Of a stretch of 64,000 bases of DNA, positions 1 to 64,000 are shown one piece after another. Within the stretch, counting starts at the first letter, position 1, and the number at the start of each line of letters is the position of its first letter. Made by a program: the position numbers and the translations under genes. The notes under the pieces are model-generated. The model had not been told where the DNA came from and did not search any database. It was given only the letters and a program-made list of their open reading frames with translations. Origin of the DNA: Vicinamibacteria bacterium (GTDB lineage: Bacteria > Acidobacteriota > Vicinamibacteria > Fen-336); assembly GCA_035570235.1 (NCBI GenBank), contig DATMML010000086.1, positions 1 through 64,000 on the forward strand. Direction: 5' to 3'.

Positions 1-837
1 GGGCTGGGGATGTCGCTCATCATGGGGGTGATGCGCATCATCAACTTGGCCCACGGCGAGCTCATGATGGTCGCGATGTACATCACCTTCTGGGGCTTCA
101 CGCTTCTCGGGATCGACCCCTACCTGTCCCTTCTGGCCGTCTTCCCGTTGATGTTCCTGCTCGGGGTGGCGGTGCAAAAGTTCCTGCTCGAGCCCGTCAT
201 GGAAGCGGACACCGTGCTCCCCGAGAACCAGGTCCTTTTGACCGTCGGCCTCGGGCTCGTACTCGCCAACCTCGCCCTCCTCCTCTTCACCGCCGACTAC
301 CGCTCCGTCCCCGTGTCCTACGCAAGCAAGACCATCTACTGGGATATGTCGCTCGGAGGGCAGACCATCTCGCTCTCCTTCAGCTTGCCTTTCCTGGTCG
401 CCTTTGGGATTGCCTTGGCCCTGGGTTTGCTTCTCTTCCTCTTTCTAGGCCGGACCGACACCGGCCGGATGATCCGGGCCACCGCCCAGGACAAGCGCGC
501 CGCCGCCCTGATGGGGATAGATACCCAGCGCATCACCGCCATCACCTTCGGCCTCGGGTCCGCCCTGGTCGGGGCCGCGGGCACGCTCCTCGCCCCCGTC
601 TACTACCTTTACCCGCAGGTGGGGGGGCAATTCACGCAGAAGGCGTTTGTTATCACCATCCTGGGCGGCTTGGGGGACATCCCGGGGGCGGTTTTGGGTG
701 GCCTGGTGCTCGGCCTCGCGGAGTCGCTCGGCTCCGTCTACATCTCCCTCGGGTACAAGGACGCCTTCGGGTTTGTCATCTTCGTCCTCGTTCTCATTTT
801 CATGCCGCGTGGCCTGCTCGGGAGAGGGCGGGCCTAG
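1..837 (+). CDS. livH: Branched-chain amino acid ABC transporter permease LivH (5' end cut off)
   Basis: Inner-membrane permease of a LIV-type (HAAT family) importer for leucine, isoleucine, valine or related substrates. The reading frame is already open at base 1. The first visible residues (GLG, then [17 protein letters not shown]) match the part of LivH that normally lies about 20-30 residues after the start, so the true start is outside the window. About 278 residues remain, nearly all in hydrophobic helices. The stop is 9 bases before livM, and livM, livG and livF follow on the same strand, giving a permease-permease-ATPase-ATPase operon. No periplasmic binding protein gene is visible; it is presumably upstream. 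Family call is firm; substrate is inferred from family. Confidence 0.93.
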
Positions 838-846
838 GGGGAAGGG

Positions 847-1800
847 ATGCCCAAGAAGAGGGTCTTGGCCGCCCTCCCCCTCGCCGCCCTCCTTTTCCTC
901 CCCGCGGCGACCCAAAACCCGTACCTGCTCCACATGGCGATCCTCTCCTTGCTCTGGGTCGTCCTCGGCCAGAGCTGGAACCTGCTCGGGGGGTACACGG
1001 GGCAGATCTCCTTCGGGCACGCCGCCTTTTTCGGGGTCGGCGCCTACACCGCCGGGATCCTGGTCAAGTCCGGCTTCTCCGCCCCCGCCGCTTGGTGGGG
1101 GCTCCCCCTCGGCGGCCTCACCGCGGCGGCGGTGGCCGCCCTCATCGGCTGGATCTGCCTCCGACTACGGGGCTCCTACTTCTCCCTCTCCGTGCTCGCG
1201 CTCTCCGAGGTCCTGCGTCTGGTGGCGGTCAACTGGAAGCAGCTCACCAACGGGGCGGAGGGCATCCTGCTCATCCCCGCCTTTACGGAGAAGATCTGGT
1301 ACTACTACATCGCCCTCGGCCTCGCCGCCTTGAGCTTCGCGGTCATCCGTTGGGTGATGGGGAGCAAGGCCGGCTACTACTTCCTGGCCATCCGCGAGGA
1401 CCAGGACTGCGCGGAGTCCCTCGGGATCGACACCACCAAGTACAAGCTCCTCTCGGTGTTGCTGAGCGCTTTTTTCACCGGGGTGGCGGGGGGCTTCTAT
1501 CTGAACTACATGGGTTTCATCGACCCCGGGATCGTGTTCTCCGTCGCGGACATCTCGATCATGATGATCCTGGTCACGATGCTGGGGGGAGCCGCCACCA
1601 GCTTGGGCCCGGCGGTGGGAGCGGTTATCTTCATCCTCGTCTCCGAGCTCCTCCGGGTCTGGGTCAAGCAGGGGCACCTGATCTTCTTTGGGGTGCTCAT
1701 GATCGGCATCATCATCTTCTTCCCCAACGGGATCGTGGGCGCGGTCCTGGATGCGCGGGCGCGACGACGAAGAGGGCCGGGAGGACCGGCGACGGCATGA
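847..1800 (+). CDS. livM: Branched-chain amino acid ABC transporter permease LivM
   Basis: Second membrane subunit of the LIV-type importer, 317 residues. The start ATG is preceded by a strong Shine-Dalgarno run (GGGGGAAGG about 5 bases upstream). The protein is a succession of hydrophobic helices with the LivM hallmark around residues 45-75 (GQSWNLLGGYTGQISFGHAA). The C-terminus is a short basic arginine-rich tail. The stop codon overlaps the start of livG (ATGA), indicating translational coupling. Length is normal for the family (about 300-340). It would pair with LivH to form the channel that LivG and LivF drive. Confidence 0.94.
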   Translation: MPKKRVLAALPLAALLFLPAATQNPYLLHMAILSLLWVVLGQSWNLLGGYTGQISFGHAAFFGVGAYTAGILVKSGFSAPAAWWGLPLGGLTAAAVAALIGWICLRLRGSYFSLSVLALSEVLRLVAVNWKQLTNGAEGILLIPAFTEKIWYYYIALGLAALSFAVIRWVMGSKAGYYFLAIREDQDCAESLGIDTTKYKLLSVLLSAFFTGVAGGFYLNYMGFIDPGIVFSVADISIMMILVTMLGGAATSLGPAVGAVIFILVSELLRVWVKQGHLIFFGVLMIGIIIFFPNGIVGAVLDARARRRRGPGGPATA

Positions 1801-2519
1801 CCCCCCTCCTCGAGCTCGACGACGTCAGCAAGCGCTTCGGTGGCCTGATGGCCGTACGCCGCATGTCCTTTCGCCTGCAGAAGGGGGAGATCCTGGGGCT
1901 GATCGGGCCGAACGGGGCGGGGAAGACCACCATCTTCAATCTGATCAACGGTTACTTCCCGCCCGCGAGCGGAAAGATCCTCTTCCGGGGCACTCGGATC
2001 GACGGCCGCAAGCCCCACAAGGTCTGCCGGCTGGGCCTGGCCCGCACGTTCCAGGTCGTGAGGCCGCTCGCCCGCCTCAGCGTTCTCGAGAACGTCATGG
2101 TGGCGGCCTTCTCGCGGACCAATCGCCCGGAGGAAGCGCGCCGGGAAGCGTGGCAGGCGATCTCCTTCACGGAGATGGAGTGCTGGCGCGAGGCCCCCGC
2201 CCGCAGCTTGCCTCTGGGCATGCGCAAACGTTTGGAGATGGCGCGGGCGCTGGCCACCAAGCCGGAGCTGCTGCTTCTGGACGAGAACTTCGCGGGGCTC
2301 AACCCGGCCGAGGTGGAGAAAACGATCGAGATCGTCCGCAAGATTCACGCGAGCGGGGTCACGATCCTGATCATCGAGCACAACATGCGCGTCATCATGT
2401 CCATTTCCCAGCGCATCCTCTGCATCAACTACGGCGAGAAGATCGCGGAAGGGACTCCGCTGGAGATCGCGAAGGATCCGCTGGTGGTGGAGGCTTACCT
2501 CGGGAGCGCCCGTGCTTAG
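1797..2519 (+). CDS. livG: Branched-chain amino acid ABC transporter ATP-binding protein LivG
   Basis: Cytoplasmic ATPase of the LIV importer, 240 residues, started at the ATG that overlaps the livM stop. The Walker A motif is GPNGAGKTT (about residue 37), followed by Walker B LLLLDE. The ABC signature is unusual, LPLGMRKRLEMARAL where LivG proteins usually have an L-S/P-Y-G-E/D-Q type sequence, and Walker B is followed by NFAGLNP rather than PAAGLNP. These look like lineage variation because the other motifs, including the switch histidine in IIEHNM, are intact. It is slightly shorter than most LivG proteins (about 250). It overlaps livF by 8 bases. Confidence 0.93.
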   Translation: MTPLLELDDVSKRFGGLMAVRRMSFRLQKGEILGLIGPNGAGKTTIFNLINGYFPPASGKILFRGTRIDGRKPHKVCRLGLARTFQVVRPLARLSVLENVMVAAFSRTNRPEEARREAWQAISFTEMECWREAPARSLPLGMRKRLEMARALATKPELLLLDENFAGLNPAEVEKTIEIVRKIHASGVTILIIEHNMRVIMSISQRILCINYGEKIAEGTPLEIAKDPLVVEAYLGSARA

Positions 2520-3216
2520 GGTCGAAGGCATCGACGTTGCCTACGGCGATGTCCAGGTCCTGTGGGACGTTTCCTTGGAGGTGAAGGAGGGAGAAATCGT
2601 CGCCCTCATCGGAGCGAACGGCTCCGGCAAGACCACCACCCTGATGACGATCTCAGGCCTGCTTCCTGTTGCCAAGGGCGGCGTGTTCTACGGGAAGGAG
2701 CCGATCCACACCCGGCCCGCGCATGAGATGGTGGGGCTGGGGATCGCCCACGTCCCGGAGGCGCGCCGGCTTTTCCCCGACATGACCGTCCGCGAGAACC
2801 TGCTCTTGGGCGCGCTCACCCCGGAGGCGAGAAAGAACCGTCCGCAGACGCTGGAGAAGATGTTCACCCTCTTCCCGCGGCTGAAGGAGCGCGAAAAGCA
2901 GCTCGCGGGGACCCTCTCCGGGGGCGAGCAGCAGATGGCCGCCATCGCGCGCGGGCTGATGTCGAGCCCCCGGCTGCTGATGCTCGACGAGCCCTCCCTG
3001 GGCCTCTCGCCGCTGCTGGTGAGCGAGATCTTCCGCGTCATCGAGGAGGTCCACCGGGGAGGGACCACCGTGCTGCTGGTGGAGCAGAATGTCTTCAAGA
3101 CGCTGGGGATCGCCGACCGCGCCTACGTGCTCGAGAATGGCCGCATCGCGCTCACGGGGAGGGGTCGGGAGCTGCTCGCCGACGACCACGTCAAGAGGGC
3201 GTATCTCGGGCTTTGA
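2512..3216 (+). CDS. livF: Branched-chain amino acid ABC transporter ATP-binding protein LivF
   Basis: Second ATPase of the LIV importer, 234 residues, a typical LivF length. It starts at a GTG inside the 3' end of livG. Walker A is GANGSGKTT, the signature is LSGGEQQM, and Walker B plus D-loop is LMLDEPSLGLSP; the switch region is LLVEQN. The family pattern of LivG and LivF forming a heterodimer with LivH and LivM applies. It is the last gene of the operon: the next gene starts about 170 bases downstream and is unrelated. Confidence 0.94.
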   Translation: MLRVEGIDVAYGDVQVLWDVSLEVKEGEIVALIGANGSGKTTTLMTISGLLPVAKGGVFYGKEPIHTRPAHEMVGLGIAHVPEARRLFPDMTVRENLLLGALTPEARKNRPQTLEKMFTLFPRLKEREKQLAGTLSGGEQQMAAIARGLMSSPRLLMLDEPSLGLSPLLVSEIFRVIEEVHRGGTTVLLVEQNVFKTLGIADRAYVLENGRIALTGRGRELLADDHVKRAYLGL

Positions 3217-3388
3217 GCAAGAGGCCGAGCTCCGGACGGTGTCGTGCCCGAAGCCGAAGAGGATCTCGACCGTAACCGCGTCTCCGAGGGGTGGCTCGCC
3301 CTTCTCCTGGGTTCGCTGTCGCGGCCGGGGGGCGCCGGCTTTTTCGGTGCTTGCACCGGGACCCCTCGGGGGGCATGATTCCAGGCCA

Positions 3389-4207
3389 ATGGACGACGAA
3401 TCCGATCTCGTTTACCTGGCGGCCGGGCCCCTGGGAGCGATCCTCCTGGGGATGGCCTTCTTCCCCTGGCGTGGGATCACCAACGCATCGAATTTCACAT
3501 TCGCCTTCCTGGCCCTCACGATCTTGGTCGCGGAATACGGGGGCCGCCGGGCGGCCGTCGCCACCGCCCTGACCTCCACCCTGAGCCTGGACTTCTTCCT
3601 GACCCAGCCCTACCTGAGGCTGGAAATTGCCAACAAGGACGATGTCATCGCCTTCGTCGGCCTGGCCGCTTCCGGCCTCATCGCGGCCGCTTTCGGCTCC
3701 CAACGGGGTGAGCGGATCACCGCGCTGCGTCGCGCGCGCGCACACATGGAGGCCATCCACTCCGTCCTCCGTCGCCTAGAGAGCACCGATCCTCAGGAGC
3801 GGGTGCTAACGGAGATCGCCTCCGTGCTCCGCGTCGGGTTTCCGCTTTCCGCGGTGGTGGTTCGCAACGAAAGAGGACAGGTGGTGGCCTTTTCGGGATC
3901 GGCCACGCCCACGCCGGCGGCCCATCTCCTCCGGTCCGACGACCTCCTCTCTGGCGGGGAGCCGCCCGAGGCCCCCGGACGCATCCGCCTCCCGTTCCCG
4001 TCCGACGGTGGTCGGCTCGATCTCTACTTCCGGGACCGCCACACGGGGGCCCTCGAGATCTGGGGCAACGGGGTGGCCGCCTTGCCTGAGGAGCGTCACG
4101 TCCTGAAGGACGCGGCGCGAATCGTAGGTGCGATCCTGGGCGCCCCCGACCACGTGCAACCCTCTAGTGATCTGACCGCGAGCGCCTCCGCCCCCCTTCG
4201 CTCCTGA
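3389..4207 (+). CDS. DUF4118-domain membrane protein with GAF-like C-terminal region
   Basis: A 272-residue protein started at the ATG giving MDDESDLVY. Residues 1-110 hold three to four hydrophobic segments containing the stretch LDFFLTQPYLRLEI, typical of the DUF4118 membrane domain of KdpD-type sensor kinases. A basic coiled linker (about 110-145) follows, then a soluble region (about 145-255) that looks like a degenerate GAF-type sensor domain. There is no histidine-kinase domain and no H-box, so this is a sensor-like protein without a visible output domain. Neighbours do not suggest a partner: the LIV operon is upstream, and the fluoride genes downstream are on the other strand. Function unknown beyond membrane sensing. 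Confidence 0.75.
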   Translation: MDDESDLVYLAAGPLGAILLGMAFFPWRGITNASNFTFAFLALTILVAEYGGRRAAVATALTSTLSLDFFLTQPYLRLEIANKDDVIAFVGLAASGLIAAAFGSQRGERITALRRARAHMEAIHSVLRRLESTDPQERVLTEIASVLRVGFPLSAVVVRNERGQVVAFSGSATPTPAAHLLRSDDLLSGGEPPEAPGRIRLPFPSDGGRLDLYFRDRHTGALEIWGNGVAALPEERHVLKDAARIVGAILGAPDHVQPSSDLTASASAPLRS

Positions 4208-4386
4208 ACCGATGGGCGCGTACCCCTTGGTCTCGGGGAAGCGGAGGCACCGAGCCGGCGGAACAGGCCCCGCAGACGCTCGGCATCAACCCTGGAGTCG
4301 GGCCGGGGTGATCTGTCGAATGCGACCTCCGCACCGGGTCCGATTCGCCCGGACCTGGCCGCCGCTGGGCGCGAGACTCCGTGCCC

Positions 4387-4734
4387 TCAGGTGCGCGGCG
4401 TCCCCGGCTTGTACTTCAGTACCTTGACCTTCTCCAGAGTGACCAAGCCGTCCGCCACCATCTCCTCGAGGATCGGCTCCAGCCGCTTGATGTGCTCGTC
4501 GGTGTCGACGACCTCAATGACCAGCGGCAGGTCCTGAGACAGCTCGAGCAAGTGTGCGGTGTGCACGACACTGCGCGCGCCAAAGCCGGCCAGCCCCCGC
4601 AGCACGGTTGCGCCCGCGAACGCCTCCTTGCGTAGCCGCTCGACGAGCGCGTCCGCCAAGGGCCGCCCCTTCCAACGGTCGCTCTCCCCGATGAAGATGC
4701 GGACCATCCACTGATCGCCTTCGAGGACACGCAA
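4387..4734 (-). CDS. DUF190 family protein, partner of fluoride exporter
   Basis: A 115-residue cytoplasmic protein of the DUF190 family, recognised from LLxGExxLLRIFIGESDRW-like and ATVLRGLAGFG motifs and the acidic VIEVVDTDEHI segment. Members are PII-like in fold and are very often encoded beside fluC/crcB, as here. I start it at the TTG at 4734, two bases after the fluC stop, because the family begins with a short basic/hydrophobic segment at that point; a longer frame into fluC is open but non-homologous in character. The role (regulating or assisting fluoride export) is inferred from neighbourhood only. Confidence 0.82.
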   Translation of the reverse strand: MRVLEGDQWMVRIFIGESDRWKGRPLADALVERLRKEAFAGATVLRGLAGFGARSVVHTAHLLELSQDLPLVIEVVDTDEHIKRLEPILEEMVADGLVTLEKVKVLKYKPGTPRT

Positions 4735-4736
4735 GA

Positions 4737-5120
4737 TCAGCTCCCCACGAGCCAGCGCCCCGCGGCCAGGCCCAGCGCCCCCGCCAGAAGGCACAGCAGG
4801 AGGGTGGCCGCCACATTGAGTCCCGCCAGCCAGTAGGCCCCTTCGCGCAGGAACTCGATTGTCTCGTAGTTGAATGTCGAATACGTCGTGAAGCCGCCCA
4901 CGACCCCGGTGGCCAGGGTCAGCCGAAGCCCCGGCGACATGAGGTTAGTGGTGAGACCGACGTGCATGATTGCCCCCAGAAGGAAGGAGCCCACGACGTT
5001 CACGGTCAGGGTCGCGTAGGGGAAGGTGGTACCGAGGATCCGGGGGGCTCCTATCGCGACCAGATATCGTGCCCCCGTTCCGAGGGCGCCCCCGAAGCAG
5101 ACTAGAAGGAAACGGTCCAT
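4737..5120 (-). CDS. fluC: Fluoride ion exporter FluC (CrcB)
   Basis: A four-helix membrane protein of 127 residues, the usual FluC length, which works as a dual-topology dimeric fluoride channel in the inner membrane. Visible hallmarks are the N-terminal GGALGTGARY, the central TLTVNVVGSFLLG (conserved asparagine) and TGVVGGFTTYSTF (conserved phenylalanine and threonine/serine track). The start is the ATG at 5120; an upstream in-frame start adds a polar stretch not typical of the family. The DUF190 gene follows after 2 bases. I looked for a fluoride riboswitch in the 245 bases upstream and could not recognise one. Confidence 0.93.
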   Translation of the reverse strand: MDRFLLVCFGGALGTGARYLVAIGAPRILGTTFPYATLTVNVVGSFLLGAIMHVGLTTNLMSPGLRLTLATGVVGGFTTYSTFNYETIEFLREGAYWLAGLNVAATLLLCLLAGALGLAAGRWLVGS

Positions 5121-5365
5121 GGCGGAGCCCCGATCCAAGGTGTCCCCGATCGGCAAGGCCCTTTCCAATGGAGGCAAGCCAGCGACGGCCCTTCAACTTC
5201 CATGAGCACAGGGCTGATTCTATCGTGGCGCGGCGGGAAGCGCCCTTTCTGTCTGTAGGTCGAGCGGGGAACGCGGTCTTGGTCGTCCGGTTGGCTCGGC
5301 CGCGGGGTCCAAGATCGGCCAGGCCATGAATGGCCACCCGTCCTGGATGGCCAGGCCCGGCTTCC

Positions 5366-6073
5366 CTAAAGATGGCGCAAGGGGTCTCCCCTCTCCTCGG
5401 CGGTGGGCGGTTGCACGGCCCGACGCAAGAACTCACGGGCCAGGTGACGACCCGCGAGGCCGAAGGACAGGGCCAGGGCCAGGACGACGCCCCCGAAGAG
5501 GATGGTGAATGAAACGAGGATGATCTGCCGGCCCATGCTCAGGTGCTCCAGAGCCATGGCCACGAAGAGGATCATCACCGCCGTGTGCACGCCGGCCGCC
5601 AAGAGCCGGGCCGAGGGGAGCCCGGCGTTGACGGCGGCGATGAGAACGGTCCGCCTGAGAAATGCGCTGATCAAGGAGCCCAGGAGGACGAGACCCACGC
5701 CGATGAGAAGCTGGGGGAGGTAGTTGAAGGCCCGCGAGACGAGGTCGTTGGCAAACTGGAGGTTCAGGGTACCGATGCCGAGGAGCACGGACAGGGCGAA
5801 GACCGCCCAGGCGCCGGCGGCGGCGACCGCCTGCGAGGGGGACTGGGTGACCCCGCCCTTCTGCAGCACGACGCTGAGGCCCAACCGCGCGGCAAAGCGG
5901 TCGAACCCCAGCCGCGGCAGCAGCCGGCGCAAAAGGGTCCGGAGGGCGGCCGCGGCCAGGGCTCCCAGGGAGAGGATGAGGAGCATGGCCAGCAGGTCGG
6001 GGCCCACCGCCTCCAGCCGCTGGCCGAAGCTGCTCAATGTCCTGCCGATCACATGGTTCAGGAAGTCCCACAT
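5366..6073 (-). CDS. MscS-type conserved transmembrane-helix protein without the channel beta domain
   Basis: A 235-residue membrane protein with about five hydrophobic helices and repeated glycine/alanine-rich segments of the type found in the conserved TM-helix family related to small-conductance mechanosensitive channels. Segments such as FNYLPQLLIGVGLVLLG and the helix ending FGLAGRHLAREFLRR are characteristic. The cytoplasmic beta domain of true MscS is absent, so gating or conductance cannot be asserted. The start ATG at 6073 lies one base after the stop of the upstream glycosyltransferase gene, so it is the last gene of the compatible-solute operon. An osmotic-response role is plausible from this context. 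Confidence 0.8.
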   Translation of the reverse strand: MWDFLNHVIGRTLSSFGQRLEAVGPDLLAMLLILSLGALAAAALRTLLRRLLPRLGFDRFAARLGLSVVLQKGGVTQSPSQAVAAAGAWAVFALSVLLGIGTLNLQFANDLVSRAFNYLPQLLIGVGLVLLGSLISAFLRRTVLIAAVNAGLPSARLLAAGVHTAVMILFVAMALEHLSMGRQIILVSFTILFGGVVLALALSFGLAGRHLAREFLRRAVQPPTAEERGDPLRHL

Positions 6074-6074
6074 G

Positions 6075-7349
6075 TCACACCTCCTGCGCCATCCAGCGCT
6101 CGCGCAGACCGCCCTTCTGCCGAAGGAACTCGTCCGCGAGGTCGCGGACGACCGCCTCCACGTCCCCCGCCCCGTTGTCCTCGGTGCGGAGGACGAAGGA
6201 AGCCGTCCGCCCGAGGTAGAGCGGCACCAAGGAACGAAGGAGCTGGTCACCGGGCAGCACCCGGCGCTGGTACGCGAGGGCGAAGTCGTAGATGACCCGC
6301 ACCCAGAGCGGGTCCGGGAAGTGGAAACCGTTGGTCGGTCGCTCCAGGGTCATGACCTCGTGGCGGGTCTCCGGGAGCAGGACTCCCTCCCAGACCTCGG
6401 AGAGGGCCTGGACCCCTTGCCGGAAGATGGTGAGCATCCGCTCGACGTTGACGGGGACCGGTTCCAGGCCGACGCCGTGGGGAAAGCCGAACAAGGGAAC
6501 CTCCTCCGCGCCCAGGACGTCCCGCCAGCGTTCGTGATAGGTGCGCATCAGATCGAAGACCGACGACACGACTTGGAGCAGCATCTCCGCCAGATCCGTG
6601 CCGGGGTCCTTGGCGTCGTGGATCTTGGCCCCCAGGAAGGACTGGCAGACCCTAAACCCGTCCGCGAGAGCGGTGGTCGTCATCCAGATGTCGATGCCGA
6701 AGCGCGCGACGTTCGACTCCCACACCGGTTTCGTGAGGTAGTGGGAGGCGAGGGCGCCCGAAAAGCCGAAGTCACCCCCGATGGGCTGGCGGACGTCTCG
6801 GCCGTAGAGCGCCCGGGTCAGGGGATAGACGATGGAGTTGGTGATCGTCCCGTCGTGCTTGTGCCGCACATAGAGGGGGGCGACGAAGTCGAACCCGAGC
6901 TGCCGCACGGGACCCAGGAGAAGGTGGACCCATTCGGGGGTAATGCTCCGTAGGTCGGCGTCGAAGACCACACAGGCCTTGGCCCCCAGGCGCTCGGCGA
7001 TGGCGAAGATGGTGCGGAAGGCGCTGCCCTTCCCCGGCATCCCGTGGTAAGGGGTGACGATCTTCTGCACGGGCGTGAGGGGGTGCTGCACAAGGATGGC
7101 TCCGGGGTTCGAGAAGTCCGCCGCGGCCACCGCCTCGGGGGTGCCGTCGCCGGACCCCCCGTCCGAGTTCACGATGACCGCCCGCTGGTCCGGGAAGTAC
7201 TTGGCGAGCCCCGCCGCCGCCGCTCGAACCACGTGGCCGATGGTGCGGGCGTTGTTGAAGCTCGGGATCCCCACCAACACGTCGACCTCGCTGATCTCCT
7301 GGAGGCGAGCCTCGACCCCCGGGGGGAGGGGCAGGGGGTCGCTCAGCAT
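6075..7349 (-). CDS. Glycosyltransferase, glucosylglycerate/mannosylglycerate synthase-like
   Basis: A 424-residue GT-A fold glycosyltransferase. The N-terminus carries VDVLVGIPSFNNARTIGHVV, then the VNSDGGSGDGT nucleotide-sugar loop and a DAD metal-binding motif in VVFDADLRS. The long C-terminal helical half resembles synthases that make glucosylglycerate or mannosylglucosylglycerate. It overlaps the upstream phosphatase gene by 7 bases and is followed after one base by the MscS-like gene. Given the GpgS-like and phosphatase genes upstream, it either makes the same solute directly or adds a second sugar to it; sequence alone does not decide. No signal peptide; cytoplasmic. Confidence 0.78.
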   Translation of the reverse strand: MLSDPLPLPPGVEARLQEISEVDVLVGIPSFNNARTIGHVVRAAAAGLAKYFPDQRAVIVNSDGGSGDGTPEAVAAADFSNPGAILVQHPLTPVQKIVTPYHGMPGKGSAFRTIFAIAERLGAKACVVFDADLRSITPEWVHLLLGPVRQLGFDFVAPLYVRHKHDGTITNSIVYPLTRALYGRDVRQPIGGDFGFSGALASHYLTKPVWESNVARFGIDIWMTTTALADGFRVCQSFLGAKIHDAKDPGTDLAEMLLQVVSSVFDLMRTYHERWRDVLGAEEVPLFGFPHGVGLEPVPVNVERMLTIFRQGVQALSEVWEGVLLPETRHEVMTLERPTNGFHFPDPLWVRVIYDFALAYQRRVLPGDQLLRSLVPLYLGRTASFVLRTEDNGAGDVEAVVRDLADEFLRQKGGLRERWMAQEV

Positions 7350-8215
7350 TCCCGCGGTTGCTCACCAGGTGCCGGGGCGGGGCGGAGCCGCCGGCCGCGG
7401 AGCACCGCCATCACGGCGGCATTCCAGCCCGCGGGGCCCGGGACCGGTGCCCGCTCCGCCCGCGGCAGGCGCGCGGCGAGCACGTTGTCGATCGTCCCCG
7501 AGGGTCGGGGGATGACGATGGGCCGATCGACGCGCTCGAGCATGGCCAGGTCGTTTCCGGAGTCGCCCACCCCCACCGTCCGATAGCGCCTCCCCTCCGC
7601 CGCGAGGAGGTCGATGAGGAGGCCGAGGGCCGCCCCCTTGTCGGTGGGCCCCGTCAGATGATGGAAACGGCCGCCCTGAACCACGGTCAGCCCCCGCCGG
7701 AGCGCGGCCCGGCTGACGCGCTCCGCGTCCGCAGGATCGGCCAGAAAGGGCTCGTCCCACTCCCGCAGCCGGGCCCGAAGGGCGGCGGGGCGGGAGAGGC
7801 CCGTGATCTGCTCGATGTCGCGGGGGGCCAGAGTCGAGAAGGCCCGGATGCGCGCCCCCACTTCGGCGACGATTTCGCTCAGGACGGTCATCAGCTTCCG
7901 TCGGGGGACACCGAGGACGACGAGGTCGTAGCCGCCGCGCCGCCTCGAACCGGGAACGCGGCCGGAGAGGAGGCCGCGAGGCACGAGGAGGGCTCCCCCG
8001 TTCTCCACGATTAAGGGGAGGGGAAGGATGCCCAGACCCCGGGCCAGGTGCACGACCTCGGCTCGGGTCTTGCTGCTGGCGAGCACCAGGAGCAGCCCCT
8101 GCTCGGACAGGGCGGAGACGATGGTGAGGGCGGGGAGGGCCGCCTCGTGGGCGTAGGTATCCTCGTCAAGGAGACTCCCGTCGAGGTCGGTGGCGATCAG
8201 CAGTGGCTTCGTCAG
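7343..8215 (-). CDS. HAD-family glucosyl/mannosyl-3-phosphoglycerate phosphatase
   Basis: A cytoplasmic HAD hydrolase (Cof/MPGP subgroup), about 290 residues, with all four motifs: DLDGSLLDE (nucleophile aspartate), a serine in LASSKTR, the lysine in TDKGAAL, and VGDSGNDLAML. It would dephosphorylate the glycosyl-3-phosphoglycerate made by the preceding synthase to give free glycosylglycerate. The start is a problem. No ATG, GTG or TTG lies between codon 5 of the long open frame (deep inside the upstream gene) and the conserved KPLLIATDLDG. I place it at a CTG at 8215, just after the upstream stop, with GGAG about 12 bases before; an ATT further up is an alternative. Confidence 0.85.
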   Translation of the reverse strand: MTKPLLIATDLDGSLLDEDTYAHEAALPALTIVSALSEQGLLLVLASSKTRAEVVHLARGLGILPLPLIVENGGALLVPRGLLSGRVPGSRRRGGYDLVVLGVPRRKLMTVLSEIVAEVGARIRAFSTLAPRDIEQITGLSRPAALRARLREWDEPFLADPADAERVSRAALRRGLTVVQGGRFHHLTGPTDKGAALGLLIDLLAAEGRRYRTVGVGDSGNDLAMLERVDRPIVIPRPSGTIDNVLAARLPRAERAPVPGPAGWNAAVMAVLRGRRLRPAPAPGEQPREC

Positions 8216-8217
8216 AG

Positions 8218-9474
8218 CTAGCGCTTTCTCCCCGTCGAGACCAATTCGCCGTTCCGGACCGGGACATCGGCGGGCCCACGTCCCGCCGCCGCGACCAGGC
8301 GGGCGCCCGCGTCGGCCACCCCCGCCCACACCCGGGCCCAATTGGGGACGAGGGGCGCCCCGAGAGGGTCGGCCAGAAACTCGTCGATCGAGGTTCTTAG
8401 GGCAGCGAGGAAGGTCTGGACGTTCTTCTCCTCCTCGTGGCGATCGAACTCGAGCCCGTTCGTAGTGGCCACGGCGTAGCTGTCGGCCACCGCGTCTTCA
8501 GCCTCCCTCTGGTAGGCGGCGAGGAGGCTGCGGAGCAGGCCATCGGGCAGGTTGACGCCCTCCGCGGCGAGGGTGCGGAGGAGGTGCTTGATGACGTCCT
8601 TCGCCATCCGGTGGAGTCCGCCGCCGGAGTCCTCGGCGGAGAGCTCCTGGTGCTTGTGGTCATAGCGCTCCGCGAGCTCCACCTGGCAGATCCGACCCGG
8701 ATCCCGGTGGCGCAGGGCCTCGAACAGGGTCACGATCTCGAGGCCCCAGTCGCAGGGTAGGCGCATGCGCTCTGCGAGGTCGCACTTCACCGCAAACTCC
8801 CCCGCCAGCGCATAGCGAAAGGCGGAGAGGTAGCCAATGTAGGGGTCGTGGCCGATGAGCCGGGTGATGGCGGCCAGAAGCGGGGTCAGAAGCAGGCGCG
8901 TGACGCGGCCGTGCAGCCGATTCGAGACCCGGGCGTAGTAGCCCTTAACGAAGTCAAAGTCGACGGTGGGGTCCACGGAGGGCAACACGAGGCGGGCCAG
9001 CATCTCGCGGCTGTAGTTCAGGACGTCGGCGTCGTGGAAAGCGATGTACTCCACCCGTTCCTCGGCCAGGAGGTAGCCGATGGCCAGCCAGCAGGCCCGC
9101 CCCTTGCCCGGTTCCCCGATGTAGAGGCCCGCAGAGGCGAGGTGGGACAGCAGCTCCCTCACGGCCGGCGACTCATTCCAGAGGATGACCTTGCGCCCGG
9201 GGTAGGGGGCGAAGAACTCGTCCGCCCGCACGTAGTCGTCGGCCGTAGCGTGGTTGAGGGAGACGACGAGGGTGTCGAGATAGGGTACTTGGGCGAGCTC
9301 GTCCAGGATTCCGGCCAGGGCGGGCCGGTCCATCTCCGCCGGGATCATAGGGATGACGAGGGCCACCGGAAAGCGGGACGTCCAGGCCAGGATGCGGTCT
9401 TCGAGCTCCGCCACCGGGCGCGCGACCAGGCGGGGCAGGGCAGTGACGGGACCACTCTGATGAACGTCGCTCAT
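8218..9474 (-). CDS. Glucosyl-3-phosphoglycerate synthase-like glycosyltransferase (GT81-like)
   Basis: A 418-residue glycosyltransferase that by family transfers a sugar from a nucleotide donor to 3-phosphoglycerate. Visible features are the N-terminal VALVIPMIPAEMDRPAL, the acidic/aromatic DYVRADEFF, the donor-binding GKGRACWLAIGYLL and the metal-binding HDADVLNY, followed by a family-typical FDFVKGYYARV segment. It is the first gene of a four-gene operon (synthase, phosphatase, second glycosyltransferase, membrane protein), all overlapping or nearly so. The product is probably a charged compatible solute such as glucosylglycerate. ATG start; about 210 non-coding bases upstream could hold the promoter. 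Confidence 0.85.
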   Translation of the reverse strand: MSDVHQSGPVTALPRLVARPVAELEDRILAWTSRFPVALVIPMIPAEMDRPALAGILDELAQVPYLDTLVVSLNHATADDYVRADEFFAPYPGRKVILWNESPAVRELLSHLASAGLYIGEPGKGRACWLAIGYLLAEERVEYIAFHDADVLNYSREMLARLVLPSVDPTVDFDFVKGYYARVSNRLHGRVTRLLLTPLLAAITRLIGHDPYIGYLSAFRYALAGEFAVKCDLAERMRLPCDWGLEIVTLFEALRHRDPGRICQVELAERYDHKHQELSAEDSGGGLHRMAKDVIKHLLRTLAAEGVNLPDGLLRSLLAAYQREAEDAVADSYAVATTNGLEFDRHEEEKNVQTFLAALRTSIDEFLADPLGAPLVPNWARVWAGVADAGARLVAAAGRGPADVPVRNGELVSTGRKR

Positions 9475-9684
9475 GGGACCTCCCTTTCCACAGCGCGTGC
9501 GGCCCTCCTCCCACGCGCCGCGGGCGCACGGAGAAGGACCAACTCAGACTCGAATCCAAGGTGTCCTCGTCGTGGGGGAGGGGGCGAGAGACGCCGCCCG
9601 GAGGCCTAAAGGCCTGCCTACACAGCCATTATGATCCAGGGGCGGGGAGACCGAAGTGACGGCTGTCACAACACCCGGCGTCTG

Positions 9685-10923
9685 TCACTCCCCCTGTCGC
9701 CGCACCACCATCAGGGTGACGTCGTCATCCCACGGTTGCCCCCCGCCGTGGGCGAGCGTGGCTTCGAGGATCCGGTCCGCGAGGTCACCGGCCGGGGTCT
9801 CGTAGTTCTCCTGGACCAGGGTCTTGAGGCGCTCCTCGCCGAAGAACTCGCCCCGGAGGCCCTTTCGCTCCACGAGACCGTCGGTGAGCAGCACCAGCAC
9901 GTTGCCGGGGTCGAGGCGAAGGAAGCCTCGGCGGAAGGTGACGTCGGGCAGAGGGCCGATCACGGCCCCCCCCATCCTCAGCTCCTGCAGGCGATCTTTC
10001 CGCGCCAGGAGGGGAGGCTGGTGCCCGGCGTTGACGTAGGCGAGATTGCCGTTGGTTTCCAGCTCCCCATAAAAGAGGGACACGTAGCGGCTGGAGAGGT
10101 TGCTGCGGTGGATCACGCGGTTCAGCTTGGAGAAGACGTACTCCATGCGGAGGTGCTTCTCGAGGCCCATCCTCAGGCCCGTGACCACGTCGCGGACGAG
10201 GAGGGCGGCGGGGAGGCCATGACCGGCGGCATCCCCGACCGCGAAGCCCACGAGGTCGTGGGAGACGTGAACGAAGTCGCAGAAATCCCCGCTGACCAGC
10301 TCCGCCGGAAGCGAGCGACAGGCGATCTCGAAGCCGGGAAGGACGGGCGGCTCCTCGCGAAGGAGGCTCTCCTGCACTTCGGCCGCCTCGCGGAGGTTGC
10401 TCTGGACCCGCTCCTCAAGGAGCCGGAGGCCCAGGCCGGCCCGGAGGACGTTGAGGGCGAAGTCCACATGGTCGCGGACCCATCCTTCCTCCAGCAGGAA
10501 GAACAGGGCGTGTCGGTGCGGCCGGCGGCCGACGACGACTCCCGCCGCGGGCTGGCAGGGCAGGAGCCGGCATGTCCAGGGGGACGCCGGTTCCAGGGGA
10601 TCGGCGAAGATGTAGACCCGGTGCTGAAGCACCAGGCGCAGACAGGGGCAGTCTTTGGGGACGGGGTCGACGGGGGCAGGGTATCCCCCATAGCCAATGC
10701 GCAGCTCGAAGCTGTCGCGGCGCTCGGCGTAAACGAGGACCGCGGCCAGGTGTAGTTCCCGGCTCAGCTCCGCGAAGACTTCCTCGACGAACGCCTCCAG
10801 CCGGCCCCCCTCCGGTTGTTGGTCCTGGAGCCGGTTGAAGAGACCACGGAGCCCCTGGGGTCCGAGCGTCGCCGGCTCCGAAATTAGATCGTCGTTCATG
10901 CTCGCGATTGCGCCCGGGCTCAC
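9685..10923 (-). CDS. PP2C-type SpoIIE/RsbU serine phosphatase
   Basis: A 412-residue signalling phosphatase of the SpoIIE/RsbU class. The N-terminal ~180 residues look like a GAF-type sensory region. After a helical linker (EERVQSNLREAAEVQESLL), the phosphatase core starts with the metal-binding ELVSGDFCDF and continues with VGDAAGHGLPAALL, VNAGHQPP, LLTDGLVE and the terminal DDDVTLMVVRR. This class usually dephosphorylates anti-anti-sigma factors, but no partner-switch genes are adjacent. I keep the GTG at 10923, which has GAAGG about 8 bases upstream; the ATG at 10899 (MNDDLIS) is an alternative. No membrane segment. Confidence 0.9.
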   Translation of the reverse strand: MSPGAIASMNDDLISEPATLGPQGLRGLFNRLQDQQPEGGRLEAFVEEVFAELSRELHLAAVLVYAERRDSFELRIGYGGYPAPVDPVPKDCPCLRLVLQHRVYIFADPLEPASPWTCRLLPCQPAAGVVVGRRPHRHALFFLLEEGWVRDHVDFALNVLRAGLGLRLLEERVQSNLREAAEVQESLLREEPPVLPGFEIACRSLPAELVSGDFCDFVHVSHDLVGFAVGDAAGHGLPAALLVRDVVTGLRMGLEKHLRMEYVFSKLNRVIHRSNLSSRYVSLFYGELETNGNLAYVNAGHQPPLLARKDRLQELRMGGAVIGPLPDVTFRRGFLRLDPGNVLVLLTDGLVERKGLRGEFFGEERLKTLVQENYETPAGDLADRILEATLAHGGGQPWDDDVTLMVVRRQGE

Positions 10924-11232
10924 CGCGGGACCTTCGTGTCTAGGCCGGCCACAGAACGCCCGGTGGCGTCACCACCATCACCGGCCGGCCGAGCCTGGGG
11001 AGGTCCGAGCCTGGATACCAATCGCAGGGGCCAACCCTCGCCGCACCTACACCTTAACTTCGGTGGGGGCGGGCCGGGGGTGCGTTGGGTCACACCACGG
11101 GATCGCGGGCAGGCCTTCCCCGCGCGCCCCCGGGATGCGCGGCCGCGCTGCGCGCCTCCGCGTGTCACGAACTCGACCAAGCGGGTGGAAAACCGCAGCA
11201 GATCTGGGGGACGACTAGGGAGCAGGGATGAC
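10924..11232. other. Intergenic stretch between lhr and the phosphatase gene
   Basis: About 300 bases between two minus-strand genes. It should hold the promoter of the SpoIIE-type phosphatase gene (start at 10923). I see no RNA gene, repeat or convincing small gene; open frames here are only extensions of shadows from neighbouring genes. Confidence 0.5.
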
Positions 11233-14200
11233 TTAGCCGACCTTGACCAGTCTCCCGCCGATGGGGGAGATGCGCTCCTCGGGGGTGAGAATGCCCTGGA
11301 AGTTGAGGGGATCGGCGGCGGACACCGACACCGGCGTCGCGCCCGAAGGAGGCCGCTTCCGAACGGCACGCAGGAGCGTGACCGCCTCCGGAAGAGCGTA
11401 TTGCTCCCCATCGAAGCCGGCGACAAATCGTCCGCCGCGGAGCTCGCCTCGAGCCTCCATGAGCCGACAGGTGCGCGCCAGCTCGCGCCAAGGGAGAGGC
11501 TGTTTCTCCCGGGCCAGGGTCTTTCGGAAGATGACGCCGGTGCGTCTCAGGAGTTGCCGGACCACGAACTCCGCGGGGGGGGCCGTGGCCGGGACCCCCG
11601 CCGGGAGCACGCTCCAGCGCCCCGCGGCGTCCCCCTGGCTTCGACCCCGCCCGGCGGAGACCATCAGCCAGCGAAAGCCGCCGAACGAGTCGCAGGTCAC
11701 GCGGCCCTGGACGACCAGATCGGTCAGGTTGGCCTGCAGGTATTGAAGGGGGAGAGCCGTCACGCGGAGCAGTTCCGGGAAGAACGATGCGCCCCTCCGC
11801 GCCAGAGCCTCCGCCACCTCTCGAACCGTCCCCTCCGGCTCGGCGGCCCGCCCGCCGGCCAGGGTGGAGAGGGTGAGCCAGGGCTCTAGGTCCTCGCGCC
11901 GGACGAGAGCGATCGGCGTCCGTCGGAGGACGAGGGGTGTAGAGGCCCACAGCCGCAGCCACATCACCTCGCCCGAGAGCGTCACCTGGTCCAGCCACTG
12001 GCGTTGGTAGCCACGAATCCGGGCGGGCAGCACGCTCGCCTCCCAGAGGGCAGCCGGAACCTCGAAGCCGGCGAGCTGGCGCACGACCTCCGCCACGCCC
12101 CCCGGCCCCTCCAACCGGTCCTGGGGGTCCGCGTGCTGCCAGCAGGCCAGGAAGCGCAGGAACTCGGCCGCGGTCACGGGCTCGATCTCACGACGCAAGC
12201 GGTCCAGGGTGTAGCGCTGGATGCGCGCGAGCAGGCGCCGGTCGCACCAGGCCTGGCGCGCGTCGATGCGGGTGCGCATGACGGAGCCCTCGGCTTCGAG
12301 CTCGAGCAGGAGCGGATCGTCGCTGAATACCGGACCCAGCGCCTCCAGCCGGCCGCGCAGGACGGCCCTGGGGTCACGCGATGCCTCTGCCGCGCGCCAG
12401 CGATCTCCCTCGCAGACTGCCCGCCCTGTCGCGGCCAGCTCATCGAGCCACGGCCGCCAGCCCCGACCCTCCTCGACCGTGATGTAGCCGATCCAAAGGA
12501 GAGTCTCGTGGACCTCTTCTGCGTCCTGCGGCTGTGGCCAGGCCTCCTCGCGCACCCTCGCGATAGCCTCGGGATCGAGCGCGCCCAGCTCGTTCGCGGT
12601 ACGGATGTCCAGGACCCGGCGGGCCATCACCGCCTGTGTCCGGCGCTCCTCGAGGGGAGCGTCGTCGAGGAATGAATACGGCTGGGCGGCCAGGATCCCG
12701 CGGGCGAAGGCCGAAGGCTCCGCGGTGTCCGCGGTTCGCCGCTCGATGGTGCCGTCGCGGAGCCCGCGGAGCACGTCCAGAAAACCCTCCACGTCCATGG
12801 CCTCGGTCAGGCAATCCTCGACCGTCTGGCGCACGATCGGATGTTCGGTGGGCACCTCGATGGGTCCCGCGGGCAGGGTCTCGGGGCAGGCGAGGGCCGC
12901 GGGGAAGGCGGCGGCCAGCAGGTCGTCGGCCCGCATGCGCAGCAGGGGAGGGGGAACCCTCTTCCCGTTGCGAGACCGCTCCAGCAGGAGCGACCGCTGG
13001 GCGTTCCACCGCCAGCGGGTGGGGAACATCGGGGCCGCCAGAAGAGCCTGGACGAGCACCTCGCGCGCGCTCGCGGGATGGAGGTAGTCGAACACGGTCT
13101 CCAGTTCGAAACTGTGCTGGGGACCGAGAGAAAGGACGATCGCCTCTTCGTTGGCAGCGGCCTGTAGCTCGAAACCGAACCCCACGCAAAAGCGTTTGCG
13201 CAAGGCCAAGCCCCACGCCCGGTTGATGCGTGAGCCGAAGGGGGCGTGGACGACCAGCTGCGTTCCGCCGCTCTCATCGAAGAAACGCTCGAGGATCACC
13301 CGCTTCTGGGTGGGCACCGCCCCCAGGGCGCACCGTCCGGCCTCCACGTAGTCGGCTATCTGTCGCGCCGCCCCTTCGGGGAGGGCGGCGCCGCACTCGG
13401 ATTGCAGGAACGTGACCGGCTCCTGGCCGCAGTCCCCGCACTCCTCGCGCAGAGCCGCGATCTCGGCCGAGAGCTCGCGCGTCCGCCCGGGCGCCTCGCC
13501 GAGCCAGAAAGGAAGAGAGGGGGGCTGGCCCCGGGCGTCGGCGACCCGCACGATCCCCTGCTCTATCCGGAGAACCCGCCAAGACGCGTTGCCGAGTTGG
13601 AAGATGTCGCCCCGATTCGACTCCACCGCCCAGTCCTCGTTCACGGTGCCCACGAGGGTGCCCTCGGGCTCGAGCCGGACCTGGTAGTCGGCGGTGTCGG
13701 GGATGGCGCCCCCCGACATGATGGCGGGGAGCCGGGCCCGCCGGGTGGCCCGGATCCGGCCGGTCTGGCCATCACGATGCAGGAGCGCCCGCCGACCCTC
13801 GGCATGAAGGTGGACGACCTGCTCGAACTCCGCGGGCGAGAGGTCGCGATAGGGCCAGGCCCGCCGGAGGGTCGCGAATAGGTCTGCCTCGTCCCAGGGC
13901 TCGGAGACGCAGGCGGCCACAATCTGCTGGGCCAGAATGTCGAGGGGCCGCGGCGGCAACGGGGTGCGGTCAAGAATGCCCCGGCGAACGCAGCGGAGGA
14001 GGGCCGCCCCTTCCACCAGTTCGTCCAGGGTCAAGGGGAAGAACCGCCCTTTCGGTACGCGGGTCAAGGCATGCCCCGCCCGGCCCACGCGTTGCAGAAA
14101 TGTCGCAATGGACCGCGTGGCGCCGACCTGGATCACAAGGTCGACCTCGCCGATGTCGATCCCCAGCTCCAGGGAAGCGGTGGCGACGAGAGCGCGCAAT

Positions 14201-15141
14201 CGGCCCGCCTTGAGGCGCTGCTCGGCGTCGAGCCGCCGCTCCCGCGAGAGACTGCCGTGGTGGCTCGAGACCGCGTCCTCTCCCAGCAGCCTCGTGAGCT
14301 GAGCCGCTATCCGCTCCGCCATCTTGCGCGTGTTCACAAAGACGAGGGTGGTGCGGTGGCCTCGGATCAGGTCCGCCATCCGCGCGTAGATCTCTTCCCA
14401 TTGCTCGTGGGAGCAGACGGTGGTAAGCGGCGAGGGCGGTACCTCCACCGCCAGGTCCAGTTCGCGGAAGGTCCCGGCGTCGACGAGGGCGCATTCGCGT
14501 TCCGCTCCGACCAGGAACCGCCCCACCTCGTCCAGCGGCTTTTGGGTGGCGGAAAGGCCCACGCGCTGGAGGGGGCGCCGCGTCAAGGCCTGTAGGCGCT
14601 CGAGGGAGAGGGCCAGATGGCTTCCCCGCTTGTCGCGCACGAGGGCGTGGATCTCGTCGACGATCACCGTCCGGACAGTGGCCATCATTCCCCGCCCGGC
14701 TTGGCTGGTGAGCAGGATGTAGAGTGACTCCGGCGTCGTGACCAGGATGTGGGGGGGCCGGCGGGCCATGGCCGCGCGCTGCCCGGCGGGCGTGTCGCCC
14801 GTTCTCACGAGCACGCGGACGGTGGGCAAGAGGGGGTCGGCGGCCGCGATCTCGGCGAGGGGGCCTTCCAGGTTCTTTTGCACGTCGTTTGAGAGAGCGC
14901 GCAGCGGGGAGACGTACAGGACCTGGGTCTGGTCGGGGAGGGGGGGCTCCTGACGCAGCAGCGAATCGATGGCGGAAAGGAAAGCCGCCAGCGTCTTGCC
15001 GGAGCCCGTGGGGGCGGCGATCAGGGTGTGTCGGCCCTCGCGGATGAGTGGCCAGCCCTCGCGCTGTGGGGGAGTGGGTTCGCCAAAGCGGCGCGCGAAC
15101 CAGCTTTGAACCGCGGGGTGGAACGAAAGCAGGGAGCTCAC
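11233..15141 (-). CDS. lhr: Lhr-family ATP-dependent DNA helicase
   Basis: A 1302-residue superfamily 2 helicase of the Lhr (large helicase-related) type, active on DNA repair intermediates in characterised relatives. Motif I AAPTGSGKT is at residues 42-50, the DEIH box at 162-165, motif III (LSAT) follows, and motif VI is QRVGRAGH. After the two RecA domains come the winged-helix and Lhr-core regions and a long C-terminal extension. Residues 555-565 contain a CGDCG cluster. The protein is shorter than Escherichia coli Lhr (1538) but far longer than Lhr-core-only proteins (~850), so it keeps most of the Lhr C-terminal region. It appears to be a single-gene unit. Confidence 0.94.
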   Translation of the reverse strand: MSSLLSFHPAVQSWFARRFGEPTPPQREGWPLIREGRHTLIAAPTGSGKTLAAFLSAIDSLLRQEPPLPDQTQVLYVSPLRALSNDVQKNLEGPLAEIAAADPLLPTVRVLVRTGDTPAGQRAAMARRPPHILVTTPESLYILLTSQAGRGMMATVRTVIVDEIHALVRDKRGSHLALSLERLQALTRRPLQRVGLSATQKPLDEVGRFLVGAERECALVDAGTFRELDLAVEVPPSPLTTVCSHEQWEEIYARMADLIRGHRTTLVFVNTRKMAERIAAQLTRLLGEDAVSSHHGSLSRERRLDAEQRLKAGRLRALVATASLELGIDIGEVDLVIQVGATRSIATFLQRVGRAGHALTRVPKGRFFPLTLDELVEGAALLRCVRRGILDRTPLPPRPLDILAQQIVAACVSEPWDEADLFATLRRAWPYRDLSPAEFEQVVHLHAEGRRALLHRDGQTGRIRATRRARLPAIMSGGAIPDTADYQVRLEPEGTLVGTVNEDWAVESNRGDIFQLGNASWRVLRIEQGIVRVADARGQPPSLPFWLGEAPGRTRELSAEIAALREECGDCGQEPVTFLQSECGAALPEGAARQIADYVEAGRCALGAVPTQKRVILERFFDESGGTQLVVHAPFGSRINRAWGLALRKRFCVGFGFELQAAANEEAIVLSLGPQHSFELETVFDYLHPASAREVLVQALLAAPMFPTRWRWNAQRSLLLERSRNGKRVPPPLLRMRADDLLAAAFPAALACPETLPAGPIEVPTEHPIVRQTVEDCLTEAMDVEGFLDVLRGLRDGTIERRTADTAEPSAFARGILAAQPYSFLDDAPLEERRTQAVMARRVLDIRTANELGALDPEAIARVREEAWPQPQDAEEVHETLLWIGYITVEEGRGWRPWLDELAATGRAVCEGDRWRAAEASRDPRAVLRGRLEALGPVFSDDPLLLELEAEGSVMRTRIDARQAWCDRRLLARIQRYTLDRLRREIEPVTAAEFLRFLACWQHADPQDRLEGPGGVAEVVRQLAGFEVPAALWEASVLPARIRGYQRQWLDQVTLSGEVMWLRLWASTPLVLRRTPIALVRREDLEPWLTLSTLAGGRAAEPEGTVREVAEALARRGASFFPELLRVTALPLQYLQANLTDLVVQGRVTCDSFGGFRWLMVSAGRGRSQGDAAGRWSVLPAGVPATAPPAEFVVRQLLRRTGVIFRKTLAREKQPLPWRELARTCRLMEARGELRGGRFVAGFDGEQYALPEAVTLLRAVRKRPPSGATPVSVSAADPLNFQGILTPEERISPIGGRLVKVG

Positions 15142-15185
15142 GGGACCATCCTAACCGCGGACGTTGACGGATCGGGACCGGCCGC

Positions 15186-15338
15186 TCAGCGTCCGAGCAG
15201 GATGAGGATGCCGGCCACGATGGCGGCCAAGGAGAGCAAGGGCGCTAGGCCAGCAAGAAAAGTCAGGTAGGGAAAGAGTCCGACCGCGATCAAATAGATC
15301 CCGAGCACGGTCATCCCCAGTCGTCCCGCGGATTTCAT
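15186..15338 (-). CDS. Small hydrophobic membrane protein, 50 residues
   Basis: A 50-residue protein beginning MKSAGRLGMT and ending GILILLGR. It has an ideal ribosome binding site (GGGAGGTGG, 3-4 bases before the ATG), which together with its composition makes it a credible gene. Two hydrophobic helices (about residues 9-27 and 30-48) are joined by a short turn, with a basic start and a single basic C-terminal residue, suggesting an inner-membrane hairpin. I recall similar short 'single LGR-ending' hypothetical proteins in many bacteria, but no function is known to me. It lies 44 bases upstream of lhr on the same strand and may be co-transcribed. Confidence 0.7.
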   Translation of the reverse strand: MKSAGRLGMTVLGIYLIAVGLFPYLTFLAGLAPLLSLAAIVAGILILLGR

Positions 15339-15412
15339 ATCCACCTCCCGGCTGGCCAGCTTAGCCCAGAACCGCCTCCGGAGGTATGGCGACGCTGGAC
15401 GCCCGGGCCGCC

Positions 15413-15868
15413 TTACCTAATCCTGCCCCAGACGGCCAGGAAGACCACCTCCTGGCCGCCGAACAGAATGGGCGAGGAGGTGAGGGTCAAGCCTCTCGTC
15501 GACAGCTTCACCGAGCGCGTCTGGTCGTGTCCTATCCAGTTCGGGAAGAGGCTACCTTCGATTCGGTGGGTCACGGTGCGCGCCCGTCCATCATAGGAGA
15601 ATGTCCCAAAGTAGGCGTGGTATCCGTCGAAGGCCGCTTGGACCTCCTCGGCGGTGCCCCCCTCGAGGTCTTCCGATGAGAAGGGAAGTCGATTGGCCTT
15701 CATGATCTGTACGGACATCTGGCCGTTCGAGGAGTAGGTCAGACGGCCCCCGACAGCACGTCCCCACGGATACGTGGTCTCGCCGGACGGTGTGCGTGCC
15801 TTCAGGGCCGTGAGCCGCCACGTGCCGACGAGAGGTCTTGTCGGCTTCGAAGTCCGTTTCTTGCTCAT
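15413..15868 (-). CDS. Lipocalin-like domain protein
   Basis: A 151-residue protein that is almost entirely one lipocalin-like beta barrel. The conserved LVGTWRLTALKART at the start, YSSNGQMSVQIM in the middle and the terminal strands support the small lipocalin-like family of bacterial proteins annotated as ligand-binding or of unknown function. There is no signal peptide, so it is probably cytoplasmic. The ATG has GAGG about 8 bases upstream. Neighbours do not reveal a role. Confidence 0.8.
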   Translation of the reverse strand: MSKKRTSKPTRPLVGTWRLTALKARTPSGETTYPWGRAVGGRLTYSSNGQMSVQIMKANRLPFSSEDLEGGTAEEVQAAFDGYHAYFGTFSYDGRARTVTHRIEGSLFPNWIGHDQTRSVKLSTRGLTLTSSPILFGGQEVVFLAVWGRIR

Positions 15869-16040
15869 GCCCAGACCTCAGCCCGCTTCCGTCTCGCGGA
15901 CGAGACCGTGTCCGCACGCTTGCCCCGGACAAAGCCGCCGCCGGGGCGGGGAAGGCGCTCCACGTCCTAGGAGTGCTTTGCACCCCGGGGCCGATGCAGA
16001 TCCGGCGCCTGCCCGGCGGCGCGGCGAGAGACGAACCCGC

Positions 16041-16505
16041 CTAGTGCGGCCGGGCTCCTCGGCCTTTGCCCAGGTGTAGCCACGCCGAGAGCTGACCCTC
16101 CGCCTCCTCCTCAGATAGACGTTGCGCGGCCATCATCACTTCGGACGGAACCCAGCGCGGAAATGCCACGCGCTGCGACTTGTGCGCCCCGGACGGAGTG
16201 TGCTCCTCATCCACCTTCGCCAATTGCGCCTTAGAGAAGCGGGAGGCCAGCCTGACCAATGCCGGCCACAGGCGCCGGTGCACGTAGGTAATCTTGCCGT
16301 CTACAAGCTTGCAGACGAGAACGTCGCCGCTGGCGATGACGGCCGCGGCCGCCAGGAAGATCTCTTTGCCCTTGGGATGGCCCCACCAGCTCCCGCGAAT
16401 CGGCCCCCCCGCGATGGCCTCGGCTAGGCTGGGAACCGGGCCCCGCGCCGCCTGAAGCACGATGCCGTGCTTGGCGACGAAGTTGAGAGCCTGCTCACCC
16501 GACAC
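16041..16505 (-). CDS. Conserved hypothetical protein (WWGHPKGKEIF family)
   Basis: A 154-residue protein with a pattern I recognise from hypothetical proteins of actinobacteria and acidobacteria: a GPVPSLAEAIAGGPI opening, then SWWGHPKGKEIF, DVLVCKLVDGKITYVHRRLWP and a closing EEHTPSGAH motif. No function is known to me. The start is placed at a GTG (VSGEQAL) with GAGG 7 bases upstream; an upstream TTG adds five residues. The family-like conserved histidines, glutamates and tryptophans could suggest a nucleic-acid or small-ligand role, but this is not supported by anything visible. It is downstream of and probably co-transcribed with the acetyltransferase gene. Confidence 0.7.
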   Translation of the reverse strand: MSGEQALNFVAKHGIVLQAARGPVPSLAEAIAGGPIRGSWWGHPKGKEIFLAAAAVIASGDVLVCKLVDGKITYVHRRLWPALVRLASRFSKAQLAKVDEEHTPSGAHKSQRVAFPRWVPSEVMMAAQRLSEEEAEGQLSAWLHLGKGRGARPH

Positions 16506-16548
16506 TAGAGAGCCTCGCAATCGGCGGGGCGAAGGCCCCGCACCCTCA

Positions 16549-17001
16549 TCAAGTCAGGTCCAGCCGCATCTCGTTGGTGGGCGTGAAACCAAGCGACGAG
16601 TAAAGAGGTCGTCCCTCTTCGCTCGCGTGCAAGAAAACCGAGCTGAGCTTTTCCTCGCGACACCAGACGATCATGGCGTCCATCAGGCGTTTGGCCAAGC
16701 CTCGGCGCCGAAAGGCGTGTTCGGTGTACATGTTCACTATCCAAGCCCGTCGCGGACGCGGATCCCGAGGTTGGGAATGGAACTCCAAGATGATGATTCC
16801 CCCACCCGCCACAACCGCGCCCGGTGAAGCCTCCGCGAGCCATCCCTGATACGAGCCATTCTCCAGGCCTCGCCTGAAAAGGGGTTCCGACGTCGCGAGC
16901 ATGGCGTTCAGGCTCGTGGGATCGCGGTGGCCCATGTCCACGAACATGCTCCTCCGATGGTGCATGATGATCCCGAGGTCGCCTGTGGTTGCCTTGCGCA
17001 T
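16549..17001 (-). CDS. GNAT family N-acetyltransferase
   Basis: A 150-residue GCN5-related acetyltransferase. The start motif (MRKATTGDLGIIMHHRRSMF) fits strand 1 and helix 1 of the fold. The acetyl-CoA loop is in YTEHAFRRRGLAKRLM (the Q/R-x-x-G-x-G/A type signature), and the C-terminal FLHASEEGRPLYSSLGF is the usual GNAT motif B. I use the ATG at 17001 (GGAAGAG six bases upstream); a GTG at 17019 is almost as good. The substrate cannot be predicted. Confidence 0.88.
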   Translation of the reverse strand: MRKATTGDLGIIMHHRRSMFVDMGHRDPTSLNAMLATSEPLFRRGLENGSYQGWLAEASPGAVVAGGGIIILEFHSQPRDPRPRRAWIVNMYTEHAFRRRGLAKRLMDAMIVWCREEKLSSVFLHASEEGRPLYSSLGFTPTNEMRLDLT

Positions 17002-17206
17002 ACTGATCTCTTCCGCCACTCCCACCTCGCCACCTATCCCAGGCGTGCTCGGGTCCCCCGCCCGCGGCAACCCTAAGAAACTCATGCTCGCAGGTCTTTG
17101 GAAAGGCCCGCTCACCGCCTGTCCTCAACAATCAATCCTATCCCGAGGGCCAGGAGAGACGCGCAGACCCGCAACCCGCAAAGCCCAGCTCCCGCCCAGC
17201 CTCGTG

Positions 17207-18382
17207 TCAACGTCGACCGACAAGCCGCCAGAACTGAGCCTCGTTGAGGAGGGTTATACGGAATCCCTTCTCGCGCAATCGCTTAATTTCCATCAGCTTA
17301 AGGCCTGCGTCCCGCCCGGCAGCCTGCTGCGGATTGGGCCGCCCGCGTACGACCACCGTCGTCCGCGCCGAGGGTCCCCGATGGACGATGGCCCCCGCGC
17401 GCCGGGCCGCGCGGACGGCGTCGCGACGGCGCTTGCTTAGGATGCCCGTAAAGGTGAGATGCACTCCCTTGAGCGTGCGCCGCACGCCGACCCTCAAGGG
17501 AGCGGGGCGGCTGCGGAGGGCCTCGATCAACTCGTCGGCGCTCTCGTAGCGCTTCCGCCGCTCGCCGATGCAGCGGTAGACGATCTCCTTCAGTTGATCG
17601 CTGCAGGGGAGAAGCCGGATTTCGTGGGTGCGTATTCGCACCCGGGCGTTCCCCTTCAACAGCATGCCCAGGAGCTGCCCCACCTGGTACACGTCATCGC
17701 GCGCCTGCCACATGGGAGCGGCCCCAGCAAGAATTTCGCTCGGGGCCGTCAGCGGGTTCATGGTGCCGGCCGTGATCCCTCGGCGGTCGCTCTGCTGGCG
17801 GACGATCCCGAAGTCCCCGAGCTTCAGGCACCGGGCGTCGCAGACGAACACGTTCAGCGGTGTGAGGTCTCGGTGGAGCATCTGCCCCCGGTGCAGCTTT
17901 CCAAGCACCTGTAGGATGCCGGCAATCTCACGGCGCGCGGTGGATTCCGGCCACCCCTTGCCCGTGCGGTCCAGAAAAGCCCTCAGGTCGCCCTGCTGCG
18001 CGTACTCCAGGGCGAGGCAGTACAGGACCTGGCCGTCCGGGCGTATCAGCGGAAAGGTATCGAAGACGCGGATGGCCCGTGGATGTCCATCCAGCAACTG
18101 CCCGAAGTACGCCTCGCGCAGCCATCCGTCTATGCGTCGACTGATCTTGACGCAGACGATGGCGGGAACTGCCGATGAGCGCCCCAGCCGCTTGCCCAGA
18201 TAGACTTGGCCGAACCCCCCCTCGCCGAGCAGGCGTTCGATGCGGTACCGCAGTTGCGTCTCCGGGCTGGTGATGACCTGCGGGGGTGCCACCAGATACC
18301 GCTCCTGTCCCAGAGGGCCGCGGGCGGGCCTCGTGCGGGTGGTGGCGGTTGGGTGGTTCAGTTGATCAGTGCGATCCGGCAT
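17207..18382 (-). CDS. Ser/Thr protein kinase with C-terminal BRCT-like domain
   Basis: A 391-residue cytoplasmic protein with two domains. Residues ~48-290 are a Hanks-type kinase: glycine loop GEGGFG at 53-58, ATP lysine K79 in VCVKI, catalytic HRD at 170-172 followed by the usual asparagine, DFG at 190-192 and APSE at 213-216, so it should be active. Residues ~303-390 match a BRCT fold: LKGVHLTFTG at the start, then the gly-containing ARRAGA turn, a TTVVVRG strand, a KRLREKGFRI helix and a closing EAQFWRLVG. BRCT domains bind phosphopeptides or DNA ends, so the fusion suggests a DNA-linked signalling role. No transmembrane segment; single-gene unit. Confidence 0.88.
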   Translation of the reverse strand: MPDRTDQLNHPTATTRTRPARGPLGQERYLVAPPQVITSPETQLRYRIERLLGEGGFGQVYLGKRLGRSSAVPAIVCVKISRRIDGWLREAYFGQLLDGHPRAIRVFDTFPLIRPDGQVLYCLALEYAQQGDLRAFLDRTGKGWPESTARREIAGILQVLGKLHRGQMLHRDLTPLNVFVCDARCLKLGDFGIVRQQSDRRGITAGTMNPLTAPSEILAGAAPMWQARDDVYQVGQLLGMLLKGNARVRIRTHEIRLLPCSDQLKEIVYRCIGERRKRYESADELIEALRSRPAPLRVGVRRTLKGVHLTFTGILSKRRRDAVRAARRAGAIVHRGPSARTTVVVRGRPNPQQAAGRDAGLKLMEIKRLREKGFRITLLNEAQFWRLVGRR

Positions 18383-18606
18383 CGCGGTTGGAGCGGAGGC
18401 CAGCAGGCCCAGCTCTCTCTTGTGTCAGGAGGTTTGACCCGCTCGGGCCGACCCGATCCCCGAGACCAGGAGCGGGGGCTGGGCCTCAAGCCAAGCCACC
18501 TCCACCACCTCAGTCAGTCCCGGCCAGCGCCAAGCCGCGGCCGCGAAGGGAGCTGGGCTCCCCGTGAGAGCGATCTCACTTTGCTTTTCGAACGCTCCCT
18601 CTCCCG

Positions 18607-21825
<3,219 letters not shown>

Positions 21826-22175
21826 GGCCTTCCTTTCATGTGTCGATTTGGGAAGCGACCGGGTAGAGAGTATACGGCAATGAACCCCGGTTTTGAGGGC
21901 GGGCTCCTCCGGCCCACCATCCAGCTTCTTGAATCAGCCGTGGCTCTTGGGTCTTGGCTGCCGCTTTGCCCACGCGTCCGGCCAAGGGGAACGCCCGTCA
22001 CCGACCACAAAGGAGGCGGCGCCACTCTGATCCGAACGCGGAACCCCCCGTCTGTGAGCGACATGCGGCCAGGCTAACGAAGGATCCTCTCGGAACCTCG
22101 GCACCACTCGTAGTCAGCGAGGACGGGTTCTCCTAATGGCCGCGCGTCGGATCAGACAAGCGAGCTCAGCTCAGG
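21826..22175. other. Intergenic stretch, nothing recognised
   Basis: About 350 bases between two minus-strand genes. It should include the promoter of the BNR-repeat gene (start at 21825) and the 3' end of the upstream transcript. I see no RNA gene, terminator with a T-run or credible small gene. Confidence 0.45.
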
Positions 22176-25100
22176 TCAAGGGGCTTCATAGGATCCAATG
22201 TCGCAATGAGGGCCCTGGGGGCGCGTGACGCCGCGCTGGTCCGTCGCCGGGCAGGCCGCGTCGTCCCCGGCGTCGATCGCGGGGCTGCCCGGGAGCAGAG
22301 CGTGGGTCAGGGTCGGGCCCCCGTTGTTGGCCAAGGGGCCGATCTTGGCATCACTGATGATGAGGTCGCTCGACAAGGGGCTGCAGCTGCCGTCCTGAAC
22401 CAGGTTATGGCCACCCGAGGTCAGCTGGACGGTCCCCGCCGCGTGCTGCTCACAGGCGTACCACTGGTTGCCACTGATGATCGTATTCGTTAGTTTCAGG
22501 CTGGGTACCGCGGCGTTGAAGGATCCGATGAAGATTGTCGACGGGGCGAAGCTCGGCCCGATGTTGTTGGCGATGGTGGAGCTCGCAATCTCCATCGCCC
22601 CGTCGGTATGGAAGATTGCCCCCCCGTGCCAGCCGGTTGACGTATTGCCGCTGAAGGTGCTGTTGATGATCTGGACGCTGCCCAGCGAGCGGAAACCGCC
22701 CCCCACATCGTTGGACACATTGCCGCTAATTGTGCTCCGCACGATGGTGGTGGTCGTGTTGAAGAACGAGAAGAGGCCGCCGCCGTCCCAGCGGGCTTGA
22801 TTGTTCGCCACGGTGCTGTCGATCAGGTTGAGGGTCGCCCCATCTCCGCTGTAAATGCCGCCGCCACCCTGCCAAAACATTCCGGCGTTCGTGGCCATCG
22901 TGTTCCCGGTAACCACGACATGGTCCAGGGTCAGGGAGCCGTTGTTGAGAATGCCCCCCGCGAGTTGCCAGCCGTAGCCGTCGGCAACGGTCAGATTGTG
23001 CAGCGTCGCGCTCGTGCCCGAATTGACGATGAACACTCGATCGGTGTGGTTCCCACTAATGCTGAGACCGGAGGCCGCCGAGCCGTCGATGGTCACGTTC
23101 TTAGCGAGGGTCAGCGGGCCGGAGAGCAGCGTGATCGTCTGCCCCGCGAGCGCGGGGGAGAAGTGGATGGTGCCATCGACGGCCAGGCTGCCCAGCGCCT
23201 TTCGCAACGATCCTGCGCCGCCGTCGGCCGTGTTCGTGACGGTCAGATCATGCGGAGCGTTCAGGCGAATCTGGTCCACGAGCACCGGATGATCCATGTC
23301 CTCGGGGACCCGGAAGCCCATGGATTGCACGGCGGAGAGGTCCAGCACTTGCGCTTGCCCTGGCCCTTCTTGCGCCCCCTCCCCCTCGCCCTCTTGTTGC
23401 CCCTCCCCACCCCAGTCTCCCTCTTCATTCGAGCTCCCGAACGCCGAAAACGGAATGCTGATCCGCTTCCAGCCTGAGAAATCGTCGCGGAACGAGGCGT
23501 CGAAGGTGGCCAGCCTGGGTTCGGCTTGGTAGAGGCGCACATAGTCAACCGACATGGTCTGAGGGAAGGTGGCGTCCGGCCCCACCGGCCCGCCAAAGTT
23601 GCCCCCGACCGCCACGTTCATCAGCACGTAGAAAGGATGGTTGAAGACCCATTGCTTACCCTGCAGGAATGCATCGGTCGGGGTGGCGGTGAAGTACGGG
23701 GCGCCGTCGACGGACCAGACGACCTTATCCGGCTGCCAATCGACGGCAAAGACGTGGTAGTCGTCTGCAACCGGCACGCCCAGGTCGAGGGTCTTGCCGT
23801 AGCTCTGCCCGCCCGAGTATCCCGGACCGTGCAGGGTCCCGAACACCTGCGTGGGCAGGCGGCCGACGTTTTCCATGATGTCAATCTCGCCGCTCTGTGG
23901 CCAGCCGACCTGGTCGATATTCGTGCCGAGCATCCAGAATGCCGGCCACAAGCCAGAGCCCTTCGGCACCCTGATGCGCGCTTCGAGACGGCCATAGGCT
24001 GCTTCAAAACGGTCCTTGGTCAACAATCGGGCCGAGGTGTACAGGCACGGTCCGTAGTAGCACATAAGGGAGCCGTCGGCTTTGTTGATCGTGATCTGCA
24101 GGTGGCCCTCGCCATCGGTGGCGACATTGTTCGCGCCGCCGGTGTAGTACTCCAACTCACTGTTGCCCCAGCCGGGAATGCCGTTGACGGTGCCGTCGCC
24201 AACCTCCTGGCCCCATCGCCTGGGGTTGACGGGAGTCCCCAATTCGTCATTGAACTCGTCATGCCAGACGAGCTTCAGCTCCGGCGACTCGTCGCTGGTC
24301 GTGCGGTTGGTGAGCTTGACCTTGACCTCTCGATGGCTGCTCCGACCGTAGAACCAGAAGCTGAGTCCGTCCTTGTCGCTCCAGTCCTGCCCAATCGGGA
24401 AGGCTCGCTTGAACTCGTATCCGCCATCGCCGTGCTTCCGCTTGGCCTCGAGCACGTGCTCATAGGCACCCTGACCGGGCAGGGCCAGGGGGTCGCCGGC
24501 CGCAATTTCCGGGTTGGACAGGACCGCCTTCTTGTCCGCCCGCCAGAAATAGGGGTAGGTCTCGAAGTCGTCGAGCAGGTTGGGGTCAAAGGTCTCATCT
24601 TCCTGGACGGCGAGCCTGGTAATGGCGGGCACGCCCAGAGTGAGGCCGCTCGTCGGATTCGAGAGTTCCACGAGGGCGCCGCGTACACCCTTGAACTTCT
24701 GATTGTCGATTGTCTGTACCGTGAAGGACTGTTGCGTGCTGTTGGGTGGGAAGGTCAGGGATCCCTTGACCGGCGTGTAGTCGCGGTTTGGAATCGCGGA
24801 ACCGATAGTGGTGGCGTAGTCAACCGTCACCGAGCTGTTGGAGGGCTTGCTGAGCTTCGCCGTGATTGTGGCCGTCGCCCCTTCGGTGACGTCGTAGTCG
24901 ATGGCGGTGAATCCGACCGTGAGCGGGCGAACCGGCGCGACACCGTAGAGCATGACGTTGTCCACGTAGTAAGTCTGTGGACCCGCGGTCGTGACCGCAC
25001 CCAGGGCCCAGCCATGAACCTCGGTCAGTCCAAAACCGTCATTGGGGGCGCCGTTGCCAATTTCCTTGCGATGCATGGAGGCGAAGGGAATCTTGATCTG

Positions 25101-25619
25101 CTGCCAACCGCTGAAGCTATCGGGAACGTCGATCGACCAGCGCTCGGCATCATCCTTCGTTGAACCGGGGTTGCGGTTGTCGAGCACGTCAACGAAGAGA
25201 GTCGTTCCGCTGTTGTTGCCGTACAACCAGAAGGAAATCCCCTCGTAGGCGCTCCAGTCTTGACTGACCCATGTGTTGACGGCGGCGTTCTCGAATGCGT
25301 GGACGACGCCTGCGTAGGAGACGACGTTCACGTCCAGTTTGAGCACATGGTTGGGAACGCCGGCGCCGGGGACAGGTGCGGGGGGCGCGGCTGTGGTTGA
25401 GATCGCTACCGTGGTTCCTGCGTTTCCATCATTGAAGGTATAGAACCCGATGGGGAGGTTGTTGGCGTCTCTCCCGGCCGGGAGCCCGTTTTCAAAATCG
25501 TCCACCACAGGGAGGCTGGCCGCCAGGGCGGGACCGACAGCGGCCGACGGGTAAACCAATAAGCCTATGAGGAAACGCAGGGCGAGGGTCACCTTGAGGC
25601 CCGAAGTGTTGGTTTTCAC
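22176..25619 (-). CDS. Secreted GH16 glucanase-like enzyme, catalytic domain nested in a carbohydrate-binding domain, with C-terminal beta-helix
   Basis: An 1147-residue exported protein started at GTG with GGAGAAG six bases upstream. A signal peptide (1-34) precedes a carbohydrate-binding domain (about 38-226), a Calx-beta domain (232-340), and a second similar binding domain starting near 348. GH16 begins at ~447 ([11 protein letters not shown]) and ends at ~698, with the catalytic pair E578 and E583 in GEIDIME. The second half of the binding domain then resumes at ~703-786, interrupted by an acidic Gly/Glu/Gln linker. Residues ~790-1147 are a right-handed beta-helix with a choice-of-anchor-like end. 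GH16 enzymes cut beta-1,3/1,4-glucans, agarose or carrageenan; substrate unknown here. Confidence 0.88.
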
Positions 25620-26095
25620 TGATCTTCTCCCTGTGCAATTGGCAAATGCAGATTCCTACAACACTATCTCTTGGCAATCAGCAAGTTGCGGCGGGTCGTT
25701 GGGGAGAGCACGAACACTCGAGCGAACTCAAAGGGGAGAAGTCTCGGCCTTGACTCCAACCCTCCGCCAGCCATGCGGTCTGGACCCCGTCGAACCGTCG
25801 CCGTGGCTTGCCGACTTTGGAGGGATAGAACTACCTCCTTTCTAGGCTGGCGGTCAAGGGTGGAAATTGCGCACGACTCGGGGCGGCAGGCAGGGTCGGA
25901 TAGTTGGCCGCCCTCTACAACCGACCGTCCGTGAGACAACTCTGCGATCCACCTGACGGTAAGTGGATCTCTTGCCAGGGCTTACTGACACTGAGCAGAC
26001 GTCGAACCCCGGGGAGCACGAAGTGGAGGGTCTCGCTGGGGTCCTTGCCTCACGCCTGAAAACAGTTCATCGGCTCACCTGCGCATGGATGCGGC
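25620..26095. other. Intergenic stretch upstream of the GH16 gene
   Basis: About 475 bases without a credible gene. The open frames present (for example 25664-25939) have no ribosome binding site and a composition like shadow frames. The part next to 25619 carries the ribosome binding site and should contain the GH16 promoter; I could not identify a convincing -35/-10 pair. Confidence 0.5.
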
Positions 26096-27025
26096 TTACT
26101 CTAGATCGCGTAGGGAGCGACGGGCGGCATCCCGCGCCGCCTCAGCTTGCTCAAGGGCGGCTGCTTTCCGCTCCGCTTCCTCACGCGCGGCCGCCGCGTC
26201 GGCAGCGGTAATCCCTACCCGTTCTTGGGCACGATTGAAGCGGCGGGTGACCTCGTCCAGCTCATCGCGTGCCCCCTGCGCCCGCTTCTCGGCGACCGAC
26301 CGGGCGCCGGCCGCCTCGCGGGCTTCCCGTCGTGCGCGCTCGAGCCGCCTTTCTGCCTCGGCCGACTCGGCACGGGCATGCTCCAAGGGCTCTATTCGAG
26401 TCTCGTTCGTTCGTTCGGCCGCCCGTGAAAGGTTCGTTCGGGAGGCGCTGTCGGCCTCCGCGGGGGCCTGGACCGACGGGCCAGGATCGGGCCTCAGCCC
26501 GGAAGGGGGATCGTGCGCCAATTGCGTGATCGCCTCGAACCCCGGCGGCTCGAGGTCACGGATCAGGCGGCCCGGATGGGCGCGAACACCGTCGGTATGG
26601 GTCGACTCCGCGGCGAGCGCTTCAAAGGTGCCCGACACTCGCCGCAGGGTGTCCTGACTCGCTCCGTGGCCCGCGGTGACGAGAAGAGACTTCGCACGCT
26701 CCATAAGCGCAGCCTGGGCTTCGCGACGCTCCTTCATCGCCTCGCGCAGTGCCATGCCCGTGGCTCCCTCGGCTTGAGCGCTCTGAAGGCGTCGCGTGGA
26801 CGCCGTCAGCGCATCGAACTCGGGCCGTGCCCTCCAGTAGGCAAGGTTTGCGGCCCACGCGGTGACGTTGGGTCGACCGAGTTCCCGCACGCGAGCCGCA
26901 TTGTCCTTGTCTCCCCCCGCTTTCAACTTGGCCGCGAGAGCGTTCCGGGCCGCTATGAACTCGGCGAGGGAGAGCTGATAGAGCCGGTCTATCTCAGTCT
27001 CGACGTCGACACTAGGGGTGGCCAT
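26096..27025 (-). CDS. Hypothetical coiled-coil protein
   Basis: A 309-residue protein. The N-terminal ~120 residues contain IDRLYQLSLAEFIAARNALA and a conserved-looking RPNVTAWAANLAYW segment, a pattern I associate with a hypothetical family found in actinobacteria and acidobacteria. The C-terminal ~110 residues are a highly charged Glu/Arg/Ala coiled coil. There is no signal peptide or membrane segment. I start it at the ATG at 27025 (MATPSVD); an ATG three codons upstream has a worse spacing. Function unknown; the coil suggests a structural or scaffold-like role. Confidence 0.68.
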   Translation of the reverse strand: MATPSVDVETEIDRLYQLSLAEFIAARNALAAKLKAGGDKDNAARVRELGRPNVTAWAANLAYWRARPEFDALTASTRRLQSAQAEGATGMALREAMKERREAQAALMERAKSLLVTAGHGASQDTLRRVSGTFEALAAESTHTDGVRAHPGRLIRDLEPPGFEAITQLAHDPPSGLRPDPGPSVQAPAEADSASRTNLSRAAERTNETRIEPLEHARAESAEAERRLERARREAREAAGARSVAEKRAQGARDELDEVTRRFNRAQERVGITAADAAAAREEAERKAAALEQAEAARDAARRSLRDLE

Positions 27026-27232
27026 CCGCCCCATCCTAGTCGACTAGCCACAGGATCGAGAGGGTTCGTCGGAGTTTGGCTCCCCTGGGACGGCGAGTGC
27101 GGCAAGGTCCAGCGTCTTGGGCCAAAAGGCGTCACGGACCTGGGAGGGAGACACCGAACGCCGGGGTCAAGGGCTACAAACGCGAGTGCTGGTTTGGGAC
27201 TCTCGGAGGCTCGGGGTTACGGGCAGCTGGCG

Positions 27233-27778
27233 TCAGCGCGTCTGGGCAGGCTCTTCCCTGACGCGGGTGTCCGTCGCGACCCAGTTCACTTCCCAAGTCT
27301 TGCCGCCGTCGGCGGAGAACGCCTGCTCGAAGCGGTACGACTCCGGCGTGATGGCGGCAATCACGAAACGAACATAAATGGCCCGGCCGTCCAGCATCTC
27401 CTGGTCGAAAAACTCGCCGCGACCGTTCCTAAAGTCGCCGATCACGGGCTGGCTCAGCGTGCCCGCGCGGATGTTGGAGAAATTGAGGCTCCATTGGTGG
27501 GCGTCGGGATTGTAGAGTCGCAGACTCAGACCCTCAAAATGACCGGCCGGACCGTCGGCTACGAGTTCCGCCAGATTGGCGCGGCCGTTCCAGACGCTGC
27601 GCACCACGGTCGTGCCCTCGTACTCGACCCAGGTCTTGGAACCGGTCAAGGGATGCAGCAGGCGCGACAGGCGCGTCTTCCAGGTGCCGAACTCGAAATC
27701 GAAATCGTGCTGCCCGTCACGGTCAGTCGGGGTGGGGCCGAGCAAGAGAGCGAATGCGAGGACGGAGCCTGTGACCAT
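27233..27778 (-). CDS. Secreted DUF1579-like protein, copy 1
   Basis: A 181-residue protein with a short hydrophobic start (MVTGSVLAFALLLG) that is probably a signal peptide, followed by one beta-rich domain: DGQHDFDFEFGTWK, HPLTGSKTW, RSVWNGRA, LRLYNPDAHQW, GEFFDQE and FSADGGKTWEVNW. These blocks recur almost one for one in the protein encoded at 29924-30532, so the two are paralogues. The pattern resembles DUF1579-type proteins of unknown function. The ATG is preceded by GGAAAGGG. It lies downstream of the M20 peptidase gene with a 23-base gap, so co-transcription is likely. Confidence 0.78.
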   Translation of the reverse strand: MVTGSVLAFALLLGPTPTDRDGQHDFDFEFGTWKTRLSRLLHPLTGSKTWVEYEGTTVVRSVWNGRANLAELVADGPAGHFEGLSLRLYNPDAHQWSLNFSNIRAGTLSQPVIGDFRNGRGEFFDQEMLDGRAIYVRFVIAAITPESYRFEQAFSADGGKTWEVNWVATDTRVREEPAQTR

Positions 27779-27801
27779 GGGTTCCCTTTCCCAGGACGGG
27801 G

Positions 27802-29895
27802 TTAGAAGCTCGCCTGGTAGGTTGCTCGAACGTCGTTGGACGAACGGCGGAAGTCATGCAGAAGCTCGACCCTGAGCGACCCCCCTCCGCACGCCACCTG
27901 GAGCGCGGGCCCAATCCGGTGCTGGGGTGCGGCCCCGGCGGAAACGCCCAGGCTGTAGGCCACTCCAAGGTCCCAGCGCGGCCCCATTCGCCGGAGGAGC
28001 CTCACCGGGTCCAGGTAGAGCTGGCGAACGCCCGAACCTCCCAGGGGTTCGTAGAGCTCGACCGTTCCGGAAAGGGACAGGGAGCCCGTCCTCAGGCTGG
28101 GCACGAAGTAGAGTTGCCCGTATCTCCCATCGGAAGCATCCGCTAAAGCGAGCGCGATACTCACCGCCTGCTCGCGCCAGACGATCCCCGTCAAGGCTCC
28201 ACCGATCCATTCGTGATAGCCGTTGCGCGGGTTTCGCACCAGTCCTGCGAAGGCTCCCCAGGCGCCGAAGGAATAGCCGCCATAGAGCGCCGAGGAGTGT
28301 GCCGTGCTGAGGCGCACGAAAATAAAGTTGCGAGAGTCGAAGGTGAGCCTCGAGGGTTGCGAATCGGCGCCCGCCGGTGGCAGAGCCCGAGGACTTGTGG
28401 CCAAATCCACGAGAGCCTCGATCAGGACGTCCGTTCCACTCAGGAGATCAACCACGCTGATCCGCTCGTCGGCGTCGTGGCCGGGATAGGGCTTGCCGGG
28501 CAGCCACATGCCGAAGGCGATCGCGTGCGGCATCCGCTTGGCATAGGTGCTCCCCCCGGAGATCGCGGGTCTCGCGTCTTCACCCGTCACCCGGTCATAC
28601 GCGGCGAGTAGCCGCCGCACGATCTCGGAGTCCGGGTCGATCGAGAACGGCTCGTCGTCAAAGAAGCCTGACGGCGCGAGATGCGCGTCGTGCGTCGCGT
28701 TGAACTCAGCCACGAGAGACTCGAGGCGCGCGCGGAGGCCCGGACCCGTGAGCGGGGGAGGGCGGCGCAGGTTGATGGTCAGAGCGAGCTTGCCCCCGTC
28801 CGTGCCCTTGATCGTGGCGACGTTGACGGCATATCGTCCCCAGATCGGATCGGCGTCGGTCAGGCCTAGACCGGTGCCGTACAGATCCGCCCCTGCCATC
28901 GCCGCGAAGTCCAGTAAGTCCGCCGCCCCGGAGCGAGCCACCTTTCCGGAGAGGGACCGTGCGAGCAGGAGGAGCGCGTTGGCGCCGCGTTCGAGATTGA
29001 GCCCTGCGTGCGCGGCCCGACCGTGGGCGACCACCGTCACCTGCCGACCATCCACTACCGTCTGGAGGCTGGTGCCCTCCGAGGGCTCCCCCGCCAGGCC
29101 CGCGACCGCTTCCCGAAGCCCTTCGAGCGAGGCCGGTCGCCAGCGGAGGGTTGCCACGGCCCGGCTGGGAACGATGCTCGTGGATATGCCGGCTTCGAGG
29201 GAAGCAATCTCCCACGGCCGCTCCGGGCCGGGCCGAACCGTGAGCGGGGGGTCCGCGGTCACGGTGAGCGCGTTCCAGGCCTTTTCGCCGACCACCACGG
29301 GAAATGCAGAATCGAGCACCAAGGACAGGTCCGGAGCGCGATGCCCCTCGAGGTAGGTCTTCATGTCCTTGTTGCTGCTCTCCTCGTCGCTCCCTACCAG
29401 CAGGCGGATTGTGTGCGTCCGCGGCAGGCCGCTGTCGCGAAGCGACCGCATAGCGAGGAGAGCCTGTACCAGCGGGCCCTTGTCGTCGGCGGATCCCCGC
29501 CCCCAGATGAACCCGTCCTTCTCGATGCCCGCAAACGGGGGGACGCTCCACTCGGCTTCGGAGACCGGCTGGACGTCGCCGTGGACCACGAGGCCCAGCA
29601 CGGGAGCCCCCGGGGGGCCGGGGAGGTCGACTTCCGTCACCGGGCCCGCGTCGTGGACCTCGAACCCGAGCTCGCGGCCGACCCCACCGAGCCATTTCTT
29701 CTGGTCGCCGAACGCGCTCGCGTCACCCTCGACGGTGGGAAAGCGGATTGCTTCGACGAGCAGCGGCACGAGCCGGACCGCATGGTCCCGGTGAAAAATC
29801 CGCCGCACGTCGTCCGCAGACGTCGCTTGCGCGCCTCGGGCCGGCAAGGACGTCACCAAGAGAAGGGCAGTTGTGGAAATGCGCACTGCGATCAT
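27802..29895 (-). CDS. Secreted M20-family metallopeptidase with C-terminal beta-rich (outer-membrane-like) region
   Basis: A 697-residue exported protein: signal peptide (1-24, ending at ARGAQA) and an M20 peptidase domain (about 40-495). Zinc ligands and catalytic acids are visible: H105 and D107 in VVHGDVQP, D137 in GSADDKG, and E171/E172 in GSDEES, with the dimerisation domain inserted at ~245-370. Residues ~520-697 are unusual: alternating hydrophobic strands rich in Gly, Tyr and Ser ending in phenylalanine, like a small outer-membrane beta barrel. M20 enzymes are dipeptidases or carboxypeptidases. It lies between two paralogous small secreted proteins and is probably co-transcribed with them. 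Confidence 0.84.
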   Translation of the reverse strand: MIAVRISTTALLLVTSLPARGAQATSADDVRRIFHRDHAVRLVPLLVEAIRFPTVEGDASAFGDQKKWLGGVGRELGFEVHDAGPVTEVDLPGPPGAPVLGLVVHGDVQPVSEAEWSVPPFAGIEKDGFIWGRGSADDKGPLVQALLAMRSLRDSGLPRTHTIRLLVGSDEESSNKDMKTYLEGHRAPDLSLVLDSAFPVVVGEKAWNALTVTADPPLTVRPGPERPWEIASLEAGISTSIVPSRAVATLRWRPASLEGLREAVAGLAGEPSEGTSLQTVVDGRQVTVVAHGRAAHAGLNLERGANALLLLARSLSGKVARSGAADLLDFAAMAGADLYGTGLGLTDADPIWGRYAVNVATIKGTDGGKLALTINLRRPPPLTGPGLRARLESLVAEFNATHDAHLAPSGFFDDEPFSIDPDSEIVRRLLAAYDRVTGEDARPAISGGSTYAKRMPHAIAFGMWLPGKPYPGHDADERISVVDLLSGTDVLIEALVDLATSPRALPPAGADSQPSRLTFDSRNFIFVRLSTAHSSALYGGYSFGAWGAFAGLVRNPRNGYHEWIGGALTGIVWREQAVSIALALADASDGRYGQLYFVPSLRTGSLSLSGTVELYEPLGGSGVRQLYLDPVRLLRRMGPRWDLGVAYSLGVSAGAAPQHRIGPALQVACGGGSLRVELLHDFRRSSNDVRATYQASF

Positions 29896-29923
29896 CCGCC
29901 CAGTGGCCCTGACCGCTCCCGAG

Positions 29924-30532
29924 TTATTCCTTCACCCGTTCGATGGTGGAGATCCAGTTCGCTTCCCAGGTCTTGCCTCCGTCGTCCGAGAACGATTGCT
30001 CGAACCGAGCCGTGGTGGCCGTGATATCGGACCACACATAACGAACGAAGATCGAGCGGCCCTCGAAGTACTCCTGGTCGTAGAACTCGCCGCGTCCGTT
30101 GTTGAATTCGCCGACCACGGGCGGAAAATCCAGGGTGCCCTTCCTTGCGTTGGCCCAGTAAATATGCCATTGACGCGACTCAGGGTTGTAGAGACGCAAC
30201 GTCAGGCCGTCGATGTGGGTATTGGTCGACGGGCTGTCGACATGGAATTCATCCAGGGTGGCGCGGCCCCCCCACACGCTCCGCGTGATCTGAGTGCCCT
30301 CGAAATCGATCCAGGTGGTGGAGCCGGACAGGGGATGCACGAGACGCTTCAGCTTGGCCTTCCAGGTGCCGACCAGGGGGTCGAAGTCGTGCTGGCCGTC
30401 GCGTTGGGTGCCGCTCGCGTGTGCTCCCGCCTTCGTCGGGGCCCCGGCCGTCTGGGCCGCCAGCCCCGACGGCCCGACTAAGGTCGTGACGGCGACGAGC
30501 CAGCAGACGGCAGCGCTTTCTCTTTTGGGCAT
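29924..30532 (-). CDS. Secreted DUF1579-like protein, copy 2
   Basis: A 202-residue protein and paralogue of the gene at 27233-27778. It starts at the ATG at 30532 (MPKRESAAVCW, AAAGGAAA upstream) with a signal peptide ending near GLAAQTAG, then a Gly/Ala-rich linker and the same single domain: DGQHDFDPLVGTWK, HPLSGSTTW, RSVWGGRA, LRLYNPESRQW, GEFYDQE and FSDDGGKTWEANW. It is followed after about 28 bases by the M20 peptidase gene, so the order on the minus strand is copy 2, peptidase, copy 1. It is divergent from the MocR-type regulator gene, whose putative operator lies in the shared intergenic region. Confidence 0.78.
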   Translation of the reverse strand: MPKRESAAVCWLVAVTTLVGPSGLAAQTAGAPTKAGAHASGTQRDGQHDFDPLVGTWKAKLKRLVHPLSGSTTWIDFEGTQITRSVWGGRATLDEFHVDSPSTNTHIDGLTLRLYNPESRQWHIYWANARKGTLDFPPVVGEFNNGRGEFYDQEYFEGRSIFVRYVWSDITATTARFEQSFSDDGGKTWEANWISTIERVKE

Positions 30533-30601
30533 CGTTTCCTTTCTCCGCGGCCCCCCCGGCTTGAGGTCCGACCGAGCCTGCGCGAGCATACGTCGCGCAT
30601 A

Positions 30602-30644
30602 TGGTATTTCCGAAGGTCCACTTCTAATGCAGCTGGTAATACCA
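30602..30644. promoter_or_regulatory. Inverted ATACCA hexamers, possible GabR/MocR operator
   Basis: The hexamer ATACCA occurs on the minus strand at 30602-30607 and on the plus strand at 30639-30644, where it is part of the perfect palindrome TGGTAATACCA (30634-30644). ATACCA is the half-site described for Bacillus GabR, a member of the same family as the adjacent regulator. The pair lies between the divergent genes and spans the regulator start codon (30627), so it could govern both. Assignment by similarity of motif and position only. Confidence 0.45.
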
Positions 30645-32057
30645 CTCTCGAAGGGCGAGCCGCTCTTCCGCCAGGTCTACTCCGGACTGCGGCAAGCCAT
30701 CCTCGCCGGTACGTTCCGGGCGGGCGATCGCCTTCCCTCCACGCGCGATCTCGCCGAGCAGCTCGGAATCTCGCGCACCGTGGTAGTGCTCGCCTACGAG
30801 CAACTGCTGGCCGAGGGATTCGTCCTTGGCCGTAGGGGTTCGGGGACGTATGTGCCGACAGGGCTGTCCATTGCCCGTTCCGCGCGCTCGGGGAAGCCCG
30901 CGCAACTGCGGCTGTCGCGCTTCGGCTCCATCACGGCGGCCATGGGCCGGAAACAGGGCTTCCCAGAACCACGCACGTCGCCGCTTCCCTACGACTTTGC
31001 GTACGGGCTCAGCGACGTGGAGTCTTTCCCGTTCGAAGCGTGGCGGGGGATACTGCGTCGACGTGCCCGCCAGACCCGGATCCGCGAGCTCGATTACGGC
31101 CCGGCGGGAGGGAGCGAAGCGCTGCGCGAAGCAATAACCGCCCATCTCCGACGCTCTCGCGCCGTGGCGTGCGATCCCTCGCAGGTGATCGTCGTGAATG
31201 GTTCGCAGCAAGCGTTGGATCTGATTGCCCGCGTGCTGATCGAGCCGGGCGATGGAGTCGTCATCGAGGATCCCAGCTATCAGGGCACGAGGGAGGTGCT
31301 GCGCGCCGCCCGGGCTCGTTTGCACCCGATCGCGGTCGACCGGGACGGGCTGGACCCGGCGTCATTGTCCGACAATGCGCGGATTGCCTTCGTCACACCA
31401 TCCCACCAGTTTCCAACCGGCGCGATCCTTCCGCTGGCGCGGCGGCAGGGGCTCCTCCAATGGGCCAAGCGCCGGAACGCTGTGATCGTCGAAGATGACT
31501 ACGACGGTGAGTTCCGCTACCAGACGAAGCCATTGGAGTCCCTGCAGGGTTTAGACACTGAGGGGCGCGTCGTCTATGTCGGGACGTTCTCACGAACGAT
31601 CTTTTCCGCTCTTCGCCTCGGCTACTTGATCCTGCCGAAATGCCTGCTCCCGGCCTTCACCGCGGCCAAGTGGCTGTGCGATCGTCATACGGCAACGCTG
31701 GAGCAGGAAACCCTGGCGGAATTCATTAGCACCGGAATGTACGAGCGGCACTTACGGCGCGTTCGACGGCGGAACGCCGCCATCCGTCACGCTCTGCTTG
31801 AGGCCCTTCAGCAGCATATGGGTGACCGGATCGAGGTCACCGGCGATGGCGCGGGCGCCCACGTCGTGCTCTGGCCCAAGGAGCGTGTATCAGAAGAGGC
31901 CGCGATCGCCGGCGCTGCCGTGCGCGGAGTCGGAGTCTACGGGATCAGCCGCTACTTTCTGAGGCGACCGGCCCGACCCGGAATCCTGCTTGGCTACCCG
32001 CGTCTGCGAGAGGCGGAGATTCGTGAGGGCGTGCGCCGCCTTGCCGAGGTACTGTAG
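30627..32057 (+). CDS. MocR/GabR-type transcriptional regulator with degenerate PLP site
   Basis: A 476-residue protein with an N-terminal GntR winged helix (about residues 8-75: PLFRQVYSGLRQAILAG, RLPSTRDLAEQLGISRTVV) joined by a linker to a full aminotransferase-fold domain (about 115-470). The usual MocR landmarks are present (YGPAGGSEALREAI, VEDDYDGEFRY, VVYVGTFS), but the PLP Schiff-base lysine that should follow in FSKT is arginine here (R323, codon CGA at 31593). The ATG at 30627 has GAAGG about 9 bases upstream. It is divergent from the DUF1579-like/M20 genes; regulation of those, or of itself, is the most likely role. Confidence 0.87.
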   Translation: MQLVIPLSKGEPLFRQVYSGLRQAILAGTFRAGDRLPSTRDLAEQLGISRTVVVLAYEQLLAEGFVLGRRGSGTYVPTGLSIARSARSGKPAQLRLSRFGSITAAMGRKQGFPEPRTSPLPYDFAYGLSDVESFPFEAWRGILRRRARQTRIRELDYGPAGGSEALREAITAHLRRSRAVACDPSQVIVVNGSQQALDLIARVLIEPGDGVVIEDPSYQGTREVLRAARARLHPIAVDRDGLDPASLSDNARIAFVTPSHQFPTGAILPLARRQGLLQWAKRRNAVIVEDDYDGEFRYQTKPLESLQGLDTEGRVVYVGTFSRTIFSALRLGYLILPKCLLPAFTAAKWLCDRHTATLEQETLAEFISTGMYERHLRRVRRRNAAIRHALLEALQQHMGDRIEVTGDGAGAHVVLWPKERVSEEAAIAGAAVRGVGVYGISRYFLRRPARPGILLGYPRLREAEIREGVRRLAEVL

Positions 32058-32547
32058 GGCTCCGGTTGAGTCACGGGGGGCTCACCCGCTCCGCATCTGG
32101 CGTCGCCTCGTAAAGAAAAAGCGGCTAGCGAGGAGCGCAAGACCGGGAAGTCCTCTGGTTGGGTTAAGGAGTACTGGATACCCAGACATCTCCTGGACCA
32201 TTTGCAGGTTCAGCATCATCCTGGGCCGAGTCTGAACACGCCGGGGAGGGCCTGGACAACCCGGTATGGGCCACCGTGCCCGAAGTACCCCACGGCCTGA
32301 CAGACGGAGTCGTCCATGAGGTGCGGCCGCTCAGAGGAAGCTTTGGGGGGAGCGGTCCAGTTCGGTGGGAAGCTCACGCTCCGACAGCCCGACACGATGG
32401 TCAGGATCGGGCCCGCCGGGGGCGTGCAATCACGCTTCCTTTCGGTTGGTAGCGGTTGTTGACCACGATCCACGCCGAGCCGCAGGTCCTCAGACCGGGA
32501 TTTGATATGATCGGCCCGCCGAGGGCAGCCCGAAAGGCACGAAATCC
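32058..32547. other. Intergenic region upstream of the rhamnose operon
   Basis: About 490 bases between the MocR-type gene and the rhamnose operon. I see no credible gene. A TATGAT at 32506-32511 with a 17-base spacer to CAGGTC is the best promoter-like element, about 40 bases before the rhaD-like start; the -35 match is poor. No regulator gene for the operon is encoded here. Confidence 0.4.
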
Positions 32548-34659
32548 TTGAGCCAAACGACGCCCAGCGCCCTGCGCCGGACGGAACACCTCCCCGACAA
32601 GTGGAACGACGACGATTGCCGCGGGCTCTCCGAGCCCGAGCTCCTGCGCTACCGCTCGAACCTGCTCGGGTCGGATCTCCGCATTACGAACTATGGCGGG
32701 GGCAACACGTCGGCCAAGGTCATGATGTCGGACCCGCTCACGGCCGCCCAGGTCGAAGTGCTGTGGGTCAAGGGCTCCGGGGGCGACCTCGGCAGCATGA
32801 AGCTCGACGGGTTCGCCACCCTCTATCTCGAGAAGTTGCTGGCGCTGAAGGCTCGTTATGGGGGGCGCGAGCACGAAGAGGAGATGGTCAACTACTTCCC
32901 GCACTGCACGTTCGCGCTGAACCCGCGCGCGACCAGCATCGACACGCCGGTCCATTGCTTCGTCCGGCAACGCCACGTGGATCACATGCATGCGGACGCG
33001 ATCATCGCGATCGCCGCCGCCCATAACGGCGAGACGCTGACTCGTAAGATTTTCGGCGACGAAATAGGCTGGGTGCCCTGGCAGAGGCCCGGCTTCGACC
33101 TCGGGCTCAAGATCGGCGCTGCGGGCGATGGAACGCAGGTCGTTGGTCTCGTCCTCGGCAGCCATGGACTCGTGACGTGGGCCGGGACCTCCAAGGAGTG
33201 CTACCAAACGACGCTGCGCATCATCCAGCAGGCCGCCGACTGGCTGACCGCGCACGCGCGAAGCGATCCGTTCGGCCCGCCCGTGGCGCCGTCCCTCCCC
33301 GAAGCCGAGCGGCACGCTCTCGTCGGCGAGCTCGCGCCGGTGCTGCGCGGAAAGCTCAGCCCGCTTGGCAGCAAGGTGATGCACTACGTCGATTCGCCGG
33401 CGGTGCTCGAGTTCGTGGGCAGCGCCCGCGGCGAGGAGCTTGCCGCGAGGGGGACGACCTGCCCGGACCATTTTCTCCGCACCAAGATCCGCCCCCTGTT
33501 CGTCCCGTTTGCACCGGGCCGCGACACGCTCTCCGATCTGCTGCCCCGTCTCGATGCGCTCATCGCGCGCTATCGCGACGAGTACACGGCTTATTACGAG
33601 CGTTGCCGGCGGGGCGACTCCCCGGCGATCCGCGATCCGTACCCCGTCCTGGTGCTCGTGCCGGGTGTCGGCCTGTTGGCGTTCCAGAAGGACAAGTCGA
33701 CGGCGCGCGTCGCTGCCGAGTACATGGTGAATACGATCAACGTCATACGTTGGGCGGAGGGGGTCGACACCTACCAGCCCATCTCCGAGCAGGACGCTTT
33801 TGACATCGAGTACTGGTCGCTCGAGGAGGCCAAGCTCCAGCTCCTTCGGAAGCCAAAGGAGCTGGAAGGCCGCGTCGCGCTCGTCACCGGCGGTGCGGGG
33901 GGTATAGGGGGGGCGATCGCCCGGAGGCTCTTGGGGGATGGCGCCTGCGTGGTCCTGACCGACATCGATCCTGCCGCGCTCGAGCACGCGGTGAGCGAGC
34001 TGGAGCGGGCGCACGGGGCGGACCGCGTGCGGGGGGCGCTGGGCGACGTGATCAGCGAGGCTGCCGTGCGCGCATGGTTCTCCCTGGCGGCCCGGGAGTT
34101 CGGCGGGCTCGACATCCTAGTCTCGAACGCGGGCATCGCGTCGGCCGCACCGGTGGACGAAACGTCGCTCGCGACCTGGCAGCGCAATATGGACGTCCTC
34201 GCCACCGGGTACTTCCTGGTCGCCCGCGAGGGCTACTCGCTCATGAAGCGCCAGGGCCGGGGCGGCTCCATCGTCTTCGTTGGGAGCAAGAACGCGCTCG
34301 TTGCCTCGACGGGAGCGGCGGCGTACTGCACGGCCAAGGCGGCGGAGCTGCACCTCGCGCGCTGTCTAGCCCTCGAGGGCGCGGAGCACGGGATCCGCGT
34401 CAACGTTGTGAATCCCGACGCCGTCATCCGCGGGTCGCGCATCTGGAGTGGGAGCTGGCGGGCGGAACGGGCGGCCAGCAACCGAATCGAGGATGATCAG
34501 GTCGAGGAGTTCTACCGGCAGCGCAGCCTGTTGAAGCGCAGCGTCCTGCCGGAGGACGTGGCGGAGGCGGTGGCCTTCTTCGCGTCGGACCGGTCCTCTA
34601 AGTCGACGGGAAACATCGTTAACGTGGATGCCGGCAACGTGACCGCCTTCACGCGATAG
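32548..34659 (+). CDS. Bifunctional rhamnulose-1-phosphate aldolase / short-chain dehydrogenase
   Basis: A 703-residue fusion. Residues ~20-415 are a class II aldolase domain (YGGGNTSAKV, the zinc-binding HVDHMHAD histidines, GSHGLVTWAG), predicted to split L-rhamnulose-1-phosphate to dihydroxyacetone phosphate and L-lactaldehyde. Residues ~428-703 are a short-chain dehydrogenase (VTGGAGGIGG cofactor loop, SNAG, and the catalytic YCTAK), predicted to oxidise L-lactaldehyde. This is the known RhaE-type arrangement. It begins with a TTG at 32548 (AAAGG about 10 bases upstream), as no ATG lies before the conserved region. First gene of the rhamnose operon. Confidence 0.92.
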   Translation: MSQTTPSALRRTEHLPDKWNDDDCRGLSEPELLRYRSNLLGSDLRITNYGGGNTSAKVMMSDPLTAAQVEVLWVKGSGGDLGSMKLDGFATLYLEKLLALKARYGGREHEEEMVNYFPHCTFALNPRATSIDTPVHCFVRQRHVDHMHADAIIAIAAAHNGETLTRKIFGDEIGWVPWQRPGFDLGLKIGAAGDGTQVVGLVLGSHGLVTWAGTSKECYQTTLRIIQQAADWLTAHARSDPFGPPVAPSLPEAERHALVGELAPVLRGKLSPLGSKVMHYVDSPAVLEFVGSARGEELAARGTTCPDHFLRTKIRPLFVPFAPGRDTLSDLLPRLDALIARYRDEYTAYYERCRRGDSPAIRDPYPVLVLVPGVGLLAFQKDKSTARVAAEYMVNTINVIRWAEGVDTYQPISEQDAFDIEYWSLEEAKLQLLRKPKELEGRVALVTGGAGGIGGAIARRLLGDGACVVLTDIDPAALEHAVSELERAHGADRVRGALGDVISEAAVRAWFSLAAREFGGLDILVSNAGIASAAPVDETSLATWQRNMDVLATGYFLVAREGYSLMKRQGRGGSIVFVGSKNALVASTGAAAYCTAKAAELHLARCLALEGAEHGIRVNVVNPDAVIRGSRIWSGSWRAERAASNRIEDDQVEEFYRQRSLLKRSVLPEDVAEAVAFFASDRSSKSTGNIVNVDAGNVTAFTR

Positions 34660-34768
34660 CAACGGATAGGAGAGCAACCGCTGCGAGCGAAGCGCGATTC
34701 ATTCGCGGCTAGCCATCGGTGGGTCCAGGGGGCGCGTCGCGAACGCCCAGCTCAGCGGCGGAGGTCTT

Positions 34769-36061
34769 ATGGAGTTTGAGCTGACCGACGAGCGCATCGC
34801 CGCGGAGAACCGGAAGCGGCTCGAGTGGCTGGAGGAAGACTACGAACACCTCGGGCGGCAGCTCGCGCGGCGCGGCGCCGACATCGAGAAGCTAATGCAG
34901 CGAGCAATGGCTTTTCGGGTCGCCGTCCCGTCGTGGGGGGTAGGCACGGGGGGCACGCGGTTCGCGCGGTTCCCCGGCCCCGGCGAGCCGCGCAACGTCT
35001 TCGAGAAGATCGAGGACTGTCAGGTCATCTTCAAGCTCGTACGCTCGACACCAGGCATCTCGCTGCACATTCCGTGGGACCGGCCGGAGAACCCGGCCCA
35101 ACTGCGATCCTTCGCCGAGGCGCGCGGGCTGTTCTTTGACTCGATGAACTCCAATACCTTCGAGGACCAAGCCGACCAGGCCCGCTCCTACAAGTTCGGC
35201 AGCTTGAGCCACACCGATCCCGCCGTCCGGCGCCAGGCGATCGAGCACAACCTCGAGTGCCTCGAGCTGGGGGAAAAGCTCGGCGCCCGCTCGCATACCG
35301 TGTGGATCGGCGACGGGGGTAACTTCCCGGGCCAGATGCACCTGCGCAAGGCCCTCGAGCGATACCTCGACAGCATGCGCGACATTTATCGCGCCCTGCC
35401 CGACGGTTGGCGTCTGTTCATCGAGCACAAGCTGTACGAGCCGGCGTTCTATTCGACCGTCATCAACGACTGGGGCACCAGCTACTACTGCGCCCGGGAG
35501 CTGGGAGAGCGGGCCTTCTCGCTCGTCGACCTTGGCCACCACGCGCCCAACGTCAACATCGAGATGATCGTGGCCCGACTCATCCAGTTCGGAAAGCTCG
35601 GCGGCTTCCACTTTAACGACAGCAAGTACGGGGACGACGACCTCGACTCCGGCTCCATCAAGCCCTTCCAGCTCTTCCTGATCTTCAACGAGCTGGTCGA
35701 CGCCGAGCTGTCCCGAGTGCCGGGTTTGAACCCCGCCTACATGCTGGACCAGTCCCACAACGTTACCGATCCCGTCGAGTCGCTCATGACCAGCGCCGCC
35801 GAGCTGGTGCGGGCCTACGTGCAGGCGCACCTCGTCGATCGCGAGCAGCTCGCCGCCCACCAGGATGCAAACGACGCCCTCCTGGCGCTCCAGTCGCTCA
35901 AGCGGGCCTTCACCACTGACGTAGAACCCATCCTCGCCATGGCCCGTCACCGGGCGGGTGGTGCGATCGACCCGCTGGGCGTCTACCGGGTCAGCGGGTA
36001 TCGGCAGCGGGCGGCCCAGGCGCGGCCCGCCGCAGCGCGGCTCGGGGCGGGAATCGTCTGA
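34769..36061 (+). CDS. rhaI: L-rhamnose isomerase (RhaI type)
   Basis: A 430-residue TIM-barrel sugar isomerase of the Pseudomonas stutzeri L-rhamnose isomerase type, distinct in sequence from Escherichia coli RhaA. Landmarks are WGVGTGGTRFARFPGPGEP near residue 50, HIPWDRP, the metal-ligand rich IEHKLYEPAFY and NDWGTSYYCA segments, and VDLGHHAPNVNIE and HFNDSKYGDDD. The ATG has GGAGG 4 bases upstream and follows a 109-base gap after the aldolase gene. Its place between aldolase and kinase fits isomerising L-rhamnose to L-rhamnulose. Confidence 0.93.
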   Translation: MEFELTDERIAAENRKRLEWLEEDYEHLGRQLARRGADIEKLMQRAMAFRVAVPSWGVGTGGTRFARFPGPGEPRNVFEKIEDCQVIFKLVRSTPGISLHIPWDRPENPAQLRSFAEARGLFFDSMNSNTFEDQADQARSYKFGSLSHTDPAVRRQAIEHNLECLELGEKLGARSHTVWIGDGGNFPGQMHLRKALERYLDSMRDIYRALPDGWRLFIEHKLYEPAFYSTVINDWGTSYYCARELGERAFSLVDLGHHAPNVNIEMIVARLIQFGKLGGFHFNDSKYGDDDLDSGSIKPFQLFLIFNELVDAELSRVPGLNPAYMLDQSHNVTDPVESLMTSAAELVRAYVQAHLVDREQLAAHQDANDALLALQSLKRAFTTDVEPILAMARHRAGGAIDPLGVYRVSGYRQRAAQARPAAARLGAGIV

Positions 36062-36069
36062 CCACCGTC

Positions 36070-37551
36070 GTGGATGCCGCCGCGCTTCATCTCGCGATCG
36101 ACCTCGGCGCCGGCAGCGGCCGGGCCGTCCTCGGGCGCGTCGACGCCTCGGGCCTCATACTCCACGAGACACACCGCTTCCACTACCCGCCGCGACGGAT
36201 CGCCCGCCATCTGCGCTGGGACTTCGATCGTTTGGTCGAGGGCATCCGGGACGGGATCCGGCGCGGGCGGGCGGTCGCGACGGAGCTCGGCGGCCGGCTC
36301 GAGTCGATCGGCGTCGACTCGTGGGGCGTCGACTACGGTCTCCTCGATGCGGAGGGACGGCTGCTCGAGGATCCCATCAGCTATCGGGACGAGCGCACCG
36401 ACGGGATCATGGGCGAGGTGGGCGCGCGAGTGTCGCGCGCGGAGATCTTCGCGCGCACCGGCGTCCAGTTCCTCGTCTTCAACACGCTCTACCAGCTCAT
36501 CGCGCACACTCGCGAGGGCCTGCCGGCGGGAGCGTGTCGTCTGCTCTTGATTCCCGACCTTTGCCACCACGCGCTCTGCGGCTCGCTGGTGAGCGAGCAC
36601 ACCAACGCCTCGACCACGCAGCTGCTCGACGTGCATGAGGGGCGATGGGAAGGGACGCTCTTCGAGCGTCTCGGGCTCCCTCTGGCGCTGATGCCCGAAG
36701 TAGTGGCGGCGGGGACGGAGCTGGGGACGCTGTCACGCGGGCACCAGAGAGAGCTCGGCGTGGGCGCGATGCGGGTCATCGCGCCCGCCACCCACGACAC
36801 CGCCAGCGCGGTGGCGGGAACGCCCCTCGAGCCCGGCTGGGCATATATCTCGTCGGGCACTTGGTCGTTGATAGGCATCGAGCGCAAGGTCCCTCTCGTT
36901 AGCGAGGCCGTCGCCCGCGCCAACTTCACGAACGAGGTGGGGGCGTTCGGGACTGTACGGTTTCTCAAGAACGTGATGGGCCTCTGGATCCTGGAAGCGT
37001 GCCGCCGGGAATGGGAGGCGGCTGGCCACGCCCACGACCATGAAGAGCTGCTGGAACGGGTCGATGCCGTCAGCGGGCTCGCCGGCCTGGTCTACCCAGA
37101 TCACCCCCGGTTTTTCAATCCGCCCAGCATGACCGCAGAGCTTCGCGCGAGCCTGATCGAGACCGGCCAGCCGGCTGTTGACGATCCCGTGCTGCTAACG
37201 AAGGTGATCCTCGATTCGCTCGCGTTGAGGTACGCCTCCGTGCTCGCCACCCTCGAGGCCCTGACCGGGCAAGAGGTGCCCGGCATCCACGTCGTCGGTG
37301 GGGGAGCCCTCAACTCGTACCTGAACCAGGCTACCGCCGATGCCGCCGGGCGGCCCGTGCTCGTGGGCCCCGTCGAGGCCAGCGCGGCCGGGAATCTCCT
37401 GGTGCAGGCGATCTCGTGCGGGGAGCTACCCTCGCTGGCCGACGCCCGACGTCTGCTCAAAGACTCTGTCCGGCCGCGACGGTTCACACCCCGGCGGGGT
37501 GACGCGTGGGCGGAGGCGGCCAGGCGCTACCCCGAGATCGAAGCGCGATGA
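36070..37551 (+). CDS. rhaB: Rhamnulokinase
   Basis: A 493-residue FGGY-family sugar kinase, started at a GTG 8 bases after the isomerase stop. N-terminal phosphate loop ([14 protein letters not shown]), [24 protein letters not shown], and the C-terminal ATP-binding [14 protein letters not shown] are all in place. It converts L-rhamnulose to L-rhamnulose-1-phosphate for the aldolase domain of the first gene. The order (aldolase/dehydrogenase, isomerase, kinase, mutarotase, transporter) leaves little doubt about the pathway. Confidence 0.93.
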
Positions 37552-37594
37552 GCGACCTGAGCCGCCGCTTGGCCTCGCTACGGAAGGCTTGGCG

Positions 37595-37921
37595 ATGATC
37601 CGCAAGGCGTTCCGGATGTCGGTGCACGCAGAGGGGCTCGAAGAGTACGCCCGTCGGCACAATCCGATCTGGCGCGAGCTGGAGGACACGCTCCTTGCGC
37701 ACGGCGTGCGCAGCTACTCCATCTATCTCGATATCGAGACGAACGACCTGTTTGCCTACGCCGAGATCGAAAGCGAGGAGCGCTGGCGGGCCATCGCGTC
37801 TGCCGAGGTCTGTCAGCGGTGGTGGTGCCACATGCAGGAGCTGATGCCGTCGAACCCCGACCACAGCCCCGTCGCGCGAGATCTGCGTGAGGTGTTCCAC
37901 CTCGAGAGACGAGGCCTCTGA
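37595..37921 (+). CDS. rhaM: L-rhamnose mutarotase
   Basis: A 108-residue ferredoxin-like protein of the RhaM/RhaU family, which interconverts alpha and beta rhamnopyranose. Family motifs are [30 protein letters not shown] and [15 protein letters not shown]. The start is the ATG at 37595 giving [10 protein letters not shown]; an open frame continues upstream into the kinase gene but is not homologous. It lies 43 bases after the kinase gene and 9 bases before the transporter ATPase gene. Confidence 0.92.
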
Positions 37922-37930
37922 GGGCGGCCG

Positions 37931-39439
37931 ATGGCTCTCCTCCGGCTGCGTGACGTCAGCAAGGCGTTCGGGGGCGTGCGCGCCCTGCGGGGCGTGTCGT
38001 TCGACCTGTCTCCCGGCGAGGTTCACGGCCTCGTCGGAGAGAACGGCGCCGGCAAGAGCACGCTGGTCCGCATCCTGACCGGGGCCCTAAGGGCCGACTC
38101 GGGGACGGTCGAGATCGACGGACGACGCGTCGCGCGCGCGGACCCGGTGGTGATGCGCGAGCGGGGCGTGGCGCCGATCTACCAGCAACCCGCGCTCCTG
38201 CCCGACCTGAGCGTGGCCGAGAACCTCGCCCTCGGCCTCGAGCCGGGGGGGGCGTGGCGACGCGTCGACTGGCGCGAGCGGCGGCGGCGGGCCGACGCTA
38301 TGCTCGCCCGGGTGGGCGCGCGCATCGACCCCGAGGCGGAGGCCGGCTCTTTGGGCATGGCGGAGCAGCAGCTTGTAGAGATCGCCCGTGCCCTCGGCGC
38401 CCAGGCCCGGATCCTTCTCATGGACGAGCCCACCGCTGCCCTTGCCGAGCCCGAGGCGGAGCGGCTGCTCGGCCTCATCGTCGAGCTACGCGGGCAGGGT
38501 GTGGGCATCGTCTACATCTCCCACCACCTGAGCGAGGTGCTGCGCATCGCCGACCGCGTGACCGTCATGCGGGATGGAGCGGTCGTGGAGACGCGGCCGG
38601 CCACCGGGCTGGCCCAGGCGGAACTGATCCGGCTGATGGTCGGGCGTGAGCTGACCGCGGTGTTCCCCAAGCGGCCAGTGGCCCGCGGGCCCGTGGCCTT
38701 GGAAGCCCACGGCCTGTCGTGCCGCATAGGCGGGCTGGTGGGCGTCACCCTGGAGTTGTATGCCGGCGAGATCCTCGGCCTCGCGGGGCTGGTGGGCTCG
38801 GGGCGCACCGAGTTGGCCCGTGTGCTTTTCGGCCTCACGCCCGCGGACGGCGGCGAGCTGCGCCTGCGCGGCCGGCCGGTGGCGATCGATTCTCCCGGGC
38901 GAGCGGCCGCGCTCGGCCTGGCCTACGTCCCCGAGGACCGGCGGCGCCACGGCGTGATCCTCGAGATGAGCGTGACCGCGAACGTGACGCTGGCCGTCCT
39001 GCGCCAGCTCACCTCCGGCCCCTTCCTCGATTCCAGGCGCGAGAGGGAGCTGGCGAGCGGCTTCGTCGAGCGCTTCGCGATCAAGACCCCCTCGCTCGAG
39101 ACTCCTGTCGCGAACCTCTCGGGCGGCAACCAGCAGAAGGTCGCCCTCGCGCGCTGGCTCGCAACCCGGCCGTCGGTGCTGATCCTGGACGAACCGACGC
39201 AGGGCGTAGACGTCGGGGCCAAGTCGGAGATCCACCGCCTGATGGTGGACCTCGCGGAACAGGGCCTCGCAATCCTGATGATCTCGTCCGAGCTGCCCGA
39301 GATCCTCGGCATGAGCGACCGCATCGCGGTCATGCGCGGGGGAAGGGTCGTCGAAACCTTGTCGCGGGACGCCGCCACCCAACAACGGCTGCTGGCCCTC
39401 GCCCTCGGTCACGAGCTTGCCCCGGAGGTCCGTCATTAG
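37931..39439 (+). CDS. rhaT: Rhamnose ABC transporter ATP-binding protein (two ATPase domains)
   Basis: A 502-residue double-domain ATPase of the CUT2 sugar-importer family. The N-terminal half has Walker A GENGAGKST and Walker B ILLMDEPTAAL. The C-terminal half has the family-typical degenerate P-loop GLVGSGRTEL, an LSGGNQQKV signature and ILDEPTQGVDVG. Nine bases separate it from the mutarotase gene and it overlaps the first permease gene. Gene order ATPase-permease-permease-binding protein after rhamnose enzymes matches the rhamnose transporter of Rhizobium (RhaSTPQ); substrate is inferred from that context. Confidence 0.92.
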   Translation: MALLRLRDVSKAFGGVRALRGVSFDLSPGEVHGLVGENGAGKSTLVRILTGALRADSGTVEIDGRRVARADPVVMRERGVAPIYQQPALLPDLSVAENLALGLEPGGAWRRVDWRERRRRADAMLARVGARIDPEAEAGSLGMAEQQLVEIARALGAQARILLMDEPTAALAEPEAERLLGLIVELRGQGVGIVYISHHLSEVLRIADRVTVMRDGAVVETRPATGLAQAELIRLMVGRELTAVFPKRPVARGPVALEAHGLSCRIGGLVGVTLELYAGEILGLAGLVGSGRTELARVLFGLTPADGGELRLRGRPVAIDSPGRAAALGLAYVPEDRRRHGVILEMSVTANVTLAVLRQLTSGPFLDSRRERELASGFVERFAIKTPSLETPVANLSGGNQQKVALARWLATRPSVLILDEPTQGVDVGAKSEIHRLMVDLAEQGLAILMISSELPEILGMSDRIAVMRGGRVVETLSRDAATQQRLLALALGHELAPEVRH

Positions 39440-40391
39440 TCGTCTCCTCGCTCACCACCGCCGCGAGGCGTCCGTCGCGGCCGCGCTCTTCGCCCTGCTC
39501 GCGCTCGTCGCGGTGAGGGCCCCCGGCTTCTTTCGGGCGGCGAACGTCCGCGACCTGCTCGTGGGCAACGCGCCCGTGCTGGTGGCCGCGGTGGGGATGA
39601 CGGTCGTGATCCTCGCCCGGCAAATCGACATCTCGATCGGCTCCCAGTTCGCGATCTGCGGGGTGGCGGCCGGGCTGCTGGCCAAGGCCAACTGGCCAAT
39701 GCCCTTCGTGGCCCTGGGCACGGTCTTCGTGGGCGCGCTGCTGGGCGCCATCAACGGCGGCCTCGTCGCCGGCCTCGGTCTGCCCGCGATCGTGGTTACG
39801 CTGGCGACGATGGTGATGCTCCGGGAGAGCCTGCGGTGGGCCACCGAAGGCATCTGGGTCCAGGACCTGCCCGTGGGCTTCCAATGGTTCGGCCTTGGCC
39901 AAGAGGGGGGACGCTTCGCCGTGGTCGCGGTCGCGCTGGCGATCTTCGCGGGCTTCGCGTGGGGCCTGCGCCGCCTGAACGCCGGACGCGGGGTATATGC
40001 CACTGGCTCGGACCCCGAGGCGGCCCGGTTGGCCGGCATCCGGCCCCGCCGGGTGATCTTCGGAAGCTTCGTCTGCATGGGCGGCTTGACCGCCTTCGCC
40101 GCCCTCCTCACGTCGATCCAGTTCATCGACGTGCAGACAAATGCCGGCGTGGGGCTTGAGCTGAGGGTGATCGCGGCCGTGGTCGTGGGTGGCACGAGCA
40201 CCTCGGGCGGCCGCGGGACGCTCGCGGGAACGCTACTCGGCGTGGCCCTTCTCGGCGCCATCGGGCCCACCCTCACCTTCCTGGGCACCCAGGCGTACTG
40301 GGAGCGCGCGCTCCAGGGGCTCGTCATCCTGGTTGCCGTGGCCGCCAACGCCGTCCCGATGGCCCGCCGGAGCGGTCGTGGCGTCTCGTAA
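39417..40391 (+). CDS. rhaP: Rhamnose ABC transporter permease, first subunit
   Basis: A ~320-residue CUT2-family permease with about eight to ten hydrophobic helices and the family loop VVVGGTSTSGGRGTLAGTLLG. The start is uncertain. A TTG at 39417 gives 324 residues but has no ribosome binding site, while a perfect GGAGG (39424-39428) sits 6 bases before an in-frame ATT at 39435, with no ATG/GTG near. I report the TTG frame. It overlaps the ATPase gene by 23 bases and the next permease gene by 14. Confidence 0.88.
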   Translation: MPRRSVISRLLAHHRREASVAAALFALLALVAVRAPGFFRAANVRDLLVGNAPVLVAAVGMTVVILARQIDISIGSQFAICGVAAGLLAKANWPMPFVALGTVFVGALLGAINGGLVAGLGLPAIVVTLATMVMLRESLRWATEGIWVQDLPVGFQWFGLGQEGGRFAVVAVALAIFAGFAWGLRRLNAGRGVYATGSDPEAARLAGIRPRRVIFGSFVCMGGLTAFAALLTSIQFIDVQTNAGVGLELRVIAAVVVGGTSTSGGRGTLAGTLLGVALLGAIGPTLTFLGTQAYWERALQGLVILVAVAANAVPMARRSGRGVS

Positions 40392-41370
40392 AGCAGACGT
40401 CACGGCCGCAGCCGTGAGGCGTCACTTCCCCGGACCTCTCACCCACGAAGCGCTCCTCGGTGTGGTCGTGCTCGTCGAGTTGGGCTACTTTGCGGCCGCT
40501 GGCTCGAACTTCCTCAGCGCCGGCAACGCGGCCGAGGTCGCCCGCGCCAGCGTGGAGATCGGGCTGCTCGCCCTGGCTCTCACCCCCGTGATCGTGACCG
40601 GCGGGATCGATCTCTCGGTGGGGTCGCTCTTGGGCCTCGCGGCCGTCCTCATGGGAGCGATGTACCGGGACCTCGGTCTGCCCATGGGAGCCGCCGCCCT
40701 CGTGGGCGTGCTCGTGGGCGTGGCCGGGGGAGCATTGAACGCCCTGCTCGTGACGCGTCTCGGCGTCCCGCCCTTGATCGCGACCCTCGGCACGTACTCA
40801 CTGTTCCGGGGCGTGGCCGAAGGCTTCACGGGGGGGGTGAGGAACTATACCGATTTCCCTGCCGGCTTCCTCTTCCTTGGCCAGGGGCGCCTGCCGGGCG
40901 GAGTCCCGGCCCAGCTCCCGCTGCTGCTGGCCGCCGCCATCTTCTTTTGGCTGCTTCTCCACCGCACGCCGGCCGGCCGCGGTCTGCGCGCCATCGGCTT
41001 TTCCCCAGACGGGGCCCGCTACGCGGGAATACCGGTCGCGCGCCGGCTGGCCCTGGTCTATGTGCTGAGCGGGCTCATGGCCGGGATGGGCGCTGCCGTC
41101 TACGCGGCCCGCCTCGGCCAGGCCAAGGCCGACGCTGGCACCGGCTTCGAACTGTTCGCGATCACGGCCGTCGTGCTCGGCGGCACCTCGATCTTCGGCG
41201 GCCGCGGCTCGGTGCCCGGGACTCTGCTTGGGCTCCTGGCGGTGGCCCTGCTGCAGAATGGTCTCCGTCTCAGCGACCTGCCGGCGGAGCTTGCCGGTAT
41301 CCTGACCGGCGTCATGCTCATCGCCGCCATCGGCGCCCACCGCGTGTTCTCGGAAAGGAGCCGCGGATGA
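40378..41370 (+). CDS. rhaQ: Rhamnose ABC transporter permease, second subunit
   Basis: A 330-residue CUT2 permease. The GTG at 40378 inside the end of the first permease gene has GGAG 5 bases upstream and gives the natural start VASRKADVT. Helices carry the family motifs IVTGGIDLSVGSLLGLAA and VLGGTSIFGGRGSVPGTLLG. Paired with the first permease it would form a heterodimeric channel, as in RhaP/RhaQ. Its stop overlaps the start of the binding-protein gene (ATGA). Confidence 0.9.
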   Translation: MASRKADVTAAAVRRHFPGPLTHEALLGVVVLVELGYFAAAGSNFLSAGNAAEVARASVEIGLLALALTPVIVTGGIDLSVGSLLGLAAVLMGAMYRDLGLPMGAAALVGVLVGVAGGALNALLVTRLGVPPLIATLGTYSLFRGVAEGFTGGVRNYTDFPAGFLFLGQGRLPGGVPAQLPLLLAAAIFFWLLLHRTPAGRGLRAIGFSPDGARYAGIPVARRLALVYVLSGLMAGMGAAVYAARLGQAKADAGTGFELFAITAVVLGGTSIFGGRGSVPGTLLGLLAVALLQNGLRLSDLPAELAGILTGVMLIAAIGAHRVFSERSRG

Positions 41371-42350
41371 ACCTCCGCCTGGCTTTCCTCCTCGCTCTGG
41401 CCCCCCTCGTCGTGACCGGCTGCCAGCGCGGCGCGGAGACGAAGGGGCAGTTGACGGTGGCCATGATGCCCAAGAACAAAGGCAACCCGTACTTCGTGAG
41501 CTGCCACAAGGGCGCCCAGGAGGCGGCTGGCCCGCTCGGGGTGAAGCTGCTCTGGGACGGCCCGACCGAGACCGACCCCGCCAAGCAGAACGAGGTCGTA
41601 GAGGCCTGGATCACGCGGGGCGTCGACGTGATCGCGGTGAGCGTCGAGAACAAAGAGGCGATCTCAACCGCGCTGCGCAAGGCGCGCGGCCAGGGGATCA
41701 AGGTTGTGACTTGGGACGCCGACGCCGAGCACGACGCGCGCGACCTTTTCGTCAACCAGGCGACACCGGAGGGGATAGCCGACGTCCTGCTCGAGCAAAC
41801 GGCGCGGATCCTCGGCGGAAAGGGCTCCTTCGCGATCATCACCGCTTCCCTCACGGCCGCGAACCAGAACGAATGGATCAAGCACATCCGGGAACTCCTG
41901 GGCGCGAAGTACGCGGGCCTCACCCTTGTTGACGTCCGCCCCAGCGACGACGACCGTAAGCGCGCTTTCGACGAGACCCAGACGCTGCTCAAGGTGCATC
42001 CCGAGGTCAAGGTTGTGATGGCGATCGCCTCCCCCGCCATCCCCGGAGCGGCAGAGGCGGTGAAGCAGTCGGGTCGCGCGGACGTCAAGGTCACGGGGCT
42101 CGGACTGCCGAACGCTTCGCGGCCCTACCTCAAGGACGGCGTCCTCGACTCCGTCGTGCTTTGGAACACGATGGACCTTGGCTATCTCACCATCCAGGTA
42201 GCGAGCGCCCTGGCCAAAGGCACCTTGAAGCCCGGGCAGACGAGCTTCACCGCCGGCCGGCTGGGCCCGCTCACAGTCGCTGGCGACAACGTGCTGCTCG
42301 GCCAGCCGTTCACGTTCACCAAGGAGAACGTGGATCACTTCGATTTCTAG
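41367..42350 (+). CDS. rhaS: Rhamnose ABC transporter substrate-binding lipoprotein
   Basis: A 327-residue periplasmic binding protein of the sugar-binding type I fold. The N-terminus is a lipoprotein signal with lipobox VTGC (cysteine near residue 19). The core shows VAMMPKNKGNPYFVSCHKGAQEAA, VDVIAVSVENKEAI, VVTWDADAEHDARDLFVNQ and FAIITASLTAANQNEWI, matching rhamnose-binding RhaS proteins. The ATG overlaps the permease stop. It is the last gene of the eight-gene operon; a 10-bp-stem inverted repeat follows 12 bases after the stop. Confidence 0.92.
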   Translation: MNLRLAFLLALAPLVVTGCQRGAETKGQLTVAMMPKNKGNPYFVSCHKGAQEAAGPLGVKLLWDGPTETDPAKQNEVVEAWITRGVDVIAVSVENKEAISTALRKARGQGIKVVTWDADAEHDARDLFVNQATPEGIADVLLEQTARILGGKGSFAIITASLTAANQNEWIKHIRELLGAKYAGLTLVDVRPSDDDRKRAFDETQTLLKVHPEVKVVMAIASPAIPGAAEAVKQSGRADVKVTGLGLPNASRPYLKDGVLDSVVLWNTMDLGYLTIQVASALAKGTLKPGQTSFTAGRLGPLTVAGDNVLLGQPFTFTKENVDHFDF

Positions 42351-42361
42351 CAAGCGCGTGA

Positions 42362-42392
42362 CCTCGCTCGGGAGATCCAGGACCGAGCGAGG
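42362..42392 (+). terminator. Stem-loop at the end of the rhamnose operon
   Basis: A perfect 10-base inverted repeat (CCTCGCTCGG at 42362-42371 and CCGAGCGAGG at 42383-42392) with an 11-base loop lies 11 bases after the operon's last stop. There is no T-run, so it may terminate or stabilise the transcript rather than act as a classical intrinsic terminator. Confidence 0.5.
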
Positions 42393-42745
42393 AAGCATGC
42401 GGGCGCGGGCTTTACCGGCCCGGGGCCTCTTGGCTGCCGCGTTGAGCTCCATCGCGGCCCCGGAGAGACGCGCCGAATTGCCCTAGCCGCACGGCCCCTC
42501 AGGCCCGAGTTCTGGGCGTCTGATCGCCGTACCAACCAGTTTGAGCGCCGCTTCGCCGAACGTAGTCCTTCGGCCCAGGGACCCAGCCTTGCGCCTTGCC
42601 AGGTCGCACGGCAGGATGATCGCATGATGGCTGGAGAGCAGGCATGCCTGTGGTGGACGGCCTGAGAACCTGGGCGCTGCGCATCCAAGGCCTTTGGGGG
42701 ATTTAGCTGCGCCCATAGAATGGCCGGCGTCGAAGGGCAATCTCA
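42393..42745. other. Intergenic stretch before the lyase-like gene
   Basis: About 350 bases with no credible gene. It marks the change from high-GC operon sequence to the lower-GC accessory segment. I see no repeat or RNA gene here. Confidence 0.4.
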
Positions 42746-44671
42746 ATGGAAAAGTACGACAACCCAAGCACCTTTCGTCTCATGATCCTTGGCGCCCTGT
42801 GTTGGATTGTGGTGGCGCCATCAACGGCTGACACTGCAGAAACAGGCCGCATTATTGGCCAGATCGACGGCGTCTCTGTCGACGATGGTGGTGCGCACGT
42901 GCGGGGGTGGGCTTGCCAGCTAGGAAGGCCGGAGTCGATTGACGTTCATATTTATGCAAACAACGCCCCGACTGAAGCAAGCAAGAGCATTTTGGGGGTT
43001 GCCGGAAGAGCCGACCTCGGTAACGAAGCCGCGGTCGACGCGGTGTGCAAAGACACCCTGGGGCGTAAGCATCGATTCGATGTGCCAGTGCCCGGCGCGG
43101 TCCTGTTAAAGCTCCACGGCATGCGCCTATTCGTCCATGGGATTCGCGTCGTGGGGACTGTTGAGAATGCCGCGATCAACGGGTCAGGAACGGTCAGCTT
43201 CCCCGACGCCCCTCCGGTCCGCAAAGCACCCGCTTCTTATCCGCGTGTGACCGGGAGTTACGTGAGCTTGAAAGAGCATCCTCGCGTATTCGATGCGCGC
43301 GCCGATTTACAAGATATCGCGCGACGGGCAAACATTCCGGGAACGTTCACCGCCGAGCGATTTGGCGCGCTGGCTGCACGTGTCGGGCAGGCTCTTGGCG
43401 CGAGAATCGATTGGGAAGCGACGTACTCTGGCTGCGACATGGAGATCTATCTGCGCGGGTATGCTTTCGAGCAGAAGCCCGCCTATGGTAACGATCGCTC
43501 CGAAGAAGCCCTGGCGACAGCGATGCAAGTTCGTTCCGGCCTGGCTCCACCACACGGCGCAGCGATTGTGGCTGCACGGGCTGCTCTTTATGCTGCGCTG
43601 GTTCAGGCTGGGGCCAAGCCGCCTGTGGCTGGGCCGACGGTCAGCGCGACTTCGAGTCTGGCGAAGAGCATTGTGTTGGCGTGGGCGGACCACGGCTTTC
43701 GCGACGATGCCGGCGCCTTTCGCAACGCGGACGACAAATATTGCGATCTAGATCCAGATGGCAAGGCCCACACGACGCAATTTGGAACGTTCGTCGGCGC
43801 GTTGACGCACGCGCGCGGCGTCATCTATTCGGTGCATGCCCAGGATCTTCTTGAGGGCATGGGCGCAGTCAACCCCGCCGAACAAGCACGGATGGACATG
43901 TTTCATCACAACATGTTCGATGTCATTCGTTCGATCAACAACGCTCAATACGGTGTCAGTATGAAGTGGCGGTACTCCGACGAGACGTACAACAACCAGT
44001 TCGCCACGCATCTTCTGGCTCTGCTCTCGATTTCCCGCTTGTTGGATGATGGGGAGGATCTAAAGGCTGTACTCGACGGCGGCAAGGGCTCGCGGACTGT
44101 GATATTGCCGTGGATCGAGCTGTTTGACCACATCATTTACGGGCCGAACGACACGCCTCTATTGAACATCACGCCCAATTCGAGCGTCGATCCGGTGAAG
44201 AGCCATCCGGGGTATCAGACGGCCATTGTCGCTGCGGGTGAGATTAACGACCGGTACCGGCACAGTAATCCTTCGCAAGGAATCGGGTACCCGATGGGAT
44301 CTCTGGAAGCGCTATATATGTCGGCGGAGATTCTGAAGAATGCCGGCCTGGACGCATATGGCTACCGGGGCGCGCATGGGCAGTCGATCGAAATGGCGAC
44401 GCAGTACTATGCATGTCTTGCGAAATACGCAGGCTTTGCGGCGATGGTCACCAAAGAGAATTCGGGCCAGTGTCCGGATGCGAGGCAGTATTGGGGCATG
44501 GTGGTGAACGCCGTGCAACCCAATATCCTCATCGGCTCCTATCGCTTTCCCCAGAATCAGGCGCTGACCGAGCTTGAGGTTCCGGCAAGGGCCGCTTTCG
44601 TGAAATCCTCCGGATCGTTGGAGCCGATTTTATTCGGCAAGTGGCGGGATGCGGCAGGTAACGTGCGGTAA
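42746..44671 (+). CDS. Exported polysaccharide lyase-like protein (alginate lyase fold, tentative)
   Basis: A 641-residue exported protein with a signal peptide (about 1-30, hydrophobic LMILGALCWIVVA). Residues ~35-165 form a beta domain with the pattern GWACQLGRPESIDVHIY, seen in bacterial sugar-processing proteins. From ~190 the protein is mostly helical with SLKEHPRVFDARADL, WADHGFRDD, SINNAQYGVSMKWRYSDETYNNQ and ITPNSSVDPVKSHPGYQ; this resembles alginate-lyase-type alpha toroids, but I cannot assign a family with certainty. The gene is visibly lower in GC and more AT-tolerant in codon third positions than its neighbours. It ends 6 bases before an IS21 relic, suggesting acquisition. Confidence 0.6.
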   Translation: MEKYDNPSTFRLMILGALCWIVVAPSTADTAETGRIIGQIDGVSVDDGGAHVRGWACQLGRPESIDVHIYANNAPTEASKSILGVAGRADLGNEAAVDAVCKDTLGRKHRFDVPVPGAVLLKLHGMRLFVHGIRVVGTVENAAINGSGTVSFPDAPPVRKAPASYPRVTGSYVSLKEHPRVFDARADLQDIARRANIPGTFTAERFGALAARVGQALGARIDWEATYSGCDMEIYLRGYAFEQKPAYGNDRSEEALATAMQVRSGLAPPHGAAIVAARAALYAALVQAGAKPPVAGPTVSATSSLAKSIVLAWADHGFRDDAGAFRNADDKYCDLDPDGKAHTTQFGTFVGALTHARGVIYSVHAQDLLEGMGAVNPAEQARMDMFHHNMFDVIRSINNAQYGVSMKWRYSDETYNNQFATHLLALLSISRLLDDGEDLKAVLDGGKGSRTVILPWIELFDHIIYGPNDTPLLNITPNSSVDPVKSHPGYQTAIVAAGEINDRYRHSNPSQGIGYPMGSLEALYMSAEILKNAGLDAYGYRGAHGQSIEMATQYYACLAKYAGFAAMVTKENSGQCPDARQYWGMVVNAVQPNILIGSYRFPQNQALTELEVPARAAFVKSSGSLEPILFGKWRDAAGNVR

Positions 44672-44676
44672 GTCCT

Positions 44677-44829
44677 GTCGACGACTGGGGGAAGCTGCTA
44701 GGGGACACCGCCGCCGTGACGGCTCTCCTTGACCGTCTACTCCACCGCGCCCACGTCCTCAAAGGCGGCCACGAAGCTGGCGCACCAAGTTTCACACCCA
44801 CTTGCGCCAGGAGGAGGCAACGAAGTAAA
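44677..44829 (+). pseudogene. IstB (IS21-family helper ATPase) C-terminal remnant
   Basis: The plus strand reads DDWGKLLGDTAAVTALLDRLL then HRAHVLKGG, the C-terminal part of an IS21-family IstB, with no N-terminal half and a frame change near the end. The same protein end is encoded on the opposite strand at 49490-49768, so these are two copies of one element in inverted orientation. It lies directly between the lyase-like gene and the crotonase gene. Confidence 0.8.
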
Positions 44830-44926
44830 CATCTACCAGTCTCGGCCGCTGCCTGGTGGCCGGTTCTTGGGCCCGTCCAGGAATGGCCCGGTTTTGCGCT
44901 GTCCACCGAGGCTGCAAGACGAAAGG
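44830..44926 (+). repeat. IS21-family terminal region remnant
   Basis: The non-coding end downstream of the istB remnant. It repeats short elements (CAGTCTCGG, TGGCCGGT and a terminal TGTCCACC) that also occur, inverted, beside the istB remnant at 49439-49489. It ends just before the crotonase start and may supply its upstream region. Confidence 0.5.
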
Positions 44927-44937
44927 ATGGATCACGC

Positions 44938-45723
44938 GTGTCGACCACTGACGTCGTACGGTACCGGGAAGACAAGGGCATCGGTTGGATCACCCTGAAT
45001 CGCCCGGAGGCGCTCAATGCCCTGAACACGGACGTCCTCCAACGCCTCGTATCCCTGCTCGATAGCGCTCGAACAGATGACCGGGTCAGAGCCGTGATAG
45101 TGACCGGAGCCGGCGACAAGGCGTTCTCGGCTGGCGCCGATGTCGCTTTCCTCAATCAAGGGACGCCGCTTGAGGTCCGGGACTTTGCCCGGCTGGCGGT
45201 GACGGTGAACCACAAAATCGAAACGCTGGGGAAAGTCGTCGTAGCCGCCATCAACGGCTACGCCCTCGGCGGTGGCCTGGAACTAGCCGAAGCGTGCACG
45301 CTCCGCCTGGCCGTTCGTCATGCCCGGCTGGGGCATCCCGAGGTGCGGATCGGGGCATTTGCCGGCTTTGGCGGCACCACGAGATTCCCTCGCCTCATCG
45401 GCAAGGGACGCGCCGCAGAATTCCTGCTCACCGGAAGTCTGATGAGCGCGGACGAGGCCCAGCGCTTGGGGCTCGTCAACCGGGTGGCCGATCCAGAGAA
45501 GCTGATCCAGGAAACCGAAACCCTCGTCCTCGACATCCTGTCCCAGGCGCCCATCTCGGTCAGGATGACGTGGGAGGCACTTCACCGCGGTCTGAATCTG
45601 ACCCAGGAGGAATCGACTCTGCTTGGCGCCGACTACTTCGGGCTGGTGGCCTCGACGAGAGACTTCCGGGAAGGGACACGCGCGTTTCTGGAGAAGACCC
45701 GTCCTTCCTTCGATGGAACCTGA
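44938..45723 (+). CDS. Enoyl-CoA hydratase/isomerase family protein
   Basis: A 261-residue crotonase, the normal family length, started at GTG 44938 (VSTTDVV; AAGGATGG about 7-10 bases upstream). The oxyanion-hole segments KAFSAGADVAFL and GYALGGGLELAEA are in place. Both catalytic glutamates of true hydratases seem present, one in LELAEA and one in GHPEVRIG. It hydrates trans-2-enoyl-CoA in fatty-acid or amino-acid breakdown, or a related acyl-CoA reaction. An open frame continues 222 bases upstream through the IS21 relic but that extension is IS sequence, not protein. Confidence 0.88.
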   Translation: MSTTDVVRYREDKGIGWITLNRPEALNALNTDVLQRLVSLLDSARTDDRVRAVIVTGAGDKAFSAGADVAFLNQGTPLEVRDFARLAVTVNHKIETLGKVVVAAINGYALGGGLELAEACTLRLAVRHARLGHPEVRIGAFAGFGGTTRFPRLIGKGRAAEFLLTGSLMSADEAQRLGLVNRVADPEKLIQETETLVLDILSQAPISVRMTWEALHRGLNLTQEESTLLGADYFGLVASTRDFREGTRAFLEKTRPSFDGT

Positions 45724-45958
45724 GGGACGCCGCCGGGGGCGGAACAGGGGGACACGCCGCAAGCTGCTCGGAGACACCTCCGGCTGCAACAACCAGGCCC
45801 CCCTAAACCAAGCTAAGACCAACGGAAACCGACGAGCACTCCGGCCGTTGCTGCGGTTCGTCCGCATAGGTTGGTAGCGGCGTAGTAGCAGCCTCCCATG
45901 CGGGCGGCCTCACCAGGCAGGAGATGTGTGCTCGCCAGACTACGGGCCGCGTTGACGC

Positions 45959-46867
45959 TTAAGGCTCTTGGTCCGACGACCTGGGGGCGCTCGCGAGCGC
46001 AACGTTAGTCGCGCGCAGGTAGGTGACTCCGTTAATGGCTTCAACGCGGCCGGTTACCTGCAGCCACTTCCCGGTGTCACCGCGATAGTCGGGATCGAGC
46101 TTCCAGCCTCTGCCCTGCGGCAGCTTGGCCGTCACCCAGACCGCGTTCGTCCCCTGTTTCAGGACCCAGTCGGACGGCGTGCGTTGCGAGCCCGCGGGCA
46201 GGTCACCGAAGAGGTTGCGGCCGGCAAAGACGCCAACCACGGTGATGGGCTTCACCCCGTACGGCCCGGGGTTGTGAATGATCTCCAGCAAGCTGACCCC
46301 GCCCGGCGCAACCGTCTTCTGACCGAAGGGCGTGGTGTCCACAATGCTGAAGAACGTGATCGACACGGGTGGCCAGTCCTGACGCGCGTTAGGCAGGACG
46401 GGCAGCTCGGGATCGAGGCACTTGCTCTCGGGCAGCCGCGTGGCGTAGCAGGGGACACTTTGCTGCTGAGCCGGCAGCACGCGCACGACGCCCGTGAGTT
46501 CGATGGGGCGTCCCACGAGCAGATCGGTATCTCGCGTTCCCTCGATGGCCGGGATCAGGAGAACGCGCGAGATCCCATCGGCCAGGACGAAGTATGGTGT
46601 GTTGCCAGCGAGCGAGCGCAGCTCGCCGGTCGTGCGGACGTTGACACGCTCGTACTGCTGGCCGTTTGAGGTGATGTCGGACAGCCGTACGGGCTCCGGC
46701 TCACCGTAGGACGCGAAGGAAGTTGGCGGGGGAGGCGTTGCGATCGGTCTGACCTGAGCGTCTGCCGTTGCCGGACCGACTAGAAGCAGAAACTGGGCCA
46801 GGTAGCGGATGGGGCCTGCGAGAAACCGATCAAGAGCGACGAGCTGACGATTTGGTCGCCCATTCAA
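45959..46867 (-). CDS. Exported hypothetical protein with two OB-fold-like domains
   Basis: A 302-residue protein. I start it at TTG 46867 (GAGG about 8 bases upstream), which leaves a signal peptide with h-region IRYLAQFLLLVGPATADAQ and avoids overlap with the gene at 46962. The mature part has two beta-rich regions (about 55-140 and 215-300) with OB-fold-like strand patterns: VNVRTTGELRSL...YFVLADG, LTGVVRVLP; and ITVVGVFAGRNLFG, WLQVTGRVEAINGVTYLRA. I do not recognise the family. It is the last minus-strand gene of the cassette-like series but lacks an attC-like site after it. Confidence 0.62.
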   Translation of the reverse strand: MNGRPNRQLVALDRFLAGPIRYLAQFLLLVGPATADAQVRPIATPPPPTSFASYGEPEPVRLSDITSNGQQYERVNVRTTGELRSLAGNTPYFVLADGISRVLLIPAIEGTRDTDLLVGRPIELTGVVRVLPAQQQSVPCYATRLPESKCLDPELPVLPNARQDWPPVSITFFSIVDTTPFGQKTVAPGGVSLLEIIHNPGPYGVKPITVVGVFAGRNLFGDLPAGSQRTPSDWVLKQGTNAVWVTAKLPQGRGWKLDPDYRGDTGKWLQVTGRVEAINGVTYLRATNVALASAPRSSDQEP

Positions 46868-46961
46868 TCCACGTCCCTCGGTGGGACGAACAACGGATGT
46901 GTCTTCACTTGACAGCCGAGGGCCTGATAAGTGTTCGGCGGCTGGCTCGTGACGAGCGTCG

Positions 46962-47234
46962 TCAATGCCATCCGAAGATCCCAAGAAGGACCCTACCACT
47001 GAAAAGCACGACGGAGAACCCGACTACGATAGCTACCACAGTCTCGGCCCGCCGGGGGCCCCGCGAGCATTGCCTTAGACCGTCTCCGAGAGCGATCAGC
47101 CCAAACCAGAGTGGTGCGGAGGCAGCTACGATCAGGAAGAGCAGGTCCCACGTCGGCGGCGCAAGACTCATGGCCGCCCATGCCACGCCGAGTGTCACAG
47201 GCCCTGCGATCGTTGCCTTCGTCAGCGGTGTCAT
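46962..47234 (-). CDS. Small membrane protein in a cassette-like position
   Basis: A 90-residue protein started at ATG 47234 with GAGG 6 bases upstream. Three hydrophobic helices are evident (about 8-25, 30-50 and 65-85), with a central GLRQCSRGPRRAE loop, which predicts an inner-membrane protein. I recognise no family. It lies downstream (minus strand) of attC-like site A and reads in the same direction as the other cassette genes. Confidence 0.68.
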   Translation of the reverse strand: MTPLTKATIAGPVTLGVAWAAMSLAPPTWDLLFLIVAASAPLWFGLIALGDGLRQCSRGPRRAETVVAIVVGFSVVLFSGRVLLGIFGWH

Positions 47235-47361
47235 GTCGGTCCTCGGATTTCCCGCTTACTGTACAGCGCGTGTTTGAGTTGGAGGCGTGCTTAGCCGAGG
47301 CGTGCCGTCGCAATGACGCCGTGATCCTTGCCCGGCTTCGTTGATGCTTCCAACCTACACC

Positions 47362-47431
47362 GCCGAACACTGAGATCAGCGGCGGTGCTCCATCCTTACC
47401 TGGCGCCGTCCGCTGCATCTCACTGTTGCTC
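47362..47431 (-). repeat. attC-like site A
   Basis: On the minus strand this 70-base element begins 13 bases after the stop of the gene at 47444-47818. Its two ends fold on each other: the left arm AACAGTGAGATGCAGCGG pairs with the complement of the right arm (AACACTGAGATCAGCGG) except for two unpaired bases, one in ATGCAGC and, just beyond, an A in GGACGG. Imperfect pairing with extrahelical bases in one arm is the structural hallmark of integron attC sites. Outer core GAGCAAC/GTTCGGC differs from the GTTRRRY consensus at one position. Confidence 0.6.
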
Positions 47432-47443
47432 ACCCTCGCACCA

Positions 47444-47818
47444 CTACTCCTGCGTGTCCTTGAGCCCTTCGATCGGACGGCGGATGGCCTGAACAGCCGC
47501 GATGCAGGACACGCATACGGATCCACGGCCAATCACCGCCAAGAGGTCCTGGATGACCACAGGCATTCGGCAAAGGCTACATCGTGCAGTCAGGACGCGA
47601 CTGCCTTCTCGCACCAGCTTGGCTTGTTCAGCGTGTGGCGTGTCCGCAATGCGGTCGTCCGAGATGATGTCGACGCAGACCTCGATGCACTCGTCGCAGA
47701 TGTGGCTTTTTGGCCCGGCGACGAGCTTGCGGACCTGCTCTTGGCTCTTGCCGCAGAAGGAGCAGTAGAGCCGGGTGTCCCGTTCGTCCGACCGCCGGTC
47801 GCCCTCGCCTGGAGGCAT
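47444..47818 (-). CDS. Stand-alone ClpX-type zinc-finger protein with a second zinc ribbon
   Basis: A 124-residue protein started at ATG 47818. Cysteines C19, C22, C41 and C44 ([24 protein letters not shown]) match the N-terminal C4 zinc-binding domain of the ClpX unfoldase. Four more, C80, C83, C102 and C105, form a second CxxC pair of pairs. There is no AAA+ ATPase domain. In ClpX this domain binds adaptors and substrates, so a stand-alone version could compete for or redirect ClpXP, but that is speculation. It is followed after 13 bases by attC-like site A and preceded by the 176-bp repeat. Confidence 0.78.
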
Positions 47819-47872
47819 CGCTTACCTAGTCGGTCTGCACAAACGAATAAAGGCTGTTTCCGCAGGCACGAT

Positions 47873-48048
47873 ACCGCGTAGGTCGTTCGGCCTAGTTCCC
47901 GTTAGGACCGCCTCGAATGCAGTATAGCGCCCCTGGGGAACGGGCAAGAAGGCAAGCAAGCAGTCTCCCACCAGCCCGTTTGGCGAAGGGACGTGTGGCA
48001 GGCTGCTGGGTTAGGCCGTTCTATTTAGCACGGGCGAGTCGCGCGCGG
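47873..48048 (-). repeat. 176-bp direct repeat, copy 1
   Basis: Identical to 51181-51356 except for two bases. It ends 55 bases upstream of the ClpX zinc-finger gene on the minus strand. The minus strand contains a TATACT -10-like hexamer (complement of 47921-47926) with a TTGCCC 15 bases further upstream; the second copy has TACACT in place of TATACT. I read it as a cassette leader carrying a promoter, or as an attI-like region. It is not a known IS end. Confidence 0.75.
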
Positions 48049-48120
48049 GGGCCGTCAGGCGGGCGCCTGGCTGCTGTTCCGGCACGCGGCCGGCGTGCCG
48101 GCGCCTAAACCGGCGACTTG

Positions 48121-48510
48121 ATGAACCTACGCAAGTTGCGTATGCTTGAATTGCTGGAGTTCATCGAGGCGCCGCGCTTCACGCAGCTCCTGCCCGACTA
48201 TTTGGGCGACGACGACTACGGAGAGTTGCAGATCCATCTCGCGAATGACCCCGAGGCGGGGGAGGTCATCCAAGGCACGGGGGGCTTTCGCAAAGTGCGG
48301 TGGGCGGACCCGAGGAGGGGTCACGGTCGGAGAGGTGGCCTGAGGGTGATCTACTACTACTTCGAACAGGACATGCAGATCTGGTTTCTCACGTTGTACG
48401 GGAAGGACGAGGTTGTGGATCTCAGCCCGAAGGAGAAGCGGCTCCTGAAGGCGGCGATCAATGAGGAGACGCGGCAGCGGGCCCGGCGTCGTGCCTTGAG
48501 GAGAAAGTAA
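48121..48510 (+). CDS. RelE/HigB-type toxin
   Basis: A 129-residue protein of the HigB/RelE mRNA-interferase type. Family landmarks: FIEAPRFTQLLPDYLGDDDYGELQ, then GTGGFRKVRWADPRRGHGRRGGLRVIYYYF and the closing FLTLYGKDEVVDLSPKEKRLL. I use ATG 48121; no clear ribosome binding site precedes it, and ATG 48142 is possible. It lies 4 bases before an HTH antitoxin gene. It is on the plus strand, opposite to the cassette-like genes, so it may have come in separately. Confidence 0.85.
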   Translation: MNLRKLRMLELLEFIEAPRFTQLLPDYLGDDDYGELQIHLANDPEAGEVIQGTGGFRKVRWADPRRGHGRRGGLRVIYYYFEQDMQIWFLTLYGKDEVVDLSPKEKRLLKAAINEETRQRARRRALRRK

Positions 48511-48513
48511 CCG

Positions 48514-48861
48514 ATGACCAAGACCGTGAAGCGAGCGAGAAAGCGGAGCCTGTTCCGCGAGCTCATTTCGGGCGTCCAGGCGATGCGCGAGCACCGCGAG
48601 GGCCGGCTCACACTTCGGACCCACGAAGTCGAGCCTATCGCCCTGCCGAGGCTAAACCCGAAGCTCGTCCGTGAGACGCGCGAGGCGCTCAACATGTCGC
48701 GGCAGGTGTTCGCGTTCCGGCTAGGGGTCAATCCAAGGACTCTCGAGCGCTGGGAGCAGGGGCGCAGCAAGCCCAACGAGCAAGCAGCGGCTCTTATCTG
48801 GTTGGTGCGGAAATACCCCGATACCCTGGAACGGCTCGAATCTCTCAGCGCCTCCGCGTGA
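48514..48861 (+). CDS. HTH antitoxin, HigA-like
   Basis: A 115-residue protein with a C-terminal XRE-type helix-turn-helix (MSRQVFAFRLGVNPRTLERWEQGRSKP) preceded by an N-terminal charged region that would bind the toxin. It begins 4 bases after the toxin stop. In pairs of this type the toxin gene comes first, as in higBA, and the antitoxin represses the operon. Assignment is firm as a toxin-antitoxin pair; specific type is tentative. Confidence 0.86.
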   Translation: MTKTVKRARKRSLFRELISGVQAMREHREGRLTLRTHEVEPIALPRLNPKLVRETREALNMSRQVFAFRLGVNPRTLERWEQGRSKPNEQAAALIWLVRKYPDTLERLESLSASA

Positions 48862-48910
48862 GGCGTCGTTAGTACGCCCGTCCGCACTGAAGCTGGGCGG
48901 GGCTCAGAAA

Positions 48911-48968
48911 GATGGTCAAAGCCGGCCTCCAGATAGCGGGCCGAGACTGGTAAGTGTTTACCTCGTTG
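48911..48968. repeat. Solitary IS21-family terminal remnant
   Basis: The stretch has GTCAAAGCCGGCC, GAGACTGGTAAGTGTTTAC and CTCGTTG in the same order as the end flanking istB at 49439-49489 (TTCAAAGACCGGCC, GAGACTGGTGAATGTTTAC, TTCGTTG). No transposase coding sequence is left beside it. It follows the antitoxin gene by 50 bases. Confidence 0.55.
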
Positions 48969-49125
48969 GCTCCTCCGTTATCGCTTCTGCGTTGCTCGCC
49001 GTTCCCGGCAAGGGGATACGGGCGTCGGAGCGTCTCCCCTGATAGTCTCCAGAGTCGCCCTGGTAGATATCGCTATTGGCTTGCCCATCTTTGCAGCCGC
49101 CTCTACTGCTATTCCCGCGTCACCG

Positions 49126-49389
49126 TCACCACCCCGTAACGCCCCAATAGATCAGGATCGCCCCACCTGCGACGAACCACAGGCGACCAAACCAGCGTGG
49201 CACTCGCTTCCTGACGCTGGGGCGCTGAGTGGGGAGCCCGGCGTAGAAGTCCATGCCCGGCCACAATCCCATAACGATCACTGCAATACCGAGGGCAACA
49301 TGTACAGCCCCGGGCACCTTGAAGGGCTGTCCTCCCATCATCAATACCGAGGCCGAGAGCTTCATTGCAGGCTGCACAGGTTTGTGCAC
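49126..49389 (-). CDS. Small two-helix membrane protein, hypothetical
   Basis: An 87-residue frame starting at GTG 49389, or an internal ATG eight codons later. The hydrophobic helix VHVALGIAVIVMGLW and a C-terminal one, RLWFVAGGAILIYWGVTGW, flank a basic loop, predicting a small inner-membrane protein. There is no clear ribosome binding site and I recognise no family. It reads in the same direction as the cassette-like genes but no attC-like site follows it. Confidence 0.45.
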   Translation of the reverse strand: MHKPVQPAMKLSASVLMMGGQPFKVPGAVHVALGIAVIVMGLWPGMDFYAGLPTQRPSVRKRVPRWFGRLWFVAGGAILIYWGVTGW

Positions 49390-49438
49390 ATTGGCCTCTA
49401 CCCCTGTCCCAGCGATGTTCTTCGGTCCGTATCCTTAG

Positions 49439-49489
49439 TGGACACTTCAAAGACCGGCCAGCAGCTAAGCCTCCGAGACTGGTGAATGT
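49439..49489 (-). repeat. IS21-family terminal region beside istB remnant
   Basis: Beginning at TGGACACTTCAAAG, this stretch carries the presumed terminal inverted-repeat end of the element whose istB remnant follows. Its motifs recur at 44830-44926 (inverted) and 48911-48968, so three traces of one element family lie within 5 kb. Confidence 0.5.
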
Positions 49490-49790
49490 TTACTTCGTTG
49501 CCACCTCCTGGCGCAAGTCGGTGTGAATCTTGGTGCGCCAGCTTCGTGGACCGCATTTGAGGACGTGTGCGTGGTGGAGTAGCCGGTCGAGGAGAGCGGT
49601 CACGGCGGCGGTGTCTCCAAGCAGCTTGCCCCAGTCGTCTACGGGGCGGTTGGAGGTCAGCAGGGTTGAGGCGCGCTCGTAGCGCCGCATGACTACCTCG
49701 AGGAGGTCTTCGGCGGCCGTGTGAGGCAGTTTACGCATGCCGAGGTCATCGACTATGAGCAGCGGCACCGAAGTGAGGTCAGCAAGAAGA
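49490..49790 (-). pseudogene. IstB (IS21-family) C-terminal remnant, second copy
   Basis: The minus strand encodes the C-terminal part of IstB: LLADLTSVPLLIVDDLGM, LLTSNRPVDDWGKLLGDTAAV, HAHVLKCGPRSWRTK and a normal terminus VATK. The Walker A half is missing, the frame simply starting near 49790. It is in opposite orientation to the remnant at 44677. It interrupts the series of cassette-like genes. Confidence 0.85.
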
Positions 49791-49918
49791 CGAAGGGGTA
49801 AATGACGCGGAACCCAGCCGCCAGTGCGACGACGAAGACCACGCAGTTGACGCCGGCCGCCGCGACCTCAGTGGTGATTCGACGAAACGTCACCAGTAGG
49901 CAGTCCTCCTCTGTTTCC

Positions 49919-49990
49919 CTCGAACACCGAGATCAGCGGCGAGGTTCCGTCCTATGGGTCGGCCTCGTCGGCTGCATTTTGTCGTTGGAC
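49919..49990 (-). repeat. attC-like site B
   Basis: On the minus strand, GTCCAAC opens the element (a perfect RYYYAAC core). The arms AATGCAGCCGACGAGG and, from the other end, GAGATCAGCGGCGAGG pair with the same two unpaired bases as at site A (G in TGCAGC, A in GACG). The closing core GTTCGAG is degenerate. It overlaps the 3' end of the gene at 49933, as attC sites often do, encoding its odd terminal KMQPTRP-like residues. Confidence 0.55.
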
Positions 49991-50427
49991 GGCCCGCTGC
50001 ATACGCAGTCACCCGCTTGGAGTCGAACCCGCTCGTTGATCACACCACGGGCAGAACGTGCCCAGATAGTTCTAGGATCCCAGGAACAGGCGGCGGCCGC
50101 TGGACCGAGCAACGCCTTCATGATGGTCTCATCCATGTGTCGGCGGATTGCCATCTTGACGAGATCCTCATGTTTCAGTTCCTCTTCAAGAGCCAGTTCA
50201 AGTTCCACAGCCTCGAGAGAATCGAAGTGGAACGTCTGCTCGGGAAGCACATCCCGAAGGGCCGCCTCGGGATCAAGGTCTGCCAGGTCCGATCCACAAA
50301 GCTGCTCAACCGCTAGGAACACCGCCGAGGCTTCTTCAGCGTGCTTCCTGCAGCCCCTAAAGTAATGGTTGACGAAGGCCTGCGCGCCCTTCATTTGGCT
50401 AGCTCGCCGCCTTAGGATACTCGTCAC
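49933..50427 (-). CDS. Hypothetical cassette protein
   Basis: About 164 residues, started at GTG 50427 because the longer open frame begins inside attC-like site C. The protein is acidic and helical: HFDSLEAVELELALEEELKHEDLVK and EQLCGSDLADLDPEA suggest an alpha-helical cytoplasmic protein. The last ~50 residues read through low-information sequence and attC site B, so the true end is uncertain or frameshifted. I recognise no family. It is preceded by attC-like site C and followed by site B, the classical single-gene cassette arrangement. Confidence 0.5.
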   Translation of the reverse strand: MTSILRRRASQMKGAQAFVNHYFRGCRKHAEEASAVFLAVEQLCGSDLADLDPEAALRDVLPEQTFHFDSLEAVELELALEEELKHEDLVKMAIRRHMDETIMKALLGPAAAACSWDPRTIWARSARGVINERVRLQAGDCVCSGPSNDKMQPTRPTHRTEPRR

Positions 50428-50451
50428 GTTCCGCCACTCCGTGGGATGCCC

Positions 50452-50571
50452 GTCGAACCCCCGGATCAGCTGCATAGCCGGTGCTCGCCGAATGGCGAGC
50501 ACGAGGCGCCGCCTTGAATTTTACGCCGGCCGGCGCCGAGAGGCGCCGTCAGCTGCATCCGGTCGTTCGGT
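50452..50571 (-). repeat. attC-like site C
   Basis: This element starts 12 bases after the stop of the gene at 50583-51146. On the minus strand the arms CGAACGACCGGATGCAGCTG and, from the far end, CGAACCCCCGGATCAGCTG pair with the extra G in TGCAGC and an extra A after CAGCTG left unpaired, exactly as at sites A and B. The central part is longer (total 120 bases) and has further hairpins (GGCGCC, GCTCGCC/GGCGAGC). Core ends are CCGAAC/GTTCGAC. Confidence 0.6.
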
Positions 50572-50582
50572 CGCAGGGTCGC

Positions 50583-51146
50583 TCACCAGCCTTGCCTCCA
50601 GTGATACCACGGGCCGCCCAGGGCGCTGTAGATGTCCCTACCGATCCTGGGCGGTTCAGCGACTGGGCTGTACACCACGCCGCAGTCGTCAAACATGCAC
50701 TGGGTGGTGATCAGACGTACCACGCCACCGGGGAGAGCCTCGGCTTCCCGTAGCCAGAAGAGACCGACTCGGACTCCCGGCCTGAACTCCCCATGACGAA
50801 TTGACGGCCGTGCACGCTGCACGTAGCTCTGGAGGGCGGGCCTACTCAGCCAGAACCGAATTCGGAACGCGGCTTCACTCCACACGAGGGCGAAACACAG
50901 CGCGAGCGCAGCAGGCTGAGCGATCACCCTTCGCAGATGCCTCTGCCCCGGCAAGCCCCTTGTGTTGAGGAGATGCAGTCCGGCACGCAGGCTCCAAACG
51001 ACGAGCACCGCTACGCCACCCCAGACCAGTGCGAGAAGAACCGGCACCGTGAGTCCCGCGTCGCTCCCGAACGCGAGAACGTAGATGGCCCAGCCAGACC
51101 CGGCGCTTACGGTGAGGATGGCAAGGACACGCTCAAGAACGCGCAC
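50583..51146 (-). CDS. Hypothetical cassette membrane protein
   Basis: A 187-residue protein started at GTG 51146. Three hydrophobic helices (about 5-27, 32-60 and 75-95) are followed by a soluble C-terminal half with RIGRDIYSALGG near the end and cysteines in TTQCMFDDCGVVY. I recognise no family. It is the first gene after the 176-bp repeat (35 bases upstream of its start) and is followed after 12 bases by attC-like site C. Confidence 0.65.
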   Translation of the reverse strand: MRVLERVLAILTVSAGSGWAIYVLAFGSDAGLTVPVLLALVWGGVAVLVVWSLRAGLHLLNTRGLPGQRHLRRVIAQPAALALCFALVWSEAAFRIRFWLSRPALQSYVQRARPSIRHGEFRPGVRVGLFWLREAEALPGGVVRLITTQCMFDDCGVVYSPVAEPPRIGRDIYSALGGPWYHWRQGW

Positions 51147-51180
51147 AACGCCTCGCCCGCGCTTTCAATGTGGGCCGAAC

Positions 51181-51356
51181 ACCGCGTAGGTCGTTCGGCC
51201 TAGTTCCCGTTAGGACCGCCTCGAATGCAGTGTAGCGCCCCTGGGGAACGGGCAAGAAGGCAAGCAAGCAGTCTCCCATCAGCCCGTTTGGCGAAGGGAC
51301 GTGTGGCAGGCTGCTGGGTTAGGCCGTTCTATTTAGCACGGGCGAGTCGCGCGCGG
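51181..51356 (-). repeat. 176-bp direct repeat, copy 2
   Basis: 174 of 176 bases match 47873-48048. On the minus strand it ends exactly at a GTTCGGCC that opens the following cassette, and contains an inverted GGCCGAAC 12 bases before it, so the junction resembles a simple integron att site. It lies between the recombinase remnant (51410-51590) and the first cassette gene, the position of attI. Confidence 0.72.
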
Positions 51357-51409
51357 AGGGAGCAAGAATCGTCCAAGTGGCCTACGAGGCCAGATCTCCA
51401 ACAACGGAG

Positions 51410-51590
51410 AATAGTCGAGCCGGCTGACCACGTCGTGGCCTCTGCGATTGAGGACGTGAGTCTAGACGCGTAGTGTTCACGTCTGAGTGGCCCAGGGAGC
51501 TCCTAAATGGAGCGGATACCATCGTAGTCAACCCAAACCCTGCCGGCAGCGCCGTCGCGTTATAAACGATCCTGGTGTGTGGAACGTCTT
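51410..51590 (-). pseudogene. IntI-like tyrosine recombinase remnant
   Basis: Reading the minus strand across two frameshifts gives IRSI-stop-EL, then LGHSDVNTTRL, then THVLNRRGHDVVSRLD. The last two blocks match the C-terminus of integron integrases (LGHS..TT..YTHVLN.GG.GV.SP.D pattern). A glutamine codon before EL has become TAG, one base is inserted before LGHS, and two bases are lost where the catalytic tyrosine should be. Weaker similarity (TFH, then SFIT, as in TFRHSFAT) continues to about 51590. The rest of the gene is not recognisable. Confidence 0.65.
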
Positions 51591-51811
51591 GAAACAACCC
51601 TTTGGAGCCGCTCGGCCCTGCGGGCCTCGCCCCAAGCGGCACAGATCCTCGAAGGGGTGATCGTCCGGGCCGGTCTCCGCCAGTCGCGACTACCGAGGAC
51701 GGCCGGTCTATTTCGAGTAATGGTGTGACCCATATGTGACCCAGCGTCGAGCCGGGAAACAGGTTTGGGTCACACATGGCCGTCAGTGACTGATTGTCAG
51801 GGAGTTGTTGG
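51591..51811. other. Stretch between recombinase remnant and tRNA-Lys
   Basis: About 220 bases with no recognisable gene. The minus-strand frame open across 51382-51822 is not a gene; it passes through the recombinase remnant in the wrong frames for much of its length. No direct repeat of the tRNA 3' end was found nearby by eye. Confidence 0.4.
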
Positions 51812-51884
51812 TGACCCGCCATGGACTCGAACCATGAACCCAGAGATTAAGAGTCTCTTGCTCTACCAATTGAGCTAGCGGGCC
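51812..51884 (-). tRNA. tRNA-Lys (anticodon CTT)
   Basis: A 73-base cloverleaf on the minus strand. The acceptor arms GGCCCGC and GCGGGTC pair with one G-T wobble, discriminator A, no encoded CCA. The D arm is GCTC...GAGC, the anticodon stem AGAGA/TCTCT encloses loop CTCTTAA with anticodon CTT at positions 34-36, and the T arm contains GGTTCGAGTCC. It borders the accessory segment. Confidence 0.95.
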
Positions 51885-51957
51885 ATCGCGCGACCGACAT
51901 TTATACCCTGGATGGCGAGTCCCGAGCAAGGCGGGTCGGAGTAAGCTTGAAGCTGGA

Positions 51958-52680
51958 ATGACGCGCCGCCGCATCGAAGACGGCTACCGGCGTCGATTCT
52001 GGGCCCTCCTTGCCCTCGTCCGTCCACGCCGGCTGGAATTCGGCGTGGATTTGCTCCTCGAGCGGGCGCGGGAAAAGAGCGCCCGCGAGGGGATCGCTCT
52101 GGCTCGCGCCCTGGCTTTCGTCTACGAGTTCACGCGGGTCCGGGTGGAGCGGCGGTTGCGGCTCATGGAAGGGTGCGGGCTCGGGAGCCGAGTGGAAAAG
52201 GGGTTCGCCGGGACGCCCCCGCGGTTCCTTTGCGATTCGAGTCTGGGAGGCCTCGCGCGTTGGCTGAGAGCGGCCGGCTACGAGGCCCGTCAGGGGGCAG
52301 CCGGATCGGGGGACCGCCTTCTGGAGGAGGCGGCGGGCGGGGGCTTCGTGCTCTTGACGAGCGACAGCCGTCTGCTGGACCGTCGTCCCCTCCGCGAGTG
52401 TGCCGTGCCCGCACTTTGGATTCCCTCCGCCTTTAGCAAGCGCGAGCAGCTCGCGATGCTGATGCGGGACCTGGGCCTCCAACCGCGGGCCGCGCGTTGC
52501 ATGGCCTGCGGAGGGGAGCTACAGCCAACGCCCAAAGAGTCTGTGCTCGCGCGCATCCCGCCCCGCACCGCGCTCTGGAAGAACGAATACTTCGTCTGCG
52601 CGGGCTGCAATCGACTCTTCTGGCGGGGCACCCACTGGGAGCGGATTTCGGGCGCCCTCCGGGTGGCGGCGGGAACGTGA
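51958..52680 (+). CDS. Mut7-C RNase-domain protein
   Basis: A 240-residue protein. The N-terminal ~80 residues are a basic helical region. From ~88 the Mut7-C domain (PIN-like RNase fold) follows: FLCDSSLGGLARWLRAAGYEA, the acidic LLTSDSRLLDRR and a C-terminal zinc ribbon (CMACGG and CAGCNR). By family it is a putative RNase; cellular role is not defined in bacteria. It starts with ATG and its TGA overlaps the next gene's GTG. Confidence 0.85.
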   Translation: MTRRRIEDGYRRRFWALLALVRPRRLEFGVDLLLERAREKSAREGIALARALAFVYEFTRVRVERRLRLMEGCGLGSRVEKGFAGTPPRFLCDSSLGGLARWLRAAGYEARQGAAGSGDRLLEEAAGGGFVLLTSDSRLLDRRPLRECAVPALWIPSAFSKREQLAMLMRDLGLQPRAARCMACGGELQPTPKESVLARIPPRTALWKNEYFVCAGCNRLFWRGTHWERISGALRVAAGT

Positions 52681-54458
52681 GGTTTCGCTCCTCCCTCCTG
52701 GCCAGCCTCCTTCCGACCTTCGCCGTCAGCGCCCTTCTGCTCCTCGGCCTAGAAGGCCTCGCCCGTTTTCGGGAGCCGAAGCGGCCCGCCCCCCCCGTCG
52801 CGGACTACATCTGGGACTGGGCGGGCAAGATGGAGGGCGACTTTTACACGATGCGCTCCGAAGCCGTCGGCTGGCCGCCCTGGGAGGAGTTCAACCGCGA
52901 CGGCCTGCGCGACCGCCGGCATCCCTTGGAGAAGCCTGAGGGGTTCCGTCGGGTCGTGGTCTTGGGGGACAGCGTGACGCTGGGAGACGGGATACGGCCC
53001 TACGAGGCCTTTCCCCAGTTGCTGGAAGCGCGCCTGCGGGCGGAGGGGCAGCGGATCGAGGTGCTGAACGTGGCCCTCTGGGGCTGGTCCACCCGCCAGG
53101 AGCGCATCGCCTATGCCCGCATCGCTCGGAAGTACCGGCCAGACGATGTAGTGCTGGCGGTTTGCTTGAACGACATCCCCGAGCTCCAAAACAACCTGAG
53201 TCGGCCACCGCGGCTCCTGGCCGTGCTCCACGAACGCTCGGCCCTGGTAAGGAGGCTGGTGAACGCCCAGGGCCGCGAGATCGGCCGGGTGGAAGAGCTG
53301 TTCCTGGACCGCGAGTCGCCGCGGGTGCGCGAGGCGATGGCACGTTTCTTTGCCGAGGTGCGGACCTTGCGCTCCGAGGTCGAGGCTGACGGCGCCCGCT
53401 TCGCGATGATCGTATTCCCCTTCCGCTTCCAGGTGGAGGTGGAGGCGCCCGTGCCTTCGGTCCAACAGGAGACCACGTCCTTCTGCAGCGCGGAAGGGTT
53501 GCGCTGCCTCGATCTCCTGCCCGCCTTCCGGGCGGCAGGGCCCTCCGCGTTCCTGGACTATGACCACCTCAGCCCGGCGGGTGCCGTTCTCACCGTCGAC
53601 TCCATGCGGGCCAGCGAGCTCCTGCCCCGCCTCCCCTCCGACATGGAAATCCTGCGGACACACCTGGGCCCGAGGGAGGCGGACGTTTCGGCGCTCACGG
53701 AGGCTCTCTCGGACAGAGATCCCGCTCTAAGGGCGGCCGCCGCCTACGGCCTGACCACGATCGGTTCCGCCGCCTCCGCGGGCGCCCCGCGGCTGGCCGA
53801 GGCTCTCCGCCGGGACGAGGCGGAGGCGGTACGATCCGCGGCGGCGCGGGCGCTGGGGTCATTGGGCATGGCGGCGAAGGCAGCGGTCCCGGCCCTCTTC
53901 GAAGCCCTGAGCGACCCCCGGGAGGGCGTTCGCTGGTCGGCCGCGGACGCGCTCTCGAAGATGGATCTGGCCGGCTTGGAGGCCGTGGCTCCTCTGGCGG
54001 CCGCCCTGCGGAGCCCCGACAGTTACGTGAGGGGCTTTGCGGCCTGGACGCTCGGCAACCTGGGGTCGGCGGCTCGGGACGCGGTCCCCGCGCTGGTGCA
54101 GGCCTTGGGCGAGGCGGAGGGGGCCCCGACCGTGGAGGCGGCGCTGGCGCGCATCGGACCCGCGGCGGCGGAGGCCGTTCCTGCCCTCCTCCTCGACCTC
54201 AAGCATAAGGAGGGGGGTCGCCGCTGGCGGGCGGCGCGGACGCTGGGCCGCTTGGGTCCGGCCGCCCGCGCCGCGGTGCCCGGTCTGATCGAGGCCCTGA
54301 GCGACCCCGAGGAGATGGTGCGCGCGCACGCCGCCCGGGCCCTCGGGCGCATAGGCCTGGAGGCGCGGCCGGCCGCGGCCGCCCTGCAACGCGCGACCGG
54401 CGACCCCGACGATTCGGTTCGCCGAGAGGCGCGGGGAGCCCTCGACAAGCTGCACTGA
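52677..54458 (+). CDS. SGNH hydrolase fused to HEAT repeats
   Basis: A 593-residue protein started at the GTG that overlaps the upstream stop. Residues ~5-27 are a signal anchor; ~90-330 are a GDSL/SGNH hydrolase (VVLGDSVTLGDG nucleophile block; ALWGWSTRQ; VCLNDIPEL; DYDHLSP with the catalytic Asp/His), so an esterase or acyl-transferase-like activity is likely. Residues ~338-593 are about eight HEAT repeats with PALVQALG.. and RAAAARALG.. periodicity. The HEAT array probably binds a protein partner. The combination is unusual. Confidence 0.88.
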   Translation: MRFRSSLLASLLPTFAVSALLLLGLEGLARFREPKRPAPPVADYIWDWAGKMEGDFYTMRSEAVGWPPWEEFNRDGLRDRRHPLEKPEGFRRVVVLGDSVTLGDGIRPYEAFPQLLEARLRAEGQRIEVLNVALWGWSTRQERIAYARIARKYRPDDVVLAVCLNDIPELQNNLSRPPRLLAVLHERSALVRRLVNAQGREIGRVEELFLDRESPRVREAMARFFAEVRTLRSEVEADGARFAMIVFPFRFQVEVEAPVPSVQQETTSFCSAEGLRCLDLLPAFRAAGPSAFLDYDHLSPAGAVLTVDSMRASELLPRLPSDMEILRTHLGPREADVSALTEALSDRDPALRAAAAYGLTTIGSAASAGAPRLAEALRRDEAEAVRSAAARALGSLGMAAKAAVPALFEALSDPREGVRWSAADALSKMDLAGLEAVAPLAAALRSPDSYVRGFAAWTLGNLGSAARDAVPALVQALGEAEGAPTVEAALARIGPAAAEAVPALLLDLKHKEGGRRWRAARTLGRLGPAARAAVPGLIEALSDPEEMVRAHAARALGRIGLEARPAAAALQRATGDPDDSVRREARGALDKLH

Positions 54459-54489
54459 GGTCCGCCTCCCGAGCGGGTTAGAATGGCTT

Positions 54490-54954
54490 ATGGACGCTGA
54501 GAGTCTTCAGGATCGCTACGCGCCGGAGAACCACTGCTTCGGCTGCGGGCCCGCCAACGATAAAGGCCTGCGCATCAAGAGCCGGGCGGAAGGTGACACG
54601 TTGGTAGCCCACTGGACCCCCGAACGGCAGCATGAAGCCTTTCCCGGCGTCCTGTGCGGCGGGATCATCGGCACCCTCCTTGACTGCCACAGCAACTGGA
54701 CCGCGGCGTGGCACCTGATGCGGAAGGGCGGCCACGCCACCCCTCCCTGCACGGTCACCGCCGACTATCACGTGCGCCTCATCCGCCCAACCCCAACCGG
54801 GGCGGAGGTATTTCTGCGCGCGCAGGTAGCGGAGTCCGGCCCCGACCGCGCCACCGTAGAGGCCACGCTCGAGGCGGGGGGCAAACTCACGGCTAGCTGT
54901 CGCGGCCTCTTTGTGGCCGTGCGCGAAGGCCATCCCGCCTATCATCGCTGGTAG
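54490..54954 (+). CDS. PaaI-type hotdog thioesterase
   Basis: A 154-residue hotdog-fold protein. The central-helix motif FPGVLCGGIIGTLLDCHSNWTA and DYHVRLIRPTP strands are characteristic of PaaI/YbgC-like acyl-CoA thioesterases, though the catalytic acid typical of PaaI is displaced (HxxGG..D pattern is partial). The start ENHCFGCGPAN contains a CxxC. ATG start. Substrate not predictable. Confidence 0.86.
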   Translation: MDAESLQDRYAPENHCFGCGPANDKGLRIKSRAEGDTLVAHWTPERQHEAFPGVLCGGIIGTLLDCHSNWTAAWHLMRKGGHATPPCTVTADYHVRLIRPTPTGAEVFLRAQVAESGPDRATVEATLEAGGKLTASCRGLFVAVREGHPAYHRW

Positions 54955-55003
54955 CCAAGCATAACGAGGAATCGGACGTTTGAGAGGCTGGGGAGGCCTA
55001 ACG

Positions 55004-55981
55004 ATGACTCTCGCATTTCCGGTGGCCCGTAACGACAAGGTCCCGGGGGGGCCGCAGACGGCTTCCCCTCCCGTCGACGATCGCCCGCTCCTCGACGCTT
55101 ATTCAGATGCCGTCACGCGCGCGGTGGAGGCGGTGGCATCCTCGGTGGTCAACCTTGAAGTCGGGCGTGGAGGCGGCTCCGGATTCTTGCTCACCCCGGA
55201 CGGGTTTGCCTTGACCAACAGCCATGTCGTGCAGGGGTCGCGGTCGGTCCGGGTCCGCCTCTCCGACGGGCACTCCTTGCCCGCGAGCGTGATTGGCGAC
55301 GATCCCGACACCGATTTGGCCGTGGTTCGGTTCGACCCTCCTGGCCTTCTCCCGGTGCGGCTCGGTGACTCGCGCGCCCTCCGCGTGGGTCAGCTCGTGG
55401 TGGCCATCGGCAACCCCTACGGCTTTCAGTGCTCGGTGACCACAGGGGTGGTGAGCGCGCTCGGTCGCTCCCTGCGCGCGCAGTCGGGCCGGCTGATGGA
55501 CAACCTCATCCAGACCGACGCCGCCCTGAACCCCGGCAATTCCGGGGGCCCGCTCGTTTCCTCGCGGGGCGAGGTCATCGGCGTCAACACCGCCGTCATC
55601 CTGCCCGCCCAGGGGATTTGTTTCGCCATTCCCATCCATACCGCGCAGTTCGTGGCCGGTCGGCTCATCAAGGACGGAAAGATCCGCCGGGGCCACTTGG
55701 GCCTCGGCGGGCAGACCGTTCCCCTCCCGCGCAGCGTGGTCCGCGCCCAGGCCCTGGAGGCGGAGACCGGCGTGCTCGTGATCTCGGTGGAACCTCGGAG
55801 CCCGGCCGCGGCGGCGGGGGTCGCGGCGGGAGACGTGATCGTGGGCTTCGCCGGCCACAGCGTGGCCGGCGTCGATGACTTGCAGCGGGTGCTCGCGGAT
55901 GGGCCGGTGGGGACGAGCGCGCGTCTTACCTTGCTGCGGAAGGCGGAGAAGAGGACCCTGGAGGTTGTGCCCCGGGAGTGA
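55004..55981 (+). CDS. HtrA/DegP-like serine protease with PDZ domain
   Basis: A 325-residue protein of the S1C type. The catalytic triad is visible: histidine in LTNSHVV, aspartate in DPDTDLAVV and serine in NPGNSGGPL. A PDZ domain (about residues 235-320) follows. There is no signal peptide or membrane anchor from the ATG at 55004 (GGGGAGG 7 bases upstream), unlike most HtrA proteins, so a cytoplasmic location is likely; a TTG at 54980 adds eight residues and does not change this. Function probably quality control of soluble proteins. Confidence 0.91.
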   Translation: MTLAFPVARNDKVPGGPQTASPPVDDRPLLDAYSDAVTRAVEAVASSVVNLEVGRGGGSGFLLTPDGFALTNSHVVQGSRSVRVRLSDGHSLPASVIGDDPDTDLAVVRFDPPGLLPVRLGDSRALRVGQLVVAIGNPYGFQCSVTTGVVSALGRSLRAQSGRLMDNLIQTDAALNPGNSGGPLVSSRGEVIGVNTAVILPAQGICFAIPIHTAQFVAGRLIKDGKIRRGHLGLGGQTVPLPRSVVRAQALEAETGVLVISVEPRSPAAAAGVAAGDVIVGFAGHSVAGVDDLQRVLADGPVGTSARLTLLRKAEKRTLEVVPRE

Positions 55982-55990
55982 CCCTCCTGG

Positions 55991-57238
55991 TCAGGCCGGG
56001 GGCAGCGGCCCCTGGCCCAGCCGCGCCAGCACTCGATCCGCGTAGTCGATGACCTCCCGGACGTAGGCCCGCTTCTCCAGGTAGGTTCCCGGGAAAAAGC
56101 TGCGCTTGAACCCGTATATGAGCATGTCCCGGATCTCGCGCGGGCTGAGGGCGAAAGCCTCGATGGCGCGGATGATCTCGCTGGTCACGGTGGTGTGCGA
56201 GACGAGGCGGTTGTCCGTGCAGAATGTGGTCGAGAGCCGACGGCGGCGCATCTCCCCAAAGGGATGCTTGCGCAGGTCGGTGGCGAGCTCCGGCACGGTC
56301 TGCTGGTTAGAGGTGAGGCAGACCTCGATGGTGATGCGCTTGTCGGCGATGAACTCCGCCAGGGCTTCCACATAGGCCCTGCGGTCCGTGATGCGGGGGT
56401 CGCGGATCTTGGTCTCGTCGAAGAGCCAGGTGCCGTGGCCCACCCGGTCCGCATGAAGGTCTCCGATGGCTTGGAAAATGGACTCCGGCCCGTAGTCCTC
56501 CCCGGCATGAACCGTCTTGCCCAGGAAAGCCTCGTGCGCGACCTGATAGGCCAGGCGGTGGCCCTCCGCGGGGTAGCCCTTCTCCTGGCCGGCCAGGTCG
56601 ATCCCCACCACCAAGAGCCCCTCCTCGTGGCGCAGGCGGGCGGCCGCACGGGCCACCTCCATGCTGGCCGCGGCGTAGACCTCGGACGGGGGCGCCTCGG
56701 GAAGGGCCTTGAGAAAGCGGTCGTAGCCAGCCGAGAACTCGGAGCGGAAGAAGCGCAGGGCACAGAGGATCATCCCCGCCACGAAGCGCGGCTCCGCGCC
56801 CGAGGTCACTTCCGGCCGGGCGTTGAACTGGGCCGCCGCCCGCCGCAAACCCCGGTCCACGGCCCGCACCACGTCCGCCACCTCTAGGCCCGGCCGGGCG
56901 TGGAGCTGCGGGGCGAAGCGGACCTCGAGGTAGCGAACGCCTTCCGCCTGGCAGTCCTCCGCCAACTCGAAGGCTACCCGCTCCAGGGCCTCGGCATCTT
57001 GAAGCACGGCCACCGTGTACCGGAACCCTTCCAGGTACTCCTGAAGATCGCGGTAGCGCGCTCGAAACACGAGCGCCTTGAGCCCCTCCGGGGTCTCGGA
57101 AGGAAGGGGGACGCGCGCTCTCCCGGCCAGATCGATCAGAGTCGAGAGGCGGATCGATCCGTCCAAATGAACATGCAGGTCCGTCTTGGGGAGCAGGGGG
57201 ACGATGTCGGTCAGCGGCAAGGATTTCTTATCGCCCAC
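55991..57238 (-). CDS. Adenosine deaminase family protein
   Basis: A 415-residue amidohydrolase of the adenosine/AMP deaminase family. Metal ligands HVH (about 22-24, in DLHVHLDGS), the HAGED segment with substrate/zinc histidine and catalytic glutamate, RVGHGTWL, SNQQT and CTDNRL are all seen in order, so a zinc deaminase of purine nucleosides or a close analogue is likely. The CTDN replaces the more common TDDP, seen in ADA-like subgroups. It converges on the protease gene, with a 9-base gap. Confidence 0.9.
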   Translation of the reverse strand: MGDKKSLPLTDIVPLLPKTDLHVHLDGSIRLSTLIDLAGRARVPLPSETPEGLKALVFRARYRDLQEYLEGFRYTVAVLQDAEALERVAFELAEDCQAEGVRYLEVRFAPQLHARPGLEVADVVRAVDRGLRRAAAQFNARPEVTSGAEPRFVAGMILCALRFFRSEFSAGYDRFLKALPEAPPSEVYAAASMEVARAAARLRHEEGLLVVGIDLAGQEKGYPAEGHRLAYQVAHEAFLGKTVHAGEDYGPESIFQAIGDLHADRVGHGTWLFDETKIRDPRITDRRAYVEALAEFIADKRITIEVCLTSNQQTVPELATDLRKHPFGEMRRRRLSTTFCTDNRLVSHTTVTSEIIRAIEAFALSPREIRDMLIYGFKRSFFPGTYLEKRAYVREVIDYADRVLARLGQGPLPPA

Positions 57239-57463
57239 GTGAGTGCCACGAACTATAGTAGCGGAGGCCTCCTTCCAGCAAGGTCGCCCCGTCCTCTGGG
57301 TTTCGCGGGGCCTTCCCCCAAAGGGCCCCGTTCGCTTCTACGCTCCTCCGGCGGGCGATCGGCCTTTGGGCGGATCGGGAGGGGTCGTGGGCCTCGGCCG
57401 AAAGGCGGAGGGCTACGCATCCGTGCTCTGGCCGCGGACGAGCCCGCGGTGGGCGGTCCTGGC

Positions 57464-58849
57464 TCAGTCCAATTCCAGGTAACGAATGCGCTTGTTGATG
57501 TCGGTGTTGACGGAGTGGTAGGGGCGGAAGAGACTGCCCGCGTCGAAAATGCTTTCGCGCAGGTGCTCCACATCTGCGTGGCCGATCGCGTTGGTGAAGA
57601 TGGGCAACAGGTATTCGATGCCGGTGCGAGAAGGCCGCATCAGCTCCGCGTCGTAGAAAGACGGATGCATGTTGCGGGGGTGGATGATGCCCCAGCGGTC
57701 GCGGAAGGCGTTCCCGTCGTAGCTCTCCACGTGGAAGCCCTTGCCCCGGCTCCATTGGAGGATGGAAACGGCGTTGTTTTGCCCTTCCAAGAGCATGTCC
57801 ACAGCCTTGCCCCCGAGCTGGGCGGCGTAGAAGCGGTCGAAGAGGATGGGCCGGCCGCCCCGCTGGGTATGGCCCACCTTCCTCGTGAAGATCGCTGCTT
57901 TGGCGGATTCGGCCCGTCGGTAGTTCTGGAAGTAGGCGTCCCCGAAGTGATCGACGAGGAGCTGGCAAAGCGCCTCCGCGGCGCCGGTGAGGATCACGTT
58001 GCCGGCGGGGTCATGGGAGATCTGCTTGTCCCCCAGTCCCTGCCCGCTCTCGTCCACGATCCCCTCCCCGCAGACGATGACCACGTTTTTCTGCAGCTCG
58101 TAGAGCTCCCGCACCCGCGCCACTAGCCTGTCCACGTTGACGGGGTGTTCGGGTACGAGGACGATGTCGGGCTGGCCGTAGGCGGTGCCGAGGGCGATGT
58201 AGCCCGATTGGCGGCCCATCACCTCAACGATCGCGATCCGACGGTGGCTCTCCGCGGTGGTGCGGACACGCTGCACGCCCTCCACGGAGACGAAAACCGA
58301 CGTGGCGTAGCCGGGGGTCGCGTAGTTGACGATCTGTTCCAGGTCGAAAGCGGTGCGGGACTGCGTCTTCTCGTAGCGGTAGCCGGGGGATTCGGGGGTG
58401 GGGATGCGCACCCACTCGTCGGGCTCGTTGCGATGGTTGAGGCCGAGGTCGTTGTCGATGGTCTTGGGGGCGAGCACGGTGGGGAAGAGCTCGGCGAAGG
58501 GCTGGAGACCGTTCAAGGTCCCGTCCCCGCCCACGCAGATGAGCCCCTCGATCTTGAGGAGGGAGAGCCGCTCCGCGATCTGGAGCATCGACTCCTTGTC
58601 GTTGGCGTCTACGTAGGCCCGTGAGGCCCCGATAATCGTCCCTCCCCGGGTGGCGTCCAGCTCCGGGATCTCCGTGAAGAGCGGGTTCAGGTGGACGTGG
58701 GGAACGTGGGCGTTGAGTAGGCTGCGGAAGCCCTTGATGAAGCCGTAGACCTCGACCCGCCTCCGGTTCGCCCTGACCACCGCTCCCTGGATGGTGGCAT
58801 TGAGGGCGGGGGTGTCTCCCCCCGCGGTCAGGATCCCGATCCGCCTCAT
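57464..58849 (-). CDS. pfkA: 6-phosphofructokinase
   Basis: A 461-residue PFK of the long (group II/III) type. The start is GILTAGGDTPALNATIQG; the donor-binding loop is CVGGDGTLNGLQPFA and the catalytic block is PKTIDNDLG, later FGDAYFQNYRRAE and KVGHTQRGGRP. The glycine in GGDGT is the ATP-type residue, while the lysine in PKTIDND is the pyrophosphate-type residue, so donor specificity is ambiguous. It phosphorylates fructose 6-phosphate in glycolysis. ATG start. About 225 bases separate it from the deaminase start. Confidence 0.9.
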   Translation of the reverse strand: MRRIGILTAGGDTPALNATIQGAVVRANRRRVEVYGFIKGFRSLLNAHVPHVHLNPLFTEIPELDATRGGTIIGASRAYVDANDKESMLQIAERLSLLKIEGLICVGGDGTLNGLQPFAELFPTVLAPKTIDNDLGLNHRNEPDEWVRIPTPESPGYRYEKTQSRTAFDLEQIVNYATPGYATSVFVSVEGVQRVRTTAESHRRIAIVEVMGRQSGYIALGTAYGQPDIVLVPEHPVNVDRLVARVRELYELQKNVVIVCGEGIVDESGQGLGDKQISHDPAGNVILTGAAEALCQLLVDHFGDAYFQNYRRAESAKAAIFTRKVGHTQRGGRPILFDRFYAAQLGGKAVDMLLEGQNNAVSILQWSRGKGFHVESYDGNAFRDRWGIIHPRNMHPSFYDAELMRPSRTGIEYLLPIFTNAIGHADVEHLRESIFDAGSLFRPYHSVNTDINKRIRYLELD

Positions 58850-58901
58850 GCTCGCTCCTCGGTTCTCGCTCGGATCACGATACGACCCCGCCTCTTCCGC
58901 G

Positions 58902-59567
58902 TCAACGAAGCGAGGGACCTCGGACCACGAAGCGCAGGGTCAGCCCGACCACGGCCACCGAGACCGCGGTCCAGAGAAGACCCCAGAACAGGGGAGGAAG
59001 GCCGGTGAGGAGGGCCAAGGCGCTGGCATCGCTGCCGGGGACGGTGCGCGTCAACACATCCGAGCCCACATCTACCACCGCGTAGAGGCAGCTCACCACG
59101 CCCATGGCAGTGAGGAGGACATCGGAAACGGCGCGGGGCAGTTTCCCGGCGACCAGCAGCAAGCCCGCCCCCGTCGCGAGGCCGTAAACGAGGCCGAAGG
59201 CGGAGCGCACGTATACCAGCGTCACCACCAGGGTGAAGGCACCGATGACCCCCACGATCTCCCGGCTCCGACGCGTGCGGGTTGCGAGCACGAGGAGCAG
59301 GGCCCCCCAGACCAGGCTGCCCAGGTAGCCCGCGTTAAGGATAAGGAAGCGCGACCCGCCTTCGGTGACGCAGACCCCTCCCTCGTCGAAAGTGAGGCCG
59401 ATGGCGCGGATGGACCCCCCGCTGGCCAGGGCGGCCAGCCCGTGCGAGATCTCGTGGAGGAACACCACGAAGATCTTCAGGGGATAGACTAGGAAGGAAG
59501 ACCAGCCGGCCACGGTCAGGAGGGCCACGAGGAGGGGAAGGATGATCCGGCGCAGGGCGGAAGTCAC
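58902..59567 (-). CDS. M50-like membrane metalloprotease
   Basis: A 221-residue polytopic membrane protein started at GTG 59567, which overlaps the yjbQ stop. The zinc-binding HEISHG motif sits in the first helix region (about residues 31-36), and about six hydrophobic helices follow. This fits the M50B-type family of small membrane proteins with a site-2-protease-like HExxH. The second metal ligand is not obvious by eye, so activity is uncertain. Confidence 0.78.
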   Translation of the reverse strand: MTSALRRIILPLLVALLTVAGWSSFLVYPLKIFVVFLHEISHGLAALASGGSIRAIGLTFDEGGVCVTEGGSRFLILNAGYLGSLVWGALLLVLATRTRRSREIVGVIGAFTLVVTLVYVRSAFGLVYGLATGAGLLLVAGKLPRAVSDVLLTAMGVVSCLYAVVDVGSDVLTRTVPGSDASALALLTGLPPLFWGLLWTAVSVAVVGLTLRFVVRGPSLR

Positions 59568-59995
59568 CGGGGAGCGGCTTCGCCCGAGAGCTGCACCACC
59601 ACCTCGCGCCGCCGTGGCCGGTTGTCGAAGTCGACGAGTACGATCTGCTGCCAGGTCCCGAGCAGCAGTCGCCCCTCGCGGAAGGGGACGGTGAGGGAAG
59701 GGCCGAGGAGGCTTGCCCGCACATGGGAATGGCCATTCCCATCGTGCCAAGCGGCCTCGTGCGCGTAAGCGATCCCCCGCGGCGCGATTCGCTCGAAAGC
59801 GGCGGGTAGGTCTTTGAGCAGGCCCGCCTCGTACTCGAGAGTGGTGACCCCGGCCGTGGATCCGGAGACGAACACCAAGGCCTGACCGTGGTCAAAACCG
59901 TGGCGGGAGACCACGGCCTGAACCTCGTCCGTCAGGTCTAGGATTTCCGCGTCCCCCCGTGTGGACACGGCCACGGTGTCGGTCACGATCGTCAT
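59564..59995 (-). CDS. yjbQ: YjbQ family protein (UPF0047, secondary thiamine-phosphate synthase-like)
   Basis: A 143-residue protein of the YjbQ family: ILDLTDEVQAVV, VFVSGSTAGVTTLEYE, AWHDGNGHSHVRASLLGPSLTVPFREG and QIVLVDFDNRPRRREVVVQL. The family folds as a trimeric beta protein; some members show weak thiamine-phosphate synthase activity in vivo. ATG start. It overlaps the downstream membrane protease gene by 4 bases and is divergent from the OsmC gene. Confidence 0.92.
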   Translation of the reverse strand: MTIVTDTVAVSTRGDAEILDLTDEVQAVVSRHGFDHGQALVFVSGSTAGVTTLEYEAGLLKDLPAAFERIAPRGIAYAHEAAWHDGNGHSHVRASLLGPSLTVPFREGRLLLGTWQQIVLVDFDNRPRRREVVVQLSGEAAPR

Positions 59996-60095
59996 CAGGA
60001 AAAGGCTAACGCAGCCGGACCCGCAAGGCCAGCGGGGACTCTGTGAGAGAATTCGGGGGAGCGTGTGGGCGGACCCCCACTAGGAGGAGGGATTG

Positions 60096-60521
60096 ATGAA
60101 ACGGAAAGCATCCGCGGTTTGGCAGGGCGGTCTGAAGGACGGCAAGGGGACGATCAGTTCGGATAGCGGCGTGCTCGCGAAGACGCCCTACTCCTTTAGC
60201 ACGCGTTTCGAAGACGGCGTAGGGACCAATCCGGAGGAGCTCATCGCCGCCGCCCACGCCGGCTGCTTCTCGATGGCGCTGTCGGGGCAAATGGGAGGGG
60301 CCGGGCTGACGGTGGGGGAGATCCGCACCACCGCCACCCTCAGCATGGACAAGCTGGAGGCGGGCTGGACAATCACGGCCATCCACCTCGACGTGGCGGT
60401 CAAGAGCCCGGGTGCCAAGGCGGATGCCTTCGCGAAGGCGGCTGAGAATGCCAAGGCAGGTTGCCCCGTCTCTCGGTTGCTGAACGCCAAGATCACGATG
60501 AACGCGAGGCTCGAAGACTGA
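60096..60521 (+). CDS. OsmC/Ohr family peroxiredoxin-like protein
   Basis: A 141-residue protein started at ATG 60096 (GGAGGAGGG upstream). The two redox cysteines of the family are in HAGCFSMAL and AGCPVSRLL, and [14 protein letters not shown] is highly typical of OsmC. It would reduce organic hydroperoxides and be induced under osmotic or oxidative stress in relatives. A small secreted-protein gene follows after 5 bases. Confidence 0.93.
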
Positions 60522-60526
60522 GACGG

Positions 60527-61582
60527 ATGCGGCGGTTGTTAGCGCTGTTCTTAGTCCTGCTCGCGAGCGAAGTGCCGGCCCAAGCCCCGGCGTCGGCGGA
60601 CCCTGATCTGGCGGGGGGCGTCCAAAAAGTGAAGGAGGGCCGGCTCGAGGCGGGCGTTCAGGCCCTGGACGCCTACCTCCGTCGAACGGCGGGGCAGCCG
60701 GGCCTGGCCCGGGAACGGGCCCAGGCCTACGTTTACCTGGGTGTTTCCTATCTGGGCCTGAATCAGGAGCCCGCGGCCAAGGCGGAGTTCGCCCAGGCCC
60801 TCGCCCAGTCCCCGGACCTCAGCCTGAACCCCGGAGAGTTCCCTCCCAACGTGGTGCGTGTCTTCGAGATGGCGCGGCGAGAGAGCCTCTTTAGAGCGAC
60901 GGCTCCGCCGCGGGCTTCGAGTGGCGGCTCCCACACGACCCCCCTGCTGATCGGGGCCGGTCTGGCCCTGGCCGGGGGCGCGGTGGCCATCGTCGAGCAC
61001 AACAAGCACGGGGCCTCTCCCAACCTGCCCCCCACCGCCAGCTTCACGATCAGCCCGGCCGGGCAGGCCATTGCCGGTGTGACCGTCATGGCTTTCGTGG
61101 CCACGGCCAGCGATCCTGACCACGATCCCCTCACTTACACCTGGGATTTCGGGGACGGAGTCACGGCCTCCAACTCCACTCCCACCCACATCTATCGCTC
61201 CGAGGGGACCTTCCCCGTAGCTCTCACCGTCGCCGATAACCGGGGGGCTTCGGTGGCGGCGACGGGGGTCGTGGCCGCGAGGGGTCTAAGCGGTCGCTGG
61301 TTGCTCTCCCAGGGGGGTGGCCTCTTCTACGAGCGTGGCTACGACATCGTCCAGAACGGGTCCCAGCTTGCAGGCCGGCCATTCAGCGTGCCGGACAAGG
61401 GCTGCCTAGGCGACCTGACCGGCCTGGTGACTGATCCCCGCACCCTGACCTTCCAGTTCGTGGGGTGCGACAACCTATTGGTGGTGGTCAGCGGCACGGT
61501 GGCCCCCGACCTCATCTCCGTGACGGGGACCTACACCCACCCCTCGGGCCCCCCCCTGCCCATGAGCCTCACCCGGCAGTAG
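60527..61582 (+). CDS. Exported TPR-like/PKD-domain protein
   Basis: A 351-residue protein with a signal peptide ([20 protein letters not shown]), a TPR-like helical region (26-115), a hydrophobic segment at 139-155, a PKD domain (about 168-250 with the typical WDFGDG and [15 protein letters not shown]) and a C-terminal beta domain to residue 351. It is probably periplasmic or outer-surface, with the PKD domain for protein or glycan contact. ATG is placed at 60527 because the longer frame reaches into osmC. Confidence 0.78.
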
Positions 61583-61589
61583 CCCGGAC

Positions 61590-61629
61590 GGATCGCCGCT
61601 CCGGGATTGATCGCGAGCGGAGGCGATCC
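61590..61629. terminator. Hairpin between convergent genes
   Basis: GGATCGCC (61590-61597) and GGCGATCC (61622-61629) form a perfect 8-base stem with a nested GCTC/GAGC inside the loop, followed by a pyrimidine-rich CTTCCCTTCT. It lies between the PKD-protein gene (ends 61582) and the convergent kinase gene (ends 61657) and could terminate both. Confidence 0.6.
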
Positions 61630-61656
61630 CTTCCCTTCTAACCCGTCGCCCTGGCC

Positions 61657-63117
<1,461 letters not shown>

Positions 63118-63222
63118 CTTGGGACGGGCTCGATTCGCCGGGGCACGCGCCATAGTAGCCCAGGAGTAGCCCTAGGCAGCCCCGATGAGGGTCGGGGGCG
63201 AAGATGGGGCAGCGCAGTTGGC

Positions 63223-64000
63223 TCAGATCCACCGGAAGAGCGCGCGTCCCAATATTTTGAGGGTCAGCAGCTCCAGGCGTCCGTTCTGCGCCTCGTACTT
63301 GCGATAAATCGTCCGGAACACCTCGGCCGCTTCCGTAGCCCTGAGGGTAGTCATCAACGAGGGGGCGCCCGTTCGATAATGGACTACGGTGCGATCGATG
63401 TACCGCCACCCAAACCGCCGGATAGCACGCACGTAGAACTCGCGGTCCTCGAAGGGCGTACAGTCGGGGTCGAACCCCCCGATTTGCGCGATGTGATCTC
63501 GCCGGATCATACAGGCGGAGCAGTTCAGCACCGGATTGCAGAAGAGCATGCTCGCCAGCAGCAGCCGCCAAGACCCCAACCCGGCGCACAACCTGGCCCG
63601 CCGCCTGGATTCCGCGAACACCCGCTGATTGTGCCGGAGGTCCTCGGGATCGTCGCCGAAGGGCTCGATGCGGCCGAAGGCCACGCCTGCCTCGGGGTGG
63701 GCCTCGAGCTCCGCGGTGAGAGCGGCGTAGGCGCCCTCCGCGACGTGATCGTCGTCATCGAGGAAATGCACGAACCGGCCCCTAGCCAGCGGCCAGCCCG
63801 CATTGCGGACCAGGGCCGGGTTGCCGCCCGAGGGTTTCTTCATTGGCACGAACGTGACGCGGGGATCGGCGATCCGGGCGACCACGTCTTGAGCGGACCG
63901 CTCGGGGCTGTCATCGACGACGATGCTCTCTACCGTGACCAAGCGTTGAGCGAGCGCGCTGCTCAGGGCCTCCGCCAGCTGCCGAGGCCGCCTAAACGTC
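63223..64000 (-). CDS. Family 2 glycosyltransferase (start beyond window)
   Basis: A GT-A glycosyltransferase whose start lies outside the window: upstream of the ATG-like position the frame stays open through TFRRPRQLAEAL to the window edge. Visible motifs are SIVVDDSPE near the nucleotide-binding strand, NAGWPLARGRFVHFLDDDD (metal-binding DDDD), and CDREFYVRAI-like region as FEDREFYVRAIRRFG. About 259 residues are seen. It would add a sugar to a glycan, lipid or protein; neighbours give no hint. It converges on nothing; the kinase gene follows on the same strand. Confidence 0.86.
   Translation of the reverse strand, partial: TFRRPRQLAEALSSALAQRLVTVESIVVDDSPERSAQDVVARIADPRVTFVPMKKPSGGNPALVRNAGWPLARGRFVHFLDDDDHVAEGAYAALTAELEAHPEAGVAFGRIEPFGDDPEDLRHNQRVFAESRRRARLCAGLGSWRLLLASMLFCNPVLNCSACMIRRDHIAQIGGFDPDCTPFEDREFYVRAIRRFGWRYIDRTVVHYRTGAPSLMTTLRATEAAEVFRTIYRKYEAQNGRLELLTLKILGRALFRWI

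Follow-up and report, generated by a model that had tools for sequence, protein, structure and literature searches.

In this work we have analysed a stretch of 64 kb of DNA (the window) and found on its minus strand a short gene stub, which is very probably a decayed remnant from the 3′ end of intI, a genuine chromosomal gene for an integron integrase, that headed a small array of gene cassettes. The locus now appears to be a relic resembling a CALIN, a cluster of attC sites lacking an integron integrase: three attC sites of 38–54 bits, as scored with our own model, lie behind the stub and there is no functional intI nearby.

The integrase stub and its family

The stub and the smaller of its lesions are as follows.

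51411 to 51530, minus strand: 3′ end of a decayed integron integrase gene, about 36 codons in three frames (frameshift-aware profile alignment, family ranking)
51503 to 51505, minus strand: TAG replacing the conserved Gln codon of IQELLGH (alignment to relatives)
51491 to 51502, minus strand: GAGCTCCCTGGG, one extra base (C) giving a +1 frameshift between EL and LGH
51467 to 51474, minus strand: ACTACGCG, loss of two bases in Met-Ile codons (alignment to relatives)
51462 to 51464, minus strand: amber TAG in place of TAC, the codon of the catalytic Tyr (alignment to relatives)

The readable pieces are, in order, YDGIRSI*EL, LGHSDVNTTR and V*THVLNRRGHDVVSRLD, each in its own frame. The initial annotation had aligned such pieces with the C-terminus of integron integrases, and our searches agree with it. 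A profile made from eight IntI proteins of relatives in the same bacterial family scored 31.1 on minus 51526-51414 when frameshifts were allowed in the alignment, compared with a mean of 14.5 and a maximum of 22.8 for 200 dinucleotide shuffles of the stretch. This was the highest IntI match in the 64 kb (the runner-up among 592 chunks of both strands reached 21.5), and the alignment extends to the IntI C-terminus, GVxSPLD. When the pieces were joined, their best match among tyrosine-recombinase families was TIGR02249, the NCBIfam integron integrase (1.1e-10, positions 279–313 of 315), followed by XerC/D/PRK00283 with 1.9e-6 to 3e-5, which upholds the naming of the pseudogene as IntI. Could the similarity nevertheless be due to chance, or be that of a generic tyrosine recombinase such as a XerC/D-type pseudogene? 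LGHSDVNTT and THV also occur in Xer proteins and a Xer profile scored 23.7 on the same stretch. However, this profile, from which the IntI sequences had been taken out, is surpassed by the IntI profile, and the tail LNRGGxGVxSPLD is found in IntI only. The family ranking refutes this explanation, which we consider extremely improbable. The ranking supports IntI as the right family for the stub.

The biggest of at least five lesions is the loss of about 290 of about 330 codons. The initial annotation missed this truncation, by which about nine tenths of intI are gone. With the IntI profile, no IntI sequence was found in the window chunks upstream of about 51530, which corresponds to about codon 292 of the 330, and the following feature leaves no room for the remainder of the gene.

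51809 to 51884, minus strand: tRNA-Lys (CTT), about 280 bp upstream of the stub

The additional domain (patch) of IntI, which the initial annotation had proposed to look for further upstream, is absent there, because that part of the truncated gene is gone. With only about 36 codons surviving, the stub lacks this defining domain, and we class it as what is left of an IntI gene and not as an IntI. The flank of tRNA-Lys and a Mut7-C gene was considered as a conserved insertion site and rejected, the Mut7-C gene of the relatives having neither a tRNA nor intI adjoining it. Positions 51550-51705, upstream of the stub, resemble 652-818 of locus L061 in the relative G010, with no IntI next to the latter.

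The neighbourhood of a tRNA gene raises the question of whether the stub instead comes from the end of an integrase of a phage, ICE or island for which tRNA-Lys served as attachment site, the array being unrelated to it. Besides the tRNA-Lys, whose 3′ end is 280 bp from the stub, a further remnant in this genome (on contig C133, see below) lies a few hundred bases past a tRNA-His. However, the joined pieces match phage integrases only weakly (PHROGs 0.028 at best, PF00589 0.027) against 1e-10 for the integron integrase, attC sites stand right behind the stub on the same strand, and no copy of the tRNA end is among the window repeats listed. The initial annotation had itself set a better phage or ICE match against its reading; we looked for one and found none. 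The ranking of TIGR02249 and the attC sites mostly refute this origin, which is very unlikely.

The remaining lesions correspond in part to those described in the initial annotation. The TAG in place of a glutamine codon is present at plus 51503-51505, and the single inserted base is the extra C in GAGCTCCCTGGG. The loss of two bases, which had been placed on the tyrosine codon, falls by DNA alignment with relatives just 5′ of that codon, inside the preceding Met-Ile codons. In the alignment to the relative G003, TCTAGACTCACGTCCTCAATCG and TCTACACCCACGTCCTCAATCG differ at only 2 of 22 bases, so that the tyrosine codon TAC corresponds to TAG, in frame with THVLNRR. The catalytic tyrosine has thus been lost, as had been claimed, but through this amber codon and not through the two-base loss.

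attC sites, cassettes and an attI-like repeat

A covariance model built from 18 attC sites of relatives (our own model, not that of IntegronFinder) identified three attC sites in the 64 kb, with E between 4e-9 and 6e-14, all of them 3′ of the stub and on its strand (minus). There was no fourth site below E 0.1 in the window, and in an unfiltered search of 44000-52500 the same three sites ranked best. From the stub onwards the array reads as follows.

51181 to 51359, minus strand: attI-like segment, copy 1, following the IntI stub and preceding cassette 1 (position and repeat boundary)
50583 to 51146, minus strand: gene of cassette 1, 187 aa, no Pfam match
50448 to 50575, minus strand: attC site 1, 38.3 bits (covariance model)
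49933 to 50502, minus strand: gene of cassette 2, 189 aa or fewer, without a significant match in Pfam, start probably internal
49915 to 49994, minus strand: attC site 2, 53.6 bits (covariance model)
47873 to 48051, minus strand: attI-like segment, copy 2, directly before the cassette gene 47818-47444 (repeat)
47444 to 47818, minus strand: gene of cassette 3, 124 aa, ClpX-type C4 zinc finger
47358 to 47435, minus strand: attC site 3, 52.9 bits (covariance model)

Two of the ORFs, one of them that of the ClpX-type zinc finger protein, end 8 bp before an attC site, and the third extends into one. The surroundings also contain an inverted repeat (88–91%; 44674-44850 and 49468-49645) of an IS21-type istB end, which flanks about 4.6 kb including part of the array, with an IstB fragment at 49493-49768. 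A gene pair resembling RelE/HigB and an HTH antitoxin (48118-48861) adjoins the second attI-like copy on the plus strand, opposite to the cassettes. Elsewhere in the genome we noticed further attC-like sites, single or paired and some near contig ends, at C67:158-244, C97:23650-24463, C1:63590-64367 and C80:1694-1784; no IntI remnant was found beside them.

The two attI-like segments form a direct repeat of 179 nt, 98% identical and without a further copy elsewhere in the genome. One base separates the end of the identity from 51178-51180, a GTT resembling the crossover point of a cassette, which is what would be expected for an attI joined to a cassette. Judging from its position and the repeat boundary, we suggest that copy 1 is attI, and the repeat is possibly a duplicated attI. 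The segment showed no similarity beyond chance to the intervals between intI and attC in relatives, except weakly for G008. It was also tried as an attC, with no match to the attC model, and its folding exceeded that of shuffles only moderately and on one strand (z of -2.0 and -0.6).

Other IntI remnants in the same genome

Two more decayed IntI 3′ ends were found. The one at C133:440-555 (L052, recorded over 350-555) shares 75% identity with the window stub across 170 nt. It lies downstream of tRNA-His, the block in common with the window starting 224 bp after that gene; 26 bases of this block equal window 51573-51598 except for one R position. The other, at C88:2054-2175 (L053), is on the minus strand between ordinary genes. 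All three remnants start at nearly the same codon, and their frameshifts and stops differ. Ahead of the IntI homology, two remnants, each a few hundred bases after a tRNA gene, have about 75 bp in common. This sequence was considered as decayed IntI and gave no significant match; an exact search of 84,980 genomes for a 21-mer of the block in common with C133 found nothing, and a 26-mer had no match in 59 relatives with three mismatches allowed. An integrase on C98 was tried as a living IntI and scored well below the cut-off; it adjoins what we take, from its sequence, to be an IS91-like transposase.

Is it possible that an intI 3′ end with attI was repeatedly retained or copied as a module that would serve to express cassettes or to capture them in trans, and is not only debris? 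The attI-like copies have stayed 98% identical beside a badly decayed stub, and the near-common start of the three remnants, like the tRNA genes and the upstream sequence that two of them share, would fit such a module. Against this, the C133 and C88 remnants have no attC or attI-like copy alongside, and the lesions of the remnants differ and look neutral. We regard a module of this kind as very unlikely and favour decay.

Relatives and orientation of the integron

The family is represented by 14 genomes, counting that of the window. Seven of them have an IntI above the TIGR02249 cut-off (265 bits), and in an eighth, G010, IntI is interrupted by a contig end. The window's genome has no IntI above this cut-off in its draft assembly of 138 contigs; as assemblies break at arrays, a gap could conceal an intact intI. 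In one of the seven, G003, intI is split inside the HTLRHSFATH motif (L060, on C127, 2623-7120), and the insert holds three tyrosine-recombinase genes of a RIT-like kind. The intact IntI of the relatives possess the additional domain; that of G008 matches the solved IntI4 (2a3v) with 3e-80, this domain included, and the 3′ end of its gene points toward an array with about 20 cassettes, whose ORFs are nearly all on the IntI strand.

The same arrangement, with the intI 3′ end toward the array and in the direction of the cassettes, is present in the window and in six relatives (G002, G003, G006, G008, G009 and G012). We also searched 80 IntI loci of named genomes with our attC model. At eight of these the attC sites were 3′ of intI and on its strand (five Acidobacteria and one each of Deltaproteobacteria, Spirochaetes and Omnitrophota), while the classical layout, attC 5′ of intI on the other strand, was seen at nine, mostly of Proteobacteria. 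Loci with intI toward attI and attC 3′ of it are L159, L160, L198, L202, L218, L216, L204 and L152, several of them acidobacterial and a few from other groups. The attC and IntI matches of the window likewise point to the Acidobacteriota. The survey backs the orientation that we assign to the window, and the layouts support the view that its intI probably ran toward attI, in the direction of the cassettes.

Decay of the integron and comparison with known systems

On its 5′ side intI has been shortened by about 90%, the place of the missing part now being taken by tRNA-Lys and unrelated sequence. What remained has acquired the stop at the Gln codon, the +1 and −2 shifts and the amber codon at the catalytic Tyr, and the array behind it has kept three recognisable attC sites, leaving a CALIN-like relic. 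The order of these events is our reconstruction. IntI moves cassettes, not the integron. The initial annotation regarded the element as unable to move by its own integrase; it was right that this integrase is dead, but cassettes are what IntI moves. Since all three attC sites continue to agree with the attC model, an IntI acting in trans could in principle move the cassettes. Otherwise they are presumably frozen.

The window documents the loss of the integrase in an acidobacterial lineage whose relatives keep integrons that look active. The tool for shuffling cassettes is gone and the cassettes are kept, a common fate of integrons. An attC model specific to the lineage exposes arrays, and the layout of intI toward attI, beyond the well-studied proteobacteria, and even a very short remainder of intI can mark the place where a CALIN once had its head.

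The decay of intI has precedents. In one survey nearly one third of the intI genes were pseudogenes, or belonged to ‘pseudo-integrons’ (PMC2426708), with frameshifts and stops like those of our stub; however, the window keeps only about 10% of the gene and lacks the additional domain which that survey demanded for intI. CALINs are common and have been proposed to be degraded integrons that can be mobilised in trans (PMC9024848, PMC12444791). The window locus resembles them in having at least two attC sites and no functional intI nearby, but part of its own intI is still recognisable as a stub. Transcription of intI toward attI is known from the chromosomal integrons of the Treponema type (PMC3607928), whereas the window belongs to another lineage, the Acidobacteriota, and its integrase is dead. 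Arrays that contain attI, such as attI1-aacA4-attI1, have been described in mobile integrons of classes 1 and 2 (PMC12901181), and the second full attI-like copy inside our array recalls them, although in the window the segment is attI by inference only. The decay of intI and CALINs are thus already well known, and the window locus is a well-supported new instance of them. The odd part is that truncation of the IntI 3′ ends on C133 and C88 has occurred at almost the same codon as in the window stub.
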